A stretch of DNA of 64,000 bases from an uncultured Pelagibacteraceae bacterium (GTDB lineage Bacteria > Pseudomonadota > Alphaproteobacteria > Pelagibacterales > Pelagibacteraceae). The DNA is taken from the NCBI GenBank assembly GCA_902571055.1, contig CACGAM010000001.1, forward strand, positions 62,001-126,000, in the 5' to 3' direction. Of the stretch, positions 1 through 64,000 are shown one piece after another. The notes beneath the pieces were generated by a model. It was not told where the DNA came from, did no database searches, and was given only the letters and a program-made list of their open reading frames with translations. How positions within the stretch are numbered: position 1 is the first letter of the stretch; each line of letters begins with the position of its first letter. Position numbers and translations under genes: made by a program.

Positions 1-1
1 T

Positions 2-310
2 TTGCCACATAGGAATGAAAGAAGAGGTATTGGAGGAATTTTTTTTGATTACAAGAAAGATAATTATGAAAAAGATTTTTCCTTTGTAAGAGACGTAGGA
101 TTAAATTTTAAAGAAATTTTTAGAGAGATTATAAAAATTAAAAACAAAAAAAAATGGAAAAAAAAAGATAAAGACATACAGTATCTAAAGCGAGGAAGAT
201 ATGTAGAATTTAATTTGCTTTATGACAGAGGAACTAAGTTTGGTTTACAAACTGGCGGAAACGTAGAGGGTATTTTAATGTCCTTGCCGCCAATTGCAAA
301 GTGGATATAA
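2..310 (+). CDS. hemF: Coproporphyrinogen III oxidase (aerobic), C-terminal fragment running off the left edge
   Basis: [38 protein letters not shown] matches the HemF C-terminal signature; frame is open to the window edge. Confidence 0.9.
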
Positions 311-311
311 A

Positions 312-788
312 ATGGAAAAAGAACCAATAACAGTTAATGGATTACAGAAACTTAAGGATGAATTAATATTTTTAAAAGAAAAAAAAAGACCAGAGATTGT
401 ATCTGCAATAGCAGAAGCGAGATCTCATGGTGACTTAAAAGAAAACGCTGAGTATCACGCAGCAAAAGAGCAACAGTCTCATAATGAAGGAAGAATTCAA
501 GAGGTTGAAGACATAATAGCTAGAGCCAATGTTATTGATGTCACAAAATTAAATAACGATGGGAAAGTAATTTTTGGATCGACTGTTTTTTTAGATAATT
601 TAGATACGTCAGAAAAAATTAGTTACAAGATAGTTGGAAAAGATGAAGCAGATTTAACAAAGAAATTAATTTACTTTCAATCACCGATAGGCAAAGGATT
701 AATTGGCAAAAGTAAAGGAGATTTAGTAGAAATTAAAACACCATCTGGCTTAAAGAATTTTGAGATTATCAATGTAGAATATATTTAA
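312..788 (+). CDS. greA: Transcription elongation factor GreA
   Basis: [20 protein letters not shown] GreA coiled-coil motif; ATG at 312 preferred over the track start at 294. Confidence 0.95.
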
Positions 789-2059
789 TTATTAATAATT
801 CTATTTACCTCTTGATTTGTAATTTTAAAATTATTTTGCACCCATATATCCTCAATTTTTTTAAGTTTTGTACCTAATTCCTTTCCCTCTTTTAAATTGT
901 ATTCCTCAATTAAATTTTTAGCCTTAATTGGAAAAATTGGTTTATTTGTTTCAATTATTAATTTTTTTAATTTTATCATTTTTGTAATATCTTTTTTTGA
1001 AACACAAATTTTAAAGTCTATAAGATCTATCACTAATGATTTATCATTATAATAAACTAGTTTGTGGAAATTTTTTTCTGAAAAAAAATTACTATCACTT
1101 AATTTAGGATAATTTTGATATAGAAATTTTATACGTTTTTTATCATTATTAGATAATTTATATTTATACAAGAAATAGTCAGCATTATCAGTTTCATCTA
1201 TTATTAAGATAGAAAGCCAAAATAAGAAATCTTTTGACTGCAAAATTTCTAGTGCTTGGTCGTTTAATTTTTCTAGTAGATGAATATTTTTTAATTCAGG
1301 AAAAACTAAATTTAATATTTTTACTAAAAATTCATCATCGTTTATTTTAAAAATATTTTTTGATTTAAATATTTTTTCTAATTCATTTAATAGTCTTTCT
1401 TTCGAAATTTTATTTATACCAGATATATTTTTTAATATTTTTTTTTGTATATCGAGATCATGCGGTTGATTACTATAATCTAAAAAAAACCTTATATATC
1501 TCAATACTCTCAAGTAATCCTCTCTTATTCTATTCTCAGCATTTCCTATAAATTTAACTTTTCCATTTTTTAAATCTTTCTTACCTTCAAATGGATCATA
1601 TAAATTTCCCTCTAAATCCGCATATATACAATTGATAGAAAAATCTCTTCTAGCTGCGTCCTCATACCATTTCTTTGTAAATTCAACATCTGCATGTCTG
1701 CCATAACTTTTTATATCTCTTCTTAGTGATGTAATTTCTAATTTTTCATTATTTATTTTGGCAGTAATAGTTCCATGCTCTATTCCTGTCTCAAAAAATT
1801 TTATATTGTTGTTTTTTAGTATTAGCTTTACCTCTTCAGGTGTTAAATCCACTGCTAAATCAATATCGTCTATATTTTCGTTGCTTAAAGCTTTTCTGAC
1901 ACAACCACCAATAAATCTGATTTGGCAATTATTTAAATTATTAGAAAAAATATTGAAGATTTTTTTAATTTCATATTTTTTCTTTAAATTTTCAAATTTT
2001 AAATTTGTATTTAAATTGATATTTTTTTGTTTAATAAATTTTAATAAAAAATTTTTCAT
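785..2059 (-). CDS. cca: CCA tRNA nucleotidyltransferase / poly(A) polymerase family
   Basis: [31 protein letters not shown] and [27 protein letters not shown] class II nucleotidyltransferase motifs. Confidence 0.9.
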
Positions 2060-2062
2060 AAT

Positions 2063-2137
2063 TGGCTGGGGCGCTAGGATTCGAACCTAGGAATGGCGGT
2101 ACCAAAAACCGCTGCCTTACCACTTGGCTACGCCCCA
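2063..2137 (-). tRNA. tRNA-Gln (anticodon TTG), CCA encoded
   Basis: Reverse complement TGGGGCGTAGCCAAGTGGTAAGGCAGCGGTTTTTGGTACCGCCATTCCTAGGTTCGAATCCTAGCGCCCCAGCCA folds as a cloverleaf: acceptor TGGGGCG/CGCCCCA, anticodon stem GCGGT/ACCGC, T-arm GGTTCGAATCC. Confidence 0.93.
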
Positions 2138-2162
2138 AAAATTATTTTAAAACCTTAAATTC

Positions 2163-2999
2163 TTATATAGTTTTAGATGAAATACACCAATGTTTTTTAT
2201 ATTTTTTTTTAATTAATTTTGTCCCATTTAGCGCGTCTTTTTTTGTTAAAAAATAAGCTACCAAAGCCGATCCAGATCCTGTCATCCTAGCAAATAATAT
2301 ATTTTTCAAGCTTGTTAAATCATTTTTTAATTTTCCCAGAGAGGGGTATTTTTTAAATACAATAGTTTCTAAATCGTTATTTAATTTAATTAATTTTTTA
2401 ACATTTGAAATTTTATTATTTGAGAGTTGAAAATCACTATAATTCCTAACTTTTTGATAAATTTGTCCAGTTTTACAACCATATTCTGGTTTAACTATCG
2501 TAAGGTAAAGTTTTATTTTTTTATTAAATTCTCTCATTTTGCCATTTTTTGTAATAATTTTATTTTTTGTATTCAATCCAAGGCATACGTCAGATCCAAT
2601 TTGAGTGCATATTTTTAAAAGTTTTTTTTTTTTTAGGTATAATTTTTCTATTTTATTAAAATAATTTAATAATGTTGCTGCATTAATTGAACCTCCCCCC
2701 ATACCTGATTGGGTTGGAATATTTTTTTTAATTTTAATTTTATATTTATACTTTAATAGTTTTTTTTTATCTAATAAATCCAGTAATTTCGAAATTGTAT
2801 TAGTACTACTAATATTTTTAGAAAATTTACCATAAAAAGTTATTTTATGTTTTTTTGCATTTATTTTTTTCACATATAAAAGATCATATAAATCAGAAAA
2901 CATAACTAATGTTTCAATTCTATGAAAATTACTCTTTAATTTTTTTATAACGTTTAAATGAACATTTATTTTAGAAAAGGATTTTATCTTGTGTTCCAT
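2163..2999 (-). CDS. ispE: 4-diphosphocytidyl-2-C-methyl-D-erythritol kinase
   Basis: KINVHLNVIKK N-terminus and PTQSGMGGGSINAATLL GHMP-kinase motif. Confidence 0.9.
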   Translation of the reverse strand: MEHKIKSFSKINVHLNVIKKLKSNFHRIETLVMFSDLYDLLYVKKINAKKHKITFYGKFSKNISSTNTISKLLDLLDKKKLLKYKYKIKIKKNIPTQSGMGGGSINAATLLNYFNKIEKLYLKKKKLLKICTQIGSDVCLGLNTKNKIITKNGKMREFNKKIKLYLTIVKPEYGCKTGQIYQKVRNYSDFQLSNNKISNVKKLIKLNNDLETIVFKKYPSLGKLKNDLTSLKNILFARMTGSGSALVAYFLTKKDALNGTKLIKKKYKKHWCISSKTI

Positions 3000-4678
3000 T
3001 AACTTTTTGTAAGTCCGAAGATTAGCTTATTTTTAACTTCCTCAAGATTTATCTCACCGTCATTTTCAATTTTAAGAACATTTTTCCAAAAATATTTAGC
3101 CTGAATTTTTCGGTTTAACTTCCACAAAATATCTGCATAATGATCCATGATAACAGGATCATCTGGTTTTAACTGCAATGCTTGATTTATATATTTTTCT
3201 GCTTTAACAAAATCTCCGGTTAAATAATATGCCCATCCCAAAGAATCTGTTATGTACGGATTATTAGTAGTGTTTTGGTAAGCTTCTTTCAACATTTCGA
3301 TTGATCTATCAATATTTATATTTCGTTCTAACCAGCTATAGGCTAAATAATTTAGAACATAAGGATCATTGGGAAAAATACTTAAAGAATTTAATAAATC
3401 CGTATCTGCTTTTTTATATTCTTTCAACCTTTCAAAGCTGCTCCCCCTTCTATACAAGGCATCAGCATATGAATCTGATTTTTTATCTAATTTATTGAGC
3501 ACTAAATTATAATAATTTATAGATCTTTGATATTTTCCAAAATTCTTATAAATATTGGCTACATCAAACAAAATTTTATAATGAGGATCCTTTATTTTAT
3601 CTAAATTTTTTTCGATAAATTTTTGTGACTCACTATCATTTTGCTCAATTGAAATTATTTGTCCGATTTTTTTTATTCTATACCAACTGTACATTATGTC
3701 ATTTCTATCTATTAGATTTAGAAACTTTTTTGCTAGTTCAAAGTTTTCAACTAAAATGTAATTTTCAGCAAGAAGAGATAAATTAAAATAAAACTTTGGA
3801 TTTAAATACTGAGATAAATTAAGATAAAAGTTTGATTTAACAAATTCATCCTGAGAGCTGTAAAGATTAGAAATTAAAAAGAAAAATTCGGCGACGAGAT
3901 CATTTGGACTATCACAAGAAAAAAAGTCATTAAACTTGTATAATTCACCTTTCTCAATCCAAAGCTTTGATTGAGAAATTAATAAATTACTATTTAAAGG
4001 GTTAATTGATTTTGAAATCTCGCTAGCATATTCAATATTTTTATTATTAACTAATTGTCTCAAATAAAAAAAAATATACCTCGAAAAATCACCATCATCT
4101 GTATTTATTATGTTTAAAAATTTATCACTAGACTCTGCACTACCTAAATAACAATCTTGAAATGCATCTGTTACTAAGGTTAATTTTCCAAAGTTACTGT
4201 TATCACTAAATTTTTTTTTGTTAGAAAAAAGATTTACATAACTTTCTAATGTACTTTTAATAATTGCCTCAAATGTAGTTTGCTCTTCAAATTGCTCGAG
4301 GCTTTCAATATATATTTTAGCATTCAAAAAATCTTTTTTATTAATAGCATCTACGATTAAAATTACATAAGCTTCAAAAAAATTAGAGTTGTTTGTGTTT
4401 TTATTGTTTGAGATTTCTCTAATTGCTTTTTTAACATCTCCGATTTCTACTAATGAGAAAATATAATTTTTTAAAAAAGTTTCATGTTGAGAAATTAGAG
4501 CTTTAGAAGAATTATAGTATTTTATAGATCTTTCATTATTCACATTATTAAATGAGACTAAAGCTGAAAAATAATTGGACAGATACCTCTGGTTGAAATT
4601 TTTTTGATCAAATGATTTTGATTGTACATTTGTTTGGTATAATAAAAATATACTCAAGATTAAAAATTTTTTAAACAT
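2999..4678 (-). CDS. Tetratricopeptide-repeat protein with signal peptide
   Basis: N-terminal hydrophobic leader; C-terminal TPR units (ADALYRRGSSFERLKEYKKADTDLLNSLSIFPNDPYVLNYLAYSW, DSLGWAYYLTGDFVKAEKYINQALQLKPDDP). Confidence 0.85.
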   Translation of the reverse strand: MFKKFLILSIFLLYQTNVQSKSFDQKNFNQRYLSNYFSALVSFNNVNNERSIKYYNSSKALISQHETFLKNYIFSLVEIGDVKKAIREISNNKNTNNSNFFEAYVILIVDAINKKDFLNAKIYIESLEQFEEQTTFEAIIKSTLESYVNLFSNKKKFSDNSNFGKLTLVTDAFQDCYLGSAESSDKFLNIINTDDGDFSRYIFFYLRQLVNNKNIEYASEISKSINPLNSNLLISQSKLWIEKGELYKFNDFFSCDSPNDLVAEFFFLISNLYSSQDEFVKSNFYLNLSQYLNPKFYFNLSLLAENYILVENFELAKKFLNLIDRNDIMYSWYRIKKIGQIISIEQNDSESQKFIEKNLDKIKDPHYKILFDVANIYKNFGKYQRSINYYNLVLNKLDKKSDSYADALYRRGSSFERLKEYKKADTDLLNSLSIFPNDPYVLNYLAYSWLERNINIDRSIEMLKEAYQNTTNNPYITDSLGWAYYLTGDFVKAEKYINQALQLKPDDPVIMDHYADILWKLNRKIQAKYFWKNVLKIENDGEINLEEVKNKLIFGLTKS

Positions 4679-4688
4679 TCTGAATATT

Positions 4689-5378
4689 ATGATTATAAAT
4701 GATAAAAATCAAAATGACATATTTGATCAAATGGAGATAGATTATGTATTTTCAAATAATCCTATAAATAGAATCCATAAGATTGACGAACAAGAAAACA
4801 AAACTCAACTTTTGGTGGATTTAGAGAAAAAAATACAAAATATTGAAAATTGTGAACTTAAAAAGAATGCTAAAAAAATTGTATTTAGTGACGGCAAACA
4901 AGACAGCAAAATTATGATTATCGGTGAGGGACCTGGTCAAAATGAGGATGAACAGGGTAAACCTTTTGTTGGAGGTGCAGGTATTCTTTTAAATAAAATG
5001 CTTATGGCTATAAATATTAGAAGAGAACAGGTTTACATAACAAACGTCGTTAATTATAGGCCACCAAATAACAGAAAACCAGAGCCAAAAGAAGTGGCAA
5101 GATACTCGGAATTTCTTCGTGAACATATATTAATAATTAATCCTGCAATTTTAGTATTGTTAGGTAGTACAGCAATGGAAGCTTTACTAGGATATAAACT
5201 TAAGATAACGAAAGAAAGAGGTATTTGGAAAGAAGTAATAATTAAAAACAAGTTATATAAAACTATCGTATCATTTCACCCCGCATACTTACTAAGACAA
5301 CCTGAACAGAAAAAATTTTCTTGGATAGATCTAAAAGAGATAAAAAAAGAAATCGATAGATCAAATATAAAAATCTAA
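4689..5378 (+). CDS. Uracil-DNA glycosylase, family 4-like
   Basis: IMIIGEGPGQNEDEQGKPFVGGAGILLNKML and VSFHPAYLLRQP motifs. Confidence 0.9.
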   Translation: MIINDKNQNDIFDQMEIDYVFSNNPINRIHKIDEQENKTQLLVDLEKKIQNIENCELKKNAKKIVFSDGKQDSKIMIIGEGPGQNEDEQGKPFVGGAGILLNKMLMAINIRREQVYITNVVNYRPPNNRKPEPKEVARYSEFLREHILIINPAILVLLGSTAMEALLGYKLKITKERGIWKEVIIKNKLYKTIVSFHPAYLLRQPEQKKFSWIDLKEIKKEIDRSNIKI

Positions 5379-5950
5379 TGAAAAAAATAATTGCAGGAGT
5401 TGACGAAGCTGGCAGAGGCAGTCTTATTGGCCCAGTTTATGCTGCAGCTGTAATATTAAAAAAAAACATAAATAAAAAATCATTAAAAGATTCTAAGAAA
5501 ATTTCAAAACAAAAAAGAGAAGTTTTAGATAAATATATAAAAAAAAATTCTATTTGGTCGGTAGGTTCAGCTTCAGTCAAAGAAATTGAAAGTCTCAACA
5601 TTTTAAATGCAACACTGTTAGCAATGAAAAGAGCAATTAGAAAATTAAAGAAAAAACCAAATTTAACCCTTATTGATGGAAACAAAACTCCCCATATGCC
5701 TTATTATAATTTAAGATACATTGTCAAAGGAGATCAAAAAATTGCAGAAATATCAGCTGCCTCAATAATCGCTAAGGTTTCTCGTGACAAAGTTATTAAA
5801 AATTTATCAAAAAAGTTTTCAGGATATTTTTGGGACAAAAATTATGGATATGGAACTAAAAAACACATATTAGCTATTAAAAAACTTGGGGTTACCGAAT
5901 ATCATCGTAAAAAATTTAAGCCTATACACAATATATTGATTAAAAAATAA
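5378..5950 (+). CDS. rnhB: Ribonuclease HII
   Basis: IIAGVDEAGRGSLIGPVYAAAVIL and AEISAASIIAKVSRD motifs. Confidence 0.95.
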   Translation: MKKIIAGVDEAGRGSLIGPVYAAAVILKKNINKKSLKDSKKISKQKREVLDKYIKKNSIWSVGSASVKEIESLNILNATLLAMKRAIRKLKKKPNLTLIDGNKTPHMPYYNLRYIVKGDQKIAEISAASIIAKVSRDKVIKNLSKKFSGYFWDKNYGYGTKKHILAIKKLGVTEYHRKKFKPIHNILIKK

Positions 5951-5997
5951 CCTCTAACACAAATCATTTATTAAAATTTCAATCTGAAGTTGACTGG

Positions 5998-6014
5998 GAC
6001 TCTAAGCTAGAGTC
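5998..6014. promoter_or_regulatory. Inverted repeat GACTCTA-AGC-TAGAGTC with a GANTC site at each end, upstream of ccrM
   Basis: Direct reading; 7-bp perfect arms; GACTC at 5998 and GAGTC at 6010; ends 17 nt before the ccrM ATG. Confidence 0.75.
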
Positions 6015-6031
6015 TACTTAACTTTATATAA

Positions 6032-7123
6032 ATGAGACATCTAAATTACAATAATAGAATAGTAAATGGAAATTGTATTGATGAATTAAAAAAAATTCCA
6101 GAAAAAAGTTTTGATTTAATATTTGCTGACCCGCCATACAACATGCAGCTTGGTGAAATGTTAAAAAGGCCAGACAATTCAAAGGTTGATAGCGTAAATG
6201 ATGAGTGGGACAAGTTTAAAGATTTTAAAAGTTATGATGAATTTTCAAATTTATGGTTAAAAGAATGTAAGAGAGTTTTGAAGGATAATGGAAGTATTTG
6301 GGTAATTGGTTCATATCACAACATATTTAGATTAGGTTATCATATGCAAAATTTAGATTACTGGATATTAAACGATGTAATTTGGAGAAAAAGAAATCCG
6401 ATGCCTAATTTTAGAGGGACTCGTTTTACTAATGCTCACGAAACTTTAATTTGGGCTTCAAAAAATAAGAAATCTAAATATACTTTTAATTACCAATCTT
6501 TAAAGTGTTTAAATGATGATTTACAAATGAGATCTGATTGGCTTTTACCTATTTGCAGTGGCAAGGAAAGGTTAAAAAAGAACGGAAAAAAAGTTCATTC
6601 TACACAAAAACCCGAAGCGTTACTTCACCGAATAATACTAGCTACAACAAATAAAGGTCATTCAATCTTTGATCCGTTTTTAGGAACTGGAACCACTGCT
6701 GTAGTTGCAAAAAAATTAGGTAGAGAATTTTTTGGTATTGAGAAAGATAAGAATTATTTTTTAGCGGCCCAAGAGAGAATTAGCAAAACTAAGAAAATTG
6801 ATGATGAAAGTTTAGATACAATTGAAAACAATAAATCAAAGCCAAGAATTGCATTTGGATCCTTGGTAGAGATGGGAATTTTAAAACCTGGTTCAATGCT
6901 TTTTGATCAAAAGAAGAAAGTTAGTGCTAAAATTATGGTCGACGGCAGTATAAAATATAAACATGCAGAAGGTTCTATTCATAAAGTTGCTGCACAAATA
7001 ATGGGTACCGAAAGTTATAATGGTTGGACTTATTGGCACTATCAAGATGGTAAAAATACAATTTTAATTGATGATTTGAGGCAAAGATTTATCAATAAAA
7101 GCTTATTTATAAACCTTGCCTAA
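6032..7123 (+). CDS. ccrM: Cell-cycle adenine DNA methyltransferase CcrM-like (predicted GANTC)
   Basis: FADPPYNMQL, HSTQKPEALLHRIILATTNKGHSIFDPFLGTGTTAVVAKKLGREFFGIE; C-terminal RAMA-like domain (NGWTYWHYQDG). Confidence 0.92.
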   Translation: MRHLNYNNRIVNGNCIDELKKIPEKSFDLIFADPPYNMQLGEMLKRPDNSKVDSVNDEWDKFKDFKSYDEFSNLWLKECKRVLKDNGSIWVIGSYHNIFRLGYHMQNLDYWILNDVIWRKRNPMPNFRGTRFTNAHETLIWASKNKKSKYTFNYQSLKCLNDDLQMRSDWLLPICSGKERLKKNGKKVHSTQKPEALLHRIILATTNKGHSIFDPFLGTGTTAVVAKKLGREFFGIEKDKNYFLAAQERISKTKKIDDESLDTIENNKSKPRIAFGSLVEMGILKPGSMLFDQKKKVSAKIMVDGSIKYKHAEGSIHKVAAQIMGTESYNGWTYWHYQDGKNTILIDDLRQRFINKSLFINLA

Positions 7124-8221
7124 ATAACCTTCTAAGAAACTATTATTTTTTGAAAGAAACTTCAACGCAATGTCTCTAAAAAATATTGTTATTGGATTTG
7201 AGACCTGAAAAGCAAAATGATTAAATTCGGATCTTGATTTAATTTGCTTTATTTTCTCTTCTCTACTTTCATAGTAATTATCACTAATGCCCTCTAAATT
7301 TTTAAAAACCTCATATGCAGAATCTATTGATTGAGATGCTCCCTGAGCAAATGAGGGTGGAAAAGCATATAATGCATCTCCTGATAAAAAAATTTTTTTA
7401 TTTTTTGGTTTATCAAATTTACTGCTTACAAAAATTGGATATATAGAGATATTCTCAAGATTATCTTTAAAATTAAATACGGAATTTTTTGATAAAATAT
7501 CAATGAATTCTTTAATTATTATATTTTTATTTCCATTTTTAATCTTCTCTAAATTTTTTTCTGCTATTATGGATATAAAATTTGCTTCATTACTTTGATT
7601 CACAGGATATGTAACAAAATGGAAATTTGGTCCCAAATATAATGAAACATCATTATTCTCAATATTTTTTAAATTTCCTCTTATTGCAACAGAATTGTGA
7701 AATTTAATACTTTTGATTTGTTTTAAAACCATTTCTCTACTACTAGAAAATACACCGTCACATATCACTAAATAATCCGATATCTCTGAAACATTATTCT
7801 TAATATTAATTTTAAATTGATCGTTTTGATCAATACTTTCTATATCTGTATTTAAAATTATTTTTTCTTTCGGTATATTTTTTAATAAAAAATTAAATAA
7901 AATTGACCTTTTAATCGTAGTATAAAAATTTTGATTATTATTAAACTTAGAAATTTCAATCTTAGAAATTAATTTAAGATTTTTTGAATTATAAAAATTT
8001 ATATTTCTAGGGTAGTTGATGTCGTGTATAGCTATTTGTCTAAATCCTATTTCGTTTAATAATTTAACACCATTAACTGAAAGCTGAACGCCATATCCCT
8101 CCTGTAAATTAAAAACCTTTTTTTTTTCTAAAATTTTATAATCATAGTTTCCATTTTTTTCCAGAAGGTTAGCCAAGTAAAGTCCAGAAATTCCTGCGCC
8201 AATAATCAAAATTTTTTTCAT
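7103..8221 (-). CDS. FAD-dependent monooxygenase (PHBH/UbiH fold)
   Basis: ILIIGAGISGLYLANLLEK Rossmann motif; IFLSGDALYAFPPSFAQGASQSIDSAYEV (GD motif). Confidence 0.85.
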   Translation of the reverse strand: MKKILIIGAGISGLYLANLLEKNGNYDYKILEKKKVFNLQEGYGVQLSVNGVKLLNEIGFRQIAIHDINYPRNINFYNSKNLKLISKIEISKFNNNQNFYTTIKRSILFNFLLKNIPKEKIILNTDIESIDQNDQFKINIKNNVSEISDYLVICDGVFSSSREMVLKQIKSIKFHNSVAIRGNLKNIENNDVSLYLGPNFHFVTYPVNQSNEANFISIIAEKNLEKIKNGNKNIIIKEFIDILSKNSVFNFKDNLENISIYPIFVSSKFDKPKNKKIFLSGDALYAFPPSFAQGASQSIDSAYEVFKNLEGISDNYYESREEKIKQIKSRSEFNHFAFQVSNPITIFFRDIALKFLSKNNSFLEGYLGKVYK

Positions 8222-9207
8222 TATTGACTTAAAGCTACATCAAATATTTTTTTCGTGAAAGAGGGTATAATAGCATTACCTATTTTTTTATAATTGACAA
8301 TTGTACCTTTTTTATTGGGAATTTTATTATTTATATTTATTAAAATTTTCATATTCATATTAGAAATTTTAATTTGAAATTTTTTATTTTTAGATGAATT
8401 ATATTCTATAGCCTCAATCTCATTCATTGGAAATATTAAAAGATTTTTTAAGAAATTAAATTTATTATTTTTAATTAGGAATATTTTTTTTTTGTTACAG
8501 TAAATGTCAACTTTAAAATATTTTACTTTATTACTTTTTATTTTTTTTAAAATTCTAAAATCTTTAAGTTTAAATGAAGCACACTTATTACTTATAGGAC
8601 AATTATTACATAAAGGATCGAACGGTTTACATATTAAGGATCCTAATTCCATTAAAGCCTGCACATAATCTCTTTGCCTATAAGAGCATCCTAGTAGATG
8701 TGTTTTCAGCATTAAGTTTTCTTTTTTTATTTCGTTAATTTTCCTTAAATAAAAAATTCTTTTAATTAACCTTTCAATGTTACCGTCTAATGGAATTACT
8801 TTTTGGTTATACTCTAAAGCTAATATGGCTCTAGATGTATAATCACCTATACCAGGTAATTCCTTTAAGTCTTTTAATGTATCTGGTAGTAAATACTTTT
8901 TTCTTTTTAAAATTAATTTTGCAGTTCTTTTAAGGTTTTTTGCTCTAGAGTAATAGCCCAAACCTTCCCATAATTTAAGCAACTTTTTATCATCTACTTT
9001 AGATAAACTTTTTATGTTCGGTATTTCATGAACAAATTTTTTGAAATATGGTATTACTGTTTTTACCTGAGTTTGTTGCAACATGATTTCACTGATTAAA
9101 GTATAATAGTGTGACTGTTCTTTTGATTTAGAATGACGCCAAGGAAGATCTCTTTTGTTATTATCATACCAATTTAAAATTTTATTTGATATGTTCAAAG
9201 TAACCAT
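8221..9207 (-). CDS. mutY: A/G-specific adenine glycosylase
   Basis: RDLPWR, LISEIMLQQTQVKTVIPYF, LPGIGDYTSRAI, FeS cluster C..C..C motif (CKPFDPLCNNCPISNKC); start taken at 9207 (MVTLNISN) rather than 9246. Confidence 0.9.
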   Translation of the reverse strand: MVTLNISNKILNWYDNNKRDLPWRHSKSKEQSHYYTLISEIMLQQTQVKTVIPYFKKFVHEIPNIKSLSKVDDKKLLKLWEGLGYYSRAKNLKRTAKLILKRKKYLLPDTLKDLKELPGIGDYTSRAILALEYNQKVIPLDGNIERLIKRIFYLRKINEIKKENLMLKTHLLGCSYRQRDYVQALMELGSLICKPFDPLCNNCPISNKCASFKLKDFRILKKIKSNKVKYFKVDIYCNKKKIFLIKNNKFNFLKNLLIFPMNEIEAIEYNSSKNKKFQIKISNMNMKILININNKIPNKKGTIVNYKKIGNAIIPSFTKKIFDVALSQ

Positions 9208-9681
9208 ATGAAATTTGATACTAAGCAGAGATATAACTCCATTCAAGGATTAAGATCATTTAAGAACACTTTACCCACAAAAGTTAAAAAAATAATTTCT
9301 AAAAAAGGAGAAGTTTATTCTAAAACTTTGGATAATTGGAAATATTTAGTAGGTAAAAACTTGTTTAATATTTGTTACCCGAAATCTTACAAAAAATCTA
9401 ACCTGAAAGGCAAAAGTTTGAATATAATGGTAAAACACGGACATGAAATTGATGTTGAATACTCAAAAAAACAAATAATTGACAAAATAAATTATTATTT
9501 TGGGTATGACGTTGTAAATGATATTAGAATTAAAACATTTGATGGAGTGTCTGTGAGTACAAAAAAAGATAAAAAAATGATTGTGACAAAAAACAAATTT
9601 TCAAAAAAAATAAATACTATAAAAAATGATGATATTAAAAAATCTTTAAAAAAAATGAGTGATTTTTTTAAAAGCACATGA
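9208..9681 (+). CDS. DUF721 / DciA-like protein
   Basis: Compact N-terminal domain with LDNWKYLVGKNLFN...L.I.VKHG, typical of alphaproteobacterial DUF721. Confidence 0.65.
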   Translation: MKFDTKQRYNSIQGLRSFKNTLPTKVKKIISKKGEVYSKTLDNWKYLVGKNLFNICYPKSYKKSNLKGKSLNIMVKHGHEIDVEYSKKQIIDKINYYFGYDVVNDIRIKTFDGVSVSTKKDKKMIVTKNKFSKKINTIKNDDIKKSLKKMSDFFKST

Positions 9682-10259
9682 AAAATTTTGTATTAATTAT
9701 AGTTTTAATATTTCTAAATTTTAAAAACTTAGCTATCGCTGAAAATATTGTACCCATTATAGACGGAGACAAAAATGCAAAAGTTAAAATAATTGCCTAT
9801 GAATCATTAACTTGCAGATTCTGTGGAGACTTTCATACAAAAGTTTATCCGGAACTTAAAAAAGAATTTATTGATACTGGATTAATTAATATTGAATTTA
9901 GGAATTTTCCACTAGATCTTGCTGCTCTGAACGCTTCAAAAATTGCACATTGTGAAAATAATGGAGACTCAAAAATTCTTCATTATTTATATAAAAAACA
10001 AAATCAATGGATTAAGGGTAGTAATATTGTTGAAATTAATAATAATTTAAAAAATAGTTTAGATGATAGCAATTTCAATCTTGATTTTGAAAAGTGTGTT
10101 AATAACAAAAATCTAGAGGACCATATTTTAGAGGAGCGAATCAATGGTGCTAAAAAATATAACATACAGTCAACACCCACCCTTATAATAAATGATAAAA
10201 AGTTCGATAAAAAGCTTGATTATAAAAATTTAAAAAAAACTTTAGAAAAAATGATATAA
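9678..10259 (+). CDS. DsbA/DsbG-family thioredoxin-fold protein, exported
   Basis: Signal-like N-terminus; AYESLTCRFCGDFHTKVYPEL and STPTLIINDKKF (cis-Pro loop). Confidence 0.85.
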   Translation: MKNFVLIIVLIFLNFKNLAIAENIVPIIDGDKNAKVKIIAYESLTCRFCGDFHTKVYPELKKEFIDTGLINIEFRNFPLDLAALNASKIAHCENNGDSKILHYLYKKQNQWIKGSNIVEINNNLKNSLDDSNFNLDFEKCVNNKNLEDHILEERINGAKKYNIQSTPTLIINDKKFDKKLDYKNLKKTLEKMI

Positions 10260-10267
10260 CTTACTGA

Positions 10268-12664
10268 ATGGAGTTTAAAAAAATCCAGATAAACGGATTT
10301 AAATCTTTTGCCGAAAAAACTACTTTTCACATTGAAGAAGGTTTAACAGGAATTGTTGGGCCTAATGGCTGCGGAAAATCAAACATTGTAGAGTCATTGA
10401 GGTGGTGCATGGGTGAAACATCTGCAAAAAGTATGAGAGGATCGGGAATGGAAGATGTAATATTTTCAGGTACCTCTAATAAACCCTCAAAAAATTTAGC
10501 TGAAGTATCTATAAATTTGACAAACGATAATAAAGATAGTCCTGCAAGATTTAAGGAATTAGATGAAATAGAGATAAGAAGAAAAATAGAAAAAGATAAA
10601 GGTTCTAAATTTTACATTAATGATAAAGAAGTTAGAGCAAAAGATGCTCAAATGTTTTTTGCAGATTTATCAACAGGAGCACATTCACCATCGTTAATTA
10701 GTCAAGGAAGAATTGGAGCTCTTGTGACTGCAAAACCAGCTGACAGAAGGGCTATATTAGAGGAGGCGGCGGGTATTGCGGGATTACATGTAAGAAGACA
10801 TGAGGCGGAATTAAGACTTGGAGCAGCTGAGAATAACCTCAAAAGAGCAGATGAATTAAGAAGACAACAAGAAAAACAATTGATTAATTTACAAAAGCAG
10901 GCAGAGGAGGCTCAGAGATATAAATTAATTTCAGAAGAGATAAAAAAAATTGAAGCTGGCTTATATTTTTTAAAATTAAGAGAAATAGATAGAGAGATAA
11001 AAATTGAAAATGAAATTAATCTAGAAGCAGAACAAGAAGTTGAAAAATTTAATACTGAATTAGCGAAAATTGAAGACGAAATAGATTTAAATTTAGAAAA
11101 AGTGAATCCTATTAGAGAAAAGAATATGGAAGATCTGTCAAAGATACAAAGATTAAATTTAGAATTAAAAAATATTGATGAAGAAAATGAAAGAATAAAA
11201 AATGAAATGGAAAACATTAAAAATTCTCTTAAAATGATTTCTGAGGATAAAGATCGAGAAAAAAGTATTATTATTGATGCGAATTCAAATGAGAAAAGAC
11301 TAAAAGAAGAAAAAAGTGAATTAATTGATATTGATTCAAAGTATTACGAGACGGAAAGAAAATCTAGTGAAGATTTAAATAATTCGAAAAATAAACTTCA
11401 GCACGAAATTGAAAATATTAAGGAATTAATAAAGTCAAATAAAAATGGTGAAGCTATCTTGCTTTTAGATGAATGTAAAAACCTTATTGAAGAATATGCA
11501 GATAGCTATAGTAGAAATCAAAATATTAAAAAAGATTCTATTAAAAGAAGTCAAAGAATCAAAACGATAGAGACTGAAATTGAGAGTTGGAAAAATTTGA
11601 CAATTAATTCAGAGAAAATGGTTAATGAGCTTGAAGAAAGAAAAATAAAGTTTAATGACAAATTAGAAGAATTTGAGAGCCAACCTCAATCACAAGCTGA
11701 GAAGAAAGGTAAAATTTCTGAAAATTTGAGAATTTCTGAACAAGAAAAAAGTGCAAATGAGTTAAAAATAAGTGATCTTGATGAAAAAATTTCTGAGTTA
11801 AGAAAAAATTTGAATTTTACTAAGGAAAGTTCAATAGAGATTAGAGAAAGAAAAGCTAGTTCTGGAGCAACAGTCGAAGGTTTAAACAAAAGAAGACAAG
11901 ACTTGTTGGACAGAGTGCAAGATGAGCTAAGTTTAAATGAGAGTGAATTATTAAATTATTCTAATTTAGAAAAAGAAGATGAATTTCCGGATGCGTTAAC
12001 CCAAGAAGAATTACTTGATGAGAAAAAAAGACAAAGAGATAAATTAGGATCTGTCAACTTAAGAGCTGATGAGGAGACAAGTAAATATGAAGATGAAATT
12101 AAAAAAATGGAAAAAGATAGACAAGACTTAGTAAGTGCAATTATAAAGTTGAAAGAGAGTATTAACGAATTAAATCAAAAAGGTAGAGAAAGGTTATTAA
12201 ATGCATTTGAGAAAGTTAATAGAAAATTCAATGAGGTTTACACAAAACTTTTTAATGGAGGCAACGCAAAATTAGAGCTGGTAGATTCTGATGATCCTTT
12301 AGACGCTGGACTTGAGATGCTTGTTAGTCCGCCGGGAAAAAGGCTGCAATCAATCACACTACTTTCAGGTGGCGAGCAGGCTTTAACAGCATTATCACTT
12401 ATATTTGCAGTTTTTTTAACCAATCCATCTCCAATATGTGTTTTAGATGAGGTTGATGCTCCTTTAGATGATGCTAATGTAACCAGATTTTGTAACTTGT
12501 TGGATGAACTAACCAAGATTACTTCGACAAGATTTATAATCGTAACTCACCATGCACTAACTATGTCAAAAATGGATAGGCTATATGGTGTAACAATGCC
12601 AGAGAAAGGTATCAGTCAATTAGTTGCGGTTGACTTGCAAAAAGCAGAGAGTATGGTCGCATGA
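10268..12664 (+). CDS. smc: SMC chromosome segregation ATPase, short form lacking a recognisable hinge
   Basis: Walker A IVGPNGCGKSNIVESLRWCMGE; signature LLSGGEQALTALSLIFAVF; Walker B PICVLDEVDAPLDDANV; only 798 aa. Confidence 0.93.
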   Translation: MEFKKIQINGFKSFAEKTTFHIEEGLTGIVGPNGCGKSNIVESLRWCMGETSAKSMRGSGMEDVIFSGTSNKPSKNLAEVSINLTNDNKDSPARFKELDEIEIRRKIEKDKGSKFYINDKEVRAKDAQMFFADLSTGAHSPSLISQGRIGALVTAKPADRRAILEEAAGIAGLHVRRHEAELRLGAAENNLKRADELRRQQEKQLINLQKQAEEAQRYKLISEEIKKIEAGLYFLKLREIDREIKIENEINLEAEQEVEKFNTELAKIEDEIDLNLEKVNPIREKNMEDLSKIQRLNLELKNIDEENERIKNEMENIKNSLKMISEDKDREKSIIIDANSNEKRLKEEKSELIDIDSKYYETERKSSEDLNNSKNKLQHEIENIKELIKSNKNGEAILLLDECKNLIEEYADSYSRNQNIKKDSIKRSQRIKTIETEIESWKNLTINSEKMVNELEERKIKFNDKLEEFESQPQSQAEKKGKISENLRISEQEKSANELKISDLDEKISELRKNLNFTKESSIEIRERKASSGATVEGLNKRRQDLLDRVQDELSLNESELLNYSNLEKEDEFPDALTQEELLDEKKRQRDKLGSVNLRADEETSKYEDEIKKMEKDRQDLVSAIIKLKESINELNQKGRERLLNAFEKVNRKFNEVYTKLFNGGNAKLELVDSDDPLDAGLEMLVSPPGKRLQSITLLSGGEQALTALSLIFAVFLTNPSPICVLDEVDAPLDDANVTRFCNLLDELTKITSTRFIIVTHHALTMSKMDRLYGVTMPEKGISQLVAVDLQKAESMVA

Positions 12665-12665
12665 C

Positions 12666-12941
12666 ATGCCCGAAAATCAGTTTAAAACTCGCCTTAAAAT
12701 TGCAAAAGATAAGGCTAAAAATAAATTAGAAAAAAAAAATCAAGAACCCTCCTCAAATATAGGACAAGCATTCAAAATGAGCACAGAACTCGTATCTGCA
12801 GTTGCGGTTGGGACAATTATTGGGTTTATTTTAGACAAATGGTTTGGTACTAAACCTTGGTTAATTTTATTATTTTTTTTTGTAGGAGTAATTGCTGGAA
12901 TAATGAACGTAATTAAGTCTGCAAAAAAATTGCAAAAATAG
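12666..12941 (+). CDS. AtpI/AtpZ-like F0F1-ATPase subunit
   Basis: Two-TM protein (TELVSAVAVGTIIGFILDKWFGTKPWLILLFFFVGVIAGIMNV) directly upstream of atpB; start at 12666. Confidence 0.85.
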   Translation: MPENQFKTRLKIAKDKAKNKLEKKNQEPSSNIGQAFKMSTELVSAVAVGTIIGFILDKWFGTKPWLILLFFFVGVIAGIMNVIKSAKKLQK

Positions 12942-12949
12942 AAAATTTT

Positions 12950-13684
12950 ATGGCAGCAAATCCAATGTACCAATTCAACGTCTACAGAATTGGACCCGAA
13001 ATCAAATTGGGTGAGATAGATTTATCATTTACTAACGCTAGTTTATTTATGGTTTTAAGTGCATTGACAGTCTTAATAATATTCAAACTTGGTTCGAAAA
13101 AAAATATTATAATACCTAACAAAATTCAATTATTAGCTGAGTTAAGTTATAGTTTTATTTCAAAGATGATAAGTGATACTGCTGGAACTAAGGCTAAGCC
13201 TTATTTTTCATTCATATTTTCACTTTTTATGTTTGTTTTGTTTTGTAATATGTTAGGTATGATACCATATTCTTTTACTGTCACTAGTCACATTATAGTA
13301 ACATTTGTATTGGCAGCTTTTATATTCATAGGAGTAACAATTATAGGATTTTTAAAACATGGATTGGGTTACTTAAAATTATTTGTGCCAAGTGGAGTAC
13401 CAATAGTTTTATTGCCTCTTATTGTTGTTATAGAAATAATTTCATATCTTAGTAGACCGATAAGTTTGTCGGTAAGATTATTTGCTAATATGATGGCTGG
13501 ACACACAATGATGAAGGTTTTTGGAGGTTTTGTAGTCAGTTTAGGAATAGTTGGAGGCTGGTTGCCTCTAAGTTTTTCAGTTGCACTTACAGGGCTTGAG
13601 ATTCTAGTAGCATTTCTTCAAGCATATGTTTTTGCAATTTTAACATGCATATATTTAAATGATGCATTAAATTTACACCATTAA
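12950..13684 (+). CDS. atpB: F0F1 ATP synthase subunit a
   Basis: SLSVRLFANMMAGHTMMKVF and LEILVAFLQAYVFAILTCIYLNDAL. Confidence 0.95.
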   Translation: MAANPMYQFNVYRIGPEIKLGEIDLSFTNASLFMVLSALTVLIIFKLGSKKNIIIPNKIQLLAELSYSFISKMISDTAGTKAKPYFSFIFSLFMFVLFCNMLGMIPYSFTVTSHIIVTFVLAAFIFIGVTIIGFLKHGLGYLKLFVPSGVPIVLLPLIVVIEIISYLSRPISLSVRLFANMMAGHTMMKVFGGFVVSLGIVGGWLPLSFSVALTGLEILVAFLQAYVFAILTCIYLNDALNLHH

Positions 13685-13700
13685 ATAAAAGGAGGATATA

Positions 13701-13928
13701 ATGGAATTAGAAGCAGCAAAAATGATCGGTGCAGGATTAGCAGCGATTGCACTAGCAGGAGCAGGTGTTGGAATAGGAATTATTTTTGGTAATTACCTAT
13801 CTGGAGCTATGAGAAATCCGTCTGCAGCACAAAAACAGTTTCCTAATTTACTTTTAGGTTTTGCACTAGCTGAAGCTACTGGTTTGTTTGGATTAGTTGT
13901 TGCATTAATTATATTATTTGCATTTTAA
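13701..13928 (+). CDS. atpE: F0F1 ATP synthase subunit c
   Basis: 75-aa two-TM proteolipid with ALAEATGLFGLVVALIILF. Confidence 0.95.
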   Translation: MELEAAKMIGAGLAAIALAGAGVGIGIIFGNYLSGAMRNPSAAQKQFPNLLLGFALAEATGLFGLVVALIILFAF

Positions 13929-13933
13929 TATAG

Positions 13934-14527
13934 TTGATGTTGGTTAAGAAAACTTTATTTAGTATCTTTTTATACTGCACTTTAATTAAGACAGCTTTAA
14001 GTGCAGAAAGTGGAGGTATGCCTCAACTAGACCCTGAATTTTGGTTTTCTCAAATTTTCTGGTTAATCTTCACCTTCGGCTTATTATTTTTTATTTTATC
14101 AAAGTTTATCTTACCCAATATCAGTTCTAACTTGGAGAATAGAAAGTCACAAATATTAGAAAATATTGAAAAAGCAGAAGAGCAGAGACAAGAAAGCGAA
14201 AATAAAATTAAAGAGTTTGACAAAATTATTTATGAAAGCAAAGTCCAAGCAAAAAATATTTTAAATGAAGCTAAGAAAAAAATAAGTGAGGATATAAATA
14301 ACAAAAAAAAACTACTTGAAGACAAAATTAACTCTGAGATAAAGTCTGTTGAAAATGAAATAAATGAATTAAGAAAACGTTCTCCAGAAACAATTAATCA
14401 AATTGCTATAAGTACATCTTCAGATTTACTAAAACAATTAATTGGAGCAGATGTAAATCAAAGTAATATTTCAGCAATAGTTGAAGATTTATCCAAAAAA
14501 GAAAAGGGCAAATATTATGGAGTTTGA
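13934..14527 (+). CDS. F0F1 ATP synthase subunit b'
   Basis: One N-terminal TM (FWFSQIFWLIFTFGLLFFILSKFILPNI) plus long charged helix. Confidence 0.85.
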   Translation: MMLVKKTLFSIFLYCTLIKTALSAESGGMPQLDPEFWFSQIFWLIFTFGLLFFILSKFILPNISSNLENRKSQILENIEKAEEQRQESENKIKEFDKIIYESKVQAKNILNEAKKKISEDINNKKKLLEDKINSEIKSVENEINELRKRSPETINQIAISTSSDLLKQLIGADVNQSNISAIVEDLSKKEKGKYYGV

Positions 14528-15014
14528 TGCAACATTTTGGGTAGCAATATCATTTGTTATATTTTTTATTGGATTAATTTATTTAAAGGTTCCTCAAAAA
14601 GTTAACGATCTTTTGACTAAAATGATTGTTGATATTAAGAGGGAAATTGATGAGAGTGAAAAACTTAGAACAGAGTCCAAAGAACTTCTAGTTAAAGCAA
14701 AAAATAAACTAGATAGTGCAGAAAAAGAAAAAAAGAGAATAATCGACGACGCCAAGAGTGATGCAGAGCGTATGATTATTGAAATGAATGATAAATTTCA
14801 TAAATCATCAGAATTAAAAAAGAATTTGGCTCAAAATAAAATAAACCAAATGAAAGATAACGCTATTAAAGATATAAAGAATACATCAATCAAAATTGCA
14901 ATAGACTCTGTAAAAAAAGTGATTACTAGTTCAGTTGATAAAACAAAATTAGAAGCTTTATTTACAAAAAATCTTAAAGAAACAAAAGAACAAATAAAAA
15001 AAATAAATTCCTAG
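14517..15014 (+). CDS. atpF: F0F1 ATP synthase subunit b
   Basis: MEFDATFWVAISFVIFFIGLIYLKVPQKV plus charged helix; start at 14517 overlaps b' by 11 nt. Confidence 0.85.
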   Translation: MEFDATFWVAISFVIFFIGLIYLKVPQKVNDLLTKMIVDIKREIDESEKLRTESKELLVKAKNKLDSAEKEKKRIIDDAKSDAERMIIEMNDKFHKSSELKKNLAQNKINQMKDNAIKDIKNTSIKIAIDSVKKVITSSVDKTKLEALFTKNLKETKEQIKKINS

Positions 15015-15038
15015 AAAGTAATTTCGTTACTTTTTTTT
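15015..15038 (+). terminator. Rho-independent terminator after atpF
   Basis: AAAGTAA-TTTCG-TTACTTT followed by Ts, starting immediately after the atpF stop. Confidence 0.8.
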
Positions 15039-15059
15039 AAAATAATATAAATTAACTTT

Positions 15060-16514
15060 ATGAAATCAATTGTAATCGGCTCAGGTTTTGGTGGTATTGC
15101 AGCAGCTTTAAGACTTAAAGCTAAAGGACATGACGTTACATTAATCGAAAAACATAATGATTTAGGTGGTCGAGCTAGAGTTTTTGAGAGGAATGGCTTT
15201 AAATTTGATGGAGGTCCAACTGTAATAACAGCCCCACATTTAATCTATGAATTATTTGAAATTTTTAATAAAGATCCGTCAAATTATATCAAAATAAAAC
15301 CATTAGATGTTTGGTATAGGTTTGTCTTCGAAGATGGATTTAGCTTTGACTACTCAGGAAATGAAAATTCAATGAGAGATCAAATAGAAAAAATAAGTAA
15401 AAAAGATTTGAATGGCTATATAAAGCTAGTCGATTTTACAAAAAGAATTTTTGATAAAGGTTTTACTGAATTATCAGATGTGCCTTTTGATAAACCAATT
15501 TTCATGATGAAACAATTGCCATCCTTGTTCAGCCTGAAAAGTTATAGGTCTGTTTACTCTTTGGTTTCATCATATGTTGAAAATGAAAAACTAAGAAGAA
15601 TGCTAAGTATGCATCCTTTATTAGTTGGAGGTAATCCATTTACCACGACTTCTATTTATGGACTTATTTTATACTTGGAAAAGAAATGGGGAATTCATTA
15701 TTCAATGGGTGGTACTGGCGCAATAATTAAGGGGCTAGAGAAATTAATGTTAGAAGAAAAAATTGAAATTATTAAAAATTCTGAGGCAACTAAATTTTAT
15801 ATGCAAAATGGAAAAATTACATCTGTAGAAATTAATAATTCACATAAATTAAATGCCGATAATGTGATATGTAATGCAGATCCACCAAATGTGTACGATC
15901 AATTGATAAATAGCAAAAAAAATTCCTTATTTGAATGGAAAAGAAAAAGAATGGATTACTCAATGGGATTATTTGTTTATTACTTTGGTACAAAAAAAGT
16001 TTATGAGAAAGTAGCTCATCACACAATTAAATTTGGGAGTAAATACAAAGAGCACCTAAATGATATATTTGACAAAAAAAAATTAAACGATGATATTAGT
16101 TATTATCTCCATAGACCTTCAGCAACAGACAAATCGATGGCACCTAAGGGACACGACTGCTTTTATGTTTTAGTTCCAGTGCCAAATAACCAATCTAAAA
16201 TAAATTGGAGCAATGAAGGTGAAAAAATGAAAAATCTAGTAATAGAAAAAATGCAAAATCATTTACTTCCTGAATTGAAAGAAAATATTGTAGAAGATTT
16301 TTATTTAACTCCTGATTATTTTGAGAGTGAATTAAATACGAAATATGGATCTGGATTTTCGATTCAGCCTAAATTTAGTCAATCAGCATATTTTAGATTT
16401 CACAATAAATCTGAAATATGCAAAGGATTATATTTTGTAGGAGCTGGTACTCATCCAGGAGCGGGCGTTCCTGGTGTTCTATCTTCAGCAAAGGTATTAG
16501 ATAAAATTATTTAA
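15060..16514 (+). CDS. crtI: Phytoene desaturase
   Basis: VIGSGFGGIAAALRLKAKGHDVTLIEKHNDLGGRARVFERNGFKFDGGPTVITAP; GLYFVGAGTHPGAGVPGVLSSAKV. Confidence 0.95.
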   Translation: MKSIVIGSGFGGIAAALRLKAKGHDVTLIEKHNDLGGRARVFERNGFKFDGGPTVITAPHLIYELFEIFNKDPSNYIKIKPLDVWYRFVFEDGFSFDYSGNENSMRDQIEKISKKDLNGYIKLVDFTKRIFDKGFTELSDVPFDKPIFMMKQLPSLFSLKSYRSVYSLVSSYVENEKLRRMLSMHPLLVGGNPFTTTSIYGLILYLEKKWGIHYSMGGTGAIIKGLEKLMLEEKIEIIKNSEATKFYMQNGKITSVEINNSHKLNADNVICNADPPNVYDQLINSKKNSLFEWKRKRMDYSMGLFVYYFGTKKVYEKVAHHTIKFGSKYKEHLNDIFDKKKLNDDISYYLHRPSATDKSMAPKGHDCFYVLVPVPNNQSKINWSNEGEKMKNLVIEKMQNHLLPELKENIVEDFYLTPDYFESELNTKYGSGFSIQPKFSQSAYFRFHNKSEICKGLYFVGAGTHPGAGVPGVLSSAKVLDKII

Positions 16515-17362
16515 TGTCGCAAAATTACTTATCAATTTACGCAAAGTCGTTTAATTGGGCTGGATTTTTTTTACCAAAATCAAAGTATAATAAATGCTCA
16601 ACTTTGTATGATTTCTGTAGAACTGTAGATAATATCGCTGATGATAAAGAAAACTTAGATATTAAGAAGAAAAATCTAAAAGAATTTAAAAAAAGATTTT
16701 ATGAAAAAGACTTTAGTTCAATTAAAATAAAAAATATGTGGCAACTAATTCATGAGTTTTCTATATCTACAAAAATAATAGACGATTTATTCGATGGGAT
16801 TGAAACCGATTTGCAGGAAAAAGTTTTACTAAGTAATGAAAAAGATTTATTAATTTATTCATATAGAGTAGCAGGGACCGTAGGATTAATGATGGCAAAA
16901 ATATTAAAAGTTAAGTCAAATTTGGCATTAACTTCAGCAATTGATTTAGGAATTGCCATGCAATTAACAAATATTGCTAGAGATGTGATTGAAGATTCAG
17001 GAAGAAACAGAAAGTATATTGATAATAATTTTAACAAAATTAAGGAAACAATAAAATTAGCTGATACATTCTATAATAGTTCATTTAGATCAATTAGTGA
17101 AATACCTATTTCTTGTAGATTTGCAATTTTAGTAGCTAGGCGTGTTTATAGACAAATTGGGAATGAGATTATAAAGAAAAGAGATTTTGAAGATTATAAA
17201 CAATCAGGAAAAATATTTGTCACAAAATTTGGAAAAGTAAAAGAAACTTTTTTAAGTATTTACGATTTTATTTTATTAATGTTTTTGAAACCTAATGAGC
17301 ATAATCTTGATTTTCATCACATTAAGATAAATAGAGAAATAAATTTAGATGATAGATTTTGA
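16514..17362 (+). CDS. crtB: Phytoene synthase
   Basis: SFNWAGFFLPKSKYNKCSTLYDFCRTVDNIADD; LGIAMQLTNIARDVIEDSGRNRKY. Confidence 0.95.
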   Translation: MSQNYLSIYAKSFNWAGFFLPKSKYNKCSTLYDFCRTVDNIADDKENLDIKKKNLKEFKKRFYEKDFSSIKIKNMWQLIHEFSISTKIIDDLFDGIETDLQEKVLLSNEKDLLIYSYRVAGTVGLMMAKILKVKSNLALTSAIDLGIAMQLTNIARDVIEDSGRNRKYIDNNFNKIKETIKLADTFYNSSFRSISEIPISCRFAILVARRVYRQIGNEIIKKRDFEDYKQSGKIFVTKFGKVKETFLSIYDFILLMFLKPNEHNLDFHHIKINREINLDDRF

Positions 17363-18413
17363 TTACATTATTGTAGGTGGTGGTTGCGCAGGTTTATCTC
17401 TCGCTTATGAATTGCAGATAAATAACAAAATTAAGAGTAAAACTTTGGCTATAATTGAGCCTAGAGAAATTTACGAAAGAGATAAAACATGGTCATTTTG
17501 GAAAGTCAATCCACACAATTTTGAAGATTGTGTTATTAAAAGCTGGAAAGAGTTTTCAATTAATATTTCAAGTAAAACAAATTATATTAATTGTTCTAAA
17601 ACGCCATATCAAACTATAGATAGTGGGCTATTCTATAAAAAAATAATTGCTGAATTAAGGAAAAACAAAAATATTTTCTTTTTAAAAACAAAAGAGAACT
17701 TAAAAACAAGTAAATCATTTATATTTAATAGTTTGGCAAATATTACTCCTAAAAAAGACGATCTTTGGCAACATTTTGCAGGCTTTGAGATAGAAGTAGA
17801 AAAAAGAATATTTGATAGTGAAATTTTGAACCTTATGGATTTTGATTGTGATCAAAAAAATAGTGTTCATTTTTTCTACACACTTCCATTTGATACTAGA
17901 AAAGCACTTGTTGAGACTACATGGTTATCAAACATGAAAGATGAAACTGAAAAAAATTATGAAGAACAATTAGTAAATTATATAGAGAAAAAATTAAAAA
18001 TTAAAAATTACAAAATTATATATAAAGAAAAAGGTAAAATTCCTCTTTTTAATCCAAGAATAATTAAAAAAGATAATGAAATTTCTATTGGCACCGCTGG
18101 AGGCATGACCAGACTTAGCACAGGTTATACGTTTTTAAACATTCAAGAGCACAGCAAATATATCTGCAAAAATTTCGAAAATTTATCTAAAATTAAAAAT
18201 TTTCAAATTGGAAAAAAATATCAATATTTGGATAATATTTTCTTAAAGGTTTTACATAAAAATCCAAAATTAATGCCTGGAATTTTTTATAATATGTTTA
18301 CCGCAAACAATGAAAAGGTTGTGAAATTTTTATCTAATAAGAGCAATTTTATTGACGATATACATATAATTATGAAAATGCCTAAAATGATTTTTATTAA
18401 AGAGTTAATATAG
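17349..18413 (+). CDS. crtY: Lycopene beta-cyclase
   Basis: DYIIVGGGCAGLSLAYEL, KTWSFW, FDFLYTLPF-like VHFFYTLPFDTRKALVETTWLS, GGMTRLSTGYTF. Confidence 0.93.
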   Translation: MIDFDYIIVGGGCAGLSLAYELQINNKIKSKTLAIIEPREIYERDKTWSFWKVNPHNFEDCVIKSWKEFSINISSKTNYINCSKTPYQTIDSGLFYKKIIAELRKNKNIFFLKTKENLKTSKSFIFNSLANITPKKDDLWQHFAGFEIEVEKRIFDSEILNLMDFDCDQKNSVHFFYTLPFDTRKALVETTWLSNMKDETEKNYEEQLVNYIEKKLKIKNYKIIYKEKGKIPLFNPRIIKKDNEISIGTAGGMTRLSTGYTFLNIQEHSKYICKNFENLSKIKNFQIGKKYQYLDNIFLKVLHKNPKLMPGIFYNMFTANNEKVVKFLSNKSNFIDDIHIIMKMPKMIFIKELI

Positions 18414-18415
18414 AG

Positions 18416-19318
18416 ATGTCAAAAAAAATTGATTTTATACACTCTTTAATTTTTTTTAATTTTTGTATTATTTTATCTGCTGTTACTTTCATTCAAAATC
18501 AAAACTTTTTAATCTTTTGTTTATTCTTAATTATGTCATTGGGGATATCACATGGGTCTTTAGATAATTTAAAAGGGAAAAAATTATTAAAGATTTATAA
18601 AATAAAACAAATAGAAAAATTTTATTTTTCTTATATTTGTTTATCAATTTTTATAATTTTGTTATGGATATTATTACCTACATTTTTACTAGTAATTTTT
18701 CTTTTAATTGCAAGTTACCATTTTGGAAAAGAAGATACAGTTTATAAATCAGAAATCAAAGGGTTTAAGAAAGATATATTGTTTCTTTTAAAAGGCTCTT
18801 TAGTTATCACTGCCCCACTTTTTTTTAATTATTACAAAACGAATGAAATTTTTTTAATACTAAATTTTAATTTATTTTCAGAATTTATGATTTCTAAAGA
18901 AATTATATTTATATTAATTTTTTTAAGTTTTTTATCAGGATTGACTTTATCAAAATTTAAAAATATTGATGATAGTACACTATCAATTATGGATTTTTCA
19001 TCTATTATATTAATAAACTATTTTCTTAATCCAATACTGGCATTTACAATTTATTTTTGTTTTTTGCACTCGATTAGACATAGTATAACGCTTATATTTG
19101 AATTAGATAAAAATTTTAGCACAGGATTTTCAAAATTTTTAAAAAAAGCTTTGCCTCTTACAACGGTAACAGCTGTCCTGTATTTGGCATCTATTTACAG
19201 TCTTAATAACTTTTTTGAATTAAATAATGCAATATATAAAGTAATTTTTATTGGATTGGCGTCATTAACATTTCCACATATATTACTTGAGTATTTAGTC
19301 GAGAAAAATGAAAAATAG
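18416..19318 (+). CDS. blh: Beta-carotene 15,15'-dioxygenase, Brp/Blh family (retinal-forming)
   Basis: Multi-TM; MSLGISHGSLDNLKG, ASYHFGKED, CFLHSIRHS histidine motifs; last gene of crtIBY set. Confidence 0.9.
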   Translation: MSKKIDFIHSLIFFNFCIILSAVTFIQNQNFLIFCLFLIMSLGISHGSLDNLKGKKLLKIYKIKQIEKFYFSYICLSIFIILLWILLPTFLLVIFLLIASYHFGKEDTVYKSEIKGFKKDILFLLKGSLVITAPLFFNYYKTNEIFLILNFNLFSEFMISKEIIFILIFLSFLSGLTLSKFKNIDDSTLSIMDFSSIILINYFLNPILAFTIYFCFLHSIRHSITLIFELDKNFSTGFSKFLKKALPLTTVTAVLYLASIYSLNNFFELNNAIYKVIFIGLASLTFPHILLEYLVEKNEK

Positions 19319-19475
19319 AAATATAAATTTATTAGGTTGGATTTTATTTGTAATATCTGCAATTGGTTTTACCATATCAAGTATTGGTAACTTTTGGGCT
19401 ATGTTTGGAAGTTTATTTTTTTTAATTGCTTGTATCGTATTCTTAATACCATTTTTTAGAGAAGAAAAAAAATGA
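19308..19475 (+). CDS. Small membrane protein (55 aa) between blh and ispH, absent from the supplied ORF track
   Basis: My translation: MKNRNINLLGWILFVISAIGFTISSIGNFWAMFGSLFFLIACIVFLIPFFREEKK*; overlaps blh by 11 nt and ispH by 4 nt (ATGA). Confidence 0.7.
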   Translation: MKNRNINLLGWILFVISAIGFTISSIGNFWAMFGSLFFLIACIVFLIPFFREEKK

Positions 19476-20416
19476 AAGATAAATTAATAAAAGTATATTT
19501 AGCATCCCCAAGAGGTTTTTGTGCCGGAGTAGACAGGGCAATTGAGATTGTAAAAAAAAGCTTAGAAAAATATGGTTCACCAGTATATGTGAGACATGAA
19601 ATAGTTCATAACAAACACGTTGTAGAAAGTTTAAAAAAAATAGGTGCAATATTCGTTGAAGAGCTCGATGAAATTAGGGACAAATCAAGGCCTGTTATTT
19701 TTTCAGCACACGGTGTGCCTAAGTCTATTCCAGCACAAGCTAATGATTTAAAGATGGAATATATTGATGCTACCTGCCCTCTTGTATCAAAAGTTCATAG
19801 AGAAGCTGAAAACCTTAATAGGAAAGGAGATCACATTTTATTAATAGGACACAGAAACCACCCTGAGGTTATAGGAACAATGGGCCAGATAGAGAATGGT
19901 GGTATTGATCTTATAGAAAGTGTTGATGATGCAAAAAATTACCAAAATATATCTAAAAAAGAACTAGCATACGTAACACAAACGACATTATCAGTAGATG
20001 ACACAAAAGAGATAATCGCTGAACTGAAGAGAAGATTTCCAAGAATTAAAGAACCAAAAAAAGATGATATTTGTTATGCCACAACTAATAGACAATCCGC
20101 AGTTAAGAAAATTGCAAGTTTCTGTGATATGTTTTTTGTAATCGGAAGTAGAAATTCATCAAACTCTGTAAGATTAGTTGAGGTGGCAAAAAGGTCTGGA
20201 TGTGAAAATTCTTTACTTATTCATTCAGAAAGTGAAATTCCATTTGATAAGATTGGTGCTTGTAAAACTATTGGTATTTCATCTGGTGCGTCGGCTCCTG
20301 AAATACTAGTTGAGGAATTTATTAAAAATTTAAAAAAGAAATATCACATTGAAATTGAAAATACCGAGGTCATAAAAGAAGATGTTACTTTTAAAATTCC
20401 TGGTAAATTAAATTAA
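19472..20416 (+). CDS. ispH: 4-hydroxy-3-methylbut-2-enyl diphosphate reductase
   Basis: VYLASPRGFCAGVDRAIEIVKKSLEKYGSPVYVRHEIVHNKHVV; DATCPLVSKVH. Confidence 0.96.
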   Translation: MKDKLIKVYLASPRGFCAGVDRAIEIVKKSLEKYGSPVYVRHEIVHNKHVVESLKKIGAIFVEELDEIRDKSRPVIFSAHGVPKSIPAQANDLKMEYIDATCPLVSKVHREAENLNRKGDHILLIGHRNHPEVIGTMGQIENGGIDLIESVDDAKNYQNISKKELAYVTQTTLSVDDTKEIIAELKRRFPRIKEPKKDDICYATTNRQSAVKKIASFCDMFFVIGSRNSSNSVRLVEVAKRSGCENSLLIHSESEIPFDKIGACKTIGISSGASAPEILVEEFIKNLKKKYHIEIENTEVIKEDVTFKIPGKLN

Positions 20417-21384
20417 TGGCTGTATTTACTAAAATTGATAAGGCAGATATTAGTAAAATTGAGAATAGTTTCAAATTAGGCAGGGTAATAAATTATCACG
20501 GTATAAAAAAAGGCATAGAAAACACTAATTATTATCTAAAATTTAAAAATCAAAAAACTGTTCTTACAATTTTTGAAAAAAGAGTAAATAGTAAAGATTT
20601 ACCTTTTTTCATGAATTTAATGGATGAGCTTTCAAAACTCAAAATTGTATGCCCTAGCCCAATAAGAAATACAAAAGGAGCTTATCTTTTTAAAATAAGA
20701 AACAAAAAAGCTTGTTTAGTTACTTTTCTTAAAGGTGGGGATAAAAAAAAACTAAGCCCATCTGACTGTAAACAAATTGGTAAAAATGTTGCTGAACTGC
20801 ATAAAGCAACTAAAAAACTAAAAATCAATAGAAAAAATTCTTTGTCTATTAGGTCATTGTACAAAATTTTAAATACAATTGATAAAAGAATTAATAAATT
20901 TTCAAAAAATTTGAAGATGAATATGAAGTCCGATCTTAATAAATTGGTGAAAAATTGGCCTAAAAAATTACCAAGTGGAGTTATACATTCTGACTTATTT
21001 ATCGACAACATTTTTTTTTACAAAAAAAATTTTTATGGATTTATTGATTTTTATTTTTCCTGCACAGATTATTATGCATATGAATTAGCAACTTGTGTAA
21101 ATGCTTTATGTTTTGATAAGAAAAAAAATAAATTTATTCTTAACAAAAAAAAATCTTATAACTTGATAAAAGGATATGAAACCAAAAGAATTTTGACGAA
21201 AAATGAAAAAAATGCATTCAATACTTTGTGCAAAGGTTCGGCTTTAAGGTATCTTTTAACACGAGCTTATGATTATTTAAATACACCAAAAAATGCAATA
21301 ATTAACAAAAAAAATCCAAGGGAATATTTAGATAAATTGAATTTTCATAAAAATATTAACAAATTTAGTGAGTACTTAAGATGA
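20416..21384 (+). CDS. thrB: Homoserine kinase (ThrB2/APH-like)
   Basis: GIKKGIENTNYYLKF, GVIHSDLFIDNIFFYKKNFYGFIDFYFSC. Confidence 0.9.
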   Translation: MAVFTKIDKADISKIENSFKLGRVINYHGIKKGIENTNYYLKFKNQKTVLTIFEKRVNSKDLPFFMNLMDELSKLKIVCPSPIRNTKGAYLFKIRNKKACLVTFLKGGDKKKLSPSDCKQIGKNVAELHKATKKLKINRKNSLSIRSLYKILNTIDKRINKFSKNLKMNMKSDLNKLVKNWPKKLPSGVIHSDLFIDNIFFYKKNFYGFIDFYFSCTDYYAYELATCVNALCFDKKKNKFILNKKKSYNLIKGYETKRILTKNEKNAFNTLCKGSALRYLLTRAYDYLNTPKNAIINKKNPREYLDKLNFHKNINKFSEYLR

Positions 21385-21803
21385 TAAAAGTTTATACGGA
21401 TGGATCTTGCTTAGAGAACCCTGGTAAAGGAGGTTGGGCTGCTATAATAATAAATGAAAGTGGAAGAATAGAAATTAAAGGTAGCAAAGAAAACACAACA
21501 AATAATCAGATGGAATTAACAGCACCAATAATGGCTCTTAAAAAGATTCCACAAGGCTCTAAAGTTCAAATTTTTACTGATTCTAAATATGTCAAATCTG
21601 GAATAACAGAGTGGATACATAACTGGAAAAAAAATGGTTGGAAAACTGCAGATAGAAAAAAAGTTAAAAATAAAAACCTTTGGACGAAACTTGATGATCT
21701 ATCAAATGCATTTGATATAGAATGGATTTGGGTAAAAGCACATTCAAACGATGAATTAAATAATGAAGTAGATCTATTGGCACGGTCGTCAGCTAGCAAC
21801 TAA
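21381..21803 (+). CDS. rnhA: Ribonuclease HI
   Basis: VYTDGSCLENPGKGGWAAII, TNNQMELTAPIMAL, FTDSKYVKSGITEWI. Confidence 0.95.
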   Translation: MIKVYTDGSCLENPGKGGWAAIIINESGRIEIKGSKENTTNNQMELTAPIMALKKIPQGSKVQIFTDSKYVKSGITEWIHNWKKNGWKTADRKKVKNKNLWTKLDDLSNAFDIEWIWVKAHSNDELNNEVDLLARSSASN

Positions 21804-21822
21804 TTTGCGCGCTTCAAAAAAT

Positions 21823-21857
21823 TTATAAAAAATTAGAGAATATCTAAGATATTCTCT
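21823..21857 (-). terminator. Intrinsic terminator overlapping the 3' end of the peroxiredoxin CDS
   Basis: Minus strand AGAGAATATC-TTA-GATATTCTCT then AATTTTTT; the arms encode the last codons and the stop. Confidence 0.75.
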
Positions 21858-22318
21858 GCTGAAGACAGACCACATAATTTAGTCTCTTTTTCAACTAGAA
21901 CATTCATTATTTTTAAATTTTCAATCACAATTGCATATCGATTTGATCTAATACCCATACCTTTTGCATTTCTATCGACCTCAGCACCAATGGCTTTTGT
22001 AAATAGTAAATACGGATCAGACAACATTTTGATTTTATTACCTATATTGTTTGCTTCTCCCCAAGCATTCATTACATACGGGTCGTTCACAGATAAGCAA
22101 AATATATCTTTTATTCCTTTCGCTTTTATGTTTCTGGCATTTGCAACAAAGCCTGGTAAATGAAGTTTTGAACAAGTAGATGTAAATGCGCCAGGAAGTC
22201 CAAATAAAACAATTTTATCTTTTCCTAAAATATCTATTAGTTGACTTTTTTTAGGCTCACCGTTAACTAATTGGTAGATTTCTGTATCTGGAATTTGATC
22301 ATTTATTTTTAATTTCAT
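21833..22318 (-). CDS. Peroxiredoxin (Prx5/AhpC-TSA-like)
   Basis: KIVLFGLPGAFTSTCSKLHLPGFVANARNIKAKGIKDIFCLSVNDPYVMNAWGE. Confidence 0.93.
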   Translation of the reverse strand: MKLKINDQIPDTEIYQLVNGEPKKSQLIDILGKDKIVLFGLPGAFTSTCSKLHLPGFVANARNIKAKGIKDIFCLSVNDPYVMNAWGEANNIGNKIKMLSDPYLLFTKAIGAEVDRNAKGMGIRSNRYAIVIENLKIMNVLVEKETKLCGLSSAENILDIL

Positions 22319-23682
22319 ATTGATCTTAATACATAGTCTTTGACTTTTTCTAAATCATTTGAAACCACCTCAAATTTTTCTTCTTTATCATTAATATAGT
22401 TAAGGCTTTCAGGTAGTTTTTCTATTTTCGATATTGCTTTTTCTATTGCCACAGGAAATTTACAAGGATGAGCAGTTGATAAAATAACCACATCACTTAG
22501 ATTTAATTTTTCAACGGCACCCACTCCTATAGCTGTATGAGGGTCAATAACAAAATTATTTTCTTCATAAAATTTTTTTATTGTATTAATAACCTCAGTT
22601 TCATTTAAACTTTCTGAGTTAAAATCATTCCTTAAGTCTTTTAGTTTATCCTGTTCAATTTTAAATGAATTATCTTTTATACTCTTCATTATATTTATTA
22701 CGTTTTCAGAATTTTTATCGTATAAGTCGTAAAGTAATCTCTCAAAGTTACTAGCAACTTGAATATCCATACTTGGAGATATAGTCTCCTTAACTTTATT
22801 TGATTTATAATCTCCATTTGATATTGCTCTGTGCAAAATATCATTTTGATTTGTGGCAACTATAAATTTACTTATAGGTAAACCCATCTGTTTAGAAATA
22901 TAACCTGCGTATACATCGCCGAAATTCCCGGTTGGTACAGAAAAGGATAAATTCTGTTTTCCTATTTGAAAGTATGAATAAAAATAATAAACTGTTTGTG
23001 CAACTATCCTTGCCCAGTTTATAGAGTTTACTCCTGACATATTTATAGTATTCGCAAAACCAGTATCAGAAAACATAGATTTAACTAAATTTTGACAATC
23101 GTCAAAATTACCATTAATTGCTAAGTTGAATACATTATTATCCTCAATAGTTGTCATAAGTTTTCTTTGAACAGATGAAATTCTGTTGTTCGGATGCAAG
23201 ACAAAAATATTAATATTTTTCTTCCCTTTAATAGCATCAATCGCAGCTGCACCAGTATCGCCTGAAGTAGCAACTATAATATTAATTTTTTTATTATTCC
23301 TATTTAAGTAATATTCGTAAAAATTACCAATAAGTTGCATGGCAATATCTTTGAAAGCAAGAGTTGGGCCATGATATAGTTCTAGTAAATAATTTTTATT
23401 AATTTTATTAATTTTTACAACATTGCTATCTCTAAAATTTTCATATGATTTATTAACCAAATTTTTTAAATCTAGCTCACTGATGAAATCTCCGGTAAAC
23501 AATTTAATAATATTAAATGCAAGATTTTTGTAACTTAAATTTGATAGATCCTCTAATTCTTTGTGATCAAATTTTTTTAATTTTTCTGGAATAAAAAGAC
23601 CACCGTCCTCAGATAAGCCTTTTAAAAAGACATGTTCGAAAGATACTTTTTTAATATTGTTTCTAGTACTTATATAATTCAT
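22315..23682 (-). CDS. thrC: Threonine synthase
   Basis: MNYISTRN...F...LKGLSEDGGLFIPE; LYHGPTLAFKDIAMQLIGNF; VATSGDTGAAAIDAI. Confidence 0.95.
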   Translation of the reverse strand: MNYISTRNNIKKVSFEHVFLKGLSEDGGLFIPEKLKKFDHKELEDLSNLSYKNLAFNIIKLFTGDFISELDLKNLVNKSYENFRDSNVVKINKINKNYLLELYHGPTLAFKDIAMQLIGNFYEYYLNRNNKKINIIVATSGDTGAAAIDAIKGKKNINIFVLHPNNRISSVQRKLMTTIEDNNVFNLAINGNFDDCQNLVKSMFSDTGFANTINMSGVNSINWARIVAQTVYYFYSYFQIGKQNLSFSVPTGNFGDVYAGYISKQMGLPISKFIVATNQNDILHRAISNGDYKSNKVKETISPSMDIQVASNFERLLYDLYDKNSENVINIMKSIKDNSFKIEQDKLKDLRNDFNSESLNETEVINTIKKFYEENNFVIDPHTAIGVGAVEKLNLSDVVILSTAHPCKFPVAIEKAISKIEKLPESLNYINDKEEKFEVVSNDLEKVKDYVLRSI

Positions 23683-23703
23683 GGATTAGAAAAACTTCTA
23701 CAA

Positions 23704-24615
23704 CTAAAATATTTTATCTACAAGGAATAATACAAAAAGTAAAAATAAGTAAAGAATTGAGTAAGAAAAGACTTTTTTTGCTTGAGAAATTTCAAATTTA
23801 TTTTTTTTGAAACTATAAAGCTCGTAACAAATGTATATATAATAAAATGTTAGTATCAGAGAAGATATGAGATAAATATTGCCTACAAATCCAATCAAGT
23901 AAGGTGATATAACAACTGGCAGCATTAAGATTGAATAAATTAAAATATTTATCTTGGTGTTTTCAATGCCATTTGTTAACGGTAACATTGGTATGTTTGC
24001 TTTTTTGTAATCATCAGCTTTGAATAAACTTAGTGCCCAAAAATGAGACGGAGTCCAAAAAAATATAATTAAAAAAAATGTTATTGGTTCTAAAGCAAGG
24101 TTATTGTTTGCTATTGTCCATCCTATTACAGGTGGTAAGGCTCCTGATGCCCCACCTATAACAATGTTTTGTGGAGTTTTTCTTTTTAACCATATTGTAT
24201 AAACAAAAACATAAAAAGATATGGTCATAAATAGTATAACTGCCGATAATAAGTTTGAAGAATAATATAATCCTATTATTGATAATAAAGATAAGGCAAT
24301 ACCAAATATCAATGCCTGTTTTTTTTTTAATTTTCCAGTTGGAATCGGTCTTAAACAAGTTCTAGTCATTAATTTGTCTAAATCCGCTTCATACCACATG
24401 TTAAGAGCTCCAGCACCCCCGGCACCAACTGCAACAAAAAAAATTGAGATTATCGAGTTATAATAAGGAACACTTACTGGAGAAGTTAATAAACCTACTG
24501 CACATGTGAAGATTACTAATGACATCACCCTAGGCTTCATTAGAAGTAAAAATGATTTCAAATTAGTTAGAGCAGTTACAAAAATAGATCTCTTATTTAT
24601 GATATTGATTGTCAC
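23704..24615 (-). CDS. ctaB: Protoheme IX farnesyltransferase
   Basis: LLMKPRVMSLVIFTCAVGLL, GGAGALNMWYEADLDKLMTRTCLRPIPTGKL. Confidence 0.95.
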   Translation of the reverse strand: MTINIINKRSIFVTALTNLKSFLLLMKPRVMSLVIFTCAVGLLTSPVSVPYYNSIISIFFVAVGAGGAGALNMWYEADLDKLMTRTCLRPIPTGKLKKKQALIFGIALSLLSIIGLYYSSNLLSAVILFMTISFYVFVYTIWLKRKTPQNIVIGGASGALPPVIGWTIANNNLALEPITFFLIIFFWTPSHFWALSLFKADDYKKANIPMLPLTNGIENTKINILIYSILMLPVVISPYLIGFVGNIYLISSLILTFYYIYICYELYSFKKNKFEISQAKKVFSYSILYLFLLFVLFLVDKIF

Positions 24616-24617
24616 TA

Positions 24618-24881
24618 TTATTCAACATTAAGTGATATAAAAATTACTACAAGAATAAATCCGGCTATCAAAACGTGGTTTCCTAAATCGAATAGTCCTA
24701 CTTTTGGATTTTTTTTATCTATTAATCTCCTATGAACTGGTATGTTGTCATAAGGATTTATTTTAACATTATCACCTTGTTCTTTTTCTTTTTCTTCTTT
24801 TACAGTGTAACCAAACCAAACTATATAGATAAAAAATAAAAAGAAAATTAGAAATCCAGCCAAATAATCATATCCATCCAT
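24618..24881 (-). CDS. Small two-TM protein of the cox operon, function unknown
   Basis: MDGYDYLAGFLIFFLFFIYIVWFGYTVKEEKEKEQGDNVKINPYDNIPVHRR...; between cox4-like and ctaB; start trimmed to 24881. Confidence 0.65.
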   Translation of the reverse strand: MDGYDYLAGFLIFFLFFIYIVWFGYTVKEEKEKEQGDNVKINPYDNIPVHRRLIDKKNPKVGLFDLGNHVLIAGFILVVIFISLNVE

Positions 24882-24885
24882 TTTG

Positions 24886-25224
24886 TTATCCTCCCACAAA
24901 AAAATAAAATAATCTTGAAAATAAAGTATATTTACCCTCTGCAATCATCAATGCAACAAAACACACTATTGCAGTCATTGGCCATAGTAAAACATTTACT
25001 AATGCATATCTTTCCCAATATAAATGCATAAAGAAAGCCATGATTAATCCAGCTTTTAAAAACATAAAAAATAAAATTAGTGACCATCTCAGCATCCCTT
25101 GGAATTGATACCAGTCAACTAAATAAGAAAAAAAACTTAAAACGAATAAAAGTCCCCATATCCATAGATAAATGCCTATTTTGTGAGTACTTCCAGATTG
25201 TTCTTTTTTTTTTGTTTCTTCCAT
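24886..25224 (-). CDS. Cytochrome c oxidase subunit IV-like (COX4_pro type)
   Basis: GIYLWIWGLLFVLSFFSYLVDW...LILFFMFLKAGLIMAFFMHLYWER. Confidence 0.85.
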   Translation of the reverse strand: MEETKKKEQSGSTHKIGIYLWIWGLLFVLSFFSYLVDWYQFQGMLRWSLILFFMFLKAGLIMAFFMHLYWERYALVNVLLWPMTAIVCFVALMIAEGKYTLFSRLFYFFVGG

Positions 25225-25232
25225 ATTTTAAT

Positions 25233-25943
25233 TTACCATAAATAAAAAAATGCGAATATGAACACCCAAACTAAGTCTACAAAATGCCAGTAAAGTCCTA
25301 AAATTTCGACTTCGACATAATCACCCTTCATTTTTGTAAACCAGCCTCTTTTACCCTCTTCATAATGTCCAGCGAAAACTTTATAACAGTAAATGAAGAG
25401 AAATATTACACCGATTGATACATGTGTCCCATGAAATCCTGTTATCATAAAGAAAAATGAGCCAAATTGTGCAGCTCCAAAAGGATTTTCCCATGGTCTT
25501 ACTCCTTCATGGATTAATTTTGACCACTCATATGCTTGCATACCAACAAATGTTAGTCCACCAAGGGCAGTAGCTAAAATTAAATAGCCACACATTTTTC
25601 TGTTTCTTTCATAACCATATTTGACAGCTAGGGCCATAGTCCCGCTGCTTGTAATCAGAACAAATGTCATAAGAGCTATAAGTAATAAAGGAACAGGTAC
25701 CCCAAAAGCGTCTAAAGCAAAAACTTCACTGGGGTTTGGCCACTCAGCAGGTGTTGATGCTCGTCCTTTCATGTAAGCTATTAAAAAACAACTAAACACA
25801 AACGTATCACTTAATAAAAATATCCACATCATAGCCTTACCCCAATGAACGCCCTTAAACATTGTTTGGTCGGAGCCAGTGTCTTTGGCCATGCCCCTAA
25901 AACCTTTTTCTAGTTCAAAGCCTTCAATTTTTGGGTCAGACAT
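25233..25943 (-). CDS. ctaE: Cytochrome c oxidase subunit III
   Basis: GFHGTHVSIGVIFLFIYCYKV...VEILGLYWHFVDLVWVFIFAFFYLW. Confidence 0.95.
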   Translation of the reverse strand: MSDPKIEGFELEKGFRGMAKDTGSDQTMFKGVHWGKAMMWIFLLSDTFVFSCFLIAYMKGRASTPAEWPNPSEVFALDAFGVPVPLLLIALMTFVLITSSGTMALAVKYGYERNRKMCGYLILATALGGLTFVGMQAYEWSKLIHEGVRPWENPFGAAQFGSFFFMITGFHGTHVSIGVIFLFIYCYKVFAGHYEEGKRGWFTKMKGDYVEVEILGLYWHFVDLVWVFIFAFFYLW

Positions 25944-25952
25944 CTAAATATA

Positions 25953-27791
25953 TTAAGTTTTTTCTACCTCGGTATGTGCTACCTCACTTGGTGCTGCAGT
26001 TTGAGGTAGGTAGTCTTCTTCTGCACCTGGCACGTTAAAATCATACGGCCATCTGTGTACGACTGGAAGTCTATCTCCAAAGTTTCCATGTTCTGGTGGA
26101 ACTGTTGAGGTAAACCATTCCAAAGAATTGGCTTTCCATGGATTTTGTCCAGCTTTTTTTCCTGTTTTCATAGTTTTGATAATATTAAAAACTAAAATTA
26201 ATTGAGCGGCTCCAACTATAAATGCTGCAGTGCTAATAAACTCGTTTAATCCAACGCCTGAAGTCATATATGGACTATCATACATTTCATAATATCTTCT
26301 TGGTACGCCAATAAAACCTAGATAGTGCATCGGAAAATAAATTGAGTAAGCCCCAAGAAATGTTGTCCAAAAGTGCCATTTACCCAAATTTTCGTTCAAC
26401 ATTTTTCCTGCAACTAAAGGAAACCAGTGATAGATCGCACCCATTATTACCATTAAGGGAGCGATACCCATAACCATGTGAAAATGCGCTACAACAAAAT
26501 AAGTGTCCGATAAAGGAACATCTACAGATACATTTCCCAAAAATATACCTGTTATACCGCCATTAACAAAGGTTACTATAAATCCTAAGCACCAAAGCAT
26601 TACAGTATTAATTCTTATATTTCCTCTCCATAAAGTTAGTATCCAGTTATAAACTTTCATGGCAGTTGGAACTGCTATAATTAATGTTGTAGATGCAAAA
26701 AAGAATCCAAACCAAGGATTCATACCGCTTACGTACATATGGTGTGCCCACACAAAGAAACTTAATGCACCGATACCTACAATCGCCCAAACCATCATTC
26801 TATAACCAAAAATATTTTTTCGTGCATGTACCGAAATTAAGTCAGAAACGATACCAAATGCAGGTAAGGCTACTATGTAAACTTCTGGATGTCCAAAAAA
26901 CCAAAATAAGTGTTGGAATAATATAGGACTTCCACCTCCGTATTCTAAAACCTCTCCAGCTTTTAAAATTGTAGGCATAAAAAAACTTGTGCCTAGAAGC
27001 TTATCTAGTGTCATCATTATTGAACTAACTAAAAGTGCTGGAAATGCTAGCATTGCTAAAACTGTTGCGGTAAATATTCCCCAAACTGTTAGCGGCATTC
27101 TCATAAGTGTCATACCTCTGGTTCTTGCTTGAAGTATTGTAATCATATAATTTAAGCCTCCCATCGTAAAACCAATAACAAATAGAGCCAAAGAAATTAG
27201 CATTAACAATATTCCATAACCGTGACCTGGAGTTCCCTCTAAAATAGTTTGCGGAGGGTATAATGTCCAACCTGCTCCTGTTGGGCCTCCTGGAACAAAA
27301 AAGCTAGCCATTAAAACAGCAACAGCAACAAAGAACATCCAAAAGCTTAACATGTTTACATAAGGGAATACCATGTCTCTTGCACCAACCATTAAAGGAA
27401 TTAAATAATTTCCAAAGCCACCAAGAAATAAGGCTGTCAAAAAGTAAACTACCATTATCATTCCATGCATAGTCACGAATTGATAATAGTGTTCAGCAGT
27501 TATAAATCCTGCTAATCCTGGAAAACCTAATTGTAGTCTCATTAACCATGATAAAATCAAACCTACAACGCCTGTAAAAACAGCTGTTAAAAAATATTGA
27601 ACTCCTATTACTTTTGCATCCTGACAAAATACCCATTTTTCAATAAAACTGTGAGGATGATATAAGTCCTGTTCTGCATTTTCCGCTGGTCTTACATAAT
27701 CCATATCTGGTGTAATTCCTGAAGAACTTCCAGAAATTGTTTCAGATGATTGCGCCTGGTAACCCGATTTATTTTCGTATTCTTCTGACAT
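25953..27791 (-). CDS. ctaD: Cytochrome c oxidase subunit I
   Basis: FGHPEVYIVALPAFGIVSDLI, FVWAHHMYVSGM, TYFVVAHFHMVMG. Confidence 0.97.
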   Translation of the reverse strand: MSEEYENKSGYQAQSSETISGSSSGITPDMDYVRPAENAEQDLYHPHSFIEKWVFCQDAKVIGVQYFLTAVFTGVVGLILSWLMRLQLGFPGLAGFITAEHYYQFVTMHGMIMVVYFLTALFLGGFGNYLIPLMVGARDMVFPYVNMLSFWMFFVAVAVLMASFFVPGGPTGAGWTLYPPQTILEGTPGHGYGILLMLISLALFVIGFTMGGLNYMITILQARTRGMTLMRMPLTVWGIFTATVLAMLAFPALLVSSIMMTLDKLLGTSFFMPTILKAGEVLEYGGGSPILFQHLFWFFGHPEVYIVALPAFGIVSDLISVHARKNIFGYRMMVWAIVGIGALSFFVWAHHMYVSGMNPWFGFFFASTTLIIAVPTAMKVYNWILTLWRGNIRINTVMLWCLGFIVTFVNGGITGIFLGNVSVDVPLSDTYFVVAHFHMVMGIAPLMVIMGAIYHWFPLVAGKMLNENLGKWHFWTTFLGAYSIYFPMHYLGFIGVPRRYYEMYDSPYMTSGVGLNEFISTAAFIVGAAQLILVFNIIKTMKTGKKAGQNPWKANSLEWFTSTVPPEHGNFGDRLPVVHRWPYDFNVPGAEEDYLPQTAAPSEVAHTEVEKT

Positions 27792-27794
27792 AAA

Positions 27795-28667
27795 TTATTC
27801 CTCTTTATATATATCTTTAGTTAATATTAAATTATTATTTTTTGCTAATTTATTGTTATTAATTTCCAGTTTATTGTTAGCTATCAGTTCATCAAATGTC
27901 TCTTGCTCAGACAGCCATTTATTGTAGTCCTCAGGGTTTTGTACTTCAACACCGCCTCTCATTGCATAATGTCCTACACCACAATACTCAGCACATAAAA
28001 CTTCATATTCACCAACTTTGTTAGGTTCAAACCAATAAAAAGTTACTATACCAGGAACAGCATCCATTTTAGATCTGAATTGTGGAACATACCAATTATG
28101 AAGTACATCTACAGATCTTAATAAAATTTTAACTGGTTTATTATTTTCTAAATTTATGTAGTCACTTTGAACAAGAATATCATCTCGGCCAAAAGGATCA
28201 TCTATATTAATACCGAATGGATTCTCATCATTAATGTTTGTAACTTTTGTCGTACCAAGTTTACCGTCCTCTCCTGGTAATCTATATTGCCATCCCCATT
28301 GCCAAGCCATGACATCAATTTCTAAAGCATTTTTTGGCACGTTTACATATTGATTCCAGATTATCAATCCGGGTGCAAGTAAAGCAGCAACACCTAAAGT
28401 TGTTGCCCAAGTTAAAATTTTCTCTAATTTTTTGTCCTCAGGTTTGTATTCAGCTTTTCTTCCTTCCTTGTATGAATATCTAAACACGCAGTAAACCATA
28501 AATAAACAAACCGCTACGAAGACTCCTCCGCCAACCCAAAAAGTTAAAGTTATAGTATCGTCCATACCTTGCCAATTTGAAGCTATATCCGTCCAATACC
28601 AAGGTGTAAAAATATGAAATAAAACAGATCCTATTATTACTAGTAAAAATATTATACCTGCATGCAT
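27795..28667 (-). CDS. ctaC: Cytochrome c oxidase subunit II (CuA site)
   Basis: AWQWGWQYRLPGEDG; CAEYCGVGHYAMRGGVEV CuA motif. Confidence 0.96.
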   Translation of the reverse strand: MHAGIIFLLVIIGSVLFHIFTPWYWTDIASNWQGMDDTITLTFWVGGGVFVAVCLFMVYCVFRYSYKEGRKAEYKPEDKKLEKILTWATTLGVAALLAPGLIIWNQYVNVPKNALEIDVMAWQWGWQYRLPGEDGKLGTTKVTNINDENPFGINIDDPFGRDDILVQSDYINLENNKPVKILLRSVDVLHNWYVPQFRSKMDAVPGIVTFYWFEPNKVGEYEVLCAEYCGVGHYAMRGGVEVQNPEDYNKWLSEQETFDELIANNKLEINNNKLAKNNNLILTKDIYKEE

Positions 28668-28753
28668 GAAGATTTATATATAAGAGAAATCTTATAAAAA
28701 CCTATGACAAAATGTCTTCCAAATGACCATAATTACCTTATATAAGTCTGAAA

Positions 28754-28945
28754 ATGTTAGGAAAAATTGGGATACTAATTGCAATTTTAGTGCTTGTTTT
28801 TGTGTTCTATATCGTGATCTCATTTGGTGCTGGTGCCTTTAAAAAAGGTGAAGTTAAAACTGAAACAAAAAAATACTTGAAATCAGTGAATATTTTACTT
28901 GTCATGGTAGTTTTAGTTGGATCAATATTGGTTTTGTTTCTCTAA
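28754..28945 (+). CDS. Twin-TM small protein (63 aa)
   Basis: MLGKIGILIAILVLVFVFYIVISFGAGAFKKGEVKTETKKYLKSVNILLVMVVLVGSILVLFL; divergent from ctaC. Confidence 0.6.
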   Translation: MLGKIGILIAILVLVFVFYIVISFGAGAFKKGEVKTETKKYLKSVNILLVMVVLVGSILVLFL

Positions 28946-29622
28946 GCTACAAGCGTTTTGCACCACTCAATAAATGCATCATTAAATACATAAATCATAA
29001 GAAAAAAAGCCAACCAAACCACTAAAAGAAACGTCCAATACATTGATAAAGCTGAAATGTTCTTCTCTTCTTCTAAAATTTTTTCATTTTTTATTTTTAA
29101 AACCTTCGAGGCAACTTTTCCCCAAAAGAAAAGTCCACCAAGTAAATGTAGACCATGGAGAGCGGTGAAAATATAGAATGAAGAAAAATAGTTGTTAGTC
29201 TGTACAAAATTTCCACTTTTCATAAGTTGTATCCAAAAAGCAACTTGTCCAAAAAGAAAGAGGTAACTCAAGCCTCCAATTATTAATAAATTTTTTTTTA
29301 CTTTTGCTACTTCAGGTATTTTTAATTCTTTTGTTACTTTGCTGAAATAATATGAAATTACAAAAAGTATAAAAGTGTTAATCCAAAGAAGATTAGGTTT
29401 CAATAAATACTTAGTATCTTGTTCTGGTGGAACACTGTAAATGTAACCAGTAAAAATCAAGCTAAATAAAACTGTTGCAATACCAAAGATGATTATTACA
29501 GCTGATTTTTGAACTGATAAATCAAAAGTTTGACCACTATGTGCATCATCAACTTGTGCTCTTTCAGCTTCCCATGGTTTCTCTATAATTGTGCCAAAAA
29601 TTTTCTTTAAAAAACTAGACAT
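28942..29622 (-). CDS. Second heme-copper oxidase subunit III-like protein
   Basis: FYIFTALHGLHLLGGLFFWGKV...SALSMYWTFLLVVWLAFFLMIYVF; differs clearly from ctaE. Confidence 0.85.
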   Translation of the reverse strand: MSSFLKKIFGTIIEKPWEAERAQVDDAHSGQTFDLSVQKSAVIIIFGIATVLFSLIFTGYIYSVPPEQDTKYLLKPNLLWINTFILFVISYYFSKVTKELKIPEVAKVKKNLLIIGGLSYLFLFGQVAFWIQLMKSGNFVQTNNYFSSFYIFTALHGLHLLGGLFFWGKVASKVLKIKNEKILEEEKNISALSMYWTFLLVVWLAFFLMIYVFNDAFIEWCKTLVA

Positions 29623-29658
29623 AAATTTTATATAATCATTTATAAAGCATTATCAACT

Positions 29659-30249
29659 ATGAAATTAAAAACTTCAATTACAATAATATCTGGATGTCTG
29701 TTTTTATTTATATTTTTAATGCTTCCAGTCTTTTTAAATATCAAGGAACAAAAAGATGATATGGTCGCATCCTTTAAAGGTTCAGAATTTTCACTTAAAG
29801 ATGTGAATGATAAAACCATAACAGAAAAATCATTTGATGGACCATTAACCGCAATATTTTTTGGATTCACAAATTGTCCTGACATATGTCCAATGACTTT
29901 ATATAATTTAGATTTGGTTATAAATGAACTTGAGATAACAAAAAAAGAAAACTTTAAAGTGTTTTTTGTAAGTATTGACCCTACAAGAGATACACCTGAG
30001 ATTATTAAAAATTATTTAGATGGATTTGAAAATAGAATATTTGGAATTACGGGTGATCCAAAAAAAGTTTTTTTATTATCGCAATCTTGGGGAGTTTTAT
30101 CTGAAAAAATTTTTACTGAGGATGGCAATTATTTAATAAACCACAGCTCTTCAGTATTATTATTAAAAAATGGAAAATATTTAGATCGTATAAGCCATCA
30201 TGCTGCATATAAAGATATGTTTAAAAAAATAGATAAACTATTGAGATAA
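29659..30249 (+). CDS. SCO1/SenC copper chaperone
   Basis: AIFFGFTNCPDICPMTLYNLDLVINEL; FFVSIDPTRDTPEIIKNYL. Confidence 0.93.
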   Translation: MKLKTSITIISGCLFLFIFLMLPVFLNIKEQKDDMVASFKGSEFSLKDVNDKTITEKSFDGPLTAIFFGFTNCPDICPMTLYNLDLVINELEITKKENFKVFFVSIDPTRDTPEIIKNYLDGFENRIFGITGDPKKVFLLSQSWGVLSEKIFTEDGNYLINHSSSVLLLKNGKYLDRISHHAAYKDMFKKIDKLLR

Positions 30250-30942
30250 AATTTTAAAACTAATTATTGATATTATTGATATAGCAGCTGTCTCTGTTCT
30301 CAAAATATTTTTATTTATTTTTAAAGATTTTACATTTTTTAAATCAAGAATTTCTTTTCTCTCATTTTCGGAAAAGTCGCCCTCTGGCCCAATTAAAATA
30401 CAAACAGGTCTATCTTTATTTATTTTAATTTGATTATTAGTAGAATTAAGATCCCCAAAAATAATATCGTTATTTTTGTATAATTTTGTAAAATCTTTAA
30501 ATTTAATTAATTTTTCTAATTTAGGTAGTTTGATACGATTTGATTGTTCTGAGGCTTCAATAATTACTTTATTTAATCTTTTTGAATTTAAATCTCTAAC
30601 CATAGTTCTTTCAGTTAATATTGGAATGAATTTAGTGACACCAAGTTCAGTTGCTTTTTGTATCATAAAATTTAAATAGTTTAATTTAATAGGTGTGAAA
30701 GCTAACCACATCTCACTATTATTTTCAGAGTTTTTTAATTTTTTCACAATTATAAAATTTACAATACCTTTTTTAATTTCATTAATTTTTGCTTCCCATT
30801 CACCGCCATCATTAAATAAAGAAAAATTTTCACCCTCTTTTATTCTCATCACTTTTGAAATATAATGAGATTGAGATCTGTCTAGATTTGAGTTTAAATT
30901 ATCTGACAAGTTGTTTTTATAAAATAATCTAATGTAAGTCAT
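30238..30942 (-). CDS. rsmE: 16S rRNA (uracil1498-N3)-methyltransferase
   Basis: LIGPEGDFSENERKEI; ILRTETAAISIISII. Confidence 0.93.
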   Translation of the reverse strand: MTYIRLFYKNNLSDNLNSNLDRSQSHYISKVMRIKEGENFSLFNDGGEWEAKINEIKKGIVNFIIVKKLKNSENNSEMWLAFTPIKLNYLNFMIQKATELGVTKFIPILTERTMVRDLNSKRLNKVIIEASEQSNRIKLPKLEKLIKFKDFTKLYKNNDIIFGDLNSTNNQIKINKDRPVCILIGPEGDFSENERKEILDLKNVKSLKINKNILRTETAAISIISIISFKILSQ

Positions 30943-30957
30943 TTAATAAGTTTAATT

Positions 30958-31623
30958 ATGAATAATATTAAAGCAATAATTTTTGACGCTTATGGAACTT
31001 TATTTGACGTAAATTCAGCTGCTGAAAAATGTAAAAATAAAATTGGAGATAAATGGGAAGATTTCTCTAATTATTGGAGAACTACTCAGTTAGAGTACAC
31101 GTGGTTAAGAAGTTTAATGAACAGACACAAAGATTTTTGGAAGATAACTGAAGATAGTTTAAATAAATCTATGAATGTTTACAAAATAAATTTTGAAATG
31201 AAGAATGAGTTGTTAAATTTGTATAAAATTTTATCAACTTTTAGTGAGGTTCCAGAAACATTAAAATCTCTAAAAAAGATGAACTTTAAATTAGCGATAC
31301 TCTCTAATGGTACACCTGGGCTTTTAAATGAATTAGTTGCAAGTAATAAATTAGAAAATATATTTGATGATATATTTTCTGTTGAAAGTGTAGGTATTTA
31401 TAAACCATTCCACAAAGTTTATGACCTTCCAATTCAAAAATACAAAATAAAAAAATATGAAGTTGCATTTTTAAGTTCTAATACCTGGGATGTCTCTGGA
31501 GCAGGAAATTACGGCTATAACTCTATTTGGGTAAATAGGACAAAAAATACTTTTGATAATCTGGATTATGAGCCTAAATTTGAAATCGATAACTTAAAAA
31601 AATTGATTTCTATTTTAAGTTAA
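30958..31623 (+). CDS. Haloacid dehalogenase type II (HAD superfamily)
   Basis: AIIFDAYGTLFDVNSAAEKC, LAILSNGTPGLLNELVASN, VAFLSSNTWDVSGAGNYGYNSIWVNR. Confidence 0.9.
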   Translation: MNNIKAIIFDAYGTLFDVNSAAEKCKNKIGDKWEDFSNYWRTTQLEYTWLRSLMNRHKDFWKITEDSLNKSMNVYKINFEMKNELLNLYKILSTFSEVPETLKSLKKMNFKLAILSNGTPGLLNELVASNKLENIFDDIFSVESVGIYKPFHKVYDLPIQKYKIKKYEVAFLSSNTWDVSGAGNYGYNSIWVNRTKNTFDNLDYEPKFEIDNLKKLISILS

Positions 31624-31638
31624 ATATATATTTCGTTT

Positions 31639-32847
31639 ATGAAAAAATTTATCTCCTATGGAAAGAATGTTTATAATAAAGAGGAAATATTTGCTGTAAA
31701 CAATACTTTAAAAAAAACAACACAAATGGGTGTATCTGTTGCAACTTTTGAAAATAAAATTGCAAAGATTTTTGGTAAAAAATACGGAGTAATGGTTAAT
31801 TCTGGATCTTCAGCATTAATATTAGCTTTAAAATGTTTAAATTTAAAAAAAGGAAGTGAAGTAATTACACCTTGTTTAAACTTTGGTACAGCGGTCTCAT
31901 CAATTATATTAAATGATCTAGTTCCTGTTTTTGTCGATGTAAATGTTAGGACTTTGCAAATTAATCCAGATTTAATTAAAAAGAAAATTACCAAAAAAAC
32001 CAAGGCTATCCTTGTACCAAATCTAATTGGTAATATTGCGGATTGGAAAAAGCTTAAAAATATTGCCTCAAAGGAAAAATTGCATTTAATAGAGGACTCA
32101 GCTGATACTTTGGGTGCAAAAATCAATAATGTATCTACTGGGACTTATAGTGATATATCAATTACAAGCTTTTATGGATCACATGTAATTAGCTGTGCTG
32201 GAAATGGGGGTATGCTTTTAACCAACGATAAAAAAATTTATGTTAAATCAAAGGTACTTAGAAGTTGGGGTAGACTATCATCATTGATTAAAGACTCAGA
32301 AAATATAAACAAAAGACTTGGGATAAAACTAAAAGGAGTTGAATATGATAGAAAATTTGTTTTTTCGGAGATAGGTTATAACTTTGAACCATCGGAGATA
32401 AGCGCATCGTTTGGATTAGTTCAATTAAAAAAATTTAAGTCTTTTAGCTCGATAAGAAATAAAAATTTTAAATTCCATTTCAACTTTTTTAACAGGTTAA
32501 AAGATTATTTTTTAACTCCAATAATAAATAAGGGTGTTTACACTAATTTTCTAGCATACCCAATAATAATCGTACCTAATAAGCTTTTTAACCGTAAAGA
32601 ACTACAAATTTTCCTTGAGAAAAATAAAATTCAAACTAGGCCAATTTTTAGTGGAAATATTTTAAGACATCCGGCATTTTCAAATTTAATTTCAAGAAAG
32701 AATAAGTTAAATGAATTTGAAAATGCTGATTATATAATGAAAAATGGAATTTTAATTGGATGTCATCAAGGTTTAAGTATTAAAGATTTAAAACTTATTC
32801 ATAATAAAATAAAAAATTTTATTAAAAATAAACGTGCAAGAAATTAA
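31639..32847 (+). CDS. DegT/DnrJ-family PLP enzyme, RfbH/ColD-like sugar 3-dehydrase
   Basis: GVMVNSGSSALILALKCL; SFYGSHVISCAGNGG has His where aminotransferases carry the PLP lysine; YDRKFVFSEIGYNFEPSEISASFGLVQLKK. Confidence 0.75.
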   Translation: MKKFISYGKNVYNKEEIFAVNNTLKKTTQMGVSVATFENKIAKIFGKKYGVMVNSGSSALILALKCLNLKKGSEVITPCLNFGTAVSSIILNDLVPVFVDVNVRTLQINPDLIKKKITKKTKAILVPNLIGNIADWKKLKNIASKEKLHLIEDSADTLGAKINNVSTGTYSDISITSFYGSHVISCAGNGGMLLTNDKKIYVKSKVLRSWGRLSSLIKDSENINKRLGIKLKGVEYDRKFVFSEIGYNFEPSEISASFGLVQLKKFKSFSSIRNKNFKFHFNFFNRLKDYFLTPIINKGVYTNFLAYPIIIVPNKLFNRKELQIFLEKNKIQTRPIFSGNILRHPAFSNLISRKNKLNEFENADYIMKNGILIGCHQGLSIKDLKLIHNKIKNFIKNKRARN

Positions 32848-33544
32848 ATATTCAATTATATGCTGTTATTATAACGAAATTAATTTGTTAAAAAATAAGT
32901 TTATTTCCTTTGTTGAAGAAGTTAAAAATTTTCCATTTTCTTATGAGGTGATTTTATGCGATAATAATTCAAATGATGGAACAACAGAGTATCTTAGAGA
33001 GTTAAAAAATAAAAATTTAGAAAAACTAAAGTTCATTTTTAATGACAAAAATTTAGGCAAAGGAGGTTCTATAAAAAAAGCTATAGATTTATCCTTAGGC
33101 AAATACATTGTAATTTTTGATTTAGATGAATATTTGTCTAAAGATTTAATTAAAGCTGATACAATTTTAACAGATAATAATCAAATTGATTTTTTGGTTG
33201 GTACTAGACTTAGACATCAAAAAAAATTTATTTATAAAAAAAATTATTATGGTGTAAGAATTATGACAATGTTGATAAATTATCTTTATAATACCCGTAT
33301 TTCAGACGCTGCAGGAGCTACAAAGATATTTAAAAAATCTGTTTATAGTAATTTTAATATTAGTACCAGTGGATTTGATTTTGAATTTGAAGTTCTTTGT
33401 AAATTTGCAAAACAAGGTTATCAAGTCACTGAATTTCCGATAGAATATTATCCTAGATCATTTGAACAAGGAAAAAAACTAAGAGCATTTAAAGACGGAT
33501 CACAAATTTTAAAAACAATTTTAAAAAGCTACTTTATTAAATGA
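32834..33544 (+). CDS. Family 2 glycosyltransferase (polyprenyl-phosphate sugar synthase-like), GTG start
   Basis: YSIICCYYNEINLL...VILCDNNSNDGTTEYL...NLGKGGSIKKAIDLSLGKYIVIFDLDEY. Confidence 0.85.
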   Translation: MQEIKYSIICCYYNEINLLKNKFISFVEEVKNFPFSYEVILCDNNSNDGTTEYLRELKNKNLEKLKFIFNDKNLGKGGSIKKAIDLSLGKYIVIFDLDEYLSKDLIKADTILTDNNQIDFLVGTRLRHQKKFIYKKNYYGVRIMTMLINYLYNTRISDAAGATKIFKKSVYSNFNISTSGFDFEFEVLCKFAKQGYQVTEFPIEYYPRSFEQGKKLRAFKDGSQILKTILKSYFIK

Positions 33545-34521
33545 AAAAAAACATACTTATCACTGGTGGTTTAGGAATTTTAGGTGCTGCATTAGTAAAA
33601 AAACTTAGTAAACAGAATTTTAATATTTTTATTATAGACAGGTCTAAAAATATAAAAAAGATAAAAGTTTTAGGACTGCACAACTTAAACAAAGTTAAGA
33701 TTATAAAAGGTAATTTTATAAACTATAAATCAGTATTTAAGATTGTTAAAAACAAGAAAATAGGCACAATATTTCATTTAGGTGCTATTACACAAGTTAT
33801 TGACGCTTATAAAAGTCCTGTTGAAACTTTTAATTCAAATATTATTGGAACTATAAATATTCTTGAAACTGTTAGAAATTTAAAAAAAAATATAAATATA
33901 ATATTCAGTTCTTCAGATAAAGCCTACGGAAGTTTATCGGGAAATGCATACAAAGAAAATCACCAATTAAAAGGTAATTTTCCCTACGATGTATCTAAAT
34001 CAGCCTCAGATTTGATTGTCCAGAGTTATGTAAAAACATATGGACTAAAGGCTGGCATAATTAGATCTGGAAATATTTATGGTCCAGGAGACTTGAATAT
34101 GGATAGATTAGTCCCACATGTAATTATATCCACATTAAAAAATAAAAAATCAATATTAAGATCTAATGGAAAGTTGATTAGAGACTATATATATGTTGAC
34201 GATGTAGCTAACGCTTATTTCTTATTGATGAGAAAAATGGCTAGCACAAAAGAAAATTTAAGAATTTATAACGTTGGTTCCAAAGAAAACTTTACAGTAA
34301 TAGAGTTTGTAAAGTTAATGACCAAAAAGATAAATGGTCATGAGATATTTCCTATAATTAAAAACAATTCAAAAATTGAAATATACAGACAGAAACTAAA
34401 TTATCAAAAAATTAAAAATGACTTAAATTGGTACCCTAAATCTAGATTTAATGAATCATTAATTAAAACAATAAGATGGTATAAAGATAATTTAAGTTTT
34501 TTTGATAGTAAATTCCTATAA
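33541..34521 (+). CDS. NAD-dependent epimerase/dehydratase, CDP-glucose 4,6-dehydratase-like
   Basis: ILITGGLGILGAALVKKL; SSSDKAYGSLSG; PYDVSKSASDLI; IRSGNIYGPGDLNMDRLVPHVI; RDYIYVDDVANAYF. Confidence 0.75.
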   Translation: MKKNILITGGLGILGAALVKKLSKQNFNIFIIDRSKNIKKIKVLGLHNLNKVKIIKGNFINYKSVFKIVKNKKIGTIFHLGAITQVIDAYKSPVETFNSNIIGTINILETVRNLKKNINIIFSSSDKAYGSLSGNAYKENHQLKGNFPYDVSKSASDLIVQSYVKTYGLKAGIIRSGNIYGPGDLNMDRLVPHVIISTLKNKKSILRSNGKLIRDYIYVDDVANAYFLLMRKMASTKENLRIYNVGSKENFTVIEFVKLMTKKINGHEIFPIIKNNSKIEIYRQKLNYQKIKNDLNWYPKSRFNESLIKTIRWYKDNLSFFDSKFL

Positions 34522-34540
34522 AATCAATTAATTAAATAAA

Positions 34541-35263
34541 ATGTATACAGTTTTTCTAGCTGGCGGAATGGGAACAAGACTTTCAGAAGAGACCACTAAA
34601 ATCCCAAAACCGATGATTAAAATTGGAAACAAACCAATACTTTTTCATATTATGAAACATTACTCAAAAAGTAATTATAAAAAGTTTATAATTTGTGGAG
34701 GATATAAATGGAAGTATATTAAAAATTTTTTTAACAAATATAAAAATTTAGAAAAAAATGAAAAAGACTGGTTTGTTAATGTTGTTAATACTGGACTGAA
34801 AACTCAAACCGGTGCAAGAATAAAAAAAATCAAAAAATTCTTAGGTGATGAGAAAACATTTTTTATGACCTATGGAGATGGAGTTTCAAATGTTAATTTG
34901 AAAAAATTATTGAGTTTTCACAACAAACATAAAAAAATCGCAACATTGACAGCAGTCAGACCTTTACCTAGATTTGGAAATATAAAGCTTGATAAAAATA
35001 AAGTTTCAAATTTTAGCGAAAAAGATAGATTGCAAGAAGGATGGATTAACGGAGGCTTTTTTGTTTTAAATAAAGAAGTTTTTGACTACATTGATAGTAG
35101 AGAAAATTGTATTTTTGAAAGGAGCCCTCTTCAAAATTTGTCAAGAGATGGTCAATTAATGGCTTTTAAACACGAAGATTTTTGGCACCCAATGGATACA
35201 CTTAGAGATAAAAATTACCTTAATAAGATTTGCAGAAATAGAAAATTTATTTGGAAAAAATAA
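34541..35263 (+). CDS. rfbF: Glucose-1-phosphate cytidylyltransferase
   Basis: VFLAGGMGTRLSEETTKIPKPMIKIGNKPILFHIMKHYS; FIICGGYKWKYIKNFF; TYGDGVSNVNL. Confidence 0.9.
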   Translation: MYTVFLAGGMGTRLSEETTKIPKPMIKIGNKPILFHIMKHYSKSNYKKFIICGGYKWKYIKNFFNKYKNLEKNEKDWFVNVVNTGLKTQTGARIKKIKKFLGDEKTFFMTYGDGVSNVNLKKLLSFHNKHKKIATLTAVRPLPRFGNIKLDKNKVSNFSEKDRLQEGWINGGFFVLNKEVFDYIDSRENCIFERSPLQNLSRDGQLMAFKHEDFWHPMDTLRDKNYLNKICRNRKFIWKK

Positions 35264-35272
35264 TTTTATATA

Positions 35273-36646
35273 ATGCCAGTACAAAAAAATATTTATATTA
35301 TAATTATTTCAGCGTTTTTGCTTTCGATTTTTACAAGTGTTTTAATAATAAAAAATTACGACAAATACGAAATTTCAACTGACGAAATTGAAAATCATAG
35401 AATTATTAAAGGTGATATACCAGATATTTGGATAGATGGACAAACAATTAAAAATGACCTTGAAGCGGGAAAAAATTATTTTGAATCAGGTAAAGAAATA
35501 TTTAGATCCTATTTACCTCCAAGATTAATCGCACTTTATTCATATATATTTAATTACGACTTATTTGAAGATTGGGATCAAAGAATAATAAGCAGTGACA
35601 ATTCAAAAATATTTTATTTGATTATTCAGTCCTTGCTATATTATTTTTCAATATTTATTTTTTTCAAAAAATTAATTAAATATTTTAACCCCAACATTTG
35701 TTTTTTTATAATTTTATTTTTATCTCTAGAACCCACAATATTTTTTTTTCATTCTACTTTTCACACTGAGTCAATTTTTTTTACAATGCAAATTCTAATG
35801 TTAACTCTGTTAATGGACGATATTGACAAAATTAGTAGAAGTATATTAATTGGAGTTTTACTGGGTATTATGTTTTTGCAGAAACTTGTTGCAATTTACT
35901 ATATTATTCCAATTTTTATCTACTATATTATTAAATTAAAATATAAAGCTATAATCCCTTTTTTATTTGTCTTAATTTTTTATGTTTCAATTATTGGTCT
36001 AAATGGATATGGGAATTATAAAAGAGCTGGAATTTTTTATTTTATGCCTCCATCTTCAAAAATAACACTTCATTTGTATTTTCCAAATATAATAATAAGT
36101 AAGGGAGAAAATATAAGTCCTAGTGAAGCAAAAAAGATTGTAGATACCAAAAAAATTGAGTGGATAAACAAAAACAACATAAATCTCAAAAATGAAAAAG
36201 ACAGGATTATGTATTACAATTACCTACAAGATTTTTCAATTAAAACTCTAATTAAATATCCTGTAATCTCATTTAAATATATTGCTTGGAGAACGTTGCA
36301 GACAGGAATATTAAATCCTATTTATGTTTTAGAATTTTTTTATCATGAAAACGCAAAAAAACCGGAATATTTTTTAAATAGTAATTATAAAAAAATAAAT
36401 TTACCTTTGAGAATAATTTATAGTGCTGCTTTATATACAATTGTAATAATTGGTTTCTTTTATTCTCTTAGAAGAATGTCCGTAGCTAATAATTTATTGC
36501 TAGTTTTATCCTCGGCTTATATGTTGGGTCTACTTGGTTGGGCAAATAATTCAAGATATATGGTTCCTATATTAATCTATTTCTCTATTTATTTTGGTCA
36601 TGGAGTAATTTGTATTTCGGAAAAATTGAAAAAGAGAGAGACATAA
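35273..36646 (+). CDS. Polytopic membrane protein, GT-C glycosyltransferase-like
   Basis: Many TM segments, acidic YEISTDEIENHR loop after TM1, placed in the sugar cassette. Confidence 0.5.
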   Translation: MPVQKNIYIIIISAFLLSIFTSVLIIKNYDKYEISTDEIENHRIIKGDIPDIWIDGQTIKNDLEAGKNYFESGKEIFRSYLPPRLIALYSYIFNYDLFEDWDQRIISSDNSKIFYLIIQSLLYYFSIFIFFKKLIKYFNPNICFFIILFLSLEPTIFFFHSTFHTESIFFTMQILMLTLLMDDIDKISRSILIGVLLGIMFLQKLVAIYYIIPIFIYYIIKLKYKAIIPFLFVLIFYVSIIGLNGYGNYKRAGIFYFMPPSSKITLHLYFPNIIISKGENISPSEAKKIVDTKKIEWINKNNINLKNEKDRIMYYNYLQDFSIKTLIKYPVISFKYIAWRTLQTGILNPIYVLEFFYHENAKKPEYFLNSNYKKINLPLRIIYSAALYTIVIIGFFYSLRRMSVANNLLLVLSSAYMLGLLGWANNSRYMVPILIYFSIYFGHGVICISEKLKKRET

Positions 36647-36715
36647 ATGACTAATTTGTCATATATCAAAATATATAAAATATTGATTTTATAAATCCTA
36701 ACTTAAATAAAAATA

Positions 36716-37090
36716 ATGCAAAATTACTTAGACCTACTTGCAAGAATTTTAGTTTCTATTTTATTTTTAATAAACGGCTATTTTAAAATAATAAACTACG
36801 AGGGAACTATAGAATGGATGGAAAGTTATAACATTGCTAGTTTTTTTTTAATTCCTGCGATAATTTTAGAGATAACTGCGCCGATATTAATAATTATAGG
36901 CTATAAAACTAAAATTGCAGCAACTTTGCTATTTTTATTCTGCTTGAGTACAGCTTTTATATTTCATCTAGATTTTTCAGATAATATGCAGGTAACTTCT
37001 TTTTTAAAAAACATTGCTTTGTCCGGAGGATTTTTATTGATTATAATAAATGGTGCTAAAAAATTTAGTTTTGATAATATGAAAAAATAA
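36716..37090 (+). CDS. DoxX-family membrane protein
   Basis: ILVSILFLINGYFKIINYEGT...LEITAPILIIIGYKTKIAATLLFLF. Confidence 0.85.
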   Translation: MQNYLDLLARILVSILFLINGYFKIINYEGTIEWMESYNIASFFLIPAIILEITAPILIIIGYKTKIAATLLFLFCLSTAFIFHLDFSDNMQVTSFLKNIALSGGFLLIIINGAKKFSFDNMKK

Positions 37091-37926
37091 TGGAACAGAT
37101 AGAAGTAAACAAAATTATTGAGCCAATTCTTTCCTCCGACGGAGCAGGTGTAAAACTGAAGAGGAGCATAGGAGTTGAACCAAATTATTACGATCCATTT
37201 TTAATGTTAGATGAGTTTGGATCTGAAGATAAAGATGACTATATCGGTGGGTTTCCAGCTCATCCTCACAGAGGTATTGAGACTGTAACTTATATGCTTC
37301 ACGGTGAATTTGAACATGAAGATAGCACAGGTTCAAAAGGTAAGATGAAAGCTGGCGATGTTCAGTGGATGAAAACAGGGAGTGGTATCATTCACTCTGA
37401 GATGCCAGCTATGACAGGAGGTAAATTACAAGGTTTTCAATTGTGGATTAATATGCCAGCAAGTCTTAAAATGTCTAAACCTGATTATATTTATATCAAT
37501 TCAAAAGAAATGCAGCTTTATAAAGATGAAGAAAAACAAGTTAAAACTATAGCTGGTAAATTTGAAAATGCTGAGGGTCCTATCAAAGGTCACAACGTTG
37601 AACCAATTTATTTTGATGTGGAATTAAACAAAAATAAGTATTTTAATTTTTATTTACCTACAACTCATAATTCTCTTATATATTTAGTAAATGGTGAGAT
37701 AAAAATAGGAGACAAGGACCATAAAAAAGCAGATGGTTCAAATTTAATTTTGTTATCAAAAGGAGAAAAGTTAAAAGTAAAAGCCATTACAAATGCTAAG
37801 TTTTTACTAATTGCTGGAAAACCTATAAATGAAAAAATTGCTAGAGGTGGCCCGTTTGTTATGAATACAAAATCCGAGATACTTGAGGCTGTAAATGATT
37901 TTCATAATGGAACTTTTGTGAAATAA
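37090..37926 (+). CDS. Pirin family protein
   Basis: DPFLMLDEFG, FPAHPHRGIETVTYMLHGEFEHEDSTGSKGKMKAGDVQWMKTGSGIIHSEMP. Confidence 0.95.
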   Translation: MEQIEVNKIIEPILSSDGAGVKLKRSIGVEPNYYDPFLMLDEFGSEDKDDYIGGFPAHPHRGIETVTYMLHGEFEHEDSTGSKGKMKAGDVQWMKTGSGIIHSEMPAMTGGKLQGFQLWINMPASLKMSKPDYIYINSKEMQLYKDEEKQVKTIAGKFENAEGPIKGHNVEPIYFDVELNKNKYFNFYLPTTHNSLIYLVNGEIKIGDKDHKKADGSNLILLSKGEKLKVKAITNAKFLLIAGKPINEKIARGGPFVMNTKSEILEAVNDFHNGTFVK

Positions 37927-38897
37927 TGCATTCAGTAGAAATTAAAAAAACTGGCGGTCCTGAAGTTCTGGAAATCAAGGATATAAAACTATCGGAACCT
38001 AATTCTGGAGAAGTTTTAATTAAACAAACAGCAATTGGCTTAAATTACATTGATACTTATCATCGTTCGGGTCTTTACCCAGTACCCCTACCTTCTGGTA
38101 TCGGGTTAGAAGGCGCTGGTATTATTGAAAAAGTTGGCCCTGAAACAAATGGTTTCAAAGAGGGTGATAAAGTTGCATATGCAGCAGCTCCAATTGGTTC
38201 CTATGCTACACACAGAATTTATCCGACTAAAAGTTTAATTAAAGTGCCAGATGGAATTGATCTTGAAATTGTAGCAGCAATAATGACAAAAGGCCTAACT
38301 ACTTTTTATCTCCTACATAAGACTTATGAAGCTAAATCTGGTGAGACAATTCTATTTCATGCAGCTGCAGGAGGAGTGGGCCAAATTTTTTGTCAATGGG
38401 CAAAGAGTTTAGGCTGCAATGTAATCGGAACAGTTGGGTCAGAGGAAAAAATTGAAGTTGCAAAAAAATTTGGATGCTCACACGTAATTAACTACAATAA
38501 AGAAGATTTTCATAAAGAAGTAATGAAAATTACTAATGATGTGGGGTTACCAGTCGTCTACGATGGAGTGGGTAAAGTTACAATGGAAAAATCACTGTTA
38601 TGTTTAAAAATGAGAGGTACATTTGTGTCATTTGGCAATGCGTCAGGAAAACTTGAACCATTAGATGTGGGAAAGTTAATTGCTCCAAAAGGTTTATTTT
38701 TAACAAGACCAAGTATAGCTCACTACACAGCAACAAGAGAAGAACTAGATGAAGCTGCATCAAAATTATTTGAAATGATTAAATCAAAAAAAGTAATTGT
38801 TGAATTATTTAAAAAATACTCTTTAAATGAGGTGATCCACGCTCATAAAGATTTAGAGAGCAGGAGGATAATTGGTCCAGCGATTATCACCCCTTGA
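37926..38897 (+). CDS. qor: Quinone oxidoreductase (zeta-crystallin type)
   Basis: GLNYIDTYHRSGLYPVPLPSGIGLEGAG; LFHAAAGGVGQIFCQWAKSLG. Confidence 0.93.
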   Translation: MHSVEIKKTGGPEVLEIKDIKLSEPNSGEVLIKQTAIGLNYIDTYHRSGLYPVPLPSGIGLEGAGIIEKVGPETNGFKEGDKVAYAAAPIGSYATHRIYPTKSLIKVPDGIDLEIVAAIMTKGLTTFYLLHKTYEAKSGETILFHAAAGGVGQIFCQWAKSLGCNVIGTVGSEEKIEVAKKFGCSHVINYNKEDFHKEVMKITNDVGLPVVYDGVGKVTMEKSLLCLKMRGTFVSFGNASGKLEPLDVGKLIAPKGLFLTRPSIAHYTATREELDEAASKLFEMIKSKKVIVELFKKYSLNEVIHAHKDLESRRIIGPAIITP

Positions 38898-39294
38898 ATT
38901 TTACATCCATATCGGACAAGTGTAATTTAAGTGCCTTGGTAGATATTTGAATTTCTCTTATAAAAAAGATTATTGAAATCATCATGGATAGACAACATGA
39001 TGCGAAAATTATTCTTGCAGAAAAAACTTCATCTAAATAAAGAGCAAATACTGTACCCATATTAAATAAAAAACCAAATGCTGCAAACAATATTGAAAAT
39101 TTTAAAACACTTATTCTATTATTTAAATTGATGAGTTGGCTCTTCCATTCTGGTGGCGTATGTTTTTCAAAAACGTATTCGTCATGTATTTTTCTTATTA
39201 AGTTACTTAATGTATGAAATCTATTGCTATAAACAGCCATAATTAAAGGTATTGCTGGAAACATAAGTGCGGTTACTGTGTAGTCAATATTCAT
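38887..39294 (-). CDS. DUF2721 family membrane protein
   Basis: PAIPLIMAVYSNRFHTLSNLIRKIHDEY...ISIIFFIREIQISTKALKLHLSD. Confidence 0.75.
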   Translation of the reverse strand: MNIDYTVTALMFPAIPLIMAVYSNRFHTLSNLIRKIHDEYVFEKHTPPEWKSQLINLNNRISVLKFSILFAAFGFLFNMGTVFALYLDEVFSARIIFASCCLSMMISIIFFIREIQISTKALKLHLSDMDVKFKG

Positions 39295-39344
39295 ATTGAT
39301 TCGGTTTGATAAAGTTGATTTGCTTTGTTATTTACAAATAAAAT

Positions 39345-40214
39345 ATGTCAGAAAAATTGCAAAGTTTCATAGATTTAACAAGGATAAAACGACCGATAGG
39401 TTATATGTTGTTATTTTGGCCATGCTTATGGGGTTTAACAATCGGTTACGATTTTAATAAAGATATTAATTTATTTATTTTTTACTTAATTTTATTTTTT
39501 TTGGGTTCAGTTTTAATGCGTTCAGCTGGCTGTATAATAAATGATATCGTCGATAGAAAATTTGATATTAAAGTAGAGAGGACAAAAAGTAGACCAATAG
39601 CTTCAGGTAAAGTGTCGGTTAAGGAGGGTTTACTTCTTTCATTGTTTTTATGTGTGATTGCATTAGCTGTTTTGCTGCAATTTAATAAATTTACAGTAGT
39701 TTTAGCAATAGCATCTATGCCTTTGGCGTTTACTTATCCTTATATGAAGAGGTTTACTTACTGGCCCCAACTATATTTAGGCATTACATTTAATTACGGT
39801 TTATTACTAGGATGGTCATCAATACAAAATAATATAACAATAGTTCCCTTTGTTTTCTATTTTGGGGCCATATTTTGGACATTAGGATATGACACTATTT
39901 ATGGATTTCAGGACATAAAAGATGACGAAATTATAGGAGTAAAATCTACATCAATTAAATTTAAGAATAATCCAAAAATTTTTCTCATAATATGTTATCT
40001 AATTTCTATTATTTCTTTAATTCTAACCGGTTACTTAATGAAATTTAGTTTGGTATTTTATATATTTTTATTGTTTCCGATTTTACACCTGTTTATTTAT
40101 CAAATTAAAAACCTCGACATAAATAATAATTTACAATGTTTAAAAATTTTTAAATCTAATAACTCTTTAGGAATGCTAATATTTTTAAATATTTTAATAG
40201 GAAAACTTATTTAG
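39345..40214 (+). CDS. ubiA: 4-hydroxybenzoate polyprenyltransferase
   Basis: LTRIKRPIGYMLLFWPCLWGLTIG; RSAGCIINDIVDRKFDIKVERTKSRPIASGKVS; YDTIYGFQDIKDDEIIGVKST. Confidence 0.95.
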   Translation: MSEKLQSFIDLTRIKRPIGYMLLFWPCLWGLTIGYDFNKDINLFIFYLILFFLGSVLMRSAGCIINDIVDRKFDIKVERTKSRPIASGKVSVKEGLLLSLFLCVIALAVLLQFNKFTVVLAIASMPLAFTYPYMKRFTYWPQLYLGITFNYGLLLGWSSIQNNITIVPFVFYFGAIFWTLGYDTIYGFQDIKDDEIIGVKSTSIKFKNNPKIFLIICYLISIISLILTGYLMKFSLVFYIFLLFPILHLFIYQIKNLDINNNLQCLKIFKSNNSLGMLIFLNILIGKLI

Positions 40215-40217
40215 TTT

Positions 40218-41957
40218 ATGGAAAATAAAATAATTCTAAAAAGACTATACAATAATTATACAAAAAAGTTTTTACCTAAAATTTTATTGTCAGTATTATT
40301 CTCGTTAATCGTTGCGGGTAGTACAGCTGCTATTGCTTGGTTACTAGATCCTGCGATCAAAAAAATATTTATCGATAAAGATGAAAAATTAATTTTAATT
40401 ATACCTATAGCAATAATTTTGGCTTTTTCTTTAAAAGGAGGTTCATTATATTTAGCAAAAACAATATTAATTAGAACTGCTCAAGAAATTACGAAAATTA
40501 TTCAAATGCAAGTTATGAAGTCGCTTATAACAGCAGATACTGAGGTAATTGACAAAAAGCACACCGGTAAGTTCATTTCTCATTTAACTTTCGATGTGAC
40601 TTTAATTTCGAGACTTGTAAGTAATGTTATTTTGAATTTAACAAAAGACAGTTTTACTCTCATAGGACTTTTAATTGTGATGTTTTATCAAAACTGGAAG
40701 CTTGCTTTTTTTGCAATTATTATGATCCCTTTAGCAACTATTGCTGCACGTTCGCTTGGTAAAAGGATAGGTAAAGTCACAGTTGAGGCGGCTGATAGAA
40801 CAGGAGAACTTAGTACCTATTTAATAGAAATATTTAAAAATCATAAGATGATAAAAATTTTTCAAAAGGAAAAATACGAATTCGGTAGAACAGAAAAATT
40901 TATAAATAATCTTAAAGACAAAGTAGTAAAAATAGAGACTGTTTTAGTAAGAGCCTCGCCAATTATGGAAACACTTACTGGTTTAATGATTGCACTTTTA
41001 ATTTTCTATTCTGGAAAACTGATAATGAACGGAGAGCTTGGTTTAAATAATTTCTTTTCTTTTTTAGCTGCTATGATGCTTGCTTATCAACCAGTAAGAT
41101 CTTTGGCAACTTTAAACATGAGTTTAAATCAGGGACTTGCCGCAGCAAAAAGAATTTTGCCATTAATTGACACTGAAAATAAAATTAAAGAATTAGAAAA
41201 TGCAAAAGAATTAAAAATAAGTAAAGGTGAAATTAGATTTGAGAAAGTAAATTTTAAATATAATAAAGATGAAGGAGAAGTTTTAAATGATGTTGATATT
41301 TTTATAGAGGGAGGTGAGATGACTTCATTAGTTGGTCATAGTGGCGCTGGTAAATCATCTTTATTAAACTTAATCCCAAGATTTTATGACAGAGATAATG
41401 GTGATATTAAAATAGATGAGCAATCAATTTACAAAACTAAAATAAGATCACTAAGATCAAATATTTCATTAGTCGCACAGGACATAACACTTTTTGACGA
41501 TACTATCAGGAATAATATATTATACGCTAACCCTGTTGCTTCAAATGAAGAACTAAATGAAGCAGTAGAATTTTCTTACTCAAAAGAATTTATTGAAAAA
41601 TTACCTAACAAATTTGAGACTTTAATTGGAGAAAATGGAGTAAGACTATCAGGTGGTGAAAAGCAAAGAATATCTATTGCAAGAGCGATGCTGAAGAGGA
41701 GTTCAATTATTCTATTGGATGAAGCAACATCATCTCTGGATTCAGATACAGAGACAAAAATTCAAGAAGCTATTAAAGTTTTAACAAATAATAAAACTAC
41801 AATTGTTATTGCCCATCGATTATCAACCATAAAAAATTCAAAAAAAATATATGTTATAGATCACGGTAAGATTGTTGCAGACGGAAATCATGAGCATCTT
41901 CTAAAAAATTCTAAAATTTATAAAAATTTCTACGAGAAACAATTAAGAAAAGATTAA
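40218..41957 (+). CDS. ABC transporter, MsbA-like lipid exporter
   Basis: LVGHSGAGKSSLLNLIPRFY, VRLSGGEKQRISIARAML, SIILLDEATSSLD; upstream of Kdo/lipid A genes. Confidence 0.9.
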   Translation: MENKIILKRLYNNYTKKFLPKILLSVLFSLIVAGSTAAIAWLLDPAIKKIFIDKDEKLILIIPIAIILAFSLKGGSLYLAKTILIRTAQEITKIIQMQVMKSLITADTEVIDKKHTGKFISHLTFDVTLISRLVSNVILNLTKDSFTLIGLLIVMFYQNWKLAFFAIIMIPLATIAARSLGKRIGKVTVEAADRTGELSTYLIEIFKNHKMIKIFQKEKYEFGRTEKFINNLKDKVVKIETVLVRASPIMETLTGLMIALLIFYSGKLIMNGELGLNNFFSFLAAMMLAYQPVRSLATLNMSLNQGLAAAKRILPLIDTENKIKELENAKELKISKGEIRFEKVNFKYNKDEGEVLNDVDIFIEGGEMTSLVGHSGAGKSSLLNLIPRFYDRDNGDIKIDEQSIYKTKIRSLRSNISLVAQDITLFDDTIRNNILYANPVASNEELNEAVEFSYSKEFIEKLPNKFETLIGENGVRLSGGEKQRISIARAMLKRSSIILLDEATSSLDSDTETKIQEAIKVLTNNKTTIVIAHRLSTIKNSKKIYVIDHGKIVADGNHEHLLKNSKIYKNFYEKQLRKD

Positions 41958-43208
41958 ATGTTTTTTTTGTATAGATTAATAATAAATACTATTTTAATTT
42001 TATCACCAATTATAATTATTTTTCGAATTCTCAAGAACAAGGAGGATCCTAGTAGATTTATAGAAAAATTAGGTATATTTGAAAAAAAAAGTATTAAAGG
42101 TAAACTTATTTGGTTTCATGGCTCGAGTGTGGGGGAAATTTTAAGTATAATTCCTTTAGTTGAAAAATTTGAAAAAAATAAAAATATAAAAAATATTCTA
42201 ATTACATCTAATACTTTTAGCTCATCAAAAGTGTTAAAAAAGTTTAGACTTAAAAAGACTATTCACCAATTTCTACCAATAGACTCTAGGATATTAGTTA
42301 AAAAATTTTTATCTAATTGGGAACCTTCAGCGGCAATTTTTATAGAATCAGAAATTTGGCCAAACTTCATTCATGAAATTAAGCGAAAAAGAATACCATT
42401 AATTTTAATAAACGCCAGAATGACTAAAAAAACTTTTTTAAAGTGGAATAGTTTGAAAAATTTTTCAAAATCAATTTTTAATAAGTTTAATTTAAACTTA
42501 TCTCAAAATAAAGAGACTATGTTTTTTTTAAAAAAACTAGGATCTAAAAACATTAAAAACTTTGGGAATTTAAAATTCTCAGAAAATAAATCAATTAAAG
42601 ATAATAATATTAAATCTAAAAAATTATTAAAATTTTTTAAATCGAAAAATTTTGTATTTGGAGGAATAAGTACACATTCTGGAGAAGAAGAATTTTGTGG
42701 TAAAATACAAACACTTATAAAGTATAAAATTAAAAATAGTTTAACCGTCATTATTCCACGACATATCGATAGATGTGCAGATATAATTATGCGTTTGCAG
42801 AATTTAGGATTAAAAGTACATCTTCACAGTGACAAGTCGAACATAGATAAAAAAACAGATATTTATCTTGTAGATAGCTTTGGTGAAACAAATTCGTTTA
42901 TAAATCAATGTAATATTGTATTTTTAGGTGGTTCTATGATTAAGCGCGGAGGACAAAATCCATTAGAGGCTGTAAGGTTAAAATGTAAGGTTTTACATGG
43001 ACCTTATACTTATAATTTTAGTGAGGTATATGCTTTGTTGAAAAATCTTAATTTGTGTTTTTTAGTTAGGCATCCAAATGAAGTAATAAATCATCTAAAT
43101 TTCACAAAAAACAAAAAAAACAAAATAAATAAAAATTTTATCAATTTGAATTCTTTAGGTAAAAAAATTCTTAAGGACAATTATAATGAAGTATTAAAAT
43201 ATATTTAA
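41958..43208 (+). CDS. waaA: 3-deoxy-D-manno-octulosonic acid transferase
   Basis: LIWFHGSSVGEILSIIPLVEKF; IFIESEIWPNFIHEI; VFLGGSMIKRGGQNPLEAVRLK. Confidence 0.93.
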   Translation: MFFLYRLIINTILILSPIIIIFRILKNKEDPSRFIEKLGIFEKKSIKGKLIWFHGSSVGEILSIIPLVEKFEKNKNIKNILITSNTFSSSKVLKKFRLKKTIHQFLPIDSRILVKKFLSNWEPSAAIFIESEIWPNFIHEIKRKRIPLILINARMTKKTFLKWNSLKNFSKSIFNKFNLNLSQNKETMFFLKKLGSKNIKNFGNLKFSENKSIKDNNIKSKKLLKFFKSKNFVFGGISTHSGEEEFCGKIQTLIKYKIKNSLTVIIPRHIDRCADIIMRLQNLGLKVHLHSDKSNIDKKTDIYLVDSFGETNSFINQCNIVFLGGSMIKRGGQNPLEAVRLKCKVLHGPYTYNFSEVYALLKNLNLCFLVRHPNEVINHLNFTKNKKNKINKNFINLNSLGKKILKDNYNEVLKYI

Positions 43209-44134
43209 TGCAATTTAAAAAACCTAAATTTTGGGATAAAAACAGGCAAACAATATTTTCACTAATTTTATTTCCTTTAAGTATAATTGTATATTTTGTC
43301 GCAAAATTAAAACGTTTAAAAAAAGGAAAAAAGTTTAAATTTCCAATTATATGCATAGGAAATGTTTATTTAGGTGGCACTGGAAAAACTCCTATTTCAA
43401 TAGAAATATTTAAAATTTTAAGCTCGATTAATAAAAAACCCGTTTTTATTAAAAAGTTTTATCCATATATTCATGACGAAATAAATATTCTCAATAAAAT
43501 TGGTCCAGTAATTTCTGAAAAAAGTAGGATTAAATCTTTAAAAAGTCTAGATAATTCAAATTACGAAGTTGCTTTACTAGATGACGGGTTTCAAGATACA
43601 AAATTTTTAAAAGATTTATCCATTGTTTGCTTTAATGAAAATAATTGGATTGGAAACGGTAATATAATTCCCTCGGGCCCGTTGAGAGAGTCATTAGATG
43701 CTTTAAAATATGCAGACTGTATAATGATAAAAGGCAAAAAAGATCAAAAAAAAGAGAGACAATTATTAAATTATAATAAAAACTTACAGTTTTTTTATTT
43801 TGATTATAATATTGAAATTGATAATTCAATTAGAGAAAAAAAATTTGTAACTTTTGCAGGAATTGGCAACCCAGAAAGTTTTTTTGAATTGCTTACAAGA
43901 AACAATTTAAATGTGATAAAAAAAATTATTTTTCCTGATCATCATAAATTTACAAATAATGATTTAGATAAAATTATAAATTTTGCTAACGAAAATAATG
44001 CAATAATATTAACAACAGAAAAAGACTATGAAAGAATTGAGCATAAATATAAATCATTAATTTATTTCACAAAATTAAGTGTCAAAATTGAAAAATTAGA
44101 TGTCTTTAAAAATTTAATAAAGGAGAAAATATGA
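43208..44134 (+). CDS. lpxK: Tetraacyldisaccharide 4'-kinase
   Basis: IICIGNVYLGGTGKTPISIEIF; VALLDDGFQDTKFLKDLSIVCFN. Confidence 0.94.
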   Translation: MQFKKPKFWDKNRQTIFSLILFPLSIIVYFVAKLKRLKKGKKFKFPIICIGNVYLGGTGKTPISIEIFKILSSINKKPVFIKKFYPYIHDEINILNKIGPVISEKSRIKSLKSLDNSNYEVALLDDGFQDTKFLKDLSIVCFNENNWIGNGNIIPSGPLRESLDALKYADCIMIKGKKDQKKERQLLNYNKNLQFFYFDYNIEIDNSIREKKFVTFAGIGNPESFFELLTRNNLNVIKKIIFPDHHKFTNNDLDKIINFANENNAIILTTEKDYERIEHKYKSLIYFTKLSVKIEKLDVFKNLIKEKI

Positions 44135-44991
44135 AATCAGTAAGATATTTTTTCGAGTATATTATTATCAAATTTTTATTTTTTATATTTAGTTTACTTG
44201 GATATTCTAGAGCGTCAAATATAGGTGAGAAAATTGGAAAACTTTTTGGACCATTAATTAGAGATAACAAGAAAATATTGCATAATTTAGAAGAATGTAA
44301 TATCGGCAACAATGATCATGATAGAACCGTTATAGTAAGTGAGATGTGGGGCAACTATGGAAGAATACTAGCTGAATATCCTTTTATAAAACATTTCAGA
44401 AATTCAAATTTAAGTAAATATATTACATTAGAGGGAAAAGATATTTTAGATGAGATTATAAGAGAAAAGAAAAGTGTAGTTTTTATTTCAGCACATTTTA
44501 ATAATTTCGAATTAATGGCATTGTGTCTTGAAAAAGCAGGAATAGATTTAGCTGCAATATACAGACCTTTAAACAATTTTTTTTTAAATAATACCATGGA
44601 AAATATAAGAAAAAAATATATCTGCAGAAACCAGATAAAAAAAGGTAAGTCTGGAAGTAGAGAAATATTAAAATTTATAAAACAAAATTTTTCGATTGCA
44701 CTGATGATTGATCAAAGAGTAAGTGAGGGCGTGAAAAGCAATTTTTTTAACAGATTAGCACTAACAACAAGTATACCAGCGCAAATTATTAAAAAATATG
44801 ACCTTGAGATTGTCCCTGTTTATATTGAGAGAAAGAACAAAATATATTTTAATATGAGTATAGATAAACCAATTAAATTTAATAATAAATCTGAGATTGT
44901 TGATATAACTAATAGATTAAATAATGTTATAGAAAAAAGAATTTTAAGTAATCCCAGTCAATGGATATGGACACATAATCGTTGGAAATAG
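44131..44991 (+). CDS. Lipid A acyltransferase (LpxL/HtrB family)
   Basis: VVFISAHFNNFELMALCLEKAG; IALMIDQRVSEGVKSNFF; PSQWIWTHNRWK. Confidence 0.92.
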   Translation: MKSVRYFFEYIIIKFLFFIFSLLGYSRASNIGEKIGKLFGPLIRDNKKILHNLEECNIGNNDHDRTVIVSEMWGNYGRILAEYPFIKHFRNSNLSKYITLEGKDILDEIIREKKSVVFISAHFNNFELMALCLEKAGIDLAAIYRPLNNFFLNNTMENIRKKYICRNQIKKGKSGSREILKFIKQNFSIALMIDQRVSEGVKSNFFNRLALTTSIPAQIIKKYDLEIVPVYIERKNKIYFNMSIDKPIKFNNKSEIVDITNRLNNVIEKRILSNPSQWIWTHNRWK

Positions 44992-44998
44992 TATGAGT

Positions 44999-45181
44999 TT
45001 ATTTATATTTTTGTGATGCTTCCTTATAAGAAAAATAGGCTTCCTGTTTATCGACATTCCAATATGTAAGTTTTTCTAAACTAATTTCCTTTCCAGATAC
45101 TGCACAAACAACATGATCTCCGTGTTCTATAACTTCGTAATTATTTGGCAAATATTTTAATTTTGCTAATTTTTTAAACAT
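44999..45181 (-). CDS. DUF2093 family protein
   Basis: KYLPNNYEVIEHGDHVVCAVSGKEISLEKLTYWNVDKQEAYFSYKEA; start trimmed to 45181. Confidence 0.8.
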   Translation of the reverse strand: MFKKLAKLKYLPNNYEVIEHGDHVVCAVSGKEISLEKLTYWNVDKQEAYFSYKEASQKYK

Positions 45182-45202
45182 TTTTAGTTTATAAGTTAAT
45201 AC

Positions 45203-46471
45203 ATGAATATTGTAATAATTGGAAGTGGAGGAAGAGAGCATGCACTATGCTATAAGCTATTAAAATCTTCTAAGATTAATAAAATATATTGTATACCAGG
45301 TAATGCTGGTACTGATGAAATTGCGACAAATATTTTTGCAGATATAAATGATTTCGATGAAATATATAAAATTGTTTTAAAATTAAATGTAGAACTTATA
45401 GTAGTTGGTCCTGAGATACCTTTGGTTAATGGAATTGTTGATTACTTTGAGAAAAAAAATATAAAAATATTTGGCCCCAATAAAAAGTGTTCTCAGTTAG
45501 AAGGATCAAAATTTTTTATGAAGAACATCTGTAAAAAATATAATATTCCTAGCGCTAAATATTTTGAAATATCAGATATCAATCAGATAGAAAAATTCTT
45601 AAGTAGTGTTTCATTTCCAGTCGTCGTAAAATCAGATGGACTTGCTGCAGGTAAAGGAGTAACGATATGCAATAATCTAGATGAAGTATTAAAAGATGTT
45701 CAAGAAATATTGGATGGTAAGTTTAAATCTTCAAACAAAGTGTTTATTGAGGAGTTTTTAGAGGGTGAGGAACTAAGCTACTTTGTTATTACAGACGGAT
45801 ATGATTATAAATGTTTAGGAACTGCACAAGATCACAAGAAAATTGGAGAGGGAGATGTTGGTTTAAACACTGGTGGCATGGGTGCTTATTCGCCTTCAAA
45901 AATTATTAATAATAAACTAGAGAATAAAATCCAAAAAGAAATAATTGAGCCAACATTAAATGGTTTAAGAAAAGAAGGACTAATTTATAAAGGAATTTTA
46001 TATGCGGGGTTAATGATAAATAATGGTGAACCAAAGTTGATTGAGTATAATATTAGGTTTGGCGACCCTGAATGCCAAGTATTAATGATGCGTCTCAATA
46101 GTGATCTTCTCGAAATTTTAATTTCTACACTTGAAAATAAAATTCTTGAGCAAAAAATTACATGGAGTGAAAATGACTCAATAACAGTTGTTGCAGCAAA
46201 TAAGGGATATCCTGAGCAATATAAAAAAAATAGTATTATTAAAAATTTAGATACAATAAAAGTTGATGACAATCAGCAAATATTCCATGCTGGGACTACT
46301 AGAGACAAAGATGGAAAGATTTTGGCTACAGGTGGAAGAGTTTTAAATTCAACAGTTTTGTCAAAATCGCTCAGTGTTGCAAGAAAAAAGGCAAATGAAA
46401 TTTTAGAGAATGTGAAATGGGAAAACAAATATTATAGGAAAGATATTGGTTTTAGAGTAATTGATAAGTGA
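45203..46471 (+). CDS. purD: Phosphoribosylamine-glycine ligase
   Basis: VIIGSGGREHALCYKL; VVKSDGLAAGKGVTIC; NTGGMGAYSP. Confidence 0.96.
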   Translation: MNIVIIGSGGREHALCYKLLKSSKINKIYCIPGNAGTDEIATNIFADINDFDEIYKIVLKLNVELIVVGPEIPLVNGIVDYFEKKNIKIFGPNKKCSQLEGSKFFMKNICKKYNIPSAKYFEISDINQIEKFLSSVSFPVVVKSDGLAAGKGVTICNNLDEVLKDVQEILDGKFKSSNKVFIEEFLEGEELSYFVITDGYDYKCLGTAQDHKKIGEGDVGLNTGGMGAYSPSKIINNKLENKIQKEIIEPTLNGLRKEGLIYKGILYAGLMINNGEPKLIEYNIRFGDPECQVLMMRLNSDLLEILISTLENKILEQKITWSENDSITVVAANKGYPEQYKKNSIIKNLDTIKVDDNQQIFHAGTTRDKDGKILATGGRVLNSTVLSKSLSVARKKANEILENVKWENKYYRKDIGFRVIDK

Positions 46472-47031
46472 GAATAATTGGAGGACTTTCAAAAGGAGTA
46501 AGGTTATTTCAGCCAAAAGATAAGGAAACAAGACCTCTAAAAGATTTAACAAAAGAATCTATCTTCAATACATTAATCCATAATAATGATTTAAATATAT
46601 CTTTTCAAAATTTAAGTATTTTAGATATTTTTTCAGGAACAGGCTCTTTTGGACTTGAGTGTATTTCTAGAGGAGCTAGTAAAGTATTTTTTGTAGAAAA
46701 CTATTTACCTGTAATTGAGATATTAAAAAAAAATATAAATAAGTTAAAATTCAACAATAATTGTGAAATAGTCAATAAAGATTTTATAGATAGTAATTTA
46801 GAAACAATTAAAAATAAGAAATTTAATTTAATCTTTATTGATCCACCTTTTAAAATAAATAATCTAGATTTAATTTTAGATAAAATAATTCATTCCAAAC
46901 TTTTGGATATTATTGGGGTAATAGTAATTCACAGACATAAAAATTCTAACGATAAAATACCAAGCGAACTAAAGATGGTGAAAACTAAAAATTATGGATT
47001 ATCAAAAATAATCTTCCTAAAGTTTGCTTAG
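46468..47031 (+). CDS. rsmD: 16S rRNA (guanine966-N2)-methyltransferase, GTG start
   Basis: RIIGGLSKGVRLFQPKDKETRPLKDLTKESIFNTL; ILDIFSGTGSFGLECISRGA; FIDPPF. Confidence 0.92.
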   Translation: MRIIGGLSKGVRLFQPKDKETRPLKDLTKESIFNTLIHNNDLNISFQNLSILDIFSGTGSFGLECISRGASKVFFVENYLPVIEILKKNINKLKFNNNCEIVNKDFIDSNLETIKNKKFNLIFIDPPFKINNLDLILDKIIHSKLLDIIGVIVIHRHKNSNDKIPSELKMVKTKNYGLSKIIFLKFA

Positions 47032-48183
47032 CAATCTCTTTGTTTCGATTTTAATTAATTCAACAGATGGTTGATCTAGAGGGTTTACCTTTAATGCATG
47101 TCCTAAAAGAATAGTTTCTAACACACAAAAACAAAATAGTTCTCCGAGAGTGTTTTCATCTTTTTTTTTAATATTAAATGAACGAAAAGGTATATTTTTT
47201 TTTCTAAAAATGTTTTGCGTCGATTTTTCTTGTGCTTCTAAAATTTCATTCAAATTTTTATTTTTTAGATATTTTTTATCATCAAGAATAAATTTATTAT
47301 CCTGTTTATTACTAGTTTTAGATGTAACGTTAAAAAACGTAAAAAAGCAATTTTTCGGACCATCTAAATATAGTTGTAACAGGCTATGATTATCTTTAGG
47401 CATTGATGAAATTATAGGTGTAATACCTTTGGATTTTTTACCTAACGATTCAGCTGTTAATTGTTGATACCATTTAAAAAAGTTTTCAGAGCTTTCATCG
47501 TAATTTAAAAAGATAGAGTTTTTTTTATTTTTTTTTACATAATGAATTATATTTTCAACATTGATTATTAAATTTTCTAAAAATCTTTTATTTTTTATTA
47601 AATAGTTGAATTTTTTAAATTTTTTTTCGTTTAAACCCATAAGCTCAGCAGGCAACATTCCGACTTCAGACAAAACAGAATATCTGCCCCCAATATAATT
47701 TTTATGTTCAAATATATCGCTTTTTATTTTATTAGATAATCGTCTAAGATAATTATTTGTATTTTCTGTTATAATAATATTTTTATTATTTTTATTTTTA
47801 AGAATTATATTAAAATTTGAAATTGTTTCTAAAGTTTCACCAGATTTAGATACAACAATATTTGGCATTTTTTTTAAATTTTTAATTTGTGGAATTAGAT
47901 TATTGTGAAAGTAAAAGTTTTTTTTAATTTTATGTCTTAAAAATTGATATATAGCCTCTGTTCCTAAAATAGATCCACCCATACCAATTAATCGAAAGTC
48001 TTTATAAAATTTATATTTATTAATGTCTTTTTTTGAATAGCTGTACTTGAAACTTTTAGTAAAACTTTTCAACAAAGGGTAATTTTTCAACCACTCATAT
48101 TTTTTTAGATTATTTGTTTTTGCTTTGATATTTTTAATTTTTTTATTTTTAAAATTAACAAAAGTTATGTTTTTTGAGAACAT
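47017..48183 (-). CDS. pgi: Glucose-6-phosphate isomerase
   Basis: FRLIGMGGSILGTEAIYQF; VVSKSGETLETISNF; GGRYSVLSEVGMLPAELMG. Confidence 0.9.
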   Translation of the reverse strand: MFSKNITFVNFKNKKIKNIKAKTNNLKKYEWLKNYPLLKSFTKSFKYSYSKKDINKYKFYKDFRLIGMGGSILGTEAIYQFLRHKIKKNFYFHNNLIPQIKNLKKMPNIVVSKSGETLETISNFNIILKNKNNKNIIITENTNNYLRRLSNKIKSDIFEHKNYIGGRYSVLSEVGMLPAELMGLNEKKFKKFNYLIKNKRFLENLIINVENIIHYVKKNKKNSIFLNYDESSENFFKWYQQLTAESLGKKSKGITPIISSMPKDNHSLLQLYLDGPKNCFFTFFNVTSKTSNKQDNKFILDDKKYLKNKNLNEILEAQEKSTQNIFRKKNIPFRSFNIKKKDENTLGELFCFCVLETILLGHALKVNPLDQPSVELIKIETKRLLSKL

Positions 48184-48185
48184 TA

Positions 48186-48497
48186 CTAATTAATTTTTTC
48201 TATTATTGCTTGTTCTAAACTTTTAGATTTGTTATTTTTTGATTTCTTAACTTTTGTAGAAACTTTTAATTTATCTTTTAAGCCACTTTCAGGCTCCTTT
48301 GTTTCAATTATATTTTCATCTAATGGAACTGGTAATTCATTAAAATCTGGCGGCATAGATAAAGGATTTTTTTTTTGAACAAGAAATTCGTCGCTTCTTT
48401 CTCCCCTACTTTTTCCTTGTAACGCATCTTTGGTCCCTTGACATGATGTGGCAAAGAAACAAACAATAATTAAAAATAAATTTATAATATTTTTCAT
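48186..48497 (-). CDS. DUF3035/BamF-like lipoprotein
   Basis: Lipobox-like CFFATSCQG; RSDEFLVQKKNPLSMPPDFNELPVP; next to lspA. Confidence 0.65.
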   Translation of the reverse strand: MKNIINLFLIIVCFFATSCQGTKDALQGKSRGERSDEFLVQKKNPLSMPPDFNELPVPLDENIIETKEPESGLKDKLKVSTKVKKSKNNKSKSLEQAIIEKIN

Positions 48498-48982
48498 TTA
48501 CTAAGTTTTTTATAATCTAATATTTCCATAAAAATAAGGCAAGTAATTCCTATAGAAATAAAAATATCAGCAACGTTAAATACAAACCAATGATAACCAT
48601 TAAAATTAATATCTATAAAATCTGGGACTGCAGAGTAGTAAAATCTGTCGAAAAGATTCCCAAATGAGCCCCCTAATATGACTATATATATTATCCTTTT
48701 AATACTTTTAGATGCTACCGCTAAGTAGATTAATATAAAATTTATTAATAATATTATAAATGTAATAGCATTATATAAAAAATTATCACTGAAAGATAAA
48801 AGACCAAAACCAATACCAGTATTCCATATCAGTATTATATTTAAAAATTCGTTTATATAAATATTCAGCTCCTCGTTATTAGCAATATTTAGTATATAAA
48901 TTTTTGATATTCGATCTAATGTAAAAATTGAGAAAAAAAGAAAAAAATAAAATACGTATTTGCTATAAATTGATTTGTTCAT
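48494..48982 (-). CDS. lspA: Lipoprotein signal peptidase
   Basis: LDRISKIYIL; WNTGIGFGLLSF; LGGSFGNLFDRFYYSAVPDFIDI; VFNVADIFISIG. Confidence 0.95.
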   Translation of the reverse strand: MNKSIYSKYVFYFFLFFSIFTLDRISKIYILNIANNEELNIYINEFLNIILIWNTGIGFGLLSFSDNFLYNAITFIILLINFILIYLAVASKSIKRIIYIVILGGSFGNLFDRFYYSAVPDFIDINFNGYHWFVFNVADIFISIGITCLIFMEILDYKKLSK

Positions 48983-49000
48983 ATCAAGTTATTTCACCAT

Positions 49001-49079
49001 GCCGCTCACATTTGTTCTCTGTTATTTTCCAACATACAAGAAAGCCGCTCACATTTATTCTCTCTTATTTTCCAACATA
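49001..49079. repeat. Imperfect direct repeat (36-bp units at 49001-49036 and 49044-49079, 43-bp offset) at the ileS 3' end
   Basis: GCCGCTCACATTT[G/A]TTCTCT[G/C]TTATTTTCCAACATA twice; 2 mismatches in 36. Confidence 0.95.
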
Positions 49080-51756
49080 AATTACATTTTTTCCCATTTG
49101 CCTTTGTGGTTGAAGCCTCAAAAGCATTTTTAATTGAACTATCCTCATAGACATCAACTTTTGACGTAATTAGCAACTCTTCAAAATCAAAATTACTAAA
49201 TTTTTTATAAAGTTTATTGTCTAATTTAATATCTACTTTTGCCTCTAAACTTGAACCAATGATTTTTTCAGCTCTTTTGTTTTCTATACTTATATTGCAA
49301 TGATCCCTAATTTTAATAAGTTCTAACCATTTTTCCTCTAATGACTTATTTTTCCATTCCGCAGGAACTTTTGGGAAATTTTCAAGATGAATACTTTTTC
49401 CATCTTTATTTATTATTTTATAAATTTCTTCTGTGGTAAAAGTAAGTATAGGTGCAAACCATTTTAATAAGCAATTTATAATTACGTTAAGTACTTCGAT
49501 ACAGCTTTTTCTTTTTTTTGAAGATTTTGTATCACAATAAAGCGTGTCTTTTCTTATATCGAAATAAAAAGATGATAAATCTACAGTGCAAAAATTTAAT
49601 AATTCTTTGTAAAGATTATGAAAATTATAAATATTAAAATTGTAATGAAACTTAGTATTTAATACTTGAATTTTATTAAGCATAATTTGCTCAAGCTCTG
49701 GGAGCTCATTAACTTTAATATTATTAAAATCTAAGTCTATTACCTCATCATTTAAGTTTCCAAGAAGGTATCTGAATGTATTTCTTATTTTTCTATATGC
49801 TTCCGCATGTTGTTCCAAAATTGAATAATCTATTCTAAGATCTTCAGCATAGTTTGAAGCTGCAACCCAAATTCTTAAAATATCGGCACCATATTTTTTT
49901 AATATTTCCTCAGGTGATATTGTATTCCCAGCAGATTTTGACATTTTGTGACCTTTGCCATCTACAACAAACCCGTGTGATAAAATGCTTTCAAATGGTG
50001 CTTTACCTCTCGTTCCACAAGATTGAAGTAAAGACGAGTGAAACCAGCCTCTATGTTGATCTGATCCCTCTAGGTACATTGATGCAGGCCATTTTAGATC
50101 CTCTCTTTTTTCCAATACAAAGGAATGTGTTGAGCCACTATCAAACCATACTTCGACGATGTCATTTAATTTTTCGAAATCTTCCGCTTTATATTTATCT
50201 CCTAAAAATTTTTGTGGGTCGTCTGAAAACCAACAATCAGAGCCTTCTTTTTCATAAATATTTGCGATATTTTCAAAGACATCATCATCGATAAGTACAT
50301 TATTAGTTTTTTTTGAAATAAATATTGGTAACGGCACACCCCACACTCTCTGTCTAGAAACACACCAATCTGGTCTTGTTTCTATCATTGACTTTATTCT
50401 CTCCTTGCCTTTACTTGGATAAAATATTGTTTCGTCTAAAGCTTTTAAAGCTTTTTTTCTCAAACCATGGCTTTCCATTGAAATAAACCATTGTTGTGTT
50501 GCTCTATGCACTAGCGGAGCTTTAGACCTCCAAGAATGAGGATAAGAATGATTAAGTTTGCCATTAGCAAGAAGTTTCTTCTCACTTTTGAGTTTTTCTA
50601 TAATTATAGGATTAATTTTAAAAATGTGCTGTCCCTCAAATAATGGAATATGTTTTGTATATTTACCGTCATCATCAACAGTTTCTAATGCTTTGATATC
50701 ATGTTTGAGACATAGATTAAAATCATCAGGGCCGTGACTTGGTGCGCAATGCACAATGCCTGTCCCTTGTTCAATTGTAACGAAACGTGCTTCCAACATA
50801 GGTACATCATAGTCAAATCCATCACTTATAAATGGATGCGAACAGATAGTGCCTTCAAAATTCCCACCTTTTATCTCTTTGATAATTTTATAATTTTTAA
50901 TATCACAATCTTTTATTACATTTTCTAAAAGGTCTTTAGCTACAACAATTTTTCTATTCTTAAAATCGTTATCATCATTTAATTTAATAACTTGATAAGT
51001 TAAATTTTCATTATATGCCAAAGCTTTATTTGCTGGAATTGTCCATGGAGTGGTTGTCCATATTACAATTTCAGAATTTTCTAAATCCTTTATATTTGTT
51101 TTTTTTATATTAAATGAAACATAAATCGTATCTGAGGTATGATCCATATACTCTACCTCGGCATCTGATAAAGCGGTTTTTTCTACTGTAGACCAAAGTA
51201 CTGGTTTATAGCCTTTATAAAGACTCCCTTCTTTCAAAAACTTACTCAATTCTCTTACTATTTGAGCTTCTGCATCGAAGCTCATTGTTGAATAATAATT
51301 TTCCCAATCTCCTACAACTCCTAATCTTTTAAATTGATCTTTGTGGGTTTTTATCCATTTATTTGCAAAATCTCTGCACTCTTTTCTAAATTCAACAATA
51401 GGAATATCGTTTTTATTTTTTTTATTTTTTTTATATTGCTCTTCAATTTTCCATTCTATAGGAAGTCCATGACAATCCCATCCTGGAACATAAACTGAAT
51501 CCTTTCCATTCATTTGATGAAATTTAGTTATAATGTCTTTTAAAATTTTATTTAAAGCTGTTCCCATGTGAATATTACCATTGGCATATGGGGGTCCATC
51601 ATGAAGTATGAATTTCTCTTTTCCTTTTGTACTTTCACGTAAACTTTCATACAATTTTATCTGATCCCAATACTTAATTAAATTTGGCTCTTTATTTGGC
51701 AAATTAGCCTTCATAGAGAAAACTGTTTTTGGTAAATTTATATGTTCTTTGCTCAT
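49006..51756 (-). CDS. ileS: Isoleucyl-tRNA synthetase with altered C-terminus
   Basis: ILHDGPPYANGNIHMGTALNKILKD; MSKSAGNTISPEEILKKYGADILRIW; WDCHGLPIEWKIE; truncated C-terminal zinc region KKCNLCWKIRENKCERLSCMLENNREQM. Confidence 0.96.
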   Translation of the reverse strand: MSKEHINLPKTVFSMKANLPNKEPNLIKYWDQIKLYESLRESTKGKEKFILHDGPPYANGNIHMGTALNKILKDIITKFHQMNGKDSVYVPGWDCHGLPIEWKIEEQYKKNKKNKNDIPIVEFRKECRDFANKWIKTHKDQFKRLGVVGDWENYYSTMSFDAEAQIVRELSKFLKEGSLYKGYKPVLWSTVEKTALSDAEVEYMDHTSDTIYVSFNIKKTNIKDLENSEIVIWTTTPWTIPANKALAYNENLTYQVIKLNDDNDFKNRKIVVAKDLLENVIKDCDIKNYKIIKEIKGGNFEGTICSHPFISDGFDYDVPMLEARFVTIEQGTGIVHCAPSHGPDDFNLCLKHDIKALETVDDDGKYTKHIPLFEGQHIFKINPIIIEKLKSEKKLLANGKLNHSYPHSWRSKAPLVHRATQQWFISMESHGLRKKALKALDETIFYPSKGKERIKSMIETRPDWCVSRQRVWGVPLPIFISKKTNNVLIDDDVFENIANIYEKEGSDCWFSDDPQKFLGDKYKAEDFEKLNDIVEVWFDSGSTHSFVLEKREDLKWPASMYLEGSDQHRGWFHSSLLQSCGTRGKAPFESILSHGFVVDGKGHKMSKSAGNTISPEEILKKYGADILRIWVAASNYAEDLRIDYSILEQHAEAYRKIRNTFRYLLGNLNDEVIDLDFNNIKVNELPELEQIMLNKIQVLNTKFHYNFNIYNFHNLYKELLNFCTVDLSSFYFDIRKDTLYCDTKSSKKRKSCIEVLNVIINCLLKWFAPILTFTTEEIYKIINKDGKSIHLENFPKVPAEWKNKSLEEKWLELIKIRDHCNISIENKRAEKIIGSSLEAKVDIKLDNKLYKKFSNFDFEELLITSKVDVYEDSSIKNAFEASTTKANGKKCNLCWKIRENKCERLSCMLENNREQM

Positions 51757-52697
51757 AATTTTTTATTTAACTCTTTTTTACTTACTAAAATATCTTTGTC
51801 GATTTGTTTTTTAAGCTGATCAATGTTTTTAAATTTTTTTTCACCTCTAATAAAGCTAATAAACTCTACTTTCAATTTTTTATTATAAATGTTCTTTGAA
51901 AAATTAAATATATTTACTTCTAACAAAAGTTTTTTTTGATTAAAAGTTGGTCTATATCCTATATTAGCAATGCCGTTGTATTTTTTATTATTTTTTCCTA
52001 TTTTGACTTTCACTGAGTATACGCCGGGCTTTGAGATTATATAATCAACTATATCTATGTTGCATGTAGGAAAGCCAATTTGTCTTCCCATTCTTCTACC
52101 TGTTTTAACTAAACCCTCGATAGACCAGTTTCTATCTAAATATTTATTCGCAACCTTTATTTTTCCTTCAGACAGATATTTTCTAATTAAAGTGGAAGAT
52201 ACAATTTTGAGATTTTTTTTTAACGGAGAAGGATTAATTATTTTATATCCATATACTTTTTCAAACTGTTTTAAAGAGCTTACGTCACCCTCTCTTTTAT
52301 TACCAAATCTAAAATTGTCACTAACAAAAATATATCTTGGTTTAATTTTTTTATACAAAACATTTTTTATAAAATTTTTATATTTGGTATTTGAAAATTT
52401 TTTATCAAATTTTTTGTTAATAATAAAATCAATATTATATGATTTTAAAATTTCTATTTTTTGATTGAAATTTGAGATTCTATAATTCTTAAATTTTGGA
52501 TTAAAAAACATTTTTGGTATAGGATCAAAGGTAATCACTCCTAATTTTAGTTTTTTTCTTAACTTATATTTTCGTGCTATTTTGAATAATTTTTGATGTC
52601 CAATATGTAATCCATCAAAATTACCAATTAAAATTATTGAATTATTAAATTTCCTAGAAATATTAAAATCTTTATATATTTTTAAGTTTTTTACCAT
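51753..52697 (-). CDS. ribF: Bifunctional riboflavin kinase/FAD synthetase
   Basis: ILIGNFDGLHIGHQKLFKIA; VSDNFRFGNKREGDV; GRQIGFPTCNI. Confidence 0.95.
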   Translation of the reverse strand: MVKNLKIYKDFNISRKFNNSIILIGNFDGLHIGHQKLFKIARKYKLRKKLKLGVITFDPIPKMFFNPKFKNYRISNFNQKIEILKSYNIDFIINKKFDKKFSNTKYKNFIKNVLYKKIKPRYIFVSDNFRFGNKREGDVSSLKQFEKVYGYKIINPSPLKKNLKIVSSTLIRKYLSEGKIKVANKYLDRNWSIEGLVKTGRRMGRQIGFPTCNIDIVDYIISKPGVYSVKVKIGKNNKKYNGIANIGYRPTFNQKKLLLEVNIFNFSKNIYNKKLKVEFISFIRGEKKFKNIDQLKKQIDKDILVSKKELNKKL

Positions 52698-53500
52698 TTC
52701 AAATAAGACTGTAAATAGTCAACCCTCACGTTATGATTTTTAAATGTTAAACTTAAATTTGTTTCGTTTTTATGAATTCCACTTGAAATAAAAAGTGAAC
52801 TAAAATTTTGTAAATTTGCCCCTTTAATATCTGTATTAAGATTATCTCCAATACATAAAATTTTTTTATTTTTAATTTTAGCGGATAACTTATATACAAG
52901 TGGATAAGGCTTGCCAAAATATTTTACTTTTCCTCCTTCTTCCTCAAATATTTTCGCAATAGTTCCTGCACAATATTCACGCTTATTACCTCTATCAACT
53001 ATCAAGTCAGGATTAGTACATATCATTTCAAGTTCTTTTTTATTTTTTAATAAATTCTTATAATAATTTAGATCTTCGAAATATTCATCAAATAAACCTG
53101 TGCAAAGTAAAAATTCGCTATCGCTAATATTTTTTACCTTATTTTCTTTAAAAGAAAAAAATAAATCAAAATCTCTTGGCGGGCCAATATGAAAAAATTT
53201 CGATTGTTTGCTCTTTTCATTTAAAAACCTCAATGCAGCTTCTCCAGAAGTATAAACTTTTTCACAATGTAAATTTGCTAATCCCATTTGTTTTAAAAAA
53301 TTAATAACAGTTGAATTTGGTCTAGGCGCATTAGTTAAAAGTACATATTCTTTATTTTTGTCATTTAACTTCTCTAAAACATTAATTGCATCTGGATAAA
53401 GCTTAATACCATTATGTACTACCCCCCAGATATCGATAAAGAAAAGATCAAACTCGTCAACAATAGAACTAAGGCCTATTTGCTCTAAATTTACAGTCAT
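52691..53500 (-). CDS. HAD superfamily IIA hydrolase
   Basis: LFFIDIWGVVHNGIKLYPDAINVLEKL; YFGKPYPLVYKLSAKI; ILCIGDNLNTDIKGANLQNFSSLFISSGIH; start trimmed to 53500. Confidence 0.88.
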   Translation of the reverse strand: MTVNLEQIGLSSIVDEFDLFFIDIWGVVHNGIKLYPDAINVLEKLNDKNKEYVLLTNAPRPNSTVINFLKQMGLANLHCEKVYTSGEAALRFLNEKSKQSKFFHIGPPRDFDLFFSFKENKVKNISDSEFLLCTGLFDEYFEDLNYYKNLLKNKKELEMICTNPDLIVDRGNKREYCAGTIAKIFEEEGGKVKYFGKPYPLVYKLSAKIKNKKILCIGDNLNTDIKGANLQNFSSLFISSGIHKNETNLSLTFKNHNVRVDYLQSYLKW

Positions 53501-53568
53501 TATTATGATATAACTCAAAAAAACCAATTTTTCTTGGTTTTTTAAGGTCTTTATATTTTTTAAGATAT

Positions 53569-53597
53569 CTTGAAATAATAGCTATCTGTATCTATAT
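53569..53597 (+). promoter_or_regulatory. Candidate heat-shock (RpoH-type) promoter of groESL
   Basis: CTTGAA (53569-53574), 17-bp spacer, CTATAT (53592-53597); RBS AAAGGAG at 53611 and ATG at 53623. Confidence 0.45.
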
Positions 53598-53622
53598 GAA
53601 TTCAATATTTAAAGGAGTTTTT

Positions 53623-53916
53623 ATGAAATTTAAACCTTTGCACGACAGAGTGCTTATTGAAGTATTAGACAGCAGTGAAAAAACTGCTGGCGGGATTATC
53701 ATACCAGATACAGCTCAAGAAAAACCTCAAGAAGGTAAGGTTGTTGCTGTTGGTGGTGGAGCAAAAACAGAAGATGGAAAAATCATACCTATGGATGTCA
53801 AAGTAGGTGATAAGGTTTTGTTCGGCAAATGGTCTGGTACAGAAGTTAAAATTGACGGCAAAGAATACAATATAATGAAAGAGTCAGACATTATGGGTAT
53901 TTCGTCAGGTAAATAA
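53623..53916 (+). CDS. groES: Co-chaperonin GroES
   Basis: [44 protein letters not shown]; start at 53623 after AAAGGAG. Confidence 0.97.
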
Positions 53917-53938
53917 TTTAAAGTAAGGAGAAAGTTAA

Positions 53939-55597
<1,659 letters not shown>

Positions 55598-55623
55598 TCC
55601 CCATTAATCTCAAACAAAAATTC

Positions 55624-55655
55624 AAAAAGGGCAGTTTTTACTGCCCTTTTTTTTT
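55624..55655 (+). terminator. Rho-independent terminator after groEL
   Basis: AAAAAGGGCAG-TTTTTA-CTGCCCTTTTT followed by Ts. Confidence 0.93.
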
Positions 55656-55715
55656 GTCTTTAAAAGAATCAGATAAAACTAGTATGAAATAAATAAATAT
55701 ATATAAAGCGCGTCT

Positions 55716-57536
55716 ATGAATTCAGAAATAAGAAATATAACAATCATTGCCCACGTTGATCACGGTAAAACTACTTTAATTGATAGTTTAATGAAACAAA
55801 GCGGTTCATTTAGAGAAAATGAAGTAGTTGATGAAAGATTGATGGACTCAGGCGAATTAGAAAAAGAAAGAGGAATTACAATTCTTGCAAAACCTGCCTC
55901 AATTAATTGGAAAAATTCAAGAATAAATATAATAGATACTCCAGGTCACAGAGATTTTGCTGCAGAAGTTGAGAGAGTTCTAAGTATGGCTGACGGCGCT
56001 TTATTATTGATTGATTCAGCCGAGGGTGTAATGCCACAGACTAAATTTGTATTATCAAAAGCGCTTAAACAAGGTTTAAAACCAATAGTTATAATTAATA
56101 AGTTAGACAAACCAGATCAAAGAGCAGATGAAGTGCTTGACGAAACTTTTGATTTATTTGTTAACCTTGAGGCAAATGAAGAACAATTAGATTTTCCTGT
56201 TTTATATGCTAGTGGAAGATCTGGATGGGCATGTGAAGAAATAAATGGAGAAAGAAAAAATCTTCATCCGTTAATGGACTTAATAATAAAACACGTAAGT
56301 CCACCAAAGTTCGATAAATCAAAACCGTTTGCTATGCTATCTACCCTACTCTATCCAGATAGTTTTTTAGGAAGAAGTTTGATCGGGCGAATTTCACAGG
56401 GTACTGCAAAGGCAAATCAGAATATTAAGGCAATAGATTTAAAAGGGAATAAAGTTGATGAAGGGAGACTTACAAAAATTTTTAGATATGAGGGAACGAA
56501 GAAAGTCCCAATAGATACAGGTGAAGCAGGAGACATTGTAGTTATTGCAGGATTAGAAAAAGCAAATGTAGCTGACACTATATGTGATCTTGATATCAAT
56601 GATCCAATACTAGCAACACCAATTGACCCTCCAACAATGGCAATTCAAATTACTGTAAATAGTTCTCCACTTGCTGGTACCGAGGGAAATAAGCTTACTA
56701 GTACTCAAATAAGAGGCAGATTAATTAGCGAAGCGCAGAACAATGTAGGTATCTCTTTTTCTGAGAATGACAATAAAGATTCCTTCGAGATAAGTGGAAG
56801 AGGAGAATTGATGCTTGAAATTTTATTAACTCAAATGAGGAGAGAGGGATTTGAACTAACAGTTAGCCCCCCTAAAGTTTTATTCAAAATAAATGACAAA
56901 GGTGAAAAACAGGAGCCCATCGAGGAGATAACATTGGATCTTGACGAGGAATTTTCGTCTAGAATTATAGACTCGATGAATAGAAGAAAGGGAAAATTAA
57001 TTGATTTAAAAGATACTGGAAAAAATAAAAAAAGATTAATTTTTCATGCTCCAACTAGAGGATTGATGGGATACACGAGTAGGTTTTTAACTCTAACAAA
57101 GGGAACAGGTGTTATTAATAGAATTTTTCACTCATATGGAGCCTTTGAGGGCGACATGGATAGCAGAAAAAATGGGGCATTAATTTCTATGGATAAAGGG
57201 AAAGCAGTGGCTTTCGCTATATTTAATTTACAGGCTAGAGGTGAGATGTTTGTAACACATAACGATCCAGTTTATGCGGGTATGATTGTTGGGTTAACTC
57301 CGAAACCTGGAGATTTAATAATTAATGTTATGAAAGGAAAAAAACTTACAAATATGAGAACTCAAGGCACTGATGAGAATGTAGTGCTTACACCGGTAAG
57401 AAAAATGTCAATAGCTGAACAGTTGAGTATTTTAAATAGTGATGAAGCGCTAGAAATTACACCAAAGTCTTGCCGATTAAGGAAGCTAATTCTAGATGCG
57501 AATGAGAGGAAGAGATTTGAAAAGTCTAAATATTAG
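55716..57536 (+). CDS. typA: Ribosome-associated GTPase TypA/BipA
   Basis: NITIIAHVDHGKTTLIDSLMKQSGSFRENE; ERGITILAK; THNDPVYAGMIVG. Confidence 0.97.
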   Translation: MNSEIRNITIIAHVDHGKTTLIDSLMKQSGSFRENEVVDERLMDSGELEKERGITILAKPASINWKNSRINIIDTPGHRDFAAEVERVLSMADGALLLIDSAEGVMPQTKFVLSKALKQGLKPIVIINKLDKPDQRADEVLDETFDLFVNLEANEEQLDFPVLYASGRSGWACEEINGERKNLHPLMDLIIKHVSPPKFDKSKPFAMLSTLLYPDSFLGRSLIGRISQGTAKANQNIKAIDLKGNKVDEGRLTKIFRYEGTKKVPIDTGEAGDIVVIAGLEKANVADTICDLDINDPILATPIDPPTMAIQITVNSSPLAGTEGNKLTSTQIRGRLISEAQNNVGISFSENDNKDSFEISGRGELMLEILLTQMRREGFELTVSPPKVLFKINDKGEKQEPIEEITLDLDEEFSSRIIDSMNRRKGKLIDLKDTGKNKKRLIFHAPTRGLMGYTSRFLTLTKGTGVINRIFHSYGAFEGDMDSRKNGALISMDKGKAVAFAIFNLQARGEMFVTHNDPVYAGMIVGLTPKPGDLIINVMKGKKLTNMRTQGTDENVVLTPVRKMSIAEQLSILNSDEALEITPKSCRLRKLILDANERKRFEKSKY

Positions 57537-57582
57537 ATTAACTAATATTTAACCCTTCAGGGTGGGTGAAAAGTTAATCTAA
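57533..57582. other. Structured inverted-repeat element at the typA stop codon
   Basis: 11-bp perfect arms TTAGATTAACT/AGTTAATCTAA enclosing an ACCC-TTCA-GGGT hairpin. Confidence 0.7.
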
Positions 57583-57650
57583 CAAATTTATGCAGTCTTT
57601 TTTTTATTAACCACATAGACTTCTATATCAAAATTGAGAAGTTGTATGAA

Positions 57651-58304
57651 TCACTTTTTGGTAGAAATTTTATCTACAATAAATAGTCCAAAAGAAACAC
57701 AAGGACCGATTCCAAAGGCAAATAATACAGTTCCTATCCCAACTGTACCCCCTAAATACCATCCAATAGAAACAACAGATATTTCTAAAAAAGCTCTAAC
57801 GGATGCGATGGGTAAATTAGTTTTTTTTTGTAAACCAGTCATAAGTCCATCTCTTGGACCGGGCCCTAAATTTGCAATTAGATAAATTCCACTTCCTATA
57901 CCAGTAATTAATACAGAACATATTGCTAACACAATTTTTAACTCAAAACTTTCTGGTGTTGATATATATTTTAAACAAACATCAATCATTGCAGCAATAA
58001 TTATTGCATTTAACACTGTCCCTATTCCTGGTTTTTGATTTAAAAAAACCCACAAAGAAATTACAAAAAGACTTATTAAAAAGGTTATGTTTCCAATAGA
58101 TAAATCAACATAATTTGAAATTCCTTGAGCAAGAACGCTCCAAGGTGAAGCTCCTGTAAACGAAACTAAAAGTAAGCCTTCACCTATCCCGAAAAGAGTT
58201 AATCCAAAGCAAAGGAAGAAAAAAGTGCTAATTTTTGGTTTAAAATTTAAAGGCTCCTTAGAACTCCATGATACTTTGGGTATATTTCTTATAGTTAAAA
58301 ACAT
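57651..58304 (-). CDS. YczE/YitT-like membrane protein
   Basis: GASPWSVLAQGIS, LGPGPRDGLMTGLQKKTNLPIASVRAFLEI, GGTVGIGTVLFAFGIGPCVSF. Confidence 0.85.
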   Translation of the reverse strand: MFLTIRNIPKVSWSSKEPLNFKPKISTFFFLCFGLTLFGIGEGLLLVSFTGASPWSVLAQGISNYVDLSIGNITFLISLFVISLWVFLNQKPGIGTVLNAIIIAAMIDVCLKYISTPESFELKIVLAICSVLITGIGSGIYLIANLGPGPRDGLMTGLQKKTNLPIASVRAFLEISVVSIGWYLGGTVGIGTVLFAFGIGPCVSFGLFIVDKISTKK

Positions 58305-58333
58305 TTTATGACTATATATTTTAATATTTATTT

Positions 58334-59053
58334 ATGAATTGTTATATTATTTCTATTAATAGATATATTAAATTTTTTCTTATATTTTTAATCTTATTGT
58401 TATATCCAGATTATTCGATTTCACACCCACAAGATTATAAAAAATTTAAAGCAATAGAGATGGAAGTCTTAAGAGATGGAAAATTAATAGGATTTAGTAA
58501 ATATTTCTTTAAATATAAAAATGATTTTTTAGAGGTTAGAAATGAGACAAAATTTGAAGTAGAACTCCTAGGGGTTAAATTATTTATAATCAGTAGTAAA
58601 GGTATAGAGAAATATTATAAAAACTTACTTGTCTCATTTAATTCTGAAACTTTTCAAAATAAAAAAAGGAAATTTGTGGATTTAAAATTAAGTAAAAATA
58701 AGAAAGAATTTAAAATTATTGGATCCTCTTATAAAGGAAACGTTAGTTTTAATAGTATTGTAGGTAACTGGTGGAATCATGACATTTTAGAAGCAGATAA
58801 TCAAATTAGTCCTTTATCTGGGAGTGTAAAACCACAAGTAGTTAAATTTATAGGAGAAGAAAATATTATTATTAATAATAAGAATTATTCAACCAAACAT
58901 TATAAATTACAATCTAAAGACCCAAATACACCAGAGGATAAGAAGCTAAATTTTGATATTTGGTATAACAAAGATGAAAATTTAATTTTAAAGATCGTAT
59001 ATGACAAGATGGGTTATTGGGAATATAACTTAATAAGTTTCGAAAAAAATTAA
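58334..59053 (+). CDS. Exported protein, possible DUF6134 family
   Basis: N-terminal signal-like helix; GNWWNHDIL and FDIWYNKDENLILKIVYDKMG beta-rich pattern. Confidence 0.55.
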   Translation: MNCYIISINRYIKFFLIFLILLLYPDYSISHPQDYKKFKAIEMEVLRDGKLIGFSKYFFKYKNDFLEVRNETKFEVELLGVKLFIISSKGIEKYYKNLLVSFNSETFQNKKRKFVDLKLSKNKKEFKIIGSSYKGNVSFNSIVGNWWNHDILEADNQISPLSGSVKPQVVKFIGEENIIINNKNYSTKHYKLQSKDPNTPEDKKLNFDIWYNKDENLILKIVYDKMGYWEYNLISFEKN

Positions 59054-59346
59054 ATATTAAGAATTCTTAAAAGAATTTGATTCATAAAAGACATAAAAAT
59101 TACAAAACCTAAGAAAAAAACAAAATACATAAATGTAACAGCTCTATTTCTTTTTCTTCTTAAAATTACCAAATTCTTATCATCCTCTAATGTAACATCT
59201 CTTTTACCTACTACATGATAATCATAACTATACTTCCAAATTGATGATCCTAGTCTGGTATCTAATTTACTATAATATTCTATCCAAGATACAGACCATC
59301 TATAAATTCCATAAAGAATGATTAATACAAAAATAGTTGTGGCCAT
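59050..59346 (-). CDS. Two-TM hypothetical protein
   Basis: 98-aa ORF with TM helix at each end; convergent with the 58334 gene. Confidence 0.5.
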   Translation of the reverse strand: MATTIFVLIILYGIYRWSVSWIEYYSKLDTRLGSSIWKYSYDYHVVGKRDVTLEDDKNLVILRRKRNRAVTFMYFVFFLGFVIFMSFMNQILLRILNI

Positions 59347-59376
59347 AATAATTAAATTATATTAAAAAATTATTAT

Positions 59377-60102
59377 ATGTCTATCTGGGGAAGTTTAATA
59401 GGAGGAATGATTGGTCTTTCACTTGGTGGTCCTTTTGGAATGCTTTTAGGTTCTATTTTGGGTGGAAAAATTTCAAGAGCGAGGGCTCAAGGAGGTTTTT
59501 CCGCTATTGGTCAAAGTCAAAAAATTTTTGCGCTATCACTAATTGTTTTATCTGCAAAACTAAGTAAGGCAGATGGTCAAGTAAGTCGCGAGGAATTAAT
59601 TGCCGTAAAAGATAAATTAAAAATTCCTGAAAACGAGTTAGATGAAGTGGGTAAAATATTTAATCGAGCAAAAGAGGAGAGCACTGGATACGAGCCATAC
59701 GCCCAACAAATTGAACAGTTTTATAAGGGAAATTTAAACGTTCTAGAGGAGGTTATTAATATTCTATTTTATATTGCAGAGTCCGACGGAAAGGTAAGCC
59801 TTGAAGAGACAAAAATGATCGAAAATATAGCCTATATTTTTGGATTAAGTGAAACACAATATAATAGTATCAAAGAAAGTAGAAAATCATCCGATAAGCT
59901 AAACCCTTATATGGTTTTAGAAAGCAGCCCTGACGATGATTTGCAAAAAATCAGAAAAAGATATTTAAAGTTATCTAAAGAACATCATCCAGACTTACTT
60001 TTAAGTAAAGGAGTTCCTGAAGAGGTAATTGAGGAAAGTAAAAAGACAATGAGAGCTATAAACTCTGCATGGGATCAAGTTCAAAAACTAAAAAAAAATT
60101 AA
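59377..60102 (+). CDS. DjlA-like protein: TerB domain plus C-terminal J domain
   Basis: Glycine-rich N-terminus; [10 protein letters not shown] / [10 protein letters not shown] TerB repeats; [13 protein letters not shown] (HPD). Confidence 0.88.
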
Positions 60103-61376
60103 AATTGTTCAGACTCTGTTGAGCCTTCCATTGCCGTGGTAGAACTTTTACCACCACTTATAGTGTTAGATACTGCATCAAAATAAGAAGTACCAACTTC
60201 TCTTTGGTGTTTAACACTAGTGTAACCATCCTTTTCTCTGTCAAATTCTTGCTGTTGAATTTTAGAGTATGCTGCCATTCCATCTTTTTTATATTTTTCA
60301 GCAAGTTCAAAGATAGCAATATTTTGAGTATGAAATCCTGCTAAAGTTATAAATTGAAACTTGTAACCCATTTCACCAATTTTTCTTTGAAAAGTTCCAA
60401 TTTCATCATCAGATAAATGTTTCTTCCAATTAAAAGATGGGGAGCAGTTATAAGCTAACAGTTTCCCAGGAAATTTTGAGTGAATTGCATCAGCAAATTT
60501 TTTTGCTTCCTCTAAATTAGGGGTTGCAGTTTCACACCAAATTAAGTCTGCATAAGGAGCGTAAGCGAGTCCTCTAGAAATTGCTTGATCTATTCCAGCT
60601 TTAACATAATAAAATCCTTCAGGTGATCTTTCTCCTGTTAAAAAAGGTTTATCATTATCATCATGATCGTTAGTTATTAGCTTCGCAGCGTTAGCATCGG
60701 TTCTTGCAAGAATTATTAATGGGACATCTGCAATATCTGCTGCTAACCTCGCGGCTTTCAAATTTCTAACTGCGGTTCCAGTTGGTACTAAAACTTTTCC
60801 ACCCATATGCCCACATTTTTTTTCACTTGCTAGCTGATCTTCAAAGTGCACACCTGCAGCGCCCGCTTTAATAAATTTTTTAGTTAATTCAAAAACGTTT
60901 AATGGACCACCAAAGCCAGCCTCACCATCGGCTATAATAGGTAACATATAATCTGTTCTATCTTTAGAATCCATTTCACCGTCTTGAATTTCCATATGTT
61001 GAATTTGATCTGCTCTTACTAAAGCATTATTAATACTATCCACAAGTTTTGGAGCGCTATCAAAAGGGTATAATGATTGATCAGGATACATCTCTCCAGC
61101 AGTATTTGCATCAGCAGCTACTTGCCATCCACTGACATAAATAGCTTTTAACCCAGCTTTTGCATGTTGAACCGAATGATTTCCAGACAGTGAGCCCAAT
61201 GTATTTACGTAAGGTTCAGTGTTAAGTAAGTTCCACAATTTTTTAGATTGCTGTTCACACATTGAATACTCTATTTTTATTGAACCTCTTAAACGCTCTA
61301 CCTCTTTGGGTGTATAATCTCTTTTAATGCCTGCAAACCTTTTTAGATCATATGAAATTTTTGCTTCTGAACTCAT
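60099..61376 (-). CDS. aceA: Isocitrate lyase
   Basis: [14 protein letters not shown]-like [51 protein letters not shown] (KKCGH); [11 protein letters not shown]. Confidence 0.97.
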
Positions 61377-61425
61377 TTAAACCCCTCAATTTAAATGTTG
61401 AATATTTTATGTGACTATAAATGAA

Positions 61426-61590
61426 CTAGTTGTTGTTAAATTCGTTAGTAAACTCGTTCATACCACTTGAACCCCAATCACAATGGTCGTCTCTTAAATA
61501 GATACCTGACTTATTTCTTTTATCGGAAGTATCTTGTTGGCTGATTTGAGCCTTGTTTTCTTGATTGTTTTTATTGTTTTCGCTGTTCAT
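61426..61590 (-). CDS. Putative 54-aa hydrophilic small protein upstream of aceA, absent from the supplied ORF track
   Basis: My translation: MNSENNKNNQENKAQISQQDTSDKRNKSGIYLRDDHCDWGSSGMNEFTNEFNNN*. Confidence 0.5.
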   Translation of the reverse strand: MNSENNKNNQENKAQISQQDTSDKRNKSGIYLRDDHCDWGSSGMNEFTNEFNNN

Positions 61591-61602
61591 GTAAACCTTA
61601 TA

Positions 61603-61693
61603 ATTTACATAATTTACAAAATCTATAAAATTTTATAAAAAGCTTGTAAATATGTTAAATTTTTTGTAAATTTAAATTTACAAAATTTACAAA
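61603..61693. promoter_or_regulatory. Cluster of TTTACAAA/TTTGTAAA sites including a 24-bp perfect palindrome (61662-61685)
   Basis: Exact 8-mers at 61613, 61663, 61677, 61686; near matches at 61603 and 61643; palindrome TTTTGTAAATTTAAATTTACAAAA. Confidence 0.85.
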
Positions 61694-61702
61694 TGGTAAA
61701 TT

Positions 61703-63127
61703 ATGAGTCAAATAGATTTAAAAATCGGTCCAAAAATAAAGGCTTTTAGAAGACAGCTAGGTCTTCAAGCAAATAAATTATCTGAACAGTTAGGTATATC
61801 TCCAAGTTATTTAAATTTAATTGAGAGTGGAAAAAGAAAAATCGACGGAGATCTTCTTTTAAAAGTGTGTGAAGAGTTAAAAATAGAATTATCAGATTTA
61901 ACAAACAAATCAGATTTAAATCTTGCAAATAATTTATCTGAGTTATTAGGCGATGAACTTTTTGAGGATTTAGATATATTAGGACCAGAGGTCCAGGATT
62001 TAGTAAATACAAACCCTAAAATTGCGAGAGCACTTATTAAATTAGGCGACAATTATAAACAAAAAGGTCAAGAAATTGTAAGCAAAGTTGAAAATATTTC
62101 AGGTAAGATTATTGATGGAAGAAAAACATCTTTTCCAGGAGAAGTCGTGTCAGATTTTTTGCAGGAAAATAAAAATTATTTTTCCAAATTAGAAAAATTT
62201 GCAGACGATATATTTAATAGAATTCAGATAAACAATAGAGCAACTTATATGGCTCTTTGCGATTTTCTTAAAACAGAGTACGGAGTAAAAGTAAAAGATG
62301 TACTACCTGAAGATGGTAAACCATTTTCAAAAATTTATTATAAATCTCAAAAAGAATTACATTTAAGTGACTATGTAGCCCTAGAAACTAAAAAATTATA
62401 TGCAGCCGCACAAATAGCACAAGAAGGTGCCATGGTTGTTATTGAGAATTATTTATCAGAGTTTAAGTTTCCGTCAGAGGAGTCAAAAAAACTTACTAAA
62501 GTGGCGCTACTAAACTACTGTGGTGCTGCTATTTTAATGCCATATAAACTATTTCACCAAGAGTGTATGAAACAGAAATACGACCTAGAATTATTACAAA
62601 ATACATTTGCATGTACTTTTGAACAAATTGCCCATAGAGTAACATGTTTGCAAGATACAAAACTTCCGGGTATACCATTTCATTTTCTAAGAGTTGATGT
62701 CGCTGGCAATATCTCAAAAAGATTTTCATTATCAGGAATAGAGATCCCAAGATATGGTGGAGCTTGCCCCAGATGGAATGTCTATTCTGCTTTTTCAAGA
62801 CCTGGGGTAATTCAAGCTGCTGTGAGCAAGATGTCTAATGGGGAGAAATATGTTTGTATCGCTAGAACAGTCGAAAAAGGAGTTGGAAGATATGGAAAAA
62901 AGAAAAGTATTTTATCAATTGGTTTAGGATGCCAAGCCAAATATGCAAAAGACTTTGTGTACACCGAGAATTTAGATTTGAATGATAAGAAAACAGAAAT
63001 TCCTATTGGAGTATCATGCAGAACATGTGATAGGCTAGATTGTTCTCAAAGAGCATTTCCGCCACTTCATAAAAAATTCGATGTTGATATAAATAATAGA
63101 GGTGTATCAGTCTACGTCACGGAATAA
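61703..63127 (+). CDS. ScfR/RamB-type XRE regulator (HTH + IrrE-like + DUF2083)
   Basis: IKAFRRQLGLQANKLSEQLGISPSYLNLIESGKRKIDGDLLLKVCEEL; FEQIAHRVTCLQ; CRTCDRLDCSQRAFPPLHK. Confidence 0.92.
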   Translation: MSQIDLKIGPKIKAFRRQLGLQANKLSEQLGISPSYLNLIESGKRKIDGDLLLKVCEELKIELSDLTNKSDLNLANNLSELLGDELFEDLDILGPEVQDLVNTNPKIARALIKLGDNYKQKGQEIVSKVENISGKIIDGRKTSFPGEVVSDFLQENKNYFSKLEKFADDIFNRIQINNRATYMALCDFLKTEYGVKVKDVLPEDGKPFSKIYYKSQKELHLSDYVALETKKLYAAAQIAQEGAMVVIENYLSEFKFPSEESKKLTKVALLNYCGAAILMPYKLFHQECMKQKYDLELLQNTFACTFEQIAHRVTCLQDTKLPGIPFHFLRVDVAGNISKRFSLSGIEIPRYGGACPRWNVYSAFSRPGVIQAAVSKMSNGEKYVCIARTVEKGVGRYGKKKSILSIGLGCQAKYAKDFVYTENLDLNDKKTEIPIGVSCRTCDRLDCSQRAFPPLHKKFDVDINNRGVSVYVTE

Positions 63128-63128
63128 A

Positions 63129-64000
63129 CTAACTATTTTTTTTTGATCTTTCTCTAAATAGTAGTTGAGTTAAAGAATCCACCATAGCATCAGATGCTTT
63201 AAAGATTTCACTTGATTTATATTCATTAGACAGGTTTTTCTCTGGATTTGTTTTGTCTTCAATTACGATACCTTCATCAGGTGCATTATCTTTAATATAA
63301 ATAAGTATTAGCCAATCTTCATCACTTGACTCGTCCCATTTAATAAAAATCTCTCCTGTTTCAAATCTTCGATCTATACATCTAAAAATTGACATATGCC
63401 TTGTTATATGTCGTTTATTTAATTGAAAAACTAAACTAGAAGCACTTCTATAAAAACTTTCTAAAGACAGCTCTATCTTTTGTCTTTCAAGAGAGTATTC
63501 TCTTTCTTTTCTTAAAAGAGTTTCTCTATCATCTGTCTCAGATGTTTTAACACCTAATGCCTCTACCCTCTCTCTTATTTTTTGATCTCTAATTAATCTG
63601 TATTTTTCCTTAAGTTTTTCTATTCTTTCCTGGACACCTGAATAATCTTCTCTTTGTTCTTTTAAAGATGTTTTTTCGAGTTTCTCAAGTTCCTTGATTT
63701 CTCTTATTCTAAATCTTTCAATTTGTTTTTCTAATTTAATTTCTTGTAAAAATCTTTTTTGTTTTTCAGCTTGTTCTTTTCTTAGTAAAGCCTGCTCTTT
63801 TCTCAAAAATAATTTTATATCTTTAGCCCGCTCCCTCTCTAATTTCTCTTCATCTTTTAATTGTTTTTCTTTTTCTTTTAAAATTTTTTCCTCAATTTCT
63901 TTTTTTTCAATTTCAATTCTCTCTTTTTCCTCTCTCTCTTTTTCAATTTTTTCGATTTTAATTCTTCTGTTTTCATCAGCTTTTAAAGTTTTATATTCAA
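63129..64000 (-). CDS. Highly charged coiled-coil protein, 5' end beyond the right edge
   Basis: Track ORF begins at an internal TTG (63806); the frame stays open to 64000, encoding EYKTLKADENRRIKIEKIEKEREEKERIEIEKKEIEEKILKEKEKQLKDEEKLERERAKDIKLF... Confidence 0.75.
   Translation of the reverse strand, partial: EYKTLKADENRRIKIEKIEKEREEKERIEIEKKEIEEKILKEKEKQLKDEEKLERERAKDIKLFLRKEQALLRKEQAEKQKRFLQEIKLEKQIERFRIREIKELEKLEKTSLKEQREDYSGVQERIEKLKEKYRLIRDQKIRERVEALGVKTSETDDRETLLRKEREYSLERQKIELSLESFYRSASSLVFQLNKRHITRHMSIFRCIDRRFETGEIFIKWDESSDEDWLILIYIKDNAPDEGIVIEDKTNPEKNLSNEYKSSEIFKASDAMVDSLTQLLFRERSKKNS

Follow-up and report, generated by a model that had tools for sequence, protein, structure and literature searches.

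The end of the isoleucyl-tRNA synthetase (IleRS) gene ileS in the 64-kb stretch of DNA analysed here (the window) carries a repeat that shifts its own reading frame, raising the question of what became of the zinc site encoded there. The source genome was placed in the SAR11 Pelagibacteraceae (Pelagibacter) by named matches.

The repeat at the ileS 3' end

The two 36-nt copies reported by the initial annotation were recovered at 49001–49036 and 49044–49079, identical at 34 of 36 positions and 43 nt apart from start to start. No other local repeat in the window comes close (runner-up 28/36), and Markov simulations (n=20) yielded best local repeats of only 25–28/36. TRF at score 40 did not report the ileS-end repeat, probably because fewer than two full clean copies are present. 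Whilst the 36-nt copies stand, the repeat is better described as two adjoining units of 43 nt (Table 1). The 7-nt 'linker' TTTCTTG matches the unit start of single-copy relatives, TGTCCTG, at 5/7 positions; as TGTCCTG occurs in all three of the nearest relatives (G037, G327 and G177), the linker is most readily explained as a mutated version of the unit start, and the event therefore a head-to-tail duplication of 43 nt.

Table 1. Features of the ileS–lspA junction in the window
Feature	Position	Strand	Remarks
lspA, signal peptidase II, intact	48494..48982	-	97.5 % nt identity to G037
ileS, type 1 isoleucyl-tRNA synthetase	49006..51756	-	916 aa, C-terminus frameshifted
Proximal 43-nt unit, TGTAATTTATGTTGGAAAATAAGAGAGAATAAATGTGAGCGGC	49044..49086	-	Ancestral frame reads CNLCWKIRENKCER
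Distal 43-nt unit, TTTCTTGTATGTTGGAAAATAACAGAGAACAAATGTGAGCGGC	49001..49043	-	New frame reads (L)SCMLENNREQM, then stop
Stop codon TGA, new	49006..49008	-	
Untranslated remnant of ancestral 3' end, 22 nt	48984..49005	-	Would read RHGEIT, then stop; includes old stop (48984-48986)
C-x2-C codons (Cys891, Cys894), first zinc half-site	49075..49086	-	Invariant alignment columns
Third ligand codon, Cys902	49051..49053	-	Invariant in same IleRS alignment
New fourth ligand candidate, Cys907 (C-x4-C)	49036..49038	-	Duplicated CxxC DNA read out of frame

Comparison of ileS–lspA junctions, as the initial annotation had proposed, supported its view of a derived tandem duplication. G037, G327 and G177 each carry one copy, with the IleRS stop one nucleotide before the lspA ATG, and the old-frame stop of the window occupies that same place, as had been described. 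Their IleRS proteins end CPVCWKIREDECERHGEIT, CPVCWKIRKDKCERHGQIT and CPVCWKIRENKCERHGELT, respectively (CERHGEIT, CERHGQIT and CERHGELT), bearing out the suggested ancestral end with its C-x2-H half-site; in the window, the repeat has replaced this CERHG(E/Q)(I/L)T end with a frameshifted CERLSC end and left the predicted 3' remnant. G037 and G327 share about 96 % nucleotide identity with the window over the ileS body and 97 % over lspA, whilst G177 shares 85 % over ileS. The exact repeat pattern was absent from all others of 399 Pelagibacter genomes, and a general repeat test of 189 ileS ends was positive for the window alone. The junction 25-mer had no match in viral contigs, nor the duplicated region in phages. 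The duplication was thus seen in one genome only, in collections that hold one genome per species. Together, these data indicate that the 43-bp head-to-tail duplication probably arose on the window's own lineage, after its split from G037 and G327.

The consequences of such an event can be read from its length. As 43 is 1 modulo 3 (14 codons plus one nucleotide), translation would pass into the second unit in a shifted frame and terminate 22 nt early at the new TGA. At birth, the distal unit would have read ERLSCMLENKREQM in this frame and the product would already have ended CERLSCMLENKREQM, so that a single step would have exchanged the His of C-x2-H for the Cys of C-x4-C as fourth metal ligand, with the distal remnant untranslated and lspA intact. 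The present protein ends CNLCWKIRENKCERLSCMLENNREQM, its C-terminal peptide in the new frame being CERLSCMLENNREQM and the new-frame codons of the distal unit GAG CGG CTT TCT TGT ATG TTG GAA AAT AAC AGA GAA CAA ATG TGA.

Relative to the inferred ancestor, the proximal unit displays four changes, comprising CCTG to AATT (three changes, converting C-P-V-C to C-N-L-C) and AAC to AAT. The distal unit displays three, G2T, C5T and G16C. Each of the three falls on the third base of a new-frame codon (CTG>CTT, TCC>TCT, AAG>AAC), and two are synonymous. Read in the old frame, every one of them would be non-synonymous, and one would turn the first zinc Cys into Phe. This pattern is suggestive of use of the new frame, although with three events it would arise by chance about 1 time in 27. 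In total, seven substitutions are present in 86 nt, against an expectation of about 2 at the rate of the whole gene and 3.4 at that of third positions, so that either divergence between the copies was rapid or the event itself introduced several of the changes.

This excess, the restriction of the duplication to one draft genome (82 % complete, 38 contigs) and the lack of microhomology at the junction of the two units might also reflect an assembly or amplification artefact, whereby two strain variants or a chimeric product were joined and the ileS 3' end doubled. We consider this unlikely. An assembly stutter would yield identical copies, and the units differ, as the initial annotation had argued from their mismatches; the junction offers none of the overlap that joining two strains would need. 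Nor can the distal unit represent an intact allele from a different strain, since TTT stands in place of the first zinc Cys codon when the old frame is read. The frequency of short tandem duplications was judged on about 47 kb that align collinearly with sister G037 (identity 93.2 and 93.5 %), where the duplication is the sole indel of at least 10 bp and no second such event was found.

The predicted zinc site of the window IleRS

The window protein scored 887 bits against TIGR00392 (cut-off 621) and carries Pfam domains PF00133 and PF08264. Its closest solved structures were all of IleRS1, both by sequence (8c9e, 1ffy) and by fold (1qu2, 8c9e), the best matches in both respects being the enzymes of Priestia megaterium and S. 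aureus. The class I HIGH signature reads HMGT (residues 63–66; 51559-51570, minus strand), its fourth residue being Thr rather than His, and the protein therefore departs from the HXGH reported for all IleRS1 sampled (PMC10485003). HMGT was present in 103/103 Pelagibacter IleRS and H[IM]GT in five members of other genera of the family, whilst sister family f2 displayed H[IM]GH. HXGT was also found in 9/29 of the best-matching alphaproteobacterial genomes read, a biased sample that includes one member of the family. Since other Alphaproteobacteria also carry it, HXGT is a trait of the lineage that limits the scope of the published rule, and not evidence against IleRS1.

The C-terminal zinc peptide of type 1 bacterial IleRS (PF06827, zf-FPG_IleRS), characterised by binding one zinc and being required for tRNA charging, occupies the same C-terminal place, with C-x2-C-W followed by a second ligand pair. 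The model gave no match to the window tail, and the single-copy sister reached 15.8 bits against a cut-off of 21.3. Of its features, the C-x2-C first half is present (Cys891, Cys894), whereas the C-x2-C second half is absent and the window has a duplication-made C-x4-C instead (Cys902, Cys907). In the canonical peptide the second C-x2-C pair follows a longer linker, as in sister family f2 (CERCWKYFSNLKDNVCDRC); in contrast, the Pelagibacter tail has a 7-residue linker and a variable fourth ligand (H at x2, or C at x4, x5 or x6).

The C-x3-C arrangement reported by the initial annotation was a miscount, as CERLSC is C-x4-C. The final Cys of this motif, a putative metal ligand, is encoded by DNA that specifies the CxxC half when read in the old frame. 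Nor is the arrangement an unusual one, as had been supposed, since C-x4-C tails are native to Pelagibacter (CERPNC, CDRANC, CERRSC) and their ligand spacing is identical to that of the window. The lineages that carry them lack any duplication at the ileS stop, and none of them is among the nearest relatives of the window. AlphaFold2 confidence within the C-terminal third was 87 for the window CxxC and 78 for CERLSC, compared with 88 and 80 in a relative with native CERPNC, and fell to 49 beyond CERLSC; the models hold no metal.

The duplication might instead have damaged the tail, leaving an enzyme that survives on a degraded C-terminus with its zinc site lost or weakened. The last nine residues, MLENNREQM, are unlike those of any relative and fall in the region of low model confidence, and the P-V of the sisters' CxxC loop has become N-L. 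However, CTLC, CSLC and CNVC loops are found in intact relatives, and all four ligand positions are kept at a spacing native to the genus. The C-terminal zinc motif, a Cys-4 cluster, is described as essential for aminoacylation (PMC4861432, citing Glasfeld, Landro and Schimmel 1996), such that its loss is expected to be costly, and ileS appears to be the sole IleRS gene found in this genome. Damage is accordingly improbable, a shade more so than an artefact. Ribosomal frameshifting within the units, whether programmed or spontaneous, by which the old frame would be restored and the CERHGEIT end still made, is highly improbable: the old frame runs uninterrupted across the distal copy as far as the old stop, but it has lost one Cys there, the distal changes all sit at third positions of the new frame, and inspection by eye revealed no canonical slippery heptamer with a stimulator, on which grounds the programmed form was rejected. 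The duplication is best read as a single His-to-Cys ligand swap that keeps the zinc site, and the window IleRS most likely still binds zinc and works.

The fourth ligand candidate across Pelagibacter

The fourth ligand was surveyed in the ileS loci fetched from Pelagibacter. Among 187 classifiable distinct ends, His at x2 was found in 93 (about half), Cys at x4 in 54 (about 30 %) and Cys at x5 in 19 (10 %), with rarer types comprising His plus C5 (11), His plus C4 (9) and Cys at x6 (1). A smaller set of ends gave Cys at x4 in 36/132. Every readable Pelagibacter ileS end (about 190) offered a candidate for the fourth ligand beyond the third Cys, whereas a random reading frame of the same DNA would do so only about 6 % of the time. 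We define the Pelagibacter variant zinc tail as C-x2-C-W-K, then about 7 residues to the third Cys, then H at x2 or C at x4, x5 or x6, and the window tail has this form. The single end with a C-x6-C second half belongs to L213 (G400:C6:14601-17437), whose IleRS tail reads CPLCWKINVGPCLRNGKKCLFSEN.

Two ends that fell outside the automatic rule, L190 and L195, were inspected individually. In L190 (G414:C1:200868-204273), ileS and lspA lie in one ORF, with no stop after CTRNNCGLQK before LspA begins MINSLKKNF; this may be an in-frame IleRS–LspA fusion, or LspA may be translated from an internal Met. Despite the fusion, the tail still reads CTRNNC. In L195 (G320:C20:1403-4221), ileS is frameshifted about 80 codons before its end, due to either a sequencing error or a pseudogene. 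The tail of this genome is otherwise intact, and L195 was rejected as a case of a lost tail, the frameshift lying upstream of an intact CPRHG end.

Mapping these types onto a tree of 103 IleRS proteins from which the tail had been removed required at least 20 changes between His and Cys, and at least 28 for the five-state type. Recombination of the 3' end may lie behind some of these changes. We lean towards a reading in which the fourth zinc ligand of Pelagibacter IleRS is freely exchangeable in kind and position, with at least 20 switches, yet never dispensable, and in which the window represents a one-step switch by out-of-frame tandem duplication. The window thus adds another exchange to the series, H at x2 giving way to C at x4 through an uncommon mechanism.

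Neighbouring DNA and significance

The distance from the ileS stop to the lspA start has grown from 1 nt in the sisters to 23 nt in the window, wider than at any other junction measured (−67 to 18, with starts chosen automatically). Translational coupling of ileS and lspA is possibly weakened as a result. Elsewhere in the window, a segment of about 5.1 kb (31600-36682) is missing from sister G037, where its flanks are joined directly. Its putative products, named by eye, comprise a DegT-type aminotransferase, a glycosyltransferase, an NAD-dependent epimerase, a nucleotidyltransferase and a membrane protein, which together look like an O-chain cassette.

A literature search of partial coverage returned no report of such fourth-ligand variation or of a duplication at the ileS end. 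Compensatory frameshifts (PMC8935012) are frameshifting indels that alter coding genes, and share with the window the survival of a non-triplet indel in a coding gene. The window differs in that no second compensating indel is present, the shift is confined to the last 15 codons and the lost ligand has been recreated from duplicated DNA.

The finding is real but modest, as it concerns a variant of a known zinc tail and draws its interest from the genus-wide pattern. It nonetheless offers a recent, readable case of an essential enzyme changing a metal ligand with no obvious non-functional intermediate, whereby duplicated DNA read out of frame gave the replacement residue at once. The ligand pattern across the genus provides a natural set with which to test the freedom of a structural zinc site, and bears on whether His or Cys at this position matters in zinc-poor ocean water.
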